From an uncultured Rhodospirillales bacterium (lineage in GTDB: Bacteria > Pseudomonadota > Alphaproteobacteria > Azospirillales > Azospirillaceae): a DNA stretch of 56,070 nucleotides. The stretch spans positions 1 through 56,070 of the forward strand of contig CAIOBP010000030.1 in the NCBI GenBank assembly GCA_903856295.1, read 5' to 3'. The position numbers and the translations under genes were made by a program. Shown here in pieces: positions 1 through 56,070 of the stretch. Position 1 is the first letter of the stretch. The number at the start of each line of letters is the position of its first letter. The notes beneath the pieces are model-generated. The model did no database searches. It was not told the origin of the DNA and saw only the letters and a list, made by a program, of their open reading frames with translations.

Positions 1-1882
1 ATTTCACTTCGTCCCAGCCGGCAAAGCCGGGTTTGGCGTCGAAGCCGAGAATCTGGCCACGCCGGCCGCTGACGATGCGCTGGATTTTGCTGGTGAAATC
101 GTTGGGCACCGAGATGATCACCGACACAATCGGCTCCAGCAGCACCGGGTCGCAATTGGGCAGGCCGTCGGTCATGGCGATGCGGGCGGCGGTTTTGAAG
201 GCCATTTCCGAGCTATCCACCGGGTGAAACTGGCCGGAGGAGAGGTTGACCGTGAGATCGACCATCGGGAAGCCCAGCGGCCCGCGCGGCAGGTAATCGC
301 GAACCCCCTGCTCGACCGCCGGAATGAAGTTGCGCGGCACGGTGCCGCCAACCACGGTTTCGGTGAAGGTGAAGCCCTCGCCGCGCGGCAGCGGTTTGAT
401 CTCGACATTGATATCGGCGAACTGGCCGTGGCCGCCCGACTGGCGCTTGTGACGGGCGTGATGGGATGTGCTCTTGCGGATGGTCTCCTTGTAGGGCACC
501 TGGGGCGGCCGGGTCTTGACCGGGATGTTGTAACGGCCGCGCAACCGGTCGACGGCGATTTGCAGATGAATGTCGCCCTGCCCCCACAGCACCAGCTCGC
601 CGGTATCGGTGTTGAGATCGAGCGAGAGCGAGGGGTCTTCCTCGGCGAGCTTTTGCACCGCGCCGGGCAGCTTGACCTCGTCGTTGCGGTTCTCGGCCGC
701 GATCGCGAGGCCGTAGACCGGGGGTGGCAGCTCGGGCCACAGCTCGGAGCGCCTGGCCGGCCCCTTGTCCGAGAGAGTGTCGCCGGTGGTCGCCTTGTCG
801 AGGCGCCCCAGCGCCACCACCTCGCCGGCCACCGCCTCGGCAAGTTTCTGCTGCTCGGTGCCCTGCATGCGGTAGAGGCCCGAGAGCCGCTCGCCGCCAA
901 GGCTCTGGCCGTCGGTGATCGTGCCGTGCCAGACCCGGGCGAAGCCGAGCTTGCCGGCATGGGCGGCGAGATAGGTCTTGAACACCTGAACCACCCCCGA
1001 GCCCTCGGGCTCGATGCCCAGCCGGGCGGCGGTGCTCCCGACCTCCGGCGCCTCGTGACGCAGCAGCTTGAGCAGCCGGCGCACGCCATTGTCGCCCTCG
1101 GCCGAGCCAACCAGCACCGGCACGATCAGGTCCGAGGCGAGGTCTTTGGAGAGCAGGCGGTAGATTTCCTCCTTGTCGGGGGCGACGTCTTCCAGCAGCT
1201 GTTCGAGCAGGCTGTCGTCAAAATCGGCCAGGGCTTCGAGCAGTTCCTGCCGTGCCGTCTGCTCGCGCTCCTTGACGGTATCGGGCACCGGCACCAGACT
1301 CGAGGCGGCGTGGGGATTGTATTTCCAGGCCCGTTCGCTGACCAGATCCACATGGCCGGTCACGATGTCGCCATCGCGGATCGGCACCTGACGCAGCACC
1401 AGCGGCCGGGTCGACACCGCCTGAAACGCCTGCATCACCTCGCTGATTCGCGCTTCCTCGCCACCGGCCAGGATGTCGATCTTGTTGATGAACAGCACGT
1501 GGGGAATGCCGTTATCGTCAAGATATTTGAACAGCGGCGCCAGCGGCAACGCCTTTTCCGGAATCGGCTCGACCACCACCACCGCGACGTCGGCAACCAT
1601 CAGCGCCGCGCGGGCCTCGTGGCCCAGCTCCACCGAACCCGGACAATCGAGGAAGGCCCAGCGTTCGCCGAGATAGTCGGCGGTGGCCAGCCCGACCTCG
1701 ACGCTCATCTGCCGCGCCTTGGCTTCGGGAGCGCTGTCGCCCACCGTGTTGCCGTCGCGGACGCTGCCCTTGCGCGTCACCGCGCCGGCCGCGAACAGCA
1801 AGCTCTCGAGCAAGGTGGTCTTGCCGCTGAGATACGGCCCCACGAGGGCGGCGCAACGGGGTGCAGTCTTGGTGTGAGGCAT
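1..1882 (-). CDS. EF-G-like translational GTPase paralogue (partial, C-terminus beyond the window)
   Basis: The reading frame stays open to the window edge, giving about 627 codons of a protein that is normally near 690 residues. An N-terminal GTPase domain is followed by EF-G-type domains. The P-loop is GPYLSGKT (residues 15-22), the G3 element is DCPG followed by Ser (79-83), and the G4 element is NKID (133-136). Canonical EF-G has AHIDAGKT and DTPGH, so the histidine that promotes GTP hydrolysis is Ser here. A GGAAGGAG ribosome binding site 7 nt before the ATG sets the start. A small inverted repeat (1895-1913) lies in the leader. I infer a specialised EF-G paralogue rather than the main fusA; its role is unknown. 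Confidence 0.9.
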   Translation of the reverse strand, partial: MPHTKTAPRCAALVGPYLSGKTTLLESLLFAAGAVTRKGSVRDGNTVGDSAPEAKARQMSVEVGLATADYLGERWAFLDCPGSVELGHEARAALMVADVAVVVVEPIPEKALPLAPLFKYLDDNGIPHVLFINKIDILAGGEEARISEVMQAFQAVSTRPLVLRQVPIRDGDIVTGHVDLVSERAWKYNPHAASSLVPVPDTVKEREQTARQELLEALADFDDSLLEQLLEDVAPDKEEIYRLLSKDLASDLIVPVLVGSAEGDNGVRRLLKLLRHEAPEVGSTAARLGIEPEGSGVVQVFKTYLAAHAGKLGFARVWHGTITDGQSLGGERLSGLYRMQGTEQQKLAEAVAGEVVALGRLDKATTGDTLSDKGPARRSELWPELPPPVYGLAIAAENRNDEVKLPGAVQKLAEEDPSLSLDLNTDTGELVLWGQGDIHLQIAVDRLRGRYNIPVKTRPPQVPYKETIRKSTSHHARHKRQSGGHGQFADINVEIKPLPRGEGFTFTETVVGGTVPRNFIPAVEQGVRDYLPRGPLGFPMVDLTVNLSSGQFHPVDSSEMAFKTAARIAMTDGLPNCDPVLLEPIVSVIISVPNDFTSKIQRIVSGRRGQILGFDAKPGFAGWDEVK

Positions 1883-2012
1883 CGACGCTCCTTCCCGGTT
1901 CTTTTGAAACCGGCCGGACTGGCCCGCCTTCGACCGCTAGCCATGATCCGGCCGCGTTTTCCTATTCGATACCGCAGGTTGACCCAGCTCCGGGCGTCTG
2001 TCGATGAAAATT

Positions 2013-3251
2013 TTACGGCGAAGATGGGACGTGCGAACGCGCCGCAGCCCGCCCCCGGTCGAGCCACGCCAGAACCCCGCGCGCCGCCGCCGCGCCGGTG
2101 GCGAAACAGCCCTGGAGCAGGTAGCCGCCCGTCGGCGCCTCCCAATCGAGCATCTCCCCGGCCACGAAGACGCCGGGGCGGGCGCGCAGCATCAGCCCCG
2201 CGTCGATGGCCGCCAGCGCGACACCGCCGGCCGTGGAGATCGCCCGCCCGAGCGGCGCGGCGGCGGTCAGGCGCAGCGGCAGCGCCTTGATCATCACCGC
2301 GTCGACGCCAGTCACCCCGGCCTCGCGCAGCAAGCCCACCGCCAGCGGCGACAGGCCACCGGCCTTGCGCAGATAGCTCGACAGCGACTGCGAACCGCGC
2401 GGCACCGACAGGCGCTTGGCCAGCTCGGTTTGGGACAGGCCGGGGCGCAGGTCGAGTGTAAGCGTCGCGCCGCCGGTTGCGGCGATGGCCTCGCGCAGCG
2501 GCGCCGAGAGAGCGTAAACCGGCCCGCCCTCGAGTCCCCGCGCCGTGATCATCAGTTCGCCCTGGATACGGGCACCGCCGAAACTCACCGACACCGGCTT
2601 GAGCGGCGTACCCGCGAATTTCTGCCGGAAATGCTCCGACCACGGCACCTCGAAGCCGCAATTGGCCGGAGCCAGCGGCGTCACCGCCACCCCCTGCCCG
2701 GCCAGGATATCGACCCAGCCGCCATCCGAGCCCAGCCGGGGCCAGGAGGCGCCCCCGAGAGCGAGCAGCGTCGCCTCGGGCGCGATGGTGTCCACGAGGC
2801 CGTCTTCGGTGGTGAAGGTCAGCCGTCCCGCGTCATCCCAACCGGTCCAGCGCCGACGCAAGGCAAAGCGCACCCCCAACCCGTCGAGCCGGCGCAGCCA
2901 CGCCCGCAGCACCGGCGAGGCCTTGAGCCCCTCCGGAAACACCCGGCCGCTGCTGCCGACAAAGGTCGCCTGCCCCAGCCCCGCGCACCACTGGCGCAGC
3001 GCCGAGGGCGGAAAAGCTTCGATCAACGGCGCCATCCAACCCGCCGCCGCGCCATAGCGGCCGATGAAGGTGTGAAGCTCCTCACTATGGGTGAGATTGA
3101 GCCCTCCACGCCCGGCCATCAGCAGCTTGCGCGCCGGAGAGCGCAGGTGATCGTAGATCGTGACCGCCTGTCCGGCCCCGGCCAACAGCTCAGCCGCCCT
3201 CAACCCCGCCGGGCCGGCACCGATGATCACGATCTGGCTGGGGGATGACAT
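2013..3251 (-). CDS. HI0933-family NAD(P)/FAD-dependent flavoprotein
   Basis: The 412-residue protein begins with a dinucleotide-binding fold (GAGPAGLRAAE at about residue 11) and continues with the KLLMAGRGGLNLTHSE segment typical of the HI0933/BaiN family. A Gly-Gly-Ala-Ser-Trp-Pro segment sits mid-protein and a GGVALAAID plus VAGEMLDWEAPTGGY segment closes the FAD site near the C-terminus. The family is made of soluble flavoproteins whose substrates are mostly unknown. No strong ribosome binding site is visible before the ATG. It lies downstream of the 26-codon ORF and the aminotransferase on the same strand, so it may be cotranscribed with them. Confidence 0.9.
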   Translation of the reverse strand: MSSPSQIVIIGAGPAGLRAAELLAGAGQAVTIYDHLRSPARKLLMAGRGGLNLTHSEELHTFIGRYGAAAGWMAPLIEAFPPSALRQWCAGLGQATFVGSSGRVFPEGLKASPVLRAWLRRLDGLGVRFALRRRWTGWDDAGRLTFTTEDGLVDTIAPEATLLALGGASWPRLGSDGGWVDILAGQGVAVTPLAPANCGFEVPWSEHFRQKFAGTPLKPVSVSFGGARIQGELMITARGLEGGPVYALSAPLREAIAATGGATLTLDLRPGLSQTELAKRLSVPRGSQSLSSYLRKAGGLSPLAVGLLREAGVTGVDAVMIKALPLRLTAAAPLGRAISTAGGVALAAIDAGLMLRARPGVFVAGEMLDWEAPTGGYLLQGCFATGAAAARGVLAWLDRGRAAARSHVPSSP

Positions 3252-3317
3252 TCGCGGGATTCCATGCTATATGATCGGAGGAAGCTGGAGGGAGCGGCTA
3301 CTCCCCCCAGCCATCTC

Positions 3318-3398
3318 CTAGGCTCTCTGGCGCGTCAGACGGAGTTCAATCCGCCAGCCCCGCCATTGCAGCACCAGGAGAAAAGGCATTTCTCTCAT
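3318..3398 (-). CDS. Candidate 26-residue small protein
   Basis: This ORF is ATG to TAG, 27 codons. It is preceded by AAGGAGG (plus-strand positions 3407-3413), a full complement of the 16S 3' end, at an ideal 8-nt spacing. The peptide begins MREMPFLLVLQWRGWRIEL and ends RLTRQRA, giving a short hydrophobic segment, two Trp and a basic tail. It lies between aspartate aminotransferase and the HI0933 flavoprotein on the same strand. The ribosome binding site GGAGGAA is also complementary to TTCCTCC just after the ORF, so it could be sequestered. I do not recognise the peptide. It may be a membrane microprotein or a leader peptide. The call rests on the binding site and position only. Confidence 0.55.
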   Translation of the reverse strand: MREMPFLLVLQWRGWRIELRLTRQRA

Positions 3399-3410
3399 GC
3401 CTCGTTCCTC

Positions 3411-3436
3411 CTTGAACGGCGGTCTTGAACGGCGGT
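3411..3436. repeat. 13-bp perfect tandem duplication ahead of the small ORF
   Basis: The unit CTTGAACGGCGGT occurs twice head to tail (3411-3423 and 3424-3436). The first copy overlaps the ribosome binding site of the small ORF at 3318-3398, and the second forms part of the adjacent stem-loop. Confidence 0.85.
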
Positions 3437-3457
3437 CGGCTGATTCCGGCCGCCGTT
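3428..3457. terminator. Stem-loop between aspartate aminotransferase and the small ORF
   Basis: AACGGCGG and CCGCCGTT form an 8-bp stem with further internal GC pairing. No T-tract follows on either strand, so it is not a classical intrinsic terminator. It could be an mRNA-end stabiliser for the aminotransferase transcript or a processing site. Confidence 0.5.
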
Positions 3458-3565
3458 TGCGGTTTTACGCGACGGCGGACGGGAATGCATGGACATGTGG
3501 CTCAGGTCCTCGCCGGAGGTCGCAACCGAACCCCGGGTCCGGCCGCGATCCCAAATAACCGGCCC

Positions 3566-8704
<5,139 letters not shown>

Positions 8705-8708
<4 letters not shown>

Positions 8709-9826
8709 CCTTCCAGCACCTGCAAAACGTCGGCGGTGTCGACCTCGCTGGTCAGGAAGGCCTTGCCGATGCCCCGGGCCAGCACGAAGGTGATCCGGCC
8801 GTCGCAGACCTTCTTGTCGTGGCCCATATGGGCGAGCAGTTCTTCGGCGATCCAGGGCACCTCGGGAACATCGGCCCGGCCGGTGGGCAGGCCGGCTTCG
8901 AACAGGTGCGCCCGCACCCTGAGCGCGTCGGCGGCGGGGCACAGCCCCAGCCGCACCGAAAGCTCGAAGGCCAGCACCATGCCCAGCGCCACCGCCTCGC
9001 CATGACGCAGGCGGTCGTCGTAGCCGCAGGCCGCTTCGAAGGCATGACCGAAGGTGTGGCCGAGATTGAGCAGGGCGCGCTGGCCCGACTCGCGCTCGTC
9101 GGCACCGACGATCGCCGCCTTGGCCCGGCAACTGGTGGTGACCGCCTGACGCCGGGCCTTGTCGTCGCCCGCGATCACCTCTTCGCCATGGCGCTCCAGC
9201 CAGCCGAAGAAAGCTGGATCGTTGATCAGCCCGTATTTCACCACCTCGGCATAGCCCGAGCGCACCTCGCGCGGCTCCAGGGTGTCGAGCACCGCCGTGT
9301 CGGCCAGCACCAGTTTCGGTTGATGAAAAGCGCCGATCAGGTTCTTGCCATGTTTGCTGTTGATGCCGGTCTTGCCGCCGACCGAGCTGTCGACCTGGGA
9401 GAGCAGCGTCGTCGGTATCTGGATGAAATCCAGCCCGCGCAGGGCGCAGGCGGCGGCGAAGCCGGTCAGGTCACCGATCACACCGCCACCCAGGGCCACC
9501 AGCACGGTCTTGCGGTCGATGCCGCGACCCAGCAGGCTTTCGAGCAGGGTGCCGAAGCTATCGCATCCCTTGATGTGCTCGCCCGGCGGCAGCACGATCG
9601 CCGCCCCGGTGACCGGCAGTCCCTCGGCGCCCAGCGCCTGTTCCACGACGGCGAGATGCCCGGCGGCCCTGACATTTTCATCGGTGACGATCACCAGCCG
9701 GCGCTTGCGGCCGATGGCGCCGGCGATGTGGCGCCCGGCCTCGGCGAGCACGCCGGCCCCGACCAGAATATCGTAGCTGCGCTCGCCCAACTCGACGCGA
9801 ACCGTGTCGCGAACCATCTCGGTCAT
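8705..9826 (-). CDS. aroB: 3-Dehydroquinate synthase
   Basis: The 373-residue protein carries the NAD-binding GGGVIGDLTGFAAA segment, PTTLLSQVDSSVGGKTGIN, and the metal-ligand helices with HGEAVALGM and the NLGHTFGHAFE motif. It converts DAHP to 3-dehydroquinate, the second step of the shikimate pathway. Its ATG overlaps the aroK stop as ATGA, so the two genes are translationally coupled in the usual aroKB order. Confidence 0.97.
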
Positions 9827-10443
9827 GGCTTGGCTTTCATGGTTTCGGCATGATGAGCATCGGCCGGAACGGCGTGTCGGGTCAAGTCCCGCCCGATATG
9901 CCGTTCGATGGCCAGCAGCACCCGCTCGACCATTTCCTCCAGCGGGCCATCCTCGCTATCGACGATCAGGTCGGCTTCGGCATAGATCGGGTAGCGCCGC
10001 TCGATCAGCCGCGCCAGCACCTCGCGCGGATCGCCCTGCTTGAGCAGCGGCCGGTTGGTCCGGCGGGCGGTGCGGGCGACCAGCAGGTCCAGATCGGCGC
10101 GCAGCCACACCGACAGTGCCCGCTGGCGCATCAGCGCCCGGGTTTCGGCATCGATGAACGCACCGCCGCCGGTGGCCAGGATGTGCACCGGCTCGGTGAG
10201 CAGCCGCGCGATCACCTGCCGCTCCTTGCGGCGGAAATCCGCTTCGCCGTGACGGGTGAAATAATCCTCGATGGTGCAGTCGGCAGCCTTCTCGATGGCC
10301 ACGTCGGCGTCGACGAACGGCAGGCCAAGCCGTGCCGCCAGCCGCTTGCCGATCGCGGTCTTGCCCGCCCCCATCAACCCGACCAGCGCCACCGTCATCG
10401 GCAGATCCGCCGGCACGCCGCCATGCGCGTTCCCCGCCGACAT
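9823..10443 (-). CDS. aroK: Shikimate kinase
   Basis: The Walker A motif GLMGAGKTAIGKRLA, the shikimate-binding Asp in FVDADVAIEKAADCTIEDYF, the ATGGGAF loop and the RPLL lid segment identify shikimate kinase, which phosphorylates the shikimate 3-hydroxyl with ATP. I place the start at the ATG giving MSAGNAHGG (206 residues). An in-frame TTG 24 bp upstream would add eight residues. It forms an operon with aroB. Confidence 0.95.
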   Translation of the reverse strand: MSAGNAHGGVPADLPMTVALVGLMGAGKTAIGKRLAARLGLPFVDADVAIEKAADCTIEDYFTRHGEADFRRKERQVIARLLTEPVHILATGGGAFIDAETRALMRQRALSVWLRADLDLLVARTARRTNRPLLKQGDPREVLARLIERRYPIYAEADLIVDSEDGPLEEMVERVLLAIERHIGRDLTRHAVPADAHHAETMKAKP

Positions 10444-10554
10444 CAGCCGCCAACCCGTCTCACGCAAATCCGCATTGCAAATATAAGCCCATGTCCCCGC
10501 CCGGAATGACCCACCATGGCAGAGCCGCCACGGCTTTTCCAGGGGGAAGGCCGC

Positions 10555-11811
<1,257 letters not shown>

Positions 11812-11812
11812 A

Positions 11813-12478
11813 TCAACTTATAGACAGAACCTCACGTACTGGACCAAAGCTTGTGCGGTGATGCGGGGTGGCACCATGCCGACGCAGCGCCGCCAGATGC
11901 TCCGCGGTGCCATAGCCGGCATTGCGCGCCCAGCCATAGACGGGAAATCTCTCAGCAAGACGCTCCATCTCTTTGTCGCGAAACACTTTTGCCAGGATAG
12001 ACGCCGCGGCGATCGAGAGGCTGAGGGCGTCGCCCTTGATCACGGCGGTCGCCGGGCACAGCAGGCGCTTCGGCAGTTTGTTGCCGTCGATCAGGGCGTG
12101 ATCGGGGGCACGCGATAGGCCGGCCACCGCCCGTTCCATGGCCAGCAGCGAGGCCTGGAGAATGTTGAGGCTGTCGATCTCCTCGACCGAAGCTTGGGCG
12201 ATCGAAAATGCCAGGGCATGCTCGCGAATGCCCGGATCGAGCTGTTCGCGGGTCTTCTGGCTCAGCGCCTTGCTGTCGTTGATCCGGGCCGCGAGGGCGG
12301 CGGGCAGGCCCTGGGGCGGCAAAATCACCGCCGCCACCACCACCGGCCCGGCCAGCGGCCCCCGCCCCACCTCGTCGACACCGCAGATCAGCCGGCCCGC
12401 GGCCGAACCCAGCGCCAGTTCCCGGCTCAGGTCGGGCACAGCAGCGTCCCCAGCACAGTCGTCAGCCGGTCGGCCCAT
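11813..12478 (-). CDS. rnhB: Ribonuclease HII
   Basis: The 221-residue protein carries [17 protein letters not shown] with the first catalytic Asp-Glu pair, the DSKALS segment, Asp in DHALIDGN and a later Asp in [11 protein letters not shown], all standard for RNase HII, which removes ribonucleotides and RNA primers from DNA. The annotated ATG overlaps the preceding gene by 52 bp; a GTG at 12439 would cut the overlap to 13 bp and still leave all conserved residues. Confidence 0.95.
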
Positions 12479-13227
12479 TCGGCCTGCCCGGCGTCATCGG
12501 CAATCAAATCCTGGCGGATTTCCACCGATAGCCCCGGCCGCCCCACCTCCAGCGCGTGGCTCTCCAGGGTGCCGCCGCTGGGCTCGCGCGCGCTGTAGGG
12601 CTCGTTGTCGCCGACGGTGAGCCCCTGCCCGGCCAGCGCCGCCATCAGCGGCCGCGCCAGTTCGCACGGGTCGTCCCACAGCACCCCGACCTGCCAGGGC
12701 CGGACCCGGCCATCCATCTCGGGGGTGAAGCTGTGAACGCCGATCAGCGCCGCCTTCGCACCCGACTGCCGGTCGAGACGGCGCAACTCGGCGGCCACCG
12801 CTTGGTGCCAGGGCTGGTACAGCGCCTCGATCCGGGCCGTGCGCGCCGCTTCGTCAAGCCCGCGATTGCCGGGGATATCGACGCCGTCGCTGATCTCGGG
12901 CATCAGGGTCGACTGGTCGAGCCCGCGATTGAGATCGATCACCAGCCGGGAATAGCCCGCGAGCAGCGCCGTCGCATCCAACCGCGCCGACAGCCGCCGT
13001 GCCACCCCCTCGGCCCCGATATCGTAGGCGATGTGCAGTTCGAACGCCGCGTCATCCAGCCCCAGCCGCCCGAGCGCCGCCGGCACCCGGCGCGCGGCAT
13101 GGTCGCAGGCCAGCAAAAACGGCGCCCGCCCCTCGGGATTGAGGCACACGAAGGGAGGCGGCTCGCCGGGGCCGAGCAACGGCAGCGAACCACCGGAAAG
13201 ACAGAAAGAGTCTGAGTGCAGCGGCAT
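12427..13227 (-). CDS. N-formylglutamate amidohydrolase family protein
   Basis: The 266-residue protein has [12 protein letters not shown] near residue 40, [22 protein letters not shown] mid-protein, and the [12 protein letters not shown] motif, which together define the FGase (N-formylglutamate deformylase) family of zinc-dependent amidohydrolases. True HutG enzymes end histidine degradation, but no hut genes are nearby, so the substrate may differ. It overlaps rnhB. Confidence 0.85.
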
Positions 13228-13236
13228 AACGAACGA

Positions 13237-13485
13237 TCAATGGCCCATGAACTTGATTGCCGCGAGAAAGCCGCCAAGCGCGATGATCATGGCCCCAAGC
13301 TTGATGACCAGACGCTGCTCAAGGTCGCGAAGACGGTTTTCAAGATGCTCCCTGGTCACCAGATCCGCGCCGCTCAACTCCTCGGACAAGGCCCTGGAGA
13401 CGCCTTCGGCCTGCTCCGGCGACATCTTGGCACCGTCGCGCAGCTTGCGGGCCAAAGCCAGCGTATCGAATGGAACGGCAGTCAT
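13237..13485 (-). CDS. Small coiled-coil membrane protein (DUF1640-like)
   Basis: From the ATG preceded by GGAGGT at 6-nt spacing this is an 82-residue protein. It opens MTAVPFDTLALARKLRDGA, carries a charged heptad region (residues 40-60) and ends with a single hydrophobic segment IIALGGFLAAIKFMGH. This matches the small CCDC90/DUF1640-type alphaproteobacterial proteins with a coiled coil anchored by a C-terminal membrane helix. Function is not known. A longer in-frame start exists upstream but has no binding site. Confidence 0.75.
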   Translation of the reverse strand: MTAVPFDTLALARKLRDGAKMSPEQAEGVSRALSEELSGADLVTREHLENRLRDLEQRLVIKLGAMIIALGGFLAAIKFMGH

Positions 13486-13540
13486 CCCGGCACCTCCGGC
13501 CTCGAGTGTAGTCCAAAGGAACCGGAGAATCCACGCCCCC

Positions 13541-14250
<710 letters not shown>

Positions 14251-14251
<1 letters not shown>

Positions 14252-15062
14252 CAGGCGCCCTCCTCCTCGCCGAGATAGGCGCGGATCACCGCCGGGTCGT
14301 TGCGCACCTGCGCCGACGGCCCCTCGCTGATCTTGCGGCCATAGTCGAGCACCACCACATGGTCGGAAATCTGCATCACCACGCTCATGTCGTGCTCGAT
14401 CAGCAGCACGCCGATGGCGTGATGGTCGCGGATGAACAGCAGCAACTCGGACAGATCGGCGGACTCGCGCGGGTTGAGCCCAGCCGCCGGCTCATCGAGG
14501 CACAGCAGGCGCGGCTCGGTGCACATCGCCCGCGCGATCTCCAGCCGCCGCTGGGCACCGTAGGGCAGGTTGCCCGCCTGCCAGTCCGCCACATCGACCA
14601 GCCCGACCCGCTCCAGCCAATAGCGCGCCCGCTCCACCGCCGCCGCCTCGGCCTTGCGGTAGGAGGGCAACCCGAACAGCCCGGCCAGGGTGAAGCACGA
14701 AGCGGCCATCAGCTTGTTGTGCTGGGCGACGATCAAATTTTCCAGCACGCTCATGCCGCCGAACAGGCGGACATTCTGGAAGGTCCGGGCCACCCGCGCC
14801 TGGCGGGCGATCTCGTGAGCCTCCATGCGCTCCAGCAGCCAGGTCCGGCCACTGTGGCTAGCGGTCAAGCGGCCGACGGTCGGGGTGTAGAAGCCGGTCA
14901 GGCAGTTGAACAGGGTGGTCTTGCCGGCACCGTTGGGGCCGATGATCGCGGTGATCTCCCGGTCGCGCGCCGAAAACGAGACATCCGAGACCGCCACCAG
15001 CCCGCCGAAGCGCTGGGTCAGGTGCTCGACCGTCAACAGGGGGGATGCTGCGTTGCCCTCGC

Positions 15063-15066
<4 letters not shown>
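14251..15066 (-). CDS. livG: Branched-chain amino acid ABC transporter, ATPase LivG
   Basis: The 271-residue ATPase has Walker A GPNGAGKTT, the LivG-type signature LPYGAQRRLEIARA and Walker B LLCLDEPAAGLNP. The ATG overlaps the livM stop by 4 bp (ATGA), so translation is coupled. The ORF remains open far upstream in this frame, but that part is the shadow of livM. The insertion with SHSGRTWLLERM after the GFYTPTVGRL strand is slightly longer than usual. Confidence 0.93.
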
Positions 15067-16535
<1,469 letters not shown>

Positions 16536-16538
16536 CGC

Positions 16539-17456
16539 TCAAACCTTCTCGATCTCGGGACGGCCGAGCAGGCCGGTCGGGCGGAAGATCAGCACCAGCA
16601 CCAGAATCGCGAAGGCGGCGACATCCTTGTATTCCACCGAGAAATAGGCCGACCAGAACGCCTCGATCAAACCGATGGTCAAACCGCCGAGCATGGCGCC
16701 GGGCAGCGAGCCGATGCCGCCGAGCACCGCCGCGGTGAAGGCTTTGATGCCGGCCAGAAAGCCAATGTAAAAGTCGATCACCCCGTAATACATGGTCACC
16801 ATCACCCCGGCGACTCCGGCCAGCGCCGCGCCCATCACGAAGGTCAGGGAAATCGTGCGGTCGACATCGACGCCGAGCAGCGAGGCCATTTTCATGTCCT
16901 GCTCGCAAGCCCGCTGCGCCCGGCCCAGCGGCGTGCGCAGAATGATCTGGGTGAAGCCGATCATCAGCGCCGTGGTCAGCACGATGATCATGATCTGAAG
17001 GTAGGAGATACTGACCTTGAAGCCGTCGGCGCGCTGGGCCAGCACGATCACGTCGGAAATCACCGGCGGCAGCGCCTTGACCCGCGCGCCCTGAACCAGC
17101 TGGACATAATTCTGCAGAAAGATCGACATGCCGATGGCGGAAATCAGCGGCGCCAGCCGGGTCGAGCCGCGCAGCGGCCGGTAGGCGATGCGCTCGATGG
17201 TCCAGCCATAAACCGCCGTGAACAGCATGGCCACCACCAGCACCACCGCGACCGCCAGCGGCACCCAGGTGATGCCCGCTGCGCCCAGTACCAGAAAGCT
17301 GATCATCGAGACGAAGGCACCGATCATGTAAATCTCGCCATGGGCGAAATTGATCATGCCGATAATGCCATAAACCATGGTGTAACCGATGGCGATCAAG
17401 CCGTAGATCGCCCCCAGAGTCAGGCCGTTGATCAGTTGTTGGAGAAAATATTCCAT
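16539..17456 (-). CDS. livH: Branched-chain amino acid ABC transporter, permease LivH
   Basis: The 305-residue permease begins MEYFLQQLINGLTLGAIYGLIAIGYTMVYGI, the classic LivH start, has eight or so hydrophobic helices and the EAA loop in RTPLGRAQRACEQDMKMASLLGVD. With LivM it forms the inner-membrane channel. It is the first gene of the operon. No periplasmic binding protein gene is present on either side, so substrate delivery must come from a gene elsewhere. A 9-bp inverted repeat lies in its leader. Confidence 0.95.
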   Translation of the reverse strand: MEYFLQQLINGLTLGAIYGLIAIGYTMVYGIIGMINFAHGEIYMIGAFVSMISFLVLGAAGITWVPLAVAVVLVVAMLFTAVYGWTIERIAYRPLRGSTRLAPLISAIGMSIFLQNYVQLVQGARVKALPPVISDVIVLAQRADGFKVSISYLQIMIIVLTTALMIGFTQIILRTPLGRAQRACEQDMKMASLLGVDVDRTISLTFVMGAALAGVAGVMVTMYYGVIDFYIGFLAGIKAFTAAVLGGIGSLPGAMLGGLTIGLIEAFWSAYFSVEYKDVAAFAILVLVLIFRPTGLLGRPEIEKV

Positions 17457-17480
17457 ACGACGACGATCCGGCCCCTACCT

Positions 17481-17537
17481 CTGCTCCGAGACCCGCGAGC
17501 CCGGCAAACCTGCCATGCGCGCGACCCTTCGGAGCAG
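17481..17537. promoter_or_regulatory. Inverted repeat in the livH leader
   Basis: CTGCTCCGA (17481-17489) and TCGGAGCAG (17529-17537) are exact inverted complements separated by 39 bp, 25-81 bp upstream of the livH ATG. They could fold in the mRNA leader or mark a regulator site. Confidence 0.45.
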
Positions 17538-17594
17538 TCTCTTAGCCCACCCGCGAGAACAGAGCAAGCGGCACAACGCCGCTCCCCCCCCGGC

Positions 17595-17786
17595 TTACCG
17601 GGGCTTGAAGAAGGCGGCGGCGCCGCTGAGCGCCGCCTTCTTGCTGACGATCATGGCGCGGGCGCGCTCGATCTCGGCGTTCAGGTCGACGATGTAGTCC
17701 TCAAGGTCGGCGATCGAGAGCACGGTCAAATCCTTGAGCGCCGGCTTCTTCTTGCGCGGCTCCAGTTCGTCGGTGTCGAAGGCCAT
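17595..17786 (-). CDS. DUF1192 family small protein
   Basis: The 63-residue protein, with LTVLSIADLEDYIVDLNAEIERARAMI and an adjacent KK-rich stretch, matches the DUF1192 family, which is largely confined to alphaproteobacteria. A short helical, coiled-coil-like region dominates; no membrane segment or catalytic residues are seen. Function is unknown. It lies 21 bp downstream of the DUF2491 gene on the same strand and is probably cotranscribed with it. Confidence 0.8.
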   Translation of the reverse strand: MAFDTDELEPRKKKPALKDLTVLSIADLEDYIVDLNAEIERARAMIVSKKAALSGAAAFFKPR

Positions 17787-17807
17787 GGCTTCCCCCTCCC
17801 CCCTGGA

Positions 17808-18464
17808 TCAGAACGCCGTCACCGAGGTCGGCAGCAGATCGATTCCCAGCATCAGGTCGACCCAGGCGCCGCCATCCTCGCCCCGGATCGCCGAAACCAG
17901 CAGGTATTCGGTGACCGCGCCCCCCGGCGTCGTGACCTGCCGGCTGTAGAGCATGCTGCGCAGTTCGGCCCGGCAGCGGCTGCCATCGGCCTTGACCACG
18001 GTTTCCTCCAGTTCCAGCGGCGCGATGCGGGTCCGGCCGGGATTCCACAGCCGCTGATAGAGCGCGCCCTTGGTCTCGAAGCTGGGATAACCGATGTAGC
18101 CATCCTCATCGGCGAGCCAGAAGCCCCACTCCCCCTCGCTGGCCGGATAGACCTCGTCGAAGGGCACGAAGAAGCGGCATTCCTCGTTTTCCACCACCTG
18201 AAGCAGGCCGGCGAGCTTTCCGCCCGGCGCCGAAAGGTAATAGCGGTGGGCCGTGACGCCCCCGGCCTCGATGGTGCCATGGCCGATCACCAGACACTGG
18301 CCACCGGGAGAGGAAATCGGAATCGCGCCATCGATCAGGATGAAGGTCGCCTCCTCCAACTCCACCGCCCGCCCAACCCCAAGCCCGAGCGGCCCGCGCG
18401 GCGCCGCCCGCTCCTGAAGCCCCAGCTTCAACGCCACCATGTCCTTGATCAGCCGAAAACTCAT
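17808..18464 (-). CDS. DUF2491 (YjfK-like) protein
   Basis: The 218-residue protein lacks a signal peptide and membrane helices. The patterns FILIDGAIPISSPGGQCLVIGHG, YYLSAPGGKLAGLLQVVENEECRFF and a Trp-rich middle (EWGFWLADEDGYIGYPSF) fit the DUF2491/YjfK family. In other bacteria that family is found in stress-linked clusters with PspA-like and DUF350 membrane proteins; here its neighbours are DUF1192 and a secreted TAXI-type protein. Function is unknown. The family assignment is from memory of the pattern. Confidence 0.7.
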   Translation of the reverse strand: MSFRLIKDMVALKLGLQERAAPRGPLGLGVGRAVELEEATFILIDGAIPISSPGGQCLVIGHGTIEAGGVTAHRYYLSAPGGKLAGLLQVVENEECRFFVPFDEVYPASEGEWGFWLADEDGYIGYPSFETKGALYQRLWNPGRTRIAPLELEETVVKADGSRCRAELRSMLYSRQVTTPGGAVTEYLLVSAIRGEDGGAWVDLMLGIDLLPTSVTAF

Positions 18465-18482
18465 CTTCGCTCTCCATGCAAC

Positions 18483-18534
18483 CGGTTTCCAAAGGCCCCC
18501 GGCCTTTGGCGGGTCCAGGGCAGAGCCCTGGCCT
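18483..18534 (+). repeat. Dispersed palindromic element, copy 1
   Basis: GGTTTCC is followed by the palindrome CCAAAGGCC...GGCCTTTGG, then GCGGGTCCAGGGC and a second short stem CAGGGC/GCCCTG. The element fills the gap between the DUF2491 start and the upstream gene's stop. Confidence 0.85.
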
Positions 18535-18543
18535 TCGGCGACC

Positions 18544-20463
18544 TCAACTCCCCGCCCCGATCTTTTTCTCGATTTCGGGAATGGTGCGCCAGAGGGCGTT
18601 CTCGACCTTGCTCAGGCCGGTGACGCCGTGGCCGCTGACCCAACGCTCGGACAAAATGAACAGCGCCCCGACCGACAGGCTGGCCACCGAGGAATCCATG
18701 CCGAACCACCGGCTCTTCTGGAGCTTGGGATAGAGGCCACTGGGAATCTTCGACACCGCGTAAATCGGGTGGCCGGTGCGGTCGAGGGCGCCGGACAGCC
18801 GGGAATCATCGACCAGCGCCATGGTCAGCTTGTCGCCGTAGCGATCGTTGGCGGTGCGCAGCAGGTCGGTGTTGAGGCCGGAAACGAACACCATCACCGC
18901 GTCGGGATTGCCGGCCACCGCCTCCAGCACCTGGGGATCGTTGGGCACCCGGCGCACCCGCCCGGCACGGTCGAACTCGGCATAGCGGGGATCGATGACC
19001 GAGAAACTGTCCCAGCTCTTCTGGGCGCCCGAACCGACCAGATACAGCCAATGGCGCCGGGAATTGAGATCGCCGATCCGTTCGACTCCGGCCTTCTTGT
19101 TGGCCAGTATCTGGACGAACTCCTGATAGACCGTGGATTTCAGGGCATCGAGCCGTACGCCGGGATGCCGGCCCAGCCACTCGTTGAAGATGTCGGACTG
19201 CACCAGGATGGCGTCCAGGCTGCCGGCGGCCAGCCCGTCGAGATTCTCGGCCGAGCCGTTGGTGACCTTGCACTGAACCTCGAAGTCCTGAAGGTTGCCG
19301 CGCAGGCCATGCATCGGGCCGGCGCCCTGGCAGAAGGGATAGTAGTTGCCGGTCTCGCCGCCGGTGCCGATCACCAGATCCTTGCCGCCGCTCTGTCCGG
19401 CCACCACCACCGCCGGCGCCAGCGCCACCGAAGCCGGAACGCCGTCGGGCAGCGTCCCGGGAACCCGGGGCTGCCCCTGCAGGGTGTTCAGCTTGGCGTC
19501 CATGACATCGAGCTTGGCCTTCAGTTCGGCATTGTCGGCGGCCATGCGATTGGCCTCGGTGCGCCAAGCCTGAAAGCCGGGGTCGTTGAAATTGTTATAA
19601 GCGGCGGCGGCGTGGGACGGCTCGGTGATCTTGTCGAGCACCATCCACCAGAACAAAGCGTCCCACATGCCGAACGAGGGGGCGGAGCGGAACGCGAAGG
19701 GCGATGGCGCCCAGGAATGCGAAGCCCGCCACGCGTCGCGCTCGGCGTAAACATGGTCATAGCTCTGATAACGCCCGGCGCTGGTGTTATAGAGCGGATT
19801 GCGAACATAGTCGCTGGAATGGGTGAGCGTGCCCTGGGCCGGAGTCTTGAAACGGTCCTGCTCCGCCTTGTAACGGTCATAGGACTGGGAGGAAATCTGA
19901 CGCTCGGCGCCGCGGTCGAAGCCGCCCGGCGCCGGATTGCGGGGAGGCTGAGAAATCTGGGCGGACGCGGAAGCCAGCCCCCCGGCCGGCGCTGCGACCG
20001 CCGCCGCTGCCGCCCCCGGCTTGGTATAGCCGCCCGAACTGCTCACCCCGGACGGCGAAGCCGCCGCCGCCGGAGCCGCCACCGATGCCGCCGCCGCCCC
20101 CGGCTTGGTATAGCCGCCCGAACTGCTCACCCCGGACGGCGAAGCCGCCGCCGCCGGAGCCGCCACCGATGCCGCCGCCGCGCCCGCGCCCGGCTTGGTG
20201 TACCCGCCCGAACCGGTGTGCGAAGCGGCGGAGGCGGACGGCGTGAAGGGTGAAGGCGAAGCCCCCTGGGAGGCCGAGCGGTCCCACAGGGAACTGCTGG
20301 TGTGCGGCTGGCTGCTCTTGCTCTGCCAGTAGCTGGAGGACGATTTCCCGCCAAAGGAAGAGGACGCGGATTTCGACCCCGCCCAGGCGCCCGAGACCGT
20401 GACGAGCGCCAGAACGGCCGCCACCAGCAACCGCCCCCCCAACACTGACCGTGCTCCGCTCAT
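18544..20463 (-). CDS. Secreted protein: Ser/Ala-rich tandem repeats plus TAXI-type solute-binding domain
   Basis: The 639-residue protein has a signal peptide (cleavage after AWA, about residue 28), a Ser-rich stretch, then three copies of a GGYTKPG-centred Ala/Ser/Pro repeat (about residues 85-165). A Tyr/Arg-rich region with SYDRYKAEQDRF follows, then a Trp-rich hydrophobic patch (MWDALFWWMVLDKI), a short coiled coil (about 315-340), and from about 365 a domain opening LVIGTGGETGNYYPFCQG. That motif is typical of TAXI-family TRAP solute receptors. No TRAP membrane subunits are adjacent. It probably acts in the periplasm. I know of no characterised protein with this layout. Confidence 0.75.
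   Translation of the reverse strand: MSGARSVLGGRLLVAAVLALVTVSGAWAGSKSASSSFGGKSSSSYWQSKSSQPHTSSSLWDRSASQGASPSPFTPSASAASHTGSGGYTKPGAGAAAASVAAPAAAASPSGVSSSGGYTKPGAAAASVAAPAAAASPSGVSSSGGYTKPGAAAAAVAAPAGGLASASAQISQPPRNPAPGGFDRGAERQISSQSYDRYKAEQDRFKTPAQGTLTHSSDYVRNPLYNTSAGRYQSYDHVYAERDAWRASHSWAPSPFAFRSAPSFGMWDALFWWMVLDKITEPSHAAAAYNNFNDPGFQAWRTEANRMAADNAELKAKLDVMDAKLNTLQGQPRVPGTLPDGVPASVALAPAVVVAGQSGGKDLVIGTGGETGNYYPFCQGAGPMHGLRGNLQDFEVQCKVTNGSAENLDGLAAGSLDAILVQSDIFNEWLGRHPGVRLDALKSTVYQEFVQILANKKAGVERIGDLNSRRHWLYLVGSGAQKSWDSFSVIDPRYAEFDRAGRVRRVPNDPQVLEAVAGNPDAVMVFVSGLNTDLLRTANDRYGDKLTMALVDDSRLSGALDRTGHPIYAVSKIPSGLYPKLQKSRWFGMDSSVASLSVGALFILSERWVSGHGVTGLSKVENALWRTIPEIEKKIGAGS
20018..20215. repeat. 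84-bp tandem repeats inside the secreted protein gene
   Basis: Units starting at 20018 and 20102 are near-identical over 84 bp (28 codons), and a third, diverged start lies at 20192. They encode the GGYTKPG plus Ala/Ser/Pro repeat units. Confidence 0.85.
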
Positions 20464-20469
20464 CTGCCG

Positions 20470-21645
20470 TCATGCCTCCGCGTCTGCGCCGGACTCGTCC
20501 CGGTCCGGCTTTTCCAGGTGGGTATGCAACAAGGTTTCGACAATGGCCCGCTCAAGATCGCGGGTGATGAACACCAGCTTGCTGCGCCGGTCGGCGTCGG
20601 GCCACCCTTCCAGCGGCACCGGCGGATGAAACAGATGCTGCACACCGTGAATCGCCACCGGCACCGGGCTTTCGAGAATAGTCAGCAAGCCCTTGAGACG
20701 CAGCAGCCGGTCGCCATAGGTCTCCACCAGTTCATCGACGAAATCGAGCACGCGGTTCCAGGGCATCGGCTGTTCGACCATCAGGCAGAACGAGGCAATC
20801 CGGCGGTCGTGAGCGTTGCGGGGGGCGTGGTCGTCGTGCTCGTGATGCTCGTGATGATGATCGTGGTCGCACTGTTCGCCGCAATCATGCCCCGGCTCGT
20901 GGGCATGCCCGTGATGGTCCGCGAGATAGGCGGCCTCGTTGAGCCAGCGCCCGACCTCCAGGCTCTTGGTCTCGGGATTGTACAGCCCGGCATCGAACAG
21001 CGCCCTGGGCGACACCTTGCCCTGAACCACGATGGTGATCACCGCCCCCGGATTGAGCGCGCGCAAGCGGTCGAGCAGCGCCCCGCCGGTTGCGGGAGAG
21101 GCGAGATCGCTCTTGGTCACCACCAGCCGGTCGGCCACCGCCGCCTGCTTGACGCTTTCGGGATGCTCGTCGAGTTGCATCCCGCCATTGACCGCGTCGA
21201 CGGTGGTGATCACGCCATCGAGCCGGTAGCGCGCCGCCACCAGCGGATTGCTGATCAGGGAATGCAGCACCGGGGCCGGGTCGGCCAGACCAGTGGTCTC
21301 GATCACCACCCGGTCGAACTCGGGAATCTCGCCGCGCAGCCGGCGCATGAACAGCGAACACAGGGTGTCGATGAGATCCGAGCGCACGGTGCAGCAGACG
21401 CAGCCGCTGTCGAGCACCACGGTATCGCCGGAAACCCGCTCCACCAGCAGATGATCGAGCCCGACCTCGCCGAACTCGTTGATGATGCAGGCCAGCCGCT
21501 CCAGCCCCGGCTGGCGGATCAGGTGCGACAGCAGGGTGGTCTTGCCGCTACCGAGAAAGCCGGTCAGCACCGACACCGGTAAACGCGGCATTGCAGCCTG
21601 ATCGGCCCCCTCGGCGGAAACACTCACGAACTCTTCTCCTGACAA
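20470..21645 (-). CDS. CobW/COG0523-family GTPase, putative zinc chaperone
   Basis: The 391-residue G3E-family GTPase has Walker A GFLGSGKTTLL, the metal-binding SGCVCCTV motif (CxCC) and the Zn-type C-terminal CobW_C domain. Between the domains lies a strongly His-rich loop (HGHAHEPGHDC, then DHDHHHEHHEHDDH), a likely metal store. Its start overlaps the zur stop region by 22 bp, so the two genes form an operon. Neighbouring Zur strongly supports a role in delivering zinc under zinc limitation rather than cobalt for cobalamin. Confidence 0.92.
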   Translation of the reverse strand: MSGEEFVSVSAEGADQAAMPRLPVSVLTGFLGSGKTTLLSHLIRQPGLERLACIINEFGEVGLDHLLVERVSGDTVVLDSGCVCCTVRSDLIDTLCSLFMRRLRGEIPEFDRVVIETTGLADPAPVLHSLISNPLVAARYRLDGVITTVDAVNGGMQLDEHPESVKQAAVADRLVVTKSDLASPATGGALLDRLRALNPGAVITIVVQGKVSPRALFDAGLYNPETKSLEVGRWLNEAAYLADHHGHAHEPGHDCGEQCDHDHHHEHHEHDDHAPRNAHDRRIASFCLMVEQPMPWNRVLDFVDELVETYGDRLLRLKGLLTILESPVPVAIHGVQHLFHPPVPLEGWPDADRRSKLVFITRDLERAIVETLLHTHLEKPDRDESGADAEA

Positions 21646-22106
21646 GCCGGGCAGCGCCCGTGAATTTCAACCGTCGGCCGCGCCACCTGAAAGCCGTGAC
21701 TGCCGGCACAGGCCAGAATCGCCGCGGCCACCCGGTCATCGTTGGTTTCAAGGGCGATGCCGCACTCGTCGCAGACCAGAAACTGCCCGGAATGGGCGGC
21801 CTCGGGCTCGGCGCAGCCGACATAGGCGTTGAGCGATTCGATGCGGTGGACCAGCCCCTGGCCGACCAGGAAATCCAGCGCCCGATAGACCGTCAGCGGC
21901 GCCGCCGGACGCCCGCCCTCGCCCAGATCCTCGAGCATGTCGTAAGCGCCGCGCGGCCGGTGACTCTGCCACACCAGCTCCAGCACCCGGCGGCGCAGCA
22001 CCGTGAGGCGCGCCCCGCGCCCGGCGCACAAATGCTCCGCCCGCGCCAGCGCCTCGCTGACGCAATGCGCATGATCGTGAGAGCCATGCCCGCCGGTTTC
22101 CGCCAT
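21624..22106 (-). CDS. zur: Fur-family zinc uptake regulator Zur
   Basis: The 160-residue protein has a winged-helix DNA-binding domain (LTVLRRRVLELVW, AYDMLEDL, PLTVYRALDFLVGQGLVHRIE) and the Fur-family metal sites: CDEC and CPAC pairs for structural zinc plus His/Glu residues. The His-rich N-terminus and Cys pattern fit Zur rather than Fur. It overlaps and precedes the CobW-type GTPase, its expected regulatory target. Confidence 0.92.
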   Translation of the reverse strand: MAETGGHGSHDHAHCVSEALARAEHLCAGRGARLTVLRRRVLELVWQSHRPRGAYDMLEDLGEGGRPAAPLTVYRALDFLVGQGLVHRIESLNAYVGCAEPEAAHSGQFLVCDECGIALETNDDRVAAAILACAGSHGFQVARPTVEIHGRCPACQEKSS

Positions 22107-22143
22107 CCTGCCTTCCGGTTGCCGTCCGCTACCCGCCGCGCCC

Positions 22144-22347
22144 TCAATGCCTCAGCAGCAACATCAGGATCGCCACCGACGCGGCCAGATTAAACCCGAT
22201 CATCCATTTCATGACGGCGAGTTCGGTTTCGATCTTCGCGAATCTGCTTTCGTGGGAAGCCGCCGTTTCAGCAGCTTTGCGCGCCTTGTCCTCCGGAGCC
22301 CCGGCGGCAACCAACGCGTCATACAGCTCGGCGATCATCGTGGTCAT
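22144..22347 (-). CDS. Small membrane-anchored coiled-coil protein
   Basis: The 67-residue protein has an N-terminal helical region with EDKARKAAETAA, a short coiled coil (HESRFAKIETELAVMKWM) and a C-terminal membrane helix (IGFNLAASVAILMLLLRH). This is the same plan as the 82-residue protein at 13237-13485. Function is unknown. It may be related to small DUF1640-type proteins. Confidence 0.65.
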   Translation of the reverse strand: MTTMIAELYDALVAAGAPEDKARKAAETAASHESRFAKIETELAVMKWMIGFNLAASVAILMLLLRH

Positions 22348-22401
22348 ACCGCCCTCCCATACTCTTCATCCTGCCGTCCGGTGACGTCCGCCGCTACCGG
22401 C

Positions 22402-22746
22402 TCACGACGCCCTGCGCTCATCGGACGACGGCACTGCGGCAAGCTTGGTCGGAATCATGGCGTTGATGGTCTGGCGCTGCTCGTCCAGACGGGCGTTGAT
22501 CACCCGGATATCGGCCCGGATGTCGAACTGTCCGGCCTTGAGGGCGGCGGTGTCGGCCTTGAGACCGGCAACATCGGTCTTGAGGCCGGCAACATCGGCC
22601 TTGAGACCGGCGACATCGGCCTTGAGGACAACATTATCGGCCTTGAGAACGGCGACATCGGCGGCGATGGCGTCGAGCCTGCCGTCGAAGTGGCGCCGCA
22701 AATCCACGATGGCGTTCATGATTTCTGCATTCGTCGGATTGGTCAT
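22402..22746 (-). CDS. Heptad-repeat coiled-coil protein
   Basis: The 114-residue protein is built from an N-terminal NPTNAEIMNAIVDLRRHFDG segment and six or so consecutive seven-residue units of the form LKADVAG, giving a long parallel coiled coil, followed by an Arg-rich helix. There is no membrane segment. It lies 54 bp upstream of the 67-residue coiled-coil gene on the same strand, so the two may work together. Similar proteins are common as cell-structure or toxin-linked accessory proteins, but no function can be assigned. Confidence 0.6.
   Translation of the reverse strand: MTNPTNAEIMNAIVDLRRHFDGRLDAIAADVAVLKADNVVLKADVAGLKADVAGLKTDVAGLKADTAALKAGQFDIRADIRVINARLDEQRQTINAMIPTKLAAVPSSDERRAS
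22538..22663. repeat. 21-bp tandem repeats coding for heptads
   Basis: Six 21-bp units (22538, 22559, 22580, 22601, 22622, 22643) resemble TTGAGACCGGCGACATCGGCC. They encode one heptad each in the coiled-coil gene at 22402-22746 and could expand or contract in frame. Confidence 0.9.
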
Positions 22747-22889
22747 ATCGCCCTCCCATGCTCTCCAGAATGCCCATGAACCCGCAGAGAGTCAATTGGA
22801 TGGCGCCCGATTTCCCCGGTCGTTTACAGCTTCCTCCGGCCATGGAACTGCCGTATTTTGCCCCGGCTCACCCCCTGAGGCGGACGATC

Positions 22890-24647
22890 ATGACCAGCCA
22901 GCCCCCTAGCGAGACCGCGCCCCTGCTCGCCGAGGCCGAAAGCGCCCGTTTGGGCGGAAACCTTGAGGACGCGGCCGCGAGCTACCGCCGCCTGCTCGCC
23001 CTGGAGCCAAACCACGCGGGCGGCCTGAACGGCCTTGGTCTGGCCCTGCACGCCCTGGGCAAGCCGGAAGAGGCGATCAAATGCTATGTCCAGTCCCTGC
23101 GCGCACGGCCCGACCAAGCCGGGGTGCTGTATAATTTCGGTCTTTCGCTCAAGAAGCTGAACCGCCCCGATCTCGCCTGTCACGCCTTCCGGGAGTCGAT
23201 CCGGCTCGATCCCGCCGGCGTGCCGGCGATGATGGCCCTCGGTCAAACCCGCCAGGGCCAGGGGCAAGTGGAAGAGGCGGTCGCCGTCTACCGTCAGGCC
23301 CTCGCCGTCGACCCCGATCACGCCGAAATCCTGGCGCTGCTGATCTATCAGCTGCGCCAGACCTGCGACTGGGGCGACATCGCCGGGCTTGAGCGCCGGT
23401 TGCTCGAGCTGGTGCGCCGGGGCGCGGCCGACGCCCCGCCCTTCATCCTGCTCATTCTCGACTCGACCCCGGCCGACCAGCTGGCCGCCGCCCGCGCCTG
23501 GAGCCGGCGTTACGACGTCGCCGAAAGCGCGCGCCTGCCGGCGATCCCGCTCTCGGCACGGCCCAATGGCCGGGTGCGCGTCGGCTATCTCTCGGCCGAC
23601 TATCACGAACACGCCACCGCCTATCTGGTGGCCGAGATGTTCGAGCACCATGATCGCGGGCGCTTCGAGATTTTCGCTTACTCGTCCGGCCCCGACGACA
23701 CCGGCGCCATGCGCCAGCGTCTGGTCAAGGGGGTGGACCAGTTCGTCAAGATCGGCGGCCTCTCGGATCAGGACGCCGCCGCGAAAATCCGCGAACACGG
23801 CATCGACATCCTGGTCGATCTCAAGGGCTACACCAAGGGCACCCGGGCCGGGATTCTGGCGCGCCGGCCGGCGCCGGTCCAGGCGAGCTTCCTCGGTTAT
23901 CCCGGCACCAGCGGCGCCGGTTTCGTCGACTGGCTGATCGCCGACCCGGTGGTCGTCCCGCCCGAACACCGCGCCCATTACAGCGAACGGCTGGCCCTGC
24001 TGCCCCACTGCTACCAGCCCAACGACGGCAAACGGCCGATCGCCGAACCGCCTCCCGGCCGGGCCGACTGCGGCCTGCCCGAGGAGGCCTTCGTCTTCTG
24101 CTGCTTCAACAGCACCCAGAAGATCACCCCGGAAATTTTCGACATCTGGGTGCGGTTGCTGCACCGGGTGCCCGACAGCGTGCTCTGGTTGTTCGCCTCG
24201 AACCCCTGGGCCGAATTCAACCTGCGCAACCGCGCGGTGGCGGCCGGAATCGCCGCCGACCGGCTGGTGTTCGCCCACGACCTGCCGCTGGCCAAACATC
24301 TCGCCCGCTACCGGCTGGCCGATCTGTTTCTCGACACCCTGCCCTACACCGGTCACACCACGGTCAGCGACGCCCTGTGGACCGGATTGCCGGCGGTGAC
24401 CTGCGCCGGCGCCACCTTCGCCGGGCTGGTCGCGGCCAGCCTGCTGGGCGCCGTCGGCCTGCCCGAGCTGATCGCCCCCGACCTCGCCGCCTATGAGGCT
24501 CTGGCCGAACGGCTGGCCCTCACCCCCGGCGAACTCGCCCGCCTGCGCGAGACCCTGGCGCGCAACCGCCTGAGCACGCCGCTCTTCGACAGCGAACGCT
24601 ACACCCGCGACCTGGAGGCGCTCTACCTGCGGATGGTTCAAGACTGA
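22890..24647 (+). CDS. TPR-containing SPINDLY/OGT-type glycosyltransferase (GT41)
   Basis: From the ATG with an upstream GAGGCGGA site this is a 585-residue protein. Residues 1-160 form about four tetratricopeptide units (NHAGGLNGLGLALHALGKPEEAI and similar). The C-terminal two-thirds matches bacterial SPINDLY/OGT catalytic domains: RVRVGYLSADYHEHATAYL, DILVDLKGYTKGTRAGILARRPAPVQASFLGYPGTSG, then FNSTQKITPEIFDIW and LFLDTLPYTGHTTVSDALW. Such enzymes move a sugar, often N-acetylglucosamine, onto protein Ser/Thr. In several flagellated bacteria homologues glycosylate flagellin, but no flagellin gene is nearby. The start could be earlier. Confidence 0.85.
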   Translation: MTSQPPSETAPLLAEAESARLGGNLEDAAASYRRLLALEPNHAGGLNGLGLALHALGKPEEAIKCYVQSLRARPDQAGVLYNFGLSLKKLNRPDLACHAFRESIRLDPAGVPAMMALGQTRQGQGQVEEAVAVYRQALAVDPDHAEILALLIYQLRQTCDWGDIAGLERRLLELVRRGAADAPPFILLILDSTPADQLAAARAWSRRYDVAESARLPAIPLSARPNGRVRVGYLSADYHEHATAYLVAEMFEHHDRGRFEIFAYSSGPDDTGAMRQRLVKGVDQFVKIGGLSDQDAAAKIREHGIDILVDLKGYTKGTRAGILARRPAPVQASFLGYPGTSGAGFVDWLIADPVVVPPEHRAHYSERLALLPHCYQPNDGKRPIAEPPPGRADCGLPEEAFVFCCFNSTQKITPEIFDIWVRLLHRVPDSVLWLFASNPWAEFNLRNRAVAAGIAADRLVFAHDLPLAKHLARYRLADLFLDTLPYTGHTTVSDALWTGLPAVTCAGATFAGLVAASLLGAVGLPELIAPDLAAYEALAERLALTPGELARLRETLARNRLSTPLFDSERYTRDLEALYLRMVQD

Positions 24648-24656
24648 CGGCGGCCG

Positions 24657-24702
24657 GGGCCTTGCCCTGGCCCTGCCACAGGCCAAGTACCTTTGGCAAC
24701 CG
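24657..24702 (-). repeat. Possible decayed copy of the dispersed palindromic element
   Basis: GGCCTTGCCCTGGCC...GCCAAGTACCTTTGGCAACCGG resembles the reverse-oriented copies at 37963 and 42183 but with several mismatches. It lies between the convergent glycosyltransferase and rhodanese genes. Confidence 0.35.
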
Positions 24703-24707
24703 GTTCG

Positions 24708-25127
24708 TCAGGTCTGCTTCCAGGGCAGGCCGGAGGCTTTCCAGCCGCCCCGGCCACCGCGATGACCGGCGGCATCAAGCGCCCCTTCGAAGCCATCGGC
24801 GACGTTGTAGGTTTCAAAACCATGCGCGGCCAGCACCCCGGCCGCCGCCGTCGAACGAACGCCGCTGCGGCACAACAGATAGACCGGCTGATCGGGCTCG
24901 ACGCCCCGGGCGAGCAGCTCGCCGGTGAAATCCGGGTTGCGCTCCCCGCCCGGATAACCTTGCCATTCGACCAGGATCACCGGACGGCCCAAACTGGCAA
25001 GATCGGGAACGCCGACATAATTCCATTCCGCCCTGGTCCGGACATCGACCAGAACCGCCCGCGGGTTCTCGCTCAGCGCCCGCCAAGCCTCCTGGGGACT
25101 GACATCCCCGACAAACCGCCCCGCCAT
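24708..25127 (-). CDS. Single-domain rhodanese-like sulfurtransferase
   Basis: The 139-residue protein is one rhodanese domain with the entry signature VLVDVRTRAEWNYVG and active-site loop CRSGVRST containing the persulfide-forming Cys. It is cytoplasmic, with no signal peptide. It lies 33 bp downstream of cysE on the same strand and may be cotranscribed, which suggests a role in cysteine-derived sulfur handling. Confidence 0.9.
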   Translation of the reverse strand: MAGRFVGDVSPQEAWRALSENPRAVLVDVRTRAEWNYVGVPDLASLGRPVILVEWQGYPGGERNPDFTGELLARGVEPDQPVYLLCRSGVRSTAAAGVLAAHGFETYNVADGFEGALDAAGHRGGRGGWKASGLPWKQT

Positions 25128-25160
25128 CGTTCTCCCCCGGCTCGACTGTTTCGCTGCGCG

Positions 25161-26012
25161 TCAGATTTGATATTCCGGCTCGGGCAGGCTCTGATCCATG
25201 GCCAGCGCCGGAATCGTGGCGTCCTGGCACCAGCCGATGATCTTGGCCGGCACCCCGGCGACGGTGGCGCGCGGCGGCACGTCCTTCAGCACCACGCTGC
25301 ACGCCCCGACCTTGGCCCGCCGCCCGATTTCGATATTGCCGAGCACGGTGGCGCCGGCCGCCAGCAGCACGCCGTCGCGAACCTTGGGGTGACGGTCGCC
25401 ATGCTCCTTGCCGGTGCCGCCCAGGGTGACGCCCTGCAGGATCGAGACATCGTCGCCGATCACCGCCGTCTCGCCGACCACCAGACCGGTGGCGTGGTCG
25501 ATGAAGACGCCGTGCCCCACCGGCACCGCCGGATGGATATCGACCGCGAAGACCTCGGAGACCCGGCTTTGCAGGAAATGCGCGAGATCATGCCGGCCGC
25601 GCTTCCACAGCCAGTGGCCGACCCGGTGCCATTGCAGGGAATGGAAGCCCTTGAAGTAGAGGAACGGCGTCAGGCAGGAGTCCGCGGCGGGATCCCGGGT
25701 CAGCACCGCGATCAGATCGGCCACCCCGGAGCGGACGATCGCAGGCTCGTCGGCCATGGCGGACCGGGCGATCTCGAGCAGGCGCGCCTCGGTCATCACC
25801 CGGTCGCCAAGCTTGCGCGCCAGCAACGCCGCCAGCGCCGAGGCAAAACTGTCGTGCGACAGCACGGCGTGGTCGATGAAGTCCGCCAGCGCCGCTTCCT
25901 TCTCCACCACCCGGCGGGCGTCGTCACACAAATGCTGCCAGATATCACCACCGAAAGCCGGCAATCCCCGACGCCGCTCCTGACGCCGGGCCGCAATCGC
26001 AGAGGGGGTCAT
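25161..26012 (-). CDS. cysE: Serine O-acetyltransferase
   Basis: The ATG at 26012, with AGAGGAG upstream, gives a 283-residue protein. An N-terminal helical SATase domain is followed by left-handed beta-helix hexapeptide repeats (VFAVDIHPAVPVGHGVFIDHATGLVVGETAVIGDDVSILQGVTLGGTGKEHGDRHPKVRDGV). The ending DQSLPEPEYQI carries a C-terminal Ile, as used by CysE for docking into O-acetylserine sulfhydrylase. It makes O-acetylserine for cysteine synthesis. A longer in-frame start exists but lacks a binding site. Confidence 0.93.
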   Translation of the reverse strand: MTPSAIAARRQERRRGLPAFGGDIWQHLCDDARRVVEKEAALADFIDHAVLSHDSFASALAALLARKLGDRVMTEARLLEIARSAMADEPAIVRSGVADLIAVLTRDPAADSCLTPFLYFKGFHSLQWHRVGHWLWKRGRHDLAHFLQSRVSEVFAVDIHPAVPVGHGVFIDHATGLVVGETAVIGDDVSILQGVTLGGTGKEHGDRHPKVRDGVLLAAGATVLGNIEIGRRAKVGACSVVLKDVPPRATVAGVPAKIIGWCQDATIPALAMDQSLPEPEYQI

Positions 26013-26197
26013 GGGCGCGAAACTCCTCTTGCCATGTGCTCTCGCGACCAATCTAGACCGCTCCAGCGACCATAGCAGGTTCCGGCCCGAAACAAAACGA
26101 CTCGGTGCGGAATTCCCCCGCGCCTTTTGCACCGCAGCAATCGCAAACATCAGGCACCCGGCATGGCTCCCCCCGCGCCGCAACCACGACTGAGCAC

Positions 26198-26226
26198 TTG
26201 CATTCCCGGCCGCGATCGGCTAAATT
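26198..26226 (+). promoter_or_regulatory. Candidate promoter for the FlaG-like gene
   Basis: TTGCAT (26198-26203) and TAAATT (26221-26226) are 17 bp apart and lie about 68 bp before the ATG at 26294, in an AT-rich stretch. The match to the sigma-70 consensus is moderate. Confidence 0.35.
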
Positions 26227-26293
26227 AGGATAGGTTTTAAGTCAAAAAATTGTGCCGAAAAACTGCACCGGGAGCATCTGACGGACAGAGGCC

Positions 26294-26716
26294 ATGGCCA
26301 TCACCGCGACATCGAGCGTCACGCCGCTACCGCAGCTCACGGCGCTCCAGGCAAAGCAGATCACCGAACCCCCTCAGGTTGAGACGGCCAAAAAGCCGAC
26401 TCAGGTGGGCGCCTATGCCAGTCCGGTCTATAAGTTCGATCCCCTCGCCAAGCTGTCCATCGAGCTTATCCGCGACACCAGCACCGGCAGTGTCGTCAAT
26501 CAGATTCCCTCGGAACAGGTCATCCAGAGGTACCGCCTCGGTCTGATGACCGCGCCCAACAGCGGCGCCAACGCCGACAGCAGCAAGACCAGCAGCGAGC
26601 ATCAGGCCGCCGCCGCTCTTGGCGCGATCAAAGCCGCGCCTGCCGCCGCCCCCGCGATAGCCTCCCGAGGCGGTTCGGCGGCGGTTGCCGGGGCCTCCGT
26701 GTCGATCAGGGTCTGA
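26294..26716 (+). CDS. FlaG-like protein (putative flagellar)
   Basis: The 140-residue protein has a disordered N-terminus, then a central region (about 50-85) reading YKFDPLAKLSIELIRDTSTGSVVNQIPSEQVIQRY. This mirrors FlaG: a beta segment, a D.TG turn and an IP.E motif leading into a helix. The C-terminus is Ala-rich and low-complexity. FlaG proteins affect flagellar filament length or assembly. No other flagellar genes are in the window, so the call is on motif only. It ends 11 bp before the radical SAM gene. Confidence 0.6.
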   Translation: MAITATSSVTPLPQLTALQAKQITEPPQVETAKKPTQVGAYASPVYKFDPLAKLSIELIRDTSTGSVVNQIPSEQVIQRYRLGLMTAPNSGANADSSKTSSEHQAAAALGAIKAAPAAAPAIASRGGSAAVAGASVSIRV

Positions 26717-26727
26717 TCACGGCCGGC

Positions 26728-27591
26728 ATGATCCACTACGATTTCCCGCTCTGGCGTCCTCCTTCGGAGGGCGACAACCTGATCATTCAGGCGACACTGG
26801 GCTGCCGCTACAATCACTGCTCCTTCTGCTCGATGTACAAGGAGAAGGGCTATCAGGCCCGGCCGCTGGAGGCGGTGCTCGCCGACATCGATCAGGCCGC
26901 CCGCGAGTGGCCCGCCGCCCGCCGGGTCTTTCTCGCCGATGGCGACGCCTACAACCTGCCCAGCGACACCCTGCTGGCCATCGCGGACCGGCTCAAGCAG
27001 CGCTTTCCGGCGCTTCAGCGGATTTCCGCCTACGCCACCCCCTTCAACATTCTCGCCAAAACCCCCGGGGAGATCGCAGCCCTGAAAGCGGCCCGGTTGG
27101 GGCTGGTCTATCTCGGAGTCGAAAGCGGCGCCGACCGGATGCTGAAGGCGATCGCCAAGGGCTCGGCCAAACAGATGGAAGCGGCGCTGGCCCGCGCCCG
27201 CGAAACCGGCCTCAAGGTTTCGGCCACCGTAATTCTCGGTCTCGGCGGTCAAACCCACTGGCGGGAACACATCGAAGCCACCGCCGAACTGATCAGCCGT
27301 CAGCCGCCAACCTACCTCTCGACCCTGCAACTGGTGCTCGACCCCGCCGTCGCCCCCGGCTTTCTCGACCGTTTCGGTGAGCCGTTCCTGTGGCAGGATG
27401 ATCGGGGCATCCTCCAGGAACTCCGCCTGCTGATCGAACGCCTCACCCCGTCCGCGCCGGTCATCTTCCGCTCCAACCACGCCAGCAACGCCCTGGCCCT
27501 GGCCGGCACCCTGCCCAAAGATCGCGACAAACTCCTGGCCGAAATCGACGGCGCCCACAGTCTCCGGCCCCGCTGGCTGCGCGGACTGTGA
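26728..27591 (+). CDS. Radical SAM protein (Elp3/HemN-like fold)
   Basis: The 287-residue protein has the radical SAM cluster motif CxxxCxxC (CRYNHCSFC, residues 26-34), preceded by IIQATLGC. It then has LADGDAYNLP, YLGVESGADRMLKAIAKG and VILGLGGQTHWREH, typical of the radical SAM partial TIM barrel. It lacks a B12 domain or a C-terminal twitch cluster. The substrate is unknown. It follows the FlaG-like gene by 11 bp and may share its transcript. Confidence 0.9.
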   Translation: MIHYDFPLWRPPSEGDNLIIQATLGCRYNHCSFCSMYKEKGYQARPLEAVLADIDQAAREWPAARRVFLADGDAYNLPSDTLLAIADRLKQRFPALQRISAYATPFNILAKTPGEIAALKAARLGLVYLGVESGADRMLKAIAKGSAKQMEAALARARETGLKVSATVILGLGGQTHWREHIEATAELISRQPPTYLSTLQLVLDPAVAPGFLDRFGEPFLWQDDRGILQELRLLIERLTPSAPVIFRSNHASNALALAGTLPKDRDKLLAEIDGAHSLRPRWLRGL

Positions 27592-27650
27592 GGTGAGGAC
27601 GGAGAGGCGATGGCAAGGGCGCGCGCCTATGGGGCAGCGCCCCTTATGTC

Positions 27651-28724
27651 CTACTCCAACGACGCCAACCGCGAAGCCTCATCTTCCGAGACCAAAGCGT
27701 CGATCACCTCATCAAGGGCTTCCCCCAGCATCACCTTGTCGATCTTGTAGAGCGTCAGATTGACCCGGTGGTCGGTGACCCGCCCCTGGGGAAAATTGTA
27801 GGTGCGAATGCGCTCCGACCGGTCGCCGGAGCCGACTTGCGACTTGCGGTTGGCCGCACGCTCGGCATCCTTGGCGGCACGCTCCTGGTCATAGAGCCGG
27901 GAGCGCAGCACGCGCATCGCCTTGGCCTTGTTCTTGTGCTGGGATTTTTCATCCTGTTGGCAGACCACCAGCCCGGTGGGCAGATGGGTGATGCGCACGG
28001 CGCTGTCGGTGGTGTTGACCGACTGGCCGCCGGGACCGCTGGAGCGGTAGACGTCGATGCGCAAATCCCGCTCGTCGATCTGAATATCGACCTCCTCGGC
28101 CTCGGGCAGCACCGCCACCGTCGCCGCCGAAGTGTGAATCCGGCCGCTGGCCTCGGTCTGGGGCACGCGCTGAACCCGGTGGGCGCCGGACTCGAACTTC
28201 AGCCGGGCGAAGACATTGCGGCCGGTGATCGAGGCGATGGCCTCCTTGTAGCCGCCGATCCCGGTCTCGGAGACATCCATGGTCTCGAAACGCCAGCCCT
28301 TGAGCGCGCAATAGCGGCGGTACATCTCGAACAGTTCGGCCGCGAACAGCGCCGCCTCGTCGCCACCGGTGCCGGCGCGGACTTCGAGAATCGCGTTCTT
28401 CTCGTCGGCCTCGTCCTTGGGCAGCAGGGAAATCAGGGTCTGACGCTCCAACTCGGGAATCGTGCGGCCATAGGCCCGCACTTCCTCCTCGGCCAGGGAG
28501 CGCATCTCGGAGTCGGTTTCCGGATCGGCGATCATCGCTTCCAGGTCGGCCATCTCGGCCCGGGCCTTGCGCACCGCCAGAATCGCCTCGGCCACCGGCG
28601 TCAGATCGGCATATTCCTTGGAAAGCTTGGCAAAACTCTGAGCATCGCCCATGCCCCTGCCGAGAGTATCGCGCAACTCGTCGTGACGGGCCAGAACCTT
28701 GTCAAATTTCTCATCTAGATTCAA
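27651..28724 (-). CDS. prfA: Peptide chain release factor 1
   Basis: The 357-residue protein has the GGQ motif in [17 protein letters not shown], used for peptidyl-tRNA hydrolysis, the release-factor domain with [24 protein letters not shown], and the [17 protein letters not shown] segment. RF1 length and sequence class indicate recognition of UAA and UAG. The usual downstream prmC methyltransferase gene is not next to it; the next gene is a convergent radical SAM gene. Confidence 0.97.
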
Positions 28725-28956
28725 TGACTTGAGTCCTTATTCTCGGAACAGGGCGCGCCCCCGGACCTTCAGGCCAAGACGAAGTCGTTCGGACTCGCGA
28801 GCGGACTTCCCGGACAGGCACCCGGGCTTGGAGCGATCGGGTTTTGAAGCAAGGCAAACCACTGTTTGCGGAAATCCGGGCCAAGCTGAGGTGCGGCAAA
28901 CGAGACACCCGCCGCATCCCCTTGCGTCGCAAGGAAACACGGCGGGGCCTTCATTA
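28725..28956. other. tRNA-Met to prfA intergenic region
   Basis: This 232-bp gap lies downstream of the tRNA and upstream of prfA. Nested GC-rich inverted repeats (CCCGCCG/CGGCGGG around CCTTGCG/CGCAAGG, about 28908-28946) follow the tRNA and may act in 3' processing or termination. No gene is evident. Confidence 0.5.
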
Positions 28957-29033
28957 TGGTAGCGGAGGAGGGATTTGAACCCCCGACACAAGGATTATGA
29001 TTCCTCTGCTCTGACCAGCTGAGCTACTCCGCC
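28957..29033 (-). tRNA. tRNA-Met (CAT), elongator type
   Basis: The 77-nt cloverleaf reads GGCGGAG acceptor, a TAGCTCAGCTGGTCAGAGC D arm, anticodon loop ATCATAA with anticodon CAT, and a GTTCAAATC T arm, with CCA encoded. The sequence resembles elongator tRNA-Met of alphaproteobacteria, though a CAT anticodon can also belong to tRNA-Ile2. Confidence 0.9.
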
Positions 29034-29112
29034 GCAAATCGTTGGGTCTTCTAGGAAACCTCCGGGCGTTTGTCAAGCCGCAGTCTTGCCCGTCCGCAGA
29101 TATCAGCGCCCT

Positions 29113-29152
29113 CAAAAAAAGGAAAAGGCTCCAACCCGGTAAGGTTGGAGCC
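29113..29152 (-). terminator. Intrinsic terminator after atpF
   Basis: A perfect 10-bp stem (GGCTCCAACC/GGTTGGAGCC) with a 6-nt loop is followed on the minus strand by TTTTCCTTTTTTT. It lies 34 bp past the atpF stop. Confidence 0.9.
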
Positions 29153-29185
29153 CGAACCATCGAGCGAAAACGGCGCCGGACACCC

Positions 29186-29668
29186 TTAGTTGAGCATCGC
29201 GCTCAGGCCGTTCAGGCTGCTGTCGAGCAGCGGATCCTGCTCATTCCTGGCCAGACGCTCCTCGAACAACCGGCGGCTGGCGGCGATGGCGACGTCAACG
29301 GCGGCGTTGCGAACCTCGGACAGCGCCGAGGCCTCGGCCTGGGCAATCCGGTCGATCGCCTGCGCTTCACGACGCTTGATCGCCACCTGCACCTCTTCGT
29401 CCGCACGCGTCAGCACGCGCTCGGCCTCTTCGCGGGCATAGGCGAGAATCTTCTCCGCCTCTTCCTCGGCCTCGGTCTGGCGCTTGACGCATTCGGCGAG
29501 GACCCGCTCGGCATCTTCGCGCAACGCCCGGGCGTCGTCGAGTTCCCGGCGGATTCTATCCCCCCGTTGATCGAGCCCGCCGACCAGCAGCGCTCCGACC
29601 TTCTTGAAGGTCAGCGCGACAAACACAAAGAAAGCGACCGCGACCCAGAAAGTTGCATCCTGAAACAT
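29186..29668 (-). CDS. atpF: F0F1 ATP synthase subunit b
   Basis: From the ATG preceded by AAGGAG at 8-nt spacing this is a 160-residue protein. It has one N-terminal membrane helix (FWVAVAFFVFVALTF) and a long charged coiled coil (LDQRGDRIRRELDDARALREDAERVL...), the peripheral stalk of F0. The sequence FWVAVAF and the EVRNAAVDVAIAASRRLF ending identify subunit b rather than the b-prime paralogue. The b-prime gene and atpB are not seen here. It is separated from atpE by 344 bp and has its own predicted promoter. Confidence 0.92.
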   Translation of the reverse strand: MFQDATFWVAVAFFVFVALTFKKVGALLVGGLDQRGDRIRRELDDARALREDAERVLAECVKRQTEAEEEAEKILAYAREEAERVLTRADEEVQVAIKRREAQAIDRIAQAEASALSEVRNAAVDVAIAASRRLFEERLARNEQDPLLDSSLNGLSAMLN

Positions 29669-29782
29669 TAACCACACTCCTTAATCGCGGCCCTCACGGC
29701 CGCGCCGACAGCGGACCGGTCGAGTTCAACTCCGGCCAACCGGGCCGCCACCCTCCGTGCGAGGTCCGTAGCCTACGGTTTC

Positions 29783-29818
29783 ACACACAACGATGTCAAG
29801 ACACACAACGATGCCAAG
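29783..29818. repeat. 18-bp tandem duplication in the atpF leader
   Basis: ACACACAACGATGTCAAG (29783-29800) is followed directly by the same unit with one T-to-C change (29801-29818), within the long leader between the predicted promoter and the atpF ATG. Confidence 0.85.
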
Positions 29819-29869
29819 CCGCGCGCCCATCTGCGAAATACGGACGAACGAATACGGCCGAACGCCGGG

Positions 29870-29897
29870 ATCATACAAATGAGTTGTTTTTTGTCAA
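29870..29897 (-). promoter_or_regulatory. Strong sigma-70-type promoter upstream of atpF
   Basis: On the minus strand TTGACA (29897-29892) and TATGAT (29875-29870) are separated by 16 bp, a near-consensus arrangement. Transcription would begin about 195 nt before the atpF ATG. Confidence 0.65.
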
Positions 29898-30012
29898 GGC
29901 ACTAACACCCCGGCGACCGGCGCGCACCGGGAATGACAGATCGCGCGCCGGCACCAGCCGCCGCTCGCGGCCGTGCGGCGACGGCTCAGGCCGCCGCCCA
30001 AAACGCGCGGGC

Positions 30013-30237
30013 CTAGGAAAACAGGATCAGGAACGCCACCAGCAGCGCGAACAGCGCCACCGCCTCGGTCATCGCGAAACCGAGAATGCCAATCGGAAAA
30101 ATCTGTTTCTGCGAGGCCGGATTGCGGCCGATCGCCGTCACCATCGAGGAAAACAACTGGCCGATTCCGAGACCGACGCCAGCCAGCGCAATCATCGCAA
30201 CCCCGGCTCCGAGAAACTTTGCCGCTGCGGGATCCAT
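30013..30237 (-). CDS. atpE: F0F1 ATP synthase subunit c
   Basis: The 74-residue protein is a two-helix hairpin (about residues 8-32 and 50-73) with the polar loop GRNPASQKQ and the essential carboxylate Glu in [10 protein letters not shown]. The residues near the Glu are apolar, so a proton rather than a sodium c-ring is likely. An AAAGGAA ribosome binding site precedes the start. In most relatives it lies between atpB and the b-prime/b genes; here atpB is absent upstream, where an AT-rich gap and phoH occur. Confidence 0.95.
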
Positions 30238-30527
30238 CGAATTGTTCCTTTCAGTTCATAACAACAAGACCATACGCACCCAATGGCGCCGATGTCTCCG
30301 ATCGACATGGCAGGACCACAACATGCGCTCACCGAAGCAACCTAACACAAGCAAAATAACGTCGCCAACAAAAATAGGATATAGCAGAAGTCACTATATG
30401 ACTAACCATAGTAAATACTACGTACACACCTTCACATGAGTATGACAACTTACTTCACATCTCCACTACACGACTTCACCTACGAAACCGCACGTAAGGA
30501 GGTGCCATCGACGCCCCGCATCCGGAG
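30238..30527. other. AT-rich gap between phoH and atpE
   Basis: This 290-bp stretch is much more AT-rich than the rest of the window and must hold the atpE promoter, though no single element stands out. No ORF looks coding. The minus strand contains CACCTCCTTA (about 30494-30503), by chance or otherwise identical to the 16S anti-Shine-Dalgarno end. Confidence 0.4.
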
Positions 30528-31274
30528 TCACAACACGGCCAGCATCGTGGCGACCAGCGGATGACGGACGATGTCGCGATCGTCGAGACGCACCACCGCG
30601 ATGCCAGGCAGAGCGCCGAACCGCCGCGCGATTTCGGCCAGTCCGGACATGCCTTCCAGCAGATCGCTCTGGTCGGGATCGCCGGTCAGCACCATGGTCG
30701 AATGCCAGCCAAGCCGGGTCAGCAGCATCTTGATCTGGCCGTAAGTGCAGTTCTGGGCCTCATCGATCACCACGAAGGCGTTATTAAGGGTGCGGCCGCG
30801 CATGTAGCCGACCGGCGCGATTTCGATGGTGCCCTCGGCGATCAGGGCGCGCAGGCGCTTGCCGCCCATGCGCTCGGACAGCGCGTCGTAGAGCGGGCGC
30901 AAAAACGGCGCCATTTTCTCGGCCATGTCGCCGGGCAGGAAACCGATGCTTTCCCCGGCCTCGATCGCCGGACGGGTCAGCACGATGCGGTCGACACGGC
31001 CCTCGTCGAGCGCATCCACCGCCGAACTGATCGCCAGATAGGTCTTGCCGGTGCCCGCCGGCCCGACCGCCACCGTCAAATGATGGTCGGCGATGGCGTC
31101 CATCAGCCGCTTCTGATTCACGCCCTGGGGCTTGACCCTGCGAACATAGCTCTGCTCGCGACGCTCCTCGCGGTCCTCAAGCGGGGTCCAGCCAGTGCCG
31201 CGCGGAAACAGCGGCTGAACCTTGGAGTCGACGCTCGGATCGGCAGACAGGGTACGGGTGATGCGCTTGGCCAT
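30528..31274 (-). CDS. phoH: Short PhoH-family ATPase
   Basis: From the ATG preceded by GTGGAG this is a 248-residue protein with Walker A GPAGTGKTYLA, RPAIEAGESIGFLPGD, and Walker B VVIDEAQNCT. It lacks the N-terminal extra domain of YbeZ-type proteins (about 330 residues) and the PIN domain of long PhoH2 proteins. The family are cytoplasmic RNA-linked ATPases of uncertain role. An intrinsic terminator stands 48 bp upstream of the start, on the coding strand. Confidence 0.9.
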   Translation of the reverse strand: MAKRITRTLSADPSVDSKVQPLFPRGTGWTPLEDREERREQSYVRRVKPQGVNQKRLMDAIADHHLTVAVGPAGTGKTYLAISSAVDALDEGRVDRIVLTRPAIEAGESIGFLPGDMAEKMAPFLRPLYDALSERMGGKRLRALIAEGTIEIAPVGYMRGRTLNNAFVVIDEAQNCTYGQIKMLLTRLGWHSTMVLTGDPDQSDLLEGMSGLAEIARRFGALPGIAVVRLDDRDIVRHPLVATMLAVL

Positions 31275-31913
31275 GGGGAACTCCACGAAATGAGCGGCGC
31301 CCCGCGCCCGCGCCGTCCGGCCAATAAAAAAGCCCTCCACGGCCGGGAGGGCTTCGATGGTCGAACGGAGAAGAGGCGGGAGAGCGGCGAAAGGTGGCAG
31401 CACAGGAACAGGAAGAGGTTCGGACCCGGGGGCGACATCCGGCCCGCGCTCTCGAAGACCACGGCGCGGCCGGCAAAGGCGGCGATGGATAAGGGCCGGG
31501 TGTCACGGAATTGTTTCTCCGCATCAGAACCGAACTGCGATCAGTTTCGCCAGCGCCGAACCATTTGTCACCTCACATTTAGGTGCTAAACAAAAATTTA
31601 ACCCAAGGTCTGGTATCGCAGCCACTGGCTGCCCACGAATTCGGCTCAGGCCGCCCGCTTCGGCGACAAAGCGCTCTCCCGGCGCGCTCATTACGGATGT
31701 TGCCAATACGACTCGGCCGCAGCCTCATGGCGCATCTGGCGCGGAAAGGGCTTCCATTGCTACAGTTTGTGTTGTAGGAACATGGCGACGCAAAACATCG
31801 CGTCGACTACTTTAATTGAGTCGGCGTTTTCGTGTCACCCCGATGGGACGGTTCGCCCCGGGGAGGCAGTTCTGGAGCGAACCCGCGTCAGGGGAGCCCA
31901 AGCGGAGGAAACG
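31275..31913. other. Divergent phoH-minC intergenic region
   Basis: This 639-bp stretch holds the phoH leader with its intrinsic terminator (31322-31354), an AT-rich patch near 31575-31605 with a CACCT/AGGTG inverted repeat, and the upstream region of minC. Two GANTC sites (31708-31712 and 31817-31821) lie in the minC-proximal half. No ORF in it shows coding character. Confidence 0.5.
31322..31354 (-). terminator. Intrinsic terminator upstream of phoH
   Basis: On the minus strand a 9-bp stem (AAGCCCTCC/GGAGGGCTT) with a 7-nt loop is followed by TTTTTT. It ends 47 nt before the phoH start codon, so it either ends a separate minus-strand transcript or attenuates phoH. The plus-strand side has no T-tract. 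Confidence 0.8.
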
Positions 31914-32705
31914 GTGGCGACTGATACCGAAAACGTCTCCGAGCGGGACGCATCGTTTCAGCTCCGCGGCGGCTCTTTCACGCTGATGGTGCTGAAGCTG
32001 ACCGGCCCCGCCTCGGAAGCCTTCTTCGTCAAGCTCGGCGACAAGATCCGTCAGGCCCCCAACTTCTTCCGCAACGCGCCGCTGGTGCTTGATCTCGACG
32101 GCATGCCCGGCAACGAGCTAGTCGATTTCGCCGATCTCAAGGCACGACTGCGCGAACACGGGCTGATCGCCCTCGCCGTCCAGGGCGGCATTCATCGCCA
32201 TCAGGAAGCGGCGCTGCGGGCCGGCCTGCCTCTGGTGCCCGCCGCCGGACGGGCGATCAAGCTCGATCCGGGCGCCACCGCCGCGACCGCTCCCCAATCC
32301 GCCGGACGCCCGCCGCCACCGCCGGCCGCAAGGCCCGCGCCGGACGCGGTCGGCCGCCCCGCCATGGTCATCAACGAACCGGTGCGCTCGGGCCGGCAGA
32401 TCTACGCCCCCGGCGGCGATCTGGTGGTCACCGCCATGGTCAGCGCCGGGGCCGAGTTGCTCGCCGATGGCCATATTCACGTGTATGGCGCCTTGCGCGG
32501 CCGGGCCCTGGCCGGCTTGGCCGGCGACACCAGCGCCCGCATCTTCTGCCTCAGCCTGGAAGCCGAGATGGTTTCGATCTCCGGCCTTTACCGGGTCAAT
32601 GAGGATATTCCCCCGGCGATCGTCAAAAAGCCGGCTCAAATCTACCTGAAGGACGGGTATCTCAGCATCGACCCGTTTTCCGACCGTTTCTCGGGCAATT
32701 CCTAG
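31914..32705 (+). CDS. minC: Septum site-determining protein MinC
   Basis: From the GTG preceded by GGAGG at 5-nt spacing this is a 263-residue protein. An N-terminal FtsZ-inhibiting domain (SFQLRGGSFTLMVLKL, NAPLVLDLDGMPG) is joined by a Pro/Ala-rich linker (about 120-155) to the MinD-binding C-terminal beta-helix (GRQIYAPGGDLVVTAMVSAGAELLADGHIHVYGALRGRALAGLAGD). It blocks Z-ring assembly near the poles. Longer in-frame starts (31767, 31782) are possible but lack a binding site. It leads the minCDE operon. Confidence 0.93.
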   Translation: MATDTENVSERDASFQLRGGSFTLMVLKLTGPASEAFFVKLGDKIRQAPNFFRNAPLVLDLDGMPGNELVDFADLKARLREHGLIALAVQGGIHRHQEAALRAGLPLVPAAGRAIKLDPGATAATAPQSAGRPPPPPAARPAPDAVGRPAMVINEPVRSGRQIYAPGGDLVVTAMVSAGAELLADGHIHVYGALRGRALAGLAGDTSARIFCLSLEAEMVSISGLYRVNEDIPPAIVKKPAQIYLKDGYLSIDPFSDRFSGNS

Positions 32706-32745
32706 CCACGGTTGTTAGTCAACCCCATTCACAGGAGAAGGCTCC

Positions 32746-33558
32746 TTGGGCCAAATCATCGTGATGACATCGGGCAAAGGCGGGGTGGGCAAGACGACCT
32801 CTAGCGCCGCCTTTGCGACCGGTTTCGCCCTCCGTGGTCATAAGACCGTGGTGATCGATTTTGACGTCGGACTGCGCAACCTTGATCTGATCATGGGTTG
32901 CGAGCGCCGCGTCGTGTTCGACTTCATCAACATCATCAATGGCGAGGCCAAGCTTCATCAGGCGCTGATCAAGGACAAGAAGGTCGAGAACCTTTACATC
33001 CTGCCCACCTCCCAGACCCGCGACAAGGATGCCCTGACCAAAGAGGGCGTCGAGAAGGTGATGGAGGAGCTGCGCAAGGAGTTCGAGTTCATCATCTGCG
33101 ACTCCCCGGCCGGCATCGAGAAGGGCGCGCTGATGGCGCTCTATTTCGCCGATCAGGCGATCATCGTCACCAACCCCGAAGTGTCGTCGGTGCGCGACAG
33201 TGACCGCATCCTCGGCATGCTGGCGGCGCGCTCGCGCCGGGCGGAACTGGGGCTGGAACCGGTGGTCGAGCATCTGCTGCTCACCCGCTACGATCCCTAC
33301 CGGGTCGAGCGCGGCGAAATGCTGAATGTCGACGACGTGCTGGAAATCCTGGCGATTCCGCTGCTGGGCGTGATCCCCGAGAGCAAGGAGGTGCTGCGCG
33401 CCTCCAACGTCGGCATGCCGATCATTCTCGACGACGAGAGCAACGCCGGACAGGCCTACGCCGACGCCGTCGGCCGCTTCCTCGGCGAGGACATCGAACA
33501 CCGCTTCATCAAGCCGCAAAAGCGTGGGCTGTTCGCCCGGCTCTTCGGGAGGATGTAA
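32746..33558 (+). CDS. minD: Septum site-determining ATPase MinD
   Basis: The 270-residue protein has the deviant Walker A SGKGGVGKTTSSAA, switch regions VVIDFDVGLRNLDLIMG and FIICDSPAGIEKGA, and a C-terminal amphipathic membrane-targeting helix ending RGLFARLFGRM. It binds the membrane when ATP-loaded, recruits MinC and is displaced by MinE. A TTG start is used, supported by AGGAGAAGG and by the N-terminus MGQIIVMTSGKGG. Its stop overlaps the minE start by one base. Confidence 0.97.
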   Translation: MGQIIVMTSGKGGVGKTTSSAAFATGFALRGHKTVVIDFDVGLRNLDLIMGCERRVVFDFINIINGEAKLHQALIKDKKVENLYILPTSQTRDKDALTKEGVEKVMEELRKEFEFIICDSPAGIEKGALMALYFADQAIIVTNPEVSSVRDSDRILGMLAARSRRAELGLEPVVEHLLLTRYDPYRVERGEMLNVDDVLEILAIPLLGVIPESKEVLRASNVGMPIILDDESNAGQAYADAVGRFLGEDIEHRFIKPQKRGLFARLFGRM

Positions 33559-33908
33559 TGAGAATTTTCGACTTCTTCAGGCCATCCAAACCCAAGGAAA
33601 CGGTCACTTCGGCGCATCACGCCAAAGAGCGGCTCCAGATCGTCATGGCCCACGAGCGGGCCGGCCGCGATGCCCCCGACTTCCTGCCCCTGCTCCAAAA
33701 GGAGCTGCTGGAAGTGATCGCCAAATATGTCGACGTCGACCAGAACCGGGTCGAGGTCAAGCTCGACCGCAACAACGACTTCTCGACTCTCGAGGTCAAC
33801 ATCGAGTTGCCCTCCTCGAAAAAGGGCGAGCCGTTGCGCATCAAGGCGTCGACCTCGCGGGAGCCCGCGAGCAAGGACAAGCCGAAGGAGAAAGAGGCCG
33901 TCGCCTGA
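33558..33908 (+). CDS. minE: Cell division topological specificity factor MinE
   Basis: The 116-residue protein begins with the amphipathic membrane-binding segment MRIFDFFRP, has the MinD-contact helix with AKERLQIVMAHERAG, and the conserved dimer domain with ELLEVIAKYVDVD. The Lys/Glu-rich C-terminal tail (about 25 residues) is longer than in E. coli MinE (88 residues). It stimulates MinD ATPase and sets the pole-to-pole oscillation. It ends the minCDE operon. Confidence 0.95.
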   Translation: MRIFDFFRPSKPKETVTSAHHAKERLQIVMAHERAGRDAPDFLPLLQKELLEVIAKYVDVDQNRVEVKLDRNNDFSTLEVNIELPSSKKGEPLRIKASTSREPASKDKPKEKEAVA

Positions 33909-33914
33909 GACTGA

Positions 33915-33970
33915 CCGCTTTCCAAAGGCCCCCGGCCTTTGGCGGGGGCAAGGGGCAAAACCCCTTGCCT
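33915..33970 (+). repeat. Dispersed palindromic element, copy 2
   Basis: TTTCCAAAGGCC...GGCCTTTGGCGGG is followed by a second stem CAAGGGG/CCCCTTG. It begins right after the minE stop and precedes the molybdenum hydroxylase genes. Confidence 0.85.
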
Positions 33971-34091
33971 TTCTTTTGGGCAGACCACCCCACAGCTTGC
34001 GGGGGTTGCAAACGACGGCCCGCTCCGGCATCACTTCCCCCCCGCCCTGCCGCTCCCCGGGGGGTGTGGCGTCAGCATGGGAAGACCGGGC

Positions 34092-34559
34092 ATGGTGAGT
34101 TTGACGGTCAACGGCAAAACGGTCAGCGTCGAGACCAGCGGCGACACGCCGCTGCTTTGGGTGCTGCGCCAGCATTTCAAACTCCAGGGCACCAAATTCG
34201 GCTGCGGCATCGGCCAGTGCGGCGCCTGCACCGTGCTGGTCAACGGCGCGGTGGTGCGGGCCTGCTCGGTGACCATCGCCGCGGTCGATGGCGCGACCGT
34301 TCAGACCATCGAGGGCTTTGACAATGGCGGCGACGCCATCGCCGAGCGGGTCAAGGCCGCCTGGATCGCCGAGCAGGTGCCCCAATGCGGCTATTGCGTG
34401 CCCGGCATGATCCTGTCGACGGTGGCGCTGCTGCGCAAAATCCCCAATCCCACCGACACCGAGATTGACGGCGCAATCACCAATCTCTGCCGCTGCGGCA
34501 CCTATGACCGCATTCGCAAGGCGATTCACCGCGCGGCCGCTGGCGGAGCCGCGCCATGA
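34092..34559 (+). CDS. (2Fe-2S)-binding subunit of an IorAB-type molybdenum hydroxylase
   Basis: The 155-residue protein has a plant-type ferredoxin domain with FGCGIGQCGACTVLVNG and a later Cys, then a helical [2Fe-2S] domain with CGYCVPGMILS and LCRCGTYDRI. This is the isoquinoline 1-oxidoreductase alpha type, a small separate electron-transfer subunit. The start at 34092 gives the usual MVSLTVNGKTV; an ATG 15 bp upstream is possible. It overlaps the large subunit gene by 4 bp. Confidence 0.92.
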   Translation: MVSLTVNGKTVSVETSGDTPLLWVLRQHFKLQGTKFGCGIGQCGACTVLVNGAVVRACSVTIAAVDGATVQTIEGFDNGGDAIAERVKAAWIAEQVPQCGYCVPGMILSTVALLRKIPNPTDTEIDGAITNLCRCGTYDRIRKAIHRAAAGGAAP

Positions 34560-36763
34560 CCGAGCCGCCCCGGATCGTTAATCTCAGCCCCCGACTCAGC
34601 CGCCGCGCGCTGCTCACGGGCAGCGGCGCGCTGGTGCTGGGCATGCATCTGCCGCTGTTGGGCGCCGGGGAAGCCGAAGCCGCCATCGGCACCAACAGTC
34701 TGGTCCCGGTCAACGCCTGGCTGAAGGTTTCCGCCACCGGCGTTTCGGTGGTCAGCCCGGCCTCGGAAATGGGCCAGGGCGTGTTCACGGCGCTGGCCCA
34801 GTTGGTCGCCGAGGAACTGGAGATCGACTGGACATCGGTGCGCGCCGAGATGGCGCCCTTCGATCCGGTCTACGCCAACCCGATTCTCGGCGGCATGCGC
34901 AGTGGCGGCGCCACCAGCATCCGGGCCTGGTTCCTGCCGATGCGCAAGGCCGGGGCCACGGCGCGGCAGATGCTCAAGGCCGCCGCCGCCCAGGTCTGGC
35001 GGGTTTCCCCCGACTCCCTGGTGCTCACCACCGGGCTGATCAGCCATCCGCCCTCGGGCCGCGAGGCCAGCTACGGCGCCCTGGCTCAGGTCGCCTCGCG
35101 TCAGAAGGTCCCGGTGGAGCCGCCGCTGCGCGATTCCGGCCGCTGGACCCTGATCGGCCGGTCCCTGCCCCGGCTCGACAGTCCGGACAAGGTGACCGGC
35201 CGGGCGATCTTCGGCATGGATGTGCGGCTGCCCGGCCAGTTGTATGCCGCGATCCGCCATTGCCCGGTGTATGGCGGCGCCCCGGCCCGGCTCGACGATT
35301 CCGCTTTGAAGACCAGCGGCGGCGGGTATCCGGCCGGCGTCACCGCGGTGGTGACGCTCAAGGACGCGGTGGCGGTGGTCGCGGAAAACTGGTGGCTGGC
35401 GCGCAGCGCGCTGGCCCGGGTCGCGGTCGCCTGGGCCGAGGGCGCCAACGCCGGCCAGACCAGCGCCGCCATCGACGCCGCCCTGGTGCGCGCGCTCGAT
35501 CCCAAGGACCCGCGCGCGGTGGCCATCGCCGTCAACCGGGGCGACGCCGACCGCGCCATCGCCGGCGCCGCCATGACCGTGGAGGCGGTGTACCGCCAGC
35601 CTTTCCTCGCCCATGCCGCCCTGGAGCCGATCAACGCCACCGCCAGCGTCACCGCCAGCGACTGCGAACTCTGGCTGCCGACTCAGGATCAAGGCCAGTA
35701 TCCCCGCCTGATCGCCGACGCGCTGGGGCTCAGGCCGGAGAAGGTCCGCGTCAACACTACCTATGTCGGCGGCGGCTTCGGCCGGCGCTTCGAAGCCGAT
35801 GTCGGGCTTCAGGCCGCCCTGCTGTCGAAGGCGGTGGGCAAGCCGGTGCAACTGATCTGGACCCGCGAAGAGGACATCCGCCACGATTATTACCGCCCGG
35901 CCAGCATCAGCCGGGTCGCCCTCGGCGTCGACGTGCTGGGCCGGCTCACCGGCTGGCGTCACCGGGTCGCCGGACCGTCGATTCTCGGCCGGGTCAATCC
36001 GGGCGCGATCCGGGACGGCGTCGACAAGACCGCCGTTCAGGGCATTGCCGATCAGCCCTATCCGGTCCCCGCCCTCCACGTGGATTTCGTGCGGGCGGAG
36101 ACCGGGATTCCCGTCGGCTTCTGGCGCTCGGTCGGCCATGGCGCCAACGGCTTCGTGGTCGAAAGCATGATCGACGAGGCGGCGGCGAAGCTTGGGCGCG
36201 ATCCCTGGCGCTTCCGGCGCGGAGTGCTCGCCGACAAGGCGCCGCGCGCCCTGCGCGTGCTCGATCTCGCCGCTGAAAAGTCGGACTGGACGACCCCGCT
36301 GCCGGCGATCACCGGCGCCCGGCGCGGACGCGGCATCGCGCTCCACGAGGCCTATGGCTCGGTGATCGCCGTGGTGCTCGAGGTTTCGGTGTTCCACGAT
36401 GGCCGGCTGGTGCTGGACCGCGCCGTCGCCGCCTTCGATTGCGGCCAGATGGTCAACCCCGACATCGTTTCGGGTCAGGTCGCCGGCGGTCTGCTGTTCG
36501 GCCTGAGCGCCGCGCTCACCGGCAAGATCACCTTCGAGCGCGGCCGGGCGATGCAAAGCAATTTTCAGGATTGCCGGGCCTTGACCATGGCCGAGGCGCC
36601 ACCGGTCGAGGTCCATCTCGTGTCCTCGGACGAACCACCGGGCGGAGTGAGCGAGGCCGGCGTGCCGCCCGCCGCCCCGGCCCTGACCAACGCGATTTTC
36701 GCCGCCACCGGCAAGCGCCTGCGCGCATTGCCGGTGCTCGACTTCGACCTGCGGGACGGCTGA
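34556..36763 (+). CDS. Molybdopterin-binding subunit of an IorAB-type hydroxylase, Tat-exported
   Basis: The 735-residue protein has a twin-arginine signal ([15 protein letters not shown], cleavage after EAEA) and a xanthine dehydrogenase-type molybdopterin domain with the cofactor loop [13 protein letters not shown], the MGQG motif ([12 protein letters not shown]) and the [17 protein letters not shown] segment. The active-site Glu is kept near the C-terminus in GVSEAGVPP, where related enzymes usually have GVGEPG. The substrate cannot be predicted. No cytochrome or XdhC-type maturation gene is adjacent, so the electron acceptor is probably encoded elsewhere. Confidence 0.9.
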
Positions 36764-36796
36764 GACCAGCCCTTCCCCTGACCCCGGGCGCCTCCC

Positions 36797-37945
36797 ATGT
36801 ATGCCGATCTCGAGCCCCAGCACCAATCCCTGTCCCTGACCCGCAAGATTCAGCTGATCAACTGGGGGCTGGTGTTTCTGGTCTGCCTGATCACGGGCAT
36901 CGGCATCGGCCTGCTCTATTCGGCGGCCGGCGGCAAATGGGAGCCTTGGGCGATGCGCCAGCTGGTGCGCTCGATTCCCGGCTTCGTGATCATGCTGGCG
37001 ATCGCGGTGGTCGACATCCGGGTCTGGCTGCGCTTCGCCTATGTCATCTATGGCGTCATGTTCTGCCTGCTGGTGGCCGTGGAGGTCATGGGCCAGATCG
37101 GCATGGGCGCCCAACGCTGGATCGATCTGGGCTTCTTCGTGCTCCAGCCCTCGGAATTGATGAAACCGGCGCTGGTGCTGGCGGTGGCACGCTATTTCCA
37201 CGGCCTGACCCTCGACCAGATCGGCCGGCCGCTGGTGCTGATCCCACCGATCGGGCTGGTGTTCCTGCCGGTCGGCCTGGTCCTGCTCCAGCCCAACCTC
37301 GGCACCGCGCTGCTGCTGATCTTCACCGGCGCCGCGATCTTCTGGTGCGCCGGGGTGCGGCTGTGGAAGTGGGCGCTCGCGATCGGCAGCGCCCTCGCCG
37401 TGATTCCCATCGGCTGGGGCTTCCTGCACGATTATCAGAAGCAGCGGGTGTTCACCTTTCTCGATCCGGAGAAAGACCCGCTGGGCAGCGGCTACAACAT
37501 CATTCAGTCCAAGATCGCTCTTGGATCCGGCGGGCTGTTCGGCAAAGGATTCATGCTGGGATCGCAAAGCCAGCTGCAATTTCTGCCGGAAAAGCATACC
37601 GACTTCATCTTTGTCGTGCTCGCCGAGGAATTCGGTATGGCCGGAGCGCTCTTCCTGCTCGGACTTTACCTGCTTATTTTCATTTATGGCTATATCATTA
37701 CCGTCTCCAGCCGCAATCAGTTTGGCCGGCTGGTCGGCATCGGCCTCACCACCACCTTTTTTCTCTATGTCTGCGTCAACACCGCCATGGTCATGGGGCT
37801 GATTCCCGTGGTCGGCATCCCCCTGCCCCTGGTCTCCTACGGCGGCACCGCCATGCTGACCCTGATGGTCGGCATCGGCCTGCTGCTCAGCGTCTCGGTC
37901 CACCGGGAAGTCCGGATTCCTCGCAGCGGGCTCTCTGAGTTGTAA
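36797..37945 (+). CDS. rodA: Rod shape-determining protein RodA (SEDS glycosyltransferase)
   Basis: The 382-residue protein has about ten membrane helices and SEDS signatures: the catalytic-loop region [42 protein letters not shown], and [49 protein letters not shown]. It polymerises peptidoglycan with a class B PBP during elongation. The usual partner mrdA is not adjacent; it follows the molybdenum hydroxylase by 33 bp, probably by position only. Confidence 0.95.
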
Positions 37946-37962
37946 GGGGGGGCGTAAGACAA

Positions 37963-38014
37963 GGCCAGGGCGCCGCCCTGGACCCGCCAAAGGCCGGGGG
38001 CCTTTGGAAACCGG
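37963..38014 (-). repeat. Dispersed palindromic element, copy 3
   Basis: In reverse orientation, GGTTTCC plus CCAAAGGCC...GGCCTTTGG and the CAGGGC...GCCCTG stem fill the gap between convergent rodA and the aminotransferase gene. Confidence 0.85.
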
Positions 38015-38018
38015 GCTA

Positions 38019-39161
38019 TTAGAGCCAGTTGCGCAGGCGGCGCGCCGCTTCGGCGATGGTTTCGGTCGAACCGGCGAAGGAGAAGCGGACGAAGCGGCGG
38101 CCACGGGCCGGATCGAAATCGATGCCGGGGGTGATGGCGACGCCGGTTTCCGCCAGCAGGCGCTTGCACCATGCCTCGCTGTCGTCGGTCAGCTTTGAAA
38201 CATCGGCGTAGATGTAGAAAGCTCCCTCGGCCGGGGCCAGACGGTCGAGCCCGGCCCTGGGCAGTTCCTCCAGCAGCAAAGCGCGATTGCGGGCATAGCG
38301 GGCGACGTGGCCTTCGAGTTCGTCGCGGCACTCGAAGGCGGCGAGGGCAGCCAACTGGGAGACCGTCGGCGCCGAAATGAACAGGTTCTGAACCAGACAT
38401 TCCACCGGCCGGATCAGGTCCTCGGGCACGACCATCCAGCCGATCCGCCAGCCGGTCATCGAGAAATATTTGGAAAAGCTATTGAGCACCACCACCTCGC
38501 CGCTGGCGCCGAGCGCGCTGGTCGCGGGCGCGCCATAGGTGATGCCGTGATAGATCTCGTCGGAAATCACCCGGATGCCCCGCCCGGCGCAGTACCCGAG
38601 CAACTCGTTCAGCTCCGGCTCCGGAATCATGGTGCCGGTGGGATTGGCCGGGCTGGCGATGATCAGGCCATCGAGCGGACCGGCCGCCTCGAGCAAAGCC
38701 GGCGTCGGTTGAAACCGGGTTTCGGGACCGACCGCGAGTTCCACCGGCGTCACCCCGAACGCCGACAGGATATTGCGATAGCAGGGATAGCCCGGCGTGG
38801 CCATGGCCACCCGGTCGCCGGCATCGAAAGCGGCCAGAAAGGCCAGCACGAAACCGCCCGAGGAGCCAGTGGTCACCACCACCCGCCGGGGCGGCACCTC
38901 CAGCCCGTGGCGCTGGCGATACTGGTTGGAAATCGCGCCGCGCAAGGCCGGCAGCCCCAGCGCCTCGGTATAGCCGAGCCGGTCGGTCTCCAAGGCGGCC
39001 TTGGCCGCCGCGATCACCCGCGCCGGAGCCGCCGTCGAGGGCTGTCCGACCTCAAGATGCAGAACCTCGCCGCCCGCCGCCTCGCGTTCGGCGGCGGCGC
39101 GCATCACTTCCATCACGAAGAACGGCGGGATGACGCCCCGTCCGGCCACTTTCAGCGCCAT
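38019..39161 (-). CDS. Class I PLP-dependent aminotransferase
   Basis: The 380-residue protein has LEVGQPSTAAP for substrate binding, SPANPTG, and the PLP Lys in NSFSKYFSMTGWRIGW. It opens with VIPPFFVMEVMRAA, a pattern typical of alphaproteobacterial aminotransferases of uncertain substrate. It is only distantly similar to the aspartate aminotransferase at 3566-4768. It converges on rodA. Confidence 0.9.
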   Translation of the reverse strand: MALKVAGRGVIPPFFVMEVMRAAAEREAAGGEVLHLEVGQPSTAAPARVIAAAKAALETDRLGYTEALGLPALRGAISNQYRQRHGLEVPPRRVVVTTGSSGGFVLAFLAAFDAGDRVAMATPGYPCYRNILSAFGVTPVELAVGPETRFQPTPALLEAAGPLDGLIIASPANPTGTMIPEPELNELLGYCAGRGIRVISDEIYHGITYGAPATSALGASGEVVVLNSFSKYFSMTGWRIGWMVVPEDLIRPVECLVQNLFISAPTVSQLAALAAFECRDELEGHVARYARNRALLLEELPRAGLDRLAPAEGAFYIYADVSKLTDDSEAWCKRLLAETGVAITPGIDFDPARGRRFVRFSFAGSTETIAEAARRLRNWL

Positions 39162-39183
39162 CGCCGCCGTCCCGTTCCGCTAT

Positions 39184-40608
39184 TTACTTGGCCAGGGTGG
39201 TGAAATGCAGGCCCTGACCGCGCGGATCGGTGCCCACCTCGCAGCTCTTCAACCCGGTATAGCGATTATAGATGCAGGCCAGCGCCTCGACCTGGCCCAG
39301 CGCCGCCGCCGGCCGGGCGCCTCCCGCCAGCGCCCCCAGATCGGCCGGCTTCACCCCGGCCTCGGCCAGCACGCCGCCGCCCGGAGCCGGCGCCGCGCGC
39401 GGCAGGGCGAGAACCTGCGGCCCCGGCAGCTTCTCGATCGCCGAGGCGTGGAGCGACGACAGCAGAGCCGATTCGGCGCTGCGCCCGCCCTCGTTGACAC
39501 TATTGGCCACGCCGGTCCCGGCGAACAGCACGGTATTCTGGTACTGGTTGACCACCAGCGCCGGACCGCCGATGCCGGTACCGCCACCGCCGCCAGCCGC
39601 GAGAATCCCGGTTTCCCCGGCGACCTGCCCGCGACCGAACAGACCGCCCTGGGTGAAGACGCAGGCGACGCTGCGTTCGTTGGCGTCGACCACGACCATG
39701 CCGGTGGCCGGCGCCGCCACTCCGGCTCCCGGACCGAGCGCGCCGAGCAGCGCCCCCAGCCAGCCTTCCTTATCCTCGCCCTCGGGCGCCGCCGCCTTCC
39801 AGGCGGTGACCAGCCCGGCCGCCCCGCCAGTCCGCCGGTCGGGGAAATGCACGAGATTGTGACCGATCTCGACACTGGCGGTCGCGCGCCACTCCGGCTG
39901 ATAATCCGAGAGCGTCTTCGCGCTCAACCCCAGCTTCCCGGCCAAGTCCCCGGCGATCGAACCGTAAGCCTGGGGCGAATACAGCGCGCCGATGCCGCGT
40001 TCGCGGGCAATCCGCAGCGTCGCCGCCAAGCCGTTCTGAACCAGGGTTTCCCCTTCTCCCAGCACCTGCCCGCCTGAACCGAAAAAGAGTTTGCGCGCCT
40101 GGGCATCGGCGGCCAGCCGCGCGCTTTCGGCACGCAAATCCGTCGCCAGCGCGCGCGAAACCGGCACCCCGATCGAAGCCAGCGCCTCGGCCTTGCCGAG
40201 CGCCATCTCCCAGCGCCGCTTACCATAAGCCACCTGAAGGGTGTAGAGCCCGCGCAGAAAGGCCGGGACCGGAGTCTGTCCGGGAAGCGCCGACTCGGGC
40301 AGGAAATCCAGGGTCCGCGCCTGCTTCTTCACCGGATCATAGACCAGACACAAACCGCCGCCGCCGATGCCGACCCGGGACGGCATGGTCACCGCCGAGG
40401 TCAGGGCCATGGCGATCATGGCGTCGGCGGCATTGCCACCGGAATCGATCACCGCGTGGGCGGCCTTGACCGCCGTCGCGTCCTCGGCGGCCCCGAAGCC
40501 GAAAAATGTCGGCGGCTTGTCACCGGTGTGACATCCCGCAAGCAACAGCGCCACGGTGCCCAGCACCGCCGGAGCCAGCCCCGAAAGCGGCCTCGAAAAC
40601 GGCGACAC
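39184..40608 (-). CDS. Divergent gamma-glutamyltransferase-family lipoprotein
   Basis: From a GTG at 40608 this is a 474-residue protein with a lipobox (LLAGC) and a domain opening AAHAVIDSGGNAADAMIAMALTSAVTMPSRVGIGGGGLCLVYD, typical of gamma-glutamyltransferase. The catalytic Thr region reads APATGMVVVDANERSVACVFTQ, so a Thr is kept but the neighbouring His is Gly. The canonical GSGG substrate loop is replaced by a Gly-rich AAGGGGGTGIGG. Activity may be altered. It lies 22 bp upstream of the aminotransferase on the same strand. Start choice is uncertain. Confidence 0.7.
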   Translation of the reverse strand: MSPFSRPLSGLAPAVLGTVALLLAGCHTGDKPPTFFGFGAAEDATAVKAAHAVIDSGGNAADAMIAMALTSAVTMPSRVGIGGGGLCLVYDPVKKQARTLDFLPESALPGQTPVPAFLRGLYTLQVAYGKRRWEMALGKAEALASIGVPVSRALATDLRAESARLAADAQARKLFFGSGGQVLGEGETLVQNGLAATLRIARERGIGALYSPQAYGSIAGDLAGKLGLSAKTLSDYQPEWRATASVEIGHNLVHFPDRRTGGAAGLVTAWKAAAPEGEDKEGWLGALLGALGPGAGVAAPATGMVVVDANERSVACVFTQGGLFGRGQVAGETGILAAGGGGGTGIGGPALVVNQYQNTVLFAGTGVANSVNEGGRSAESALLSSLHASAIEKLPGPQVLALPRAAPAPGGGVLAEAGVKPADLGALAGGARPAAALGQVEALACIYNRYTGLKSCEVGTDPRGQGLHFTTLAK

Positions 40609-40705
40609 AAGGCCGCGTTCCGAACAGTTGACATCGGCCCCGACGGACGCAGACGATACCCCCAGGCCATTCAGCGGGAGCGACGCGGTGTGCAGGCGAT
40701 TTGAT

Positions 40706-42115
40706 GTGGTCAAGGCGGACTCGCTGTTGAACAGTGTGACGGTGTCCGGCGGCAACCGGGCTGGCGGAACGGTGGCATCCCTGCTGCTGGCCCTGGTTTT
40801 GATTCTGGGCGCGGCAGGCGCTGCCGTTGCCCAGAACCGCGGCCAGAAGCTCGACTTCATCCGCGACGCCGAGATCGAGCATATCATCCGGAATTACGCC
40901 CGGCCAATCTTCAAGGTGGCCGGCATCGATCCCGAGGCGGTCGAAATCGTCCTGGTGAAGGATGATTCGGTCAACGCCTTCGTCGCCGGCGGCCAGAACC
41001 TCTTCATTCACACCGGCCTGCTGATGGAGTGCGACAACCCCGAGCAGTTGATCGGCGTCATCGCCCATGAAAGCGGCCACATCGTCGGCGGCCATCTGTT
41101 TCGCGGCCGGGACGCCATGGAAAACGCCTCGGCGGAAGCGATGGTGGCGATGGTGCTCGGTCTGGGCGCCGCCGTCCTCAGCGGACAGGGCGGCGCGATG
41201 GGCGCCATCGGCCTGGGTGGCACCGATGTGGCCATGCGCAACTATCTCGCCTTTTCCCGCGGCCAGGAAGCCTCGGCCGATCAGGCCGGGCTGACCTTCC
41301 TCGACCGCATTCATGTCTCGTCCCAGGGGTTTTCCGACTTCCTTCAGAAGCTCTCCAATCAGGAGTTGATGCCGACCAGCCATCAGGCCTCCTACACCCG
41401 CACCCATCCCCTGACCCGCGAGCGAATCGACGCCGTTTCCTATCATCTCCAGCATTCGCCCTGGAAAAACTCCCACCTCCCGGCCGGCGATGTCGAACAG
41501 TTCAGCCGCCTCAAGGCCAAGCTGATCGGCTTCATGCGGCCGGGGGTGGCGCTGAGGCGCTATCCGGCCGACAATCCCTCGGTCGCCGCCCGCTACGCCC
41601 GCGCCGTCGCGTTCTACCAGCAGGGTGATCTGCGCAACGCGCTGCCGATGATCGACGCCCTGATCGCCCAGGAGCCACGCAATCCCTTCTTTTATGAACT
41701 GAAGGGACAGGTGCTGATGGAAAACCGCCGGCTCGAGGAATCCCTGGTGCCCTACCGCAAGTCGGTGGAGCTGCTGCCCGACTCCGCCCTGCTGCGCGGC
41801 TCGCTGGCCCAGGCGCTGATCGAGACCAACAACCCGGCATATACCGACGAGGCCCTGAAGCATCTGGACTTCGCCACCCGCCAGGAACACGACGCGCCGC
41901 CGCTCTGGCGGTTGGTGGCCACCGCCTGGGGACGCAAGAAAAACGACGGCATGGTCGCCTATGCCCTGGCCGAGGAGGCACTGGCCCGCGGCGACCGCGC
42001 CGCCGCCCGCTTCCACTCGGAGCACGCGGAAAAACTGCTGCCACGCGGTTCGCCCGGCTGGCTGCGTGCCGCCGACATCCGCGCCGTCGCCGAAGACAAA
42101 CGCGGGGAGCGGTGA
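40706..42115 (+). CDS. M48 metalloprotease with TPR (BepA-like)
   Basis: From a GTG at 40706 this is a 469-residue protein with a cleavable signal peptide (LILGAAGAAVAQ), an M48 zinc protease domain with VIAHESGHIVGGH and a downstream Glu in GQEASADQAGLTF, and a C-terminal tetratricopeptide region from about 290. This matches BepA/YfgC, a periplasmic protease for outer-membrane protein assembly. It is divergent from the gamma-glutamyltransferase homologue with about 100 bp between. Start choice is uncertain. Confidence 0.85.
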   Translation: MVKADSLLNSVTVSGGNRAGGTVASLLLALVLILGAAGAAVAQNRGQKLDFIRDAEIEHIIRNYARPIFKVAGIDPEAVEIVLVKDDSVNAFVAGGQNLFIHTGLLMECDNPEQLIGVIAHESGHIVGGHLFRGRDAMENASAEAMVAMVLGLGAAVLSGQGGAMGAIGLGGTDVAMRNYLAFSRGQEASADQAGLTFLDRIHVSSQGFSDFLQKLSNQELMPTSHQASYTRTHPLTRERIDAVSYHLQHSPWKNSHLPAGDVEQFSRLKAKLIGFMRPGVALRRYPADNPSVAARYARAVAFYQQGDLRNALPMIDALIAQEPRNPFFYELKGQVLMENRRLEESLVPYRKSVELLPDSALLRGSLAQALIETNNPAYTDEALKHLDFATRQEHDAPPLWRLVATAWGRKKNDGMVAYALAEEALARGDRAAARFHSEHAEKLLPRGSPGWLRAADIRAVAEDKRGER

Positions 42116-42182
42116 AAAAAATGGGGTCCGGGGCCCGGCGGCCCCAGTGAGTCCAGGGCGAAGCCCTGGCCGTCGGAGACAC

Positions 42183-42234
42183 CAGGGGCTCTGCCCCTGG
42201 ACCCGGCCAAAGGCCGACGGCCTTTGGAAACCGG
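42183..42234 (-). repeat. Dispersed palindromic element, copy 4
   Basis: A reverse-oriented copy lies between convergent M48 and guaB genes. A further GC-rich palindromic stretch with a second CAGGGC/GCCCTG stem precedes it (42125-42171). Confidence 0.85.
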
Positions 42235-42245
42235 GACGTGAGACC

Positions 42246-43754
<1,509 letters not shown>

Positions 43755-43819
43755 CTATACACCGGTATGGCGGCTTGTGAAGGTCCCCGCCGCATCGCAA
43801 CCCAGCCAACCGGCGGTTT

Positions 43820-43922
43820 AGAGCGGATCGCGAAGAGGCGGCATCGCCTCGTAGCGTGAATCCGCTCGAGAAACAAATCGTTACGGAGCGGTCTCCTATC
43901 CAACCCGATCGGGGACCGCTCT
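43820..43922. repeat. Double GAGCGG hairpin element
   Basis: Two hairpins stand in tandem. GAGCGGAT (43821-43828) pairs with ATCCGCTC (43860-43867) around an inner GAGGCG/CGCCTC stem, and GAGCGGTC (43886-43893) pairs with GACCGCTC (43914-43921). The element lies upstream of guaB and after the coiled-coil gene's 3' end. It resembles a recurrent alphaproteobacterial palindromic element. Confidence 0.7.
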
Positions 43923-43936
43923 AGCCGCCGGCGTAC

Positions 43937-44617
43937 TCAGGACAGGCGCACCTTCAGCACCATCATCGCCGCCCCGACCACCGCGAACACCAGGGCCGCC
44001 AGGGTCATCAGCATCGGCAGCGAGCGCAGCTCGCGACGGAACGTCCCGAGCGCCTCGCCCTGACGGCGCAGACGCTCCTCCAGACGGGCGATACGCTCGG
44101 CCTGGGCGCGCTGGCCTTCGGCGCCGCCCTCCTGCTCCTCGGTCAGGCGAATCACCGCCAGCCGCAGCCCCTGAAGCTGCACCGCCTGGGCATCGTGGGC
44201 GGAACCGGTCTCGGATTGATGACCGGAGATGTCTTCGCGCAGTTGCTCGACACCATCGATCAGCGTGCTCTGCCCCGCGAGCAACTGGTCGTGCCCATCC
44301 ATCTGGCGCGCCAGATTTTGCGCCAGACGCCGCTGCTCCTCGCTGATCTGCTCCAGCAGGCGGCGGGCCTGTTCATGCGTCTCCGTCAGTTCGTCGAGAC
44401 CGCGGGTCAGGCGTTGCGCGCTGACGGCAAACTCCCGGCCCGCCCCGGACGAGCCACCACCGGCATGGCCGCCGGCGACCTCGATCAGGTCGAGCGCGCC
44501 CTGGCGCAAGGTGATGACGTCGGAGGCGACCCGAAGCAGCACCGGCTCGACCCGGCGCAGAATGTCCAGGCTGTCACGGGATGGCGATGATCTCTTGCGG
44601 GGATTCTCGTCGTCCAT
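43937..44617 (-). CDS. Coiled-coil protein with C-terminal membrane anchor
   Basis: The 226-residue protein has a charged N-terminus, a long helical/coiled-coil region (about residues 75-200, rich in Glu, Gln and Arg heptads) and one C-terminal membrane helix (LPMLMTLAALVFAVVGAAMMVL). Its 3' end points towards guaB and it is followed by the double hairpin. It follows pleD by 10 bp on the same strand, so it may belong to the divK-pleD transcript. I do not recognise it. Confidence 0.75.
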   Translation of the reverse strand: MDDENPRKRSSPSRDSLDILRRVEPVLLRVASDVITLRQGALDLIEVAGGHAGGGSSGAGREFAVSAQRLTRGLDELTETHEQARRLLEQISEEQRRLAQNLARQMDGHDQLLAGQSTLIDGVEQLREDISGHQSETGSAHDAQAVQLQGLRLAVIRLTEEQEGGAEGQRAQAERIARLEERLRRQGEALGTFRRELRSLPMLMTLAALVFAVVGAAMMVLKVRLS

Positions 44618-44627
44618 GCCCCGGCTC

Positions 44628-46049
44628 TCACGTCCCTGGCTGCTGCAAGCTCTGAAGGACGCTGAGGGGAATGTCCCGCTTGTCGGCGATGACCCGGTTG
44701 CGGCCCGACCGCTTGGCCTCGTAAAGCGCCTCGTCGGCGCGCTTGATCAGGGTGTCCACGGTGTCGCCGACCCGGCCGCCGACCGCGACGCCGACACTGA
44801 CCGTGACCGTGATTTCCTTCACCGGGGCCGTGATCTCGAATCGGGTGTCGCCGATGCGCTGACGCAACCGCTCGGCCACCTGCAAGGCCGCCTCGCCGTC
44901 GGTGTCGGGCATGATGACCACGAATTCCTCGCCGCCCAACCGGGCCACCAAGTCGAAATTGCGCAGGTTGCGCGCCGAGCGCACCGCGACCTCGCGCAAG
45001 ACTTCGTCGCCGATGTCATGGCCGTAGGTGTCGTTGACCAGCTTAAAGTGGTCGATGTCGAACATCAGAATCGACACCGGCTTGTTGCTGTCGGCGGCCC
45101 GGTCGAGCAGGCGCGGCAAATGGGCGCTGACGTAGCGGCGGTTGAACACCCCGGTCAGCGAATCGGTCAGCGCCAGCGACAGGCTCTGTTCGTAATTGGC
45201 GCGCAACCGGTCCTGGTAGCGCTTGCGCCGGACCTGGGTGCGGAACCGCGCCTGCAACTCGTTGCGGTCGATCGGCTTGATCACATAATCATTGGCGCCC
45301 AGTTCCAGCCCCTTGGCCACCCGCTGGAGATCGCCCTCGTCGATCATCAGCAGAATCGGCACCTGACGGGTGCGCTCGTGGGAACGCAACTGGGAGCACA
45401 GGCGCAAGCCGTCCTCGTTGAGCAAGGTCAGGCTGACGATCACCAGATCGAATTCCTCGGCCAGCGCCCGGGCCAGCGACGCGGCGCAATTGGCGGCGGA
45501 AAAAACATCGGCGCCGTCGCGCTTCAGGGTTTCCGTGATCTTGTCGAGATCGAGCGGGCTGTCCTCCAGCACCAGCACCCGGGCCTTCTCGGTCGACTCG
45601 GACAGCATACTGACGCCGTTGATCAGCATGCCGAAATGGCCGGAGGTGCTCTCGCGCAACCGCCACTCGTCCATCATCATCTTGAGCCGGACCAGCGAGC
45701 GAACCCGGGCGAACAACGCAATGTCGTTGACCGGCTTGGTCAGGAAATCATCGGCGCCGGCCTCAAGGCCGCGCACGCGGTCGGAGATATCGGATAAGGC
45801 CGTGACCATCACCACGGGAATATGCATGGTCTCGGGATCGGAGCGGATGCGCTGACAAACCTCGAAACCATCCATTCCCGGCATCATGACATCGAGCAGG
45901 ACGATATCCGGGCTTTCCGTCTTGACCAGATCGAGCGCCTGCTGACCATTGTAGGCCGTCAATACATCGAAATACTCGCGCGTGAGCTTCGCCGCAAGCA
46001 GCTTCACGTTGGGCATCACGTCATCGACTACGAGTACTCGCGCAGACAT
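44628..46049 (-). CDS. pleD: PleD-type response regulator and diguanylate cyclase
   Basis: The 473-residue protein has two receiver domains (first with phospho-acceptor Asp in IVLLDVMMPGMDGFE; the second lacks a clear phospho-Asp in LVIVSLTLLNEDG, as in PleD) and a C-terminal GGDEF domain with active GGEEF (RLGGEEFVVIMP) and an RxxD inhibitory site (RNFD) five residues before it. It makes cyclic di-GMP on phosphorylation by DivJ-type kinases. It follows divK in the same order as Caulobacter. I place the start at the ATG giving MSARVLVVDD. Confidence 0.93.
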   Translation of the reverse strand: MSARVLVVDDVMPNVKLLAAKLTREYFDVLTAYNGQQALDLVKTESPDIVLLDVMMPGMDGFEVCQRIRSDPETMHIPVVMVTALSDISDRVRGLEAGADDFLTKPVNDIALFARVRSLVRLKMMMDEWRLRESTSGHFGMLINGVSMLSESTEKARVLVLEDSPLDLDKITETLKRDGADVFSAANCAASLARALAEEFDLVIVSLTLLNEDGLRLCSQLRSHERTRQVPILLMIDEGDLQRVAKGLELGANDYVIKPIDRNELQARFRTQVRRKRYQDRLRANYEQSLSLALTDSLTGVFNRRYVSAHLPRLLDRAADSNKPVSILMFDIDHFKLVNDTYGHDIGDEVLREVAVRSARNLRNFDLVARLGGEEFVVIMPDTDGEAALQVAERLRQRIGDTRFEITAPVKEITVTVSVGVAVGGRVGDTVDTLIKRADEALYEAKRSGRNRVIADKRDIPLSVLQSLQQPGT

Positions 46050-46078
46050 CTCAGGCCAGCTTTCCAACAAGCACCAGA

Positions 46079-46495
46079 TCAATCATTCAAAAAACGCTGC
46101 ACCGCCTGGAGAAATTTAGTAACGGAAATCGGCTTAGCCAGATAATCTTCACAGCCGCCCTCCCGAATCTTCTCCTCATCGCCTTTCATTGCGAAAGCGG
46201 TCACCGCGATGATCGGGATCGACTTGAGTTCTTCGTCTTCCTTGATCCACTTCGTCACCTCCAGCCCGGAAACCTCCGGCAACTGGATGTCCATCAGGAT
46301 CAGATCCGGGCGATGCTCACGCGCCAGCTTCAGGGCTTCCATGCCGTCCTTGGTCTGCAGGGTCGCATAGCCGTGCGCCTCCAGCAGATCGTGGAACAGC
46401 TTCATATTGAGTTCGTTGTCTTCAACGATCAGGACGCACTTGGCGGCAGGGTCCCCCCCGGAACTCTGCGTCTTGTCCTTCACACCGCTAGACAT
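46079..46495 (-). CDS. divK: Single-domain response regulator DivK
   Basis: From the ATG with GGGGAGGT at 5-nt spacing this is a 138-residue protein: a short N-terminus and one receiver domain ([15 protein letters not shown], phospho-acceptor Asp in [13 protein letters not shown], Lys in EDYLAKPIS). The sequence is close to Caulobacter DivK, the essential regulator that feeds back on CckA and CtrA. It precedes pleD by 29 bp. Two CtrA-like boxes lie upstream. Confidence 0.95.
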
Positions 46496-46616
46496 CTCGA
46501 CCTCCCCCTGACCAGCGCCCGGCATGGACGCCTCCCATCGCCGCCGTCAAGATAACGCGGAGAGAGGCGACATGCACCCATAATTCGACGGGGGCGACCT
46601 CCACCTCAGGGCGGAT

Positions 46617-46631
46617 TTTACAATATGTTAA
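46617..46631. promoter_or_regulatory. CtrA-like box (proximal) upstream of divK
   Basis: On the minus strand TTAA-N7-TAAA (plus TTTA-N7-TTAA), one mismatch from the CtrA consensus TTAA-N7-TTAA, 122 bp upstream of the divK ATG. It overlaps a TAAAAT element that could be a -10. Confidence 0.45.
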
Positions 46632-46668
46632 CAAGCGACTGCGCTACGCCGCGGATCACCGCGCCTCG

Positions 46669-46683
46669 TTAATTAATTATTAA
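46669..46683. promoter_or_regulatory. CtrA box (distal) upstream of divK
   Basis: Exact TTAA-N7-TTAA, the full CtrA consensus, 174 bp upstream of the divK ATG and 52 bp from the proximal box. It overlaps the last codon and stop of the hypothetical gene at 46680. Confidence 0.6.
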
Positions 46684-47096
46684 TGAAACCAGGCCCGGGC
46701 CAGCGGACCGTCGAGCAGGCACGCGGCCAGGGGCGCGCCCAGCGACGACGACCGCGGCAGCGCCGTCCGCGCCAGATCGAGCGCCTGAAGCGCCTCCATC
46801 ACCAGCGCCACGGCATCATGGATTTGAGCGCGGCTGTCGGCCCCGACCCCGGTCGCCTCGAACATCAGGGTCTCGAGTTCGCCGACCGTCACCTGCAACC
46901 GCACCGCGGCCTCGGCAAGAACCCAAGCCGGGTCCTTGTGGTGAAACGCGCTCAGCCCGACCGGGGCCGGATCGCGCGTGAACTCGCCCGAACGGCCGGC
47001 GGTGTCACGGCCAGCGGTGTCATCGATACGGGGGGAAGCGCCGTCACGTCCGGCATTGGAGCACTCGGTCCTATGCTTCCTTAACCGCATCCCCAC
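46680..47096 (-). CDS. Hypothetical protein upstream of divK
   Basis: This 138-residue ORF starts with ATG and has a disordered, Arg/Thr-rich first third, then a more ordered helical half (AWVLAEAAVRLQVTVGELETLMFEATGVGADSRAQ). The tandem DTAGRDTAGR reflects a 15-bp duplication (46994-47023). I do not recognise it. It lies between the ROK kinase and divK on the same strand. GC-rich base use in the helical half supports coding, but the call is uncertain. Confidence 0.5.
   Translation of the reverse strand: MGMRLRKHRTECSNAGRDGASPRIDDTAGRDTAGRSGEFTRDPAPVGLSAFHHKDPAWVLAEAAVRLQVTVGELETLMFEATGVGADSRAQIHDAVALVMEALQALDLARTALPRSSSLGAPLAACLLDGPLARAWFH
46994..47023. repeat. 15-bp tandem duplication in the hypothetical gene
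   Basis: GGCCGGCGGTGTCAC (46994-47008) is followed by GGCCAGCGGTGTCAT (47009-47023), in frame. Confidence 0.75.
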
Positions 47097-47101
47097 TCAC
47101 T

Positions 47102-47146
47102 CCCGTTGCCTCAGTTCCTGTTGTCTCAGGCCCTGTTGCCTCAGGC
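47102..47146. repeat. 15-bp tandem repeats (three units)
   Basis: Units CCCGTTGCCTCAGTT, CCTGTTGTCTCAGGC and CCTGTTGCCTCAGGC stand head to tail just upstream of the hypothetical gene start and after the ROK gene. Confidence 0.75.
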
Positions 47147-47153
47147 CCGCACC

Positions 47154-48086
47154 TCAATCCCGACCGCCCGGAGGGCCGCTCCCCTCACCGGCCTGCCGCG
47201 CCAGCCACGCAGCTCCTCTCACCCCGCTGTCGGCGCCATGGACGGCGCGAACCAGCCGGGTGCGGGGCTCCGGAACCAGCGACAAACCGCGCCACAAGAG
47301 AGAGACCCTGCCAATAATATCAGGTAGCCCCGAAAGGCCGCCGCCAACCACGATGGTATCGGGGTCCAGGAAATTGACTACACTCGCCAGCGCTCTGGCA
47401 AGAGCACTAAAGTATAAAGACAGAGCCTTTCGAGCCGTTTCATCGCCTGTCACCGCCATCCGGCCAACTTCTTCGGCGCTCCCGACACAATTGCTAAGAT
47501 TATTATATATATATGCCAGACCAGACCCACTAAGCATAGTTTCAATGCAACCTTTCTTGCCGCAGGGGCAGAGCAGCTCCGGACCATCTTCCGCGGTGCG
47601 CCAGGGCAGCGGCGTGTGCCCCCATTCGCCGGCGACGCCGTGGGCTCCGAACAGCGCCTTGCCGTGAACCGCGATGCCGCCGCCGACCCCGGTTCCGAGC
47701 ACGGCGCCGAAAACCACCGGCGCGCGGGCACCGCCGCCATCCACCGCCTCGGACAGAACGAAGCAGTTGGCGTCGTTGGCCATGGGCACGGCCCGCCCGA
47801 GCGCGTCGGCGAGATCGGCGCCCAGCGGACGCCCGAGCAGCCAGGGCAGATTGACCGCCCGCACCGTACCGGCGGCCGGATCGACCACGCCGGGCAGACC
47901 CAGCCCGACCGGCAGTCCGCGCCGCCCGACCGCCTCCTCGAGTTCGGCGACCAGGGCGGTCAGCAGCTCCACGGTTTGCGCATAGCTGGTCGGAGTGGCG
48001 TGACGCAACCGCAGGCATTCCCGGCCGGTGCGGTCGAGAACCAGCGCCGAAACCTTGGTCCCGCCCATGTCGATGCCGATATACAT
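47154..48086 (-). CDS. ROK-family sugar kinase
   Basis: The 310-residue protein has the phosphate-1 motif DMGGTKVSALVLD, ANDANCFVLSEA, GTGVGGGIAVHG, and the zinc site GEWGHTPLP...CPCGKKGCIE. This places it in the ROK kinases, most likely fructokinase or N-acetylglucosamine/N-acetylmannosamine kinase type. A short AT-rich stretch within the gene (about 47480-47540) differs from its surroundings in codon use. It is divergent from tex. Confidence 0.9.
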   Translation of the reverse strand: MYIGIDMGGTKVSALVLDRTGRECLRLRHATPTSYAQTVELLTALVAELEEAVGRRGLPVGLGLPGVVDPAAGTVRAVNLPWLLGRPLGADLADALGRAVPMANDANCFVLSEAVDGGGARAPVVFGAVLGTGVGGGIAVHGKALFGAHGVAGEWGHTPLPWRTAEDGPELLCPCGKKGCIETMLSGSGLAYIYNNLSNCVGSAEEVGRMAVTGDETARKALSLYFSALARALASVVNFLDPDTIVVGGGLSGLPDIIGRVSLLWRGLSLVPEPRTRLVRAVHGADSGVRGAAWLARQAGEGSGPPGGRD

Positions 48087-48218
48087 GGCTGCCTCCCTCC
48101 CGTTCCGGCGCGCCTCGCCCTCATATCACCTTTTCGGGCGCCACCATAAGACGGTTGGCCGCGGCCGCCTCCGGGGAGTATAGAACCCGCCTTTCCCATC
48201 CCGGCCCGGCCAAGGTTC

Positions 48219-50579
<2,361 letters not shown>

Positions 50580-50606
50580 TGCCCAGGCGCAACACCTCGA
50601 CACGAC

Positions 50607-50625
50607 GCGATTGAGAATCATTATT
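50607..50625. promoter_or_regulatory. Fur-like box upstream of the hemerythrin gene
   Basis: A 19-bp stretch with TGAGAATCATTATT matches 14 of 19 positions of the E. coli Fur box. It lies 81 bp before the hemerythrin ATG, in an AT-rich patch. Confidence 0.4.
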
Positions 50626-50705
50626 AAGCTCTTGGCAAACCGGCGCCAGCTCTCCAGGTTCTTGGGGATGGACAGACCGGTTTGAAAAACGGGAGGACGA
50701 GGGCC

Positions 50706-51092
50706 ATGTCAGCCGCCGAAGCGTACGCAGAAATGAATCACGATGAGCACCTGGACATGGAGGCCATCGGTGCCAATCTCGATGCCCTGATGAGCGAGCG
50801 CGCCCCGGACCGCACCCGCATCGCCCAGTCCCTCAGCCTGCTCAAAGCCTCGATGCTGTTGCATTTCGCCCACGAGGAAGCGCTGATGAAGGAGGCCAAT
50901 TATCCCAACCTCTTCCACCACCGCCGCAGCCACAACTACATCGTCAACGAGATCACCGTGTTCATCGCCGCCTTCGTCTCGGGGCGCGAGACCACCACCA
51001 ACGATGTCTGGCCACATCTCAAGAAGACGCTCGACACCCACATCGCCCGTCACGACAACGATCTGAGCCGCTACCTCGGCGTCAGCCTCTGA
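50706..51092 (+). CDS. Bacteriohemerythrin
   Basis: From the ATG this is a 128-residue four-helix protein with the di-iron ligand set of bacterial hemerythrins: His in MNHDEHLDME, HxxxE in HFAHEE, HxxxH in FHHRRSH and HxxxxD in HIARHDND. It binds oxygen reversibly or senses it. It is a single domain with no attached signalling module. A Fur-like box lies upstream. A TTG 24 bp earlier is an alternative start. Confidence 0.9.
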   Translation: MSAAEAYAEMNHDEHLDMEAIGANLDALMSERAPDRTRIAQSLSLLKASMLLHFAHEEALMKEANYPNLFHHRRSHNYIVNEITVFIAAFVSGRETTTNDVWPHLKKTLDTHIARHDNDLSRYLGVSL

Positions 51093-51099
51093 GGGCCGG

Positions 51100-51333
51100 T
51101 CAGCCCTCCTCCTGGGCCTGCCACTCGCCGGGATCGGCGGCGACGCCGCCATGTTCCCGCTGCCAGTCGCCGCACCAGTCGGTCGACAGGGTGATCGGGA
51201 ACGCTCCCTCGGGGAAACGATCGGTGACCACCGGCGGATAACGCCGGCACGAGCCCTTGGGACCGCGTTCGCGGATGCCCTGGCCGATCCAGAACTTGCA
51301 ATAGTAGCAGGTGTCGGAGCGTCTGATCGTCAC
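51100..51333 (-). CDS. Small Cys-rich protein, possible zinc or metal site
   Basis: From a GTG with GGAAGG upstream this is a 77-residue protein. The Cys pattern is CYYC, then a Cys after GPKGS and one in DWCGDW, with RRYPPVVTDRFPEG between. The FWIGQG...DWCGDWQRE layout recurs in alphaproteobacterial hypothetical proteins as I remember them. A metal-binding role is plausible but unproven. A GTG 30 bp upstream is an alternative start. Confidence 0.6.
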   Translation of the reverse strand: MTIRRSDTCYYCKFWIGQGIRERGPKGSCRRYPPVVTDRFPEGAFPITLSTDWCGDWQREHGGVAADPGEWQAQEEG

Positions 51334-51421
51334 GGCGAAGTCCTTCCCTTCCTGGCGGATCACCGTTCTCTAGTCCCTTGCCGGCGCTGGCGCAAGGGGA
51401 CGGGATCGGCTAGAACCGGGC

Positions 51422-52081
51422 ATGCTCTCCCGTTTCGCGAGACCAATGCCCATGCCCCCCGACGCCATCGAGATTCTCGACCGCGCCACCGTGTATCGCG
51501 GTTATTTCCGCATCGACCGTTACCGGTTGCGCCACCGCACCTTCGCCGGCGGCTGGACCGGAGAGATGATCCGCGAGGTCTTCGAGCGCGGCCACGCGGT
51601 GGCGGTGCTGCTCTACGATCCCGAGCGGGATCAGGTGGTGTTGATCGAACAATTCCGAATCGGCGCCCACGCCGCCGGCCGCAATGCCTGGCTGCTGGAA
51701 ATCGTTGCCGGCGTCGTCAACACCGGAGAAAGCCCCGAAGAGGTGGCGCTGCGGGAAACCCGCGAGGAAACCGGCTGCACCGCCACCGCCCCGATTCACA
51801 TCTGCGACTACTTTCCGAGTCCCGGAGTCAGCAGCGAATCCATCGGCCTGTTCTGCGCCCGCGTCGATGCCGGCACCGCCGGCGGCATCCACGGCCTTGC
51901 CCACGAACAGGAGGATATCCGCACCGTGATCATGAGCAGCGACGACGCCATCGCCCTGCTCGACCAGGGCACGCTCGACAATTCGGCGATCATCATCGCC
52001 CTCGGCTGGCTGGCCCGCACCCGCGACCGGCTGCGCACCGCATGGCCCGATGGCCCCGCCCGCGCCATGTCCGCGTGCTAA
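51422..52081 (+). CDS. nudF: ADP-ribose pyrophosphatase (Nudix)
   Basis: The 219-residue protein has a complete Nudix box (GVVNTGESPEEVALRETREETG) and a preceding EQFRIGAHA plus GLFCARVDAG context typical of NudF-type ADP-ribose hydrolases. It turns over ADP-ribose and related nucleoside diphosphate sugars. The start may be one of two ATGs 24-30 bp downstream; no strong binding site is seen for any of them. Confidence 0.88.
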   Translation: MLSRFARPMPMPPDAIEILDRATVYRGYFRIDRYRLRHRTFAGGWTGEMIREVFERGHAVAVLLYDPERDQVVLIEQFRIGAHAAGRNAWLLEIVAGVVNTGESPEEVALRETREETGCTATAPIHICDYFPSPGVSSESIGLFCARVDAGTAGGIHGLAHEQEDIRTVIMSSDDAIALLDQGTLDNSAIIIALGWLARTRDRLRTAWPDGPARAMSAC

Positions 52082-52247
52082 TCTGTCGCCTTCCTGCCTG
52101 TCGGAGCAATCTTCACACTTTTCCCGCCTGCGGTTCCGGTTTAGAGTGGCGTCCGGCCCTTTCGGCACCTGGAGCGACCGCCCTTGTGCCGGGCGCGAAA
52201 GAATAACGAAGATCGACGTTTAAGGACTCTGAGGAGGATTCCACCCG

Positions 52248-53105
52248 ATGCCCTATTCTCGACCCGACGCGCTCGTCAGCACCGAATGGCTGGCCAACCA
52301 TCTGACGGCGCCCGACGTCAGAATTGTCGACGGCACCTACTTCACGCCCGACAGCGGGCGGAACGCCAAGGCCGAATATCAGGCCTGCCACATTCCGGGC
52401 GCGGTGTTTTTCGATATCAACGAAATCGCCGAGTCGAGTTCCGACCTGCCGCACATGCTGCCGCCGCCCGAGAAGATTTCCTCGCGCATGCGCGCGCTCG
52501 GCCTGGGCGACGGCAACCGGATCGTGATCTACGACGCCCACGGCCTGATGTCGGCGGCGCGGGTCTGGTGGATGCTGCGGGTGTTCGGACACCGGGACGT
52601 CGCGATCCTCGATGGCGGCCTGCCGAAATGGCTGGCGGAAAAGCGCCCGACCGAAGACCTGCCGCCGGTGCCACGCCAGCGCCACTTCACCGCCACCTAC
52701 AACCACACCCTGGTGCGCGAAGTCGACCAGATGCAGGCCAACCTCAAGGATGGCCAGGAACAGGTGGTCGATGCCCGCGGCGCCGCACGCTTCAAGGGCG
52801 AGGCGCCCGATCCCTGGCCCGGCCGCCGGCCCGGCCACATTCCGGGGTCGCGCAACCTGCCCTACACCGACCTGATCGACCCCGAGACCAAGACCATGCT
52901 GTCCGCCGAGAAGCTGCGGGAGCGCTTCGCCGCCGCCGGCCTTGATCTCTCCAAGCCGATCACCGCCACCTGCGGCAGCGGCGTCACCGCCTGCGTCATC
53001 GCCCTCAGCCTCTATCTGATCGGCAAGGACGACGCCGCGGTTTATGACGGCTCGTGGGCGGAATGGGGCCTGCGCCAGGACCTGCCGGTCGCGGTCGGAG
53101 CCTGA
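52248..53105 (+). CDS. sseA: 3-Mercaptopyruvate/thiosulfate sulfurtransferase
   Basis: The 285-residue protein has two rhodanese domains, an inactive N-terminal one and an active C-terminal one with loop CGSGVTAC. The Ser-Gly rich loop is the 3-mercaptopyruvate type rather than the thiosulfate type. It moves sulfane sulfur to a nucleophile. A GAGGA ribosome binding site lies upstream. Confidence 0.92.
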   Translation: MPYSRPDALVSTEWLANHLTAPDVRIVDGTYFTPDSGRNAKAEYQACHIPGAVFFDINEIAESSSDLPHMLPPPEKISSRMRALGLGDGNRIVIYDAHGLMSAARVWWMLRVFGHRDVAILDGGLPKWLAEKRPTEDLPPVPRQRHFTATYNHTLVREVDQMQANLKDGQEQVVDARGAARFKGEAPDPWPGRRPGHIPGSRNLPYTDLIDPETKTMLSAEKLRERFAAAGLDLSKPITATCGSGVTACVIALSLYLIGKDDAAVYDGSWAEWGLRQDLPVAVGA

Positions 53106-53172
53106 AGCCACGGGCGCGGATCATCAGGACCGGACGGCCCGGCAGATCGTCGCCGGGCCGGCGCCCGGCAGG

Positions 53173-53739
53173 TTGCGGGCCGTAATCACCTACCTGGAGA
53201 TGCGCGCGGCCCCGAAGCGGCTTTCGGGGCCGCCGCCGCTTCCCGACACCGCGATCCGGCGGTTGGAGCAGCCCAGCGCCACCGCCTATCGCTTCCTTTA
53301 CGATGGCGTCGGCGAGCCCTGGCTGTGGCACGAACGGCGCCGGCTCGACGAAGCCGGGCTCAAGCGGATCATTCACGATCCGCACCTTGAGATTCTGGTG
53401 CTGACCTGTGCCGGCCGGGTCGCCGGTTTCGCCGAACTCGACCACCGGCAACCGCCCGCCTGCCGCCTCGCCTATTTCGGACTGCTGCCGGACTTTATCG
53501 GCCGGGGGCTGGGCTTCTGGTTTCTCTCCCGAACCATCGCCCACGCCTGGAACCGCCATCCGGGCCGCCTGCTGGTCAACACCTGCACCCTCGATCACCC
53601 TGCCGCCATGCCGCTCTACCTGCGCGCCGGCTTCACCCTGATCGAGCATGTGGTGCGCGACTTTCCCGATCCGCGCCTGTCCGGCGTGCTGCCCCGCCAC
53701 GCCGCTCCCCATGTGCCGCTAGCAGTTGACGGTGGTTGA
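53173..53739 (+). CDS. GNAT-family N-acetyltransferase (ITYLEM type)
   Basis: The 188-residue protein opens with ITYLEMRAAPKRL and has the LAYFGLLPDFIGRGLGFWFL acetyl-CoA motif and NTCTLDHPAAMPLYLRAGF. This is a recognisable alphaproteobacterial GNAT group. A TTG start is chosen because it keeps the ITYLEM start; ATG alternatives cut it off. The substrate is unknown. Its stop overlaps the region of the next gene's longest ORF. Confidence 0.75.
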   Translation: MRAVITYLEMRAAPKRLSGPPPLPDTAIRRLEQPSATAYRFLYDGVGEPWLWHERRRLDEAGLKRIIHDPHLEILVLTCAGRVAGFAELDHRQPPACRLAYFGLLPDFIGRGLGFWFLSRTIAHAWNRHPGRLLVNTCTLDHPAAMPLYLRAGFTLIEHVVRDFPDPRLSGVLPRHAAPHVPLAVDGG

Positions 53740-53798
53740 CTTCCAGCCCACTAAGGGTGGAGAAGCATTGGCAGGCGAACCGCAGGGAAACCGAACCC

Positions 53799-55103
53799 AT
53801 GAGCCCAAACGACAGCCGAATCACCCGCGACCGCTGGAGCGCCCGACTGGCCGGCGCCGGCCTGTCCCTGCTGCTGCTGGCCGCCTGCTCCTCGAGCGGC
53901 GGCGCGGCTCCGCCCGGCGGCGCCCTGCCCGAGTCTCCCACCGGCGAACCGGTGGCCGCCCGCATGGTCAGCCTGCCCGAATGGCTGGCCGATGTCCGCG
54001 CCGAAGCCGTGCGCCAGGGCATCCGGGGGCAGACCGTCGACACCGCCTTCGCCCAGGTCCGGATTCTCGACCGGGTGCTGGAGCTGGATTCCAGCCAACC
54101 CGAATTCTCCCGTCAGGTCTGGAATTATCTCGACAGCGCGGTTTCCGACGACCGGGTTCAGCAGGGCAAGGCGCGCATCGCCGCCTCGCGCGAGCTACTG
54201 ACCCGGGTCTCGACGGAGTATGGCGTGCCGGCGGAAATCCTGGTCGCCTTCTGGGGCGTCGAAAGCGATTACGGCCATGATTACGGCAACTGGTCGGTAA
54301 TCGACGCCCTGGTCACCCTGGCCTACAAGAGCCGGCGCACGGCGTTCTTCCGGGGCGAGTTGCTGGCGGCGCTACGCATCCTCGACAATGGCGACATTCC
54401 GCTGGAGCAGCTGCGCGGCTCGTGGGCCGGCGCCATGGGCCAGACCCAGTTCATTCCGACCATCTTCCTCAAGCACGCCGTCGATTACGATGGCAACGGC
54501 AAGCGCGATATCTGGAACAGCCTGCCCGATGTCTTCGCCTCCACCGCCCATTTCGTCAAGGTCGGCAATGGCTGGCGCACCGGCGAAAGCTGGGGCGAGG
54601 AAGTGCGGGTGCCCGCCGGCTTCGCCTGGGATCAGGCGGAATACACCATCCAGAAGCCGGTTTCGGAGTGGCTCGCCCTCGGCGTGCAATCGGTCTCGGG
54701 CAAGCCGCTGGACGAAACCGGCTCGGCGGCGATTCTGGCCCCGGCCGGACACACCGGGCCGGTGTTTCTGCTGCGCGAGAATTTCCGGGCGATCATGCGC
54801 TACAACCCCTCGACCAGCTATTCGCTGGCGGTGGCCCTGCTCGCCGACCGCATGGCCGGCGGCGGCAGAATCGTCACCCCCTGGCCGCGCCAGGAGGAAG
54901 CGCTCAGCCGCACCGAGCGCCTCGAGCTTCAGGAGCGTCTCGCCGCCCTGGGGCTGGCCTCGGGCAAGGCCGACGCCCTGATCGGCCCCAACACCCGCAC
55001 CGCGATTCGCGGTTTCCAGAAAGCCATCGGCGAGATTCCCGATGGCTTTGCCACCAAGCGCCTGCTCGGCAAGCTGCGCGCACGCACCGAGGGACGGGCG
55101 TAG
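53799..55103 (+). CDS. mltB: Lytic murein transglycosylase (MltB-type lipoprotein)
   Basis: From the ATG preceded by AGGGA this is a 434-residue protein with a lipobox (LLAACSS), a lysozyme-like domain with catalytic Glu in AFWGVESDYGHDYGNW, the AGAMGQTQFIPT segment, and a C-terminal peptidoglycan-binding domain (RLAALGLASGKADALIGPNTRTAIRGFQKAIG). It cleaves peptidoglycan at the outer membrane. An in-frame TTG 63 bp upstream would extend it. Confidence 0.93.
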   Translation: MSPNDSRITRDRWSARLAGAGLSLLLLAACSSSGGAAPPGGALPESPTGEPVAARMVSLPEWLADVRAEAVRQGIRGQTVDTAFAQVRILDRVLELDSSQPEFSRQVWNYLDSAVSDDRVQQGKARIAASRELLTRVSTEYGVPAEILVAFWGVESDYGHDYGNWSVIDALVTLAYKSRRTAFFRGELLAALRILDNGDIPLEQLRGSWAGAMGQTQFIPTIFLKHAVDYDGNGKRDIWNSLPDVFASTAHFVKVGNGWRTGESWGEEVRVPAGFAWDQAEYTIQKPVSEWLALGVQSVSGKPLDETGSAAILAPAGHTGPVFLLRENFRAIMRYNPSTSYSLAVALLADRMAGGGRIVTPWPRQEEALSRTERLELQERLAALGLASGKADALIGPNTRTAIRGFQKAIGEIPDGFATKRLLGKLRARTEGRA

Positions 55104-55111
55104 CCGACACT

Positions 55112-55153
55112 CCCCATAGAGCGGCCCCCATAGAGCGGCCCCCATAGTGCCGC
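55112..55153. repeat. 14-bp tandem repeats (three units)
   Basis: CCCCATAGAGCGGC occurs at 55112-55125 and 55126-55139, with a diverged third unit at 55140-55153, between the lytic transglycosylase and the coiled-coil gene. Confidence 0.85.
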
Positions 55154-55257
55154 CACAATGTCGTGTCATCCCTGTTTCGCAAGGGCCATTGCGTGGGAGC
55201 GATCCGCCCCCATATCCAGGGCCAGCGTCATTTAACCACCCGTGAAGAGGAATCCGC

Positions 55258-56031
55258 ATGTTCTCGTTCATGAAGTCCTTTGTCGGCGTCAAAGGCCAGC
55301 AATTGGGTCAGGATATCGTCAAGGCGATCGTCGAGATGGATCCCGAATCCGCCAGTCAGGCCCAACTCGACCAGATGGAGAAGGACCTCGATAAGGCGGG
55401 CGCGGTGATTCAGAAGCTGCGCACCGATTATGACCGCGAGTTGCGCGAATATCAGGACGTCAAGAAGCGCTACGACCAGTTGCTGGCCGCGGCCGAGGTG
55501 CTGCAACGCAAGCTCGACAATCCCGAGACCGCCGACAAGGCCGGCATCGAGGCCAGTTTGGCCAAGCTGCTCGGGCAGTTGGAAGAGCTTCAGCCCGAGG
55601 TCGATGCCGAGCAGAAGGATGTCGACGACGTCAAGTCGCTGATCGATCAGGCCCAGGCCGCCTATCGCGACAAGGCCGCGGCGCTGACCAAGGCCAAGCA
55701 GGGATTGGAGCGCGCCAAGCGCGACATGCAGCGCGCGGTGCAGGACCAGGAGCGCGCCGCCGAAAAGGCCCAGCGCGCCGCCGAGGTGGCGGGGTTGCGC
55801 GACAACAAGATCAATGGCCTGACCGTGGCCACCGACGCCATGCAGAACCGCGCCGACGAGGCCCGGGCCAAGGCGGAGGCGGCCAAGCTCAAGGCCGAGA
55901 CCCTGACCAGCCTGTCCAAGCCCAACAGCGACGACGCCAACATCGCCGAGGCTTTGAAGGAAGTCCAAAGCGGCGGCGCGCCTGCGAGCGGCACCAGCCT
56001 CGCCGACCGCCTGGCCAAACTGAAAAAGTAA
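55258..56031 (+). CDS. PspA/IM30-like coiled-coil protein
   Basis: The 257-residue protein is almost entirely helical and rich in Glu, Lys, Ala and Gln heptads, with an amphipathic N-terminus (MFSFMKSFVGVKGQQLGQD). The layout resembles PspA/IM30/YjfJ proteins, which remodel stressed inner membranes, but no family signature is certain. An AAGAGGAA ribosome binding site lies before the ATG. The DUF2491 (YjfK-like) family, which often pairs with PspA-like proteins, has a member far away in this window (17808). Confidence 0.6.
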   Translation: MFSFMKSFVGVKGQQLGQDIVKAIVEMDPESASQAQLDQMEKDLDKAGAVIQKLRTDYDRELREYQDVKKRYDQLLAAAEVLQRKLDNPETADKAGIEASLAKLLGQLEELQPEVDAEQKDVDDVKSLIDQAQAAYRDKAAALTKAKQGLERAKRDMQRAVQDQERAAEKAQRAAEVAGLRDNKINGLTVATDAMQNRADEARAKAEAAKLKAETLTSLSKPNSDDANIAEALKEVQSGGAPASGTSLADRLAKLKK

Positions 56032-56070
56032 CGGTTTCCAAAGGCCCACGGCCTTTGGCGGGGTCCAGGG
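56032..56070 (+). repeat. Dispersed palindromic element, copy 5 (cut by the window edge)
   Basis: GGTTTCCAAAGGCC...GGCCTTTGGCGGGGTCCAGGG starts right after the stop of the coiled-coil gene and runs off the window. Confidence 0.85.

Follow-up and report, generated by a model that had tools for sequence, protein, structure and literature searches.

A CtrA-type box upstream of divK is conserved in the Azospirillaceae and has probably turned over in one uncultured species

A CtrA-type box upstream of divK is conserved at the level of the family Azospirillaceae. In an uncultured member of this family, two CtrA-type boxes are found upstream of divK that its closest relatives lack, and the link between CtrA and divK is probably kept in the lineage by turnover of sites rather than by conservation of these two boxes. 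The window analyzed here comprises positions 1-56,070 of a contig (CAIOBP010000030.1, or G000:C30) belonging to a genome assembly of 4,018,820 bases in 255 contigs.

Two CtrA-type boxes upstream of divK

In the window, divK is located on the minus strand at 46079-46495, with its ATG at 46495 and an alternative in-frame ATG at 46525. The next gene, 29 bp downstream and on the same strand, is pleD (44628-46049), and the two likely form one operon. The identities given to both genes in an earlier note on this DNA were borne out: the product of divK matched Caulobacter DivK (1m5t) over residues 19-136 (E 6e-58), and that of pleD passed the curated pleD model with 640.6 bits (cut-off, 474). Upstream of divK, also on the minus strand, there is a hypothetical gene (46680-47096) with no match in Pfam or NCBIfam.

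An exact CtrA-type box, TTAA-N7-TTAA, is found at 46669-46683 (TTAATTAATTATTAA; minus strand, TTAATAATTAATTAA in the direction of divK, followed by C at 46668), and a box with one mismatch at 46617-46631 (TTTACAATATGTTAA; minus strand, TTAACATATTGTAAA in the direction of divK). Their starts are 52 bp apart, leaving a gap of 37 bp between them, and the near edges of the one-mismatch and exact boxes are 122 and 174 bp, respectively, from the divK ATG (92 and 144 bp from the alternative ATG). The pair therefore stands as the note had described it, at this spacing and within 175 bp of divK. No other exact box was present in the window, and sites with up to one mismatch numbered five versus 0.71 expected, one of them (46673-46687) overlapping the exact box owing to the repetitive nature of the tract TTAATTAATTATTAATG. 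It had also been proposed that the exact box lies at the end of the upstream gene and may be read as coding. The overlap exists, but it is limited to the stop codon of the upstream ORF, which rules out that the box is mere coding sequence.

Shuffling the whole window never produced the exact box (0/100). When the stretch at 46496-46700 was shuffled locally, it appeared with a frequency of 0.00045 when single bases were shuffled (40,000 runs) and of 0.0015 when dinucleotides were (10,000 runs). For the exact box together with another site of up to one mismatch, the frequencies were 2.5e-5 and 0, respectively. By these local shuffles, the exact box is commoner upstream of divK than expected by chance (P 0.0005-0.0015), and the boxes found there are a real, non-random feature. 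At the scale of the genome there was no enrichment: TTAA-N7-TTAA occurs 14 times in 4.02 Mb versus 26 for the reversed control pattern AATT-N7-AATT, TTAAC-N6-TTAAC with one mismatch gave 37 strand-hits versus 70 for its control, and TAAC-N6-TTAAC was below its control in all five members of the genus. Since the motif is enriched locally at divK and not genome-wide, what counts as evidence is where the boxes lie and not how many there are. Of the 37 strand-hits (up to one mismatch, 4 Mb), two fall within 67 bp here.

None of the 13 other exact boxes was inside a gene, compared with 13/26 copies of AATT-N7-AATT (genes were called with our own GC3-based caller). Such a depletion is to be expected anyway because TTAA carries stop trinucleotides, and the case for these 13 boxes as a CtrA regulon is weak. 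We scanned 27 proteins flanking box sites in the genome, leaving out C233:19176 among the one-mismatch TTAAC-N6-TTAAC sites. Eight had no Pfam match, and those that could be named include hybrid kinases, a response regulator, a cell-wall hydrolase, a KDO transferase, and LpxC beside FtsZ, with no flagellar protein among the 27. A perfect TTAAC-N6-TTAAC is located at position 1074 of locus L185 (contig C160 of the same genome), downstream of ftsZ and 46 bp from lpxC.

The divK box across the family

The family set comprised 82 genomes with 83 divK loci (genome G051 has two, the second one odd), and the box was searched for, with one mismatch at most, in the 300 bp that precede the conserved VEDNELN codons of divK. 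It was present in 66 of the 83 loci, counting the window and the second G051 locus, versus 0.74 expected from base shuffles, and in 0/30 control stretches downstream. With the window's genus set aside and only the best divK counted per genome, it was found in 64/77 genomes and 8/12 genera; 43 of these 64 genomes come from a single genus (g3), and congeneric genomes do not count as independent. The 13 genomes in which it is missing are 2/45 of g3, 2/2 of g4, those of g7 and g8, and 7/7 of g10. In G051, which belongs to g4, the second divK-like locus carries a differently shaped box.

Nearly all one-mismatch sites of the family (63/65) depart from TTAA-N7-TTAA at base 1. Bases outside the selection are conserved as well, with C at base 5 in 21 and at base 16 in 19 of the 24 unique sites. 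The family form is nearly always [G/C/A]TAA-N7-TTAA and most often GTAAC-N6-TTAACC, starting 138-240 bp before the VEDNELN codons; in 37/43 g3 genomes, its TTAACC comes ca. 30 bp before a TATACC hexamer (start to start). Upstream of divK in A. brasilense (L008 and L010), the sequence is CTAACGACAATTTAACC. The family box fits a direct control of divK by CtrA like that of Caulobacter. Among open-licence papers, none was found whose title deals with CtrA sites at the Azospirillum divK.

Other sequences are shared within single genera. In g3, TTAACCGTCGCG is present upstream of divK in 39/43 genomes, and GTCGCGAC follows the box directly in 20/43. The sequence after the box in this genus resembles the SciP half motif GCGAC described in PMC4287350, on the opposite side of the box compared to Caulobacter; a literature search on the SciP heptamer found nothing. 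Six of the seven g10 genomes (L170, L171, L173, L175, L176, and L178) share a block, GGATTACCTG(T/A)TG, in their boxless divK upstream region, and a GGTTGTACCCG-like block further down.

Beyond the family, the presence of the box is patchy. It was found in 26/79 named loci with a near divK relative, versus 3.0 expected; this set is made up of 80 loci minus L015, which has too little upstream DNA, and several of its members belong to Azospirillaceae too, being organisms that the family set also contains. With one genome per family across the class, 11/28 had the box, or 12/29 if G012, from the window's family, is included (2.0 expected for 29). These are 29 of 33 rows, the window and three rows lacking a locus (G145, G097, and the second G087 match) having been left out. 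Expected counts for the family, named-loci, and class-wide sets all come from base shuffles, not dinucleotide shuffles. One alphaproteobacterial metagenome bin (L064) has two overlapping exact boxes upstream of divK, at -110 and -99 from the divK match, i.e., three TTAA at 11-bp steps.

CtrA and partner proteins

CtrA is encoded in the genome of the window (C249:12441-13112, 420.7 bits versus a cut-off of 350), and its best solved relative is the CtrA receiver 4qpj. Matches to CtrA were found in 82/82 family genomes at E ≤ 1e-60, 81 of them over the cut-off. All five members of the genus have a candidate ChpT, matching PF10090, which we take to be the family of ChpT, and the window's genome also encodes a SciP-type protein, matching PF06627 (DUF1153), presumably the family of SciP. 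Among 14 control genomes, each of these two models matched only Caulobacter. Our search for actors of the loop covered CtrA, the ChpT candidate, the SciP-type protein, and DivK. According to one survey, chpT, cckA, and divL are present in only 27-36% of Rhodospirillales genomes (PMC8116508).

The promoter region of ctrA in the window's own genome has a TTAAC-type box (TTAACGGATGGTGAA) at -146, plus a TTAACC nearer to ctrA (both in the gap at 1384-1541 of L190, C249). At least two boxes of up to one mismatch were present in 9 of the 10 ctrA loci examined among the 82 CtrA matches (8 of these 10 are from g3), which suggests that ctrA may be autoregulated in the family. The neighbor of ctrA at L190, in divergent orientation, is a gene for a fliI-like ATPase (Pfam ATP-synt_ab and T3SS_ATPase_C).

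Probable loss and gain of boxes in the window's genus

Both window boxes are absent from the close relatives, neither being found with up to one mismatch in any of the four congeners (0/4). The earlier note had taken the boxes as a sign that the DivK-CtrA loop is kept in this lineage. That these two boxes are kept is wrong, and the link itself, judging from the box in 64/77 genomes outside the genus, has probably persisted. Three congeners keep an eroded family box, GTCA[C/T]GAAC[C/T]GTTAACC, within the distance range of the family, and the fourth only the TTAACC half. GTTAACC is present in all four, and from the start of its TTAACC it is 26 bp to a block, TTATGRGTGCATRTC (the TTATG block), that is common to the five members of the genus and is found in the window at 46569-46583 on the minus strand (TTATGGGTGCATGTC). 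This block is a candidate -10 region, and TATCTTG (46548-46554, minus strand), also conserved in all five, might be an alternative promoter element; the terms -10 and -35 are used here for the hexamers.

In the window, the TTAAC half-site of the one-mismatch box (46627-46631, minus strand) starts 48 bp before the shared block, 22 bp further than TTAACC in the congeners. From the alignment, it could be what is left of the family box's 3' half, moved by these 22 bp. The exact box starts 52 bp beyond this TTAAC start and sits in an AT-rich junction. The conserved family box has another sequence form than the window boxes and another position with respect to the downstream block shared by the genus. 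A family matrix built without the window's genus was used to score 112,108 window positions. The exact box ranked third; the box at 46617-46631 reached 7.39 (rank 17) only when read on the plus strand, against the direction of divK, and its TTAAC half, read in the register of the family, 3.29 (rank 96). The top match of this matrix in the window was TAAACAAAAATTTAACC, at 31587-31603.

The gene upstream of divK also differs from that of the window, being a histidine kinase in three congeners and an OmpR-type regulator in one (by Pfam). Homologues of the window's hypothetical gene were found in 3/4 congeners, on contigs other than that of divK, and the fourth had no match. We infer that the DNA immediately upstream of the divK promoter was rearranged, that the old box decayed, and that new ones appeared. 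The window boxes would then reflect a turnover of sites, and CtrA would probably still control divK directly. Instead, the family box might be a true CtrA site, with direct control of divK by CtrA lost in this species and the window boxes being chance products of the AT-rich junction left by the rearrangement. The degraded ancestral box, the low complexity of the exact box (TTAATTAATTATTAATG), and the upstream gene unlike that of all four congeners agree with such a loss, and the g10, g7, g8, and main g4 divK loci are also devoid of a box. We nevertheless regard it as unlikely, given local odds of just 0.0005-0.0015 for the exact box and the clustering of two TTAAC-N6-TTAAC strand-hits, out of 37 in 4 Mb, within 67 bp.

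A candidate regulatory region

The reading that we favor, with moderate confidence, is that the divK-pleD operon is regulated in response to CtrA through the segment at 46610-46690, where the ancestral box decayed and the window boxes may take over. The TTAAC-type box at the ctrA promoter of the same genome lends internal support to it. In the family, phosphorylated CtrA would activate the divK promoter by binding a single box immediately before it, as a rule GTAAC-N6-TTAACC; the additional DivK would, as in Caulobacter, lower CtrA activity, resulting in a negative feedback loop. In the window species, the upstream sequence would have been replaced, and all that survives of the decayed ancestral box would be a TTAAC half-site, displaced and paired with a new, imperfect partner. 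With the exact box 52 bp further upstream, either or both sites may supply CtrA binding. Several observations count against this reading, namely, the absence of both boxes from 4/4 congeners, the 13/77 boxless genomes outside the genus, the location of the exact box in a repetitive TTAA tract 86-100 bp upstream of the candidate -10 block, the motif without genome-wide enrichment, and a scan of the divK upstream region with the sigma-70 consensus, which found no sigma-70-like promoter. An intrinsic terminator at 46692-46709 is weak (one found versus 0.6 expected). In its widest form, the proposal is tentative, and we lean against it: feedback from CtrA to divK might predate the Caulobacter lineage and have been kept by Azospirillaceae via the distinct, perhaps weaker GTAAC-N6-TTAACC, while in the window, where rearrangement broke the ancestral box, control might have been re-established through a half-site shifted by some two helical turns (the helical repeat is ca. 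10.5 bp) together with the new exact box.

The exact box lies well upstream of the candidate -10 block, and a role other than activation can be conceived for such a location, with the boxes binding CtrA as a repressor or as an upstream sensitizing array. At the pilA promoter of Caulobacter, upstream CtrA sites are described as repressing and as shifting the sensitivity to CtrA (PMC11264516). This seems quite improbable at divK, since TTAACC in the relatives precedes a putative -10-like hexamer by 26 bp (4/4 congeners) or ca. 30 bp (37/43 g3 genomes), near the position of an activator. We give hardly any credit to a reading of GTAAC-N6-TTAACC by another OmpR-type regulator, as might be argued for a predicted box that departs from the Caulobacter consensus at base 1 in 63/65 one-mismatch sites, because in Caulobacter divK is among the known targets of CtrA, whose motif is TTAA-N7-TTAA (PMC4287350), and CenR, the one other regulator of this type checked, is ruled out by its own motif, TGA-N8-TGA (PMC9275681; another paper on the CenR system gave no motif).

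Comparison with known CtrA circuits

The CtrA-responsive region proposed here has its closest model in Caulobacter, where CtrA controls divK, as the earlier note had stated, by direct activation (PMC4433202, PMC4287350), with DivK~P acting back to reduce the activity of CtrA (PMC4433202, PMC4287350, PMC7200025). Activator sites are described near or over the -35, as a full TTAA-N7-TTAA or a single TTAA half (PMC4287350). As at the divK promoter of Caulobacter crescentus, a CtrA-type motif is present upstream of divK, and CtrA, a SciP-type protein, and a ChpT candidate are encoded. Unlike in C. crescentus, base 1 of the family box is mostly not T ([G/C/A]TAA-N7-TTAA) by comparison with the published Caulobacter motif, and the window has two predicted sites, neither of them common to the congeners. 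As at the pilA promoter, there are multiple CtrA-type sites in the window, tens of base pairs apart; the gene is a different one, and the pilA sites have been footprinted and mutated (PMC11264516), whereas those of the window are sequence predictions.

Outside Caulobacter, the published picture is varied. In Sinorhizobium meliloti, CtrA feeds back on the DivK module, as predicted here, but there it acts directly on divJ, the control of divK being only indirect, whereas here the box is at divK itself (PMC4433202). In Brucella, CtrA was reported not to bind divK (work cited in PMC2877005), and that paper, a 2010 survey, described no clear feedback by CtrA in either Rhodospirillum or Magnetospirillum. 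Growth is not impaired when CtrA is lost in those Rhodospirillales that have been studied, and flagellar genes are under its control (cited in PMC8116508).

The box described here extends the known CtrA-divK circuit and does not constitute a new one. The family box suggests a wiring between CtrA and divK of the Caulobacter type, and its presence at divK in most of the sampled family genomes suggests that feedback from CtrA to DivK operates in this branch too. To this, the window adds a natural example of a single promoter at which boxes have probably been lost and gained.
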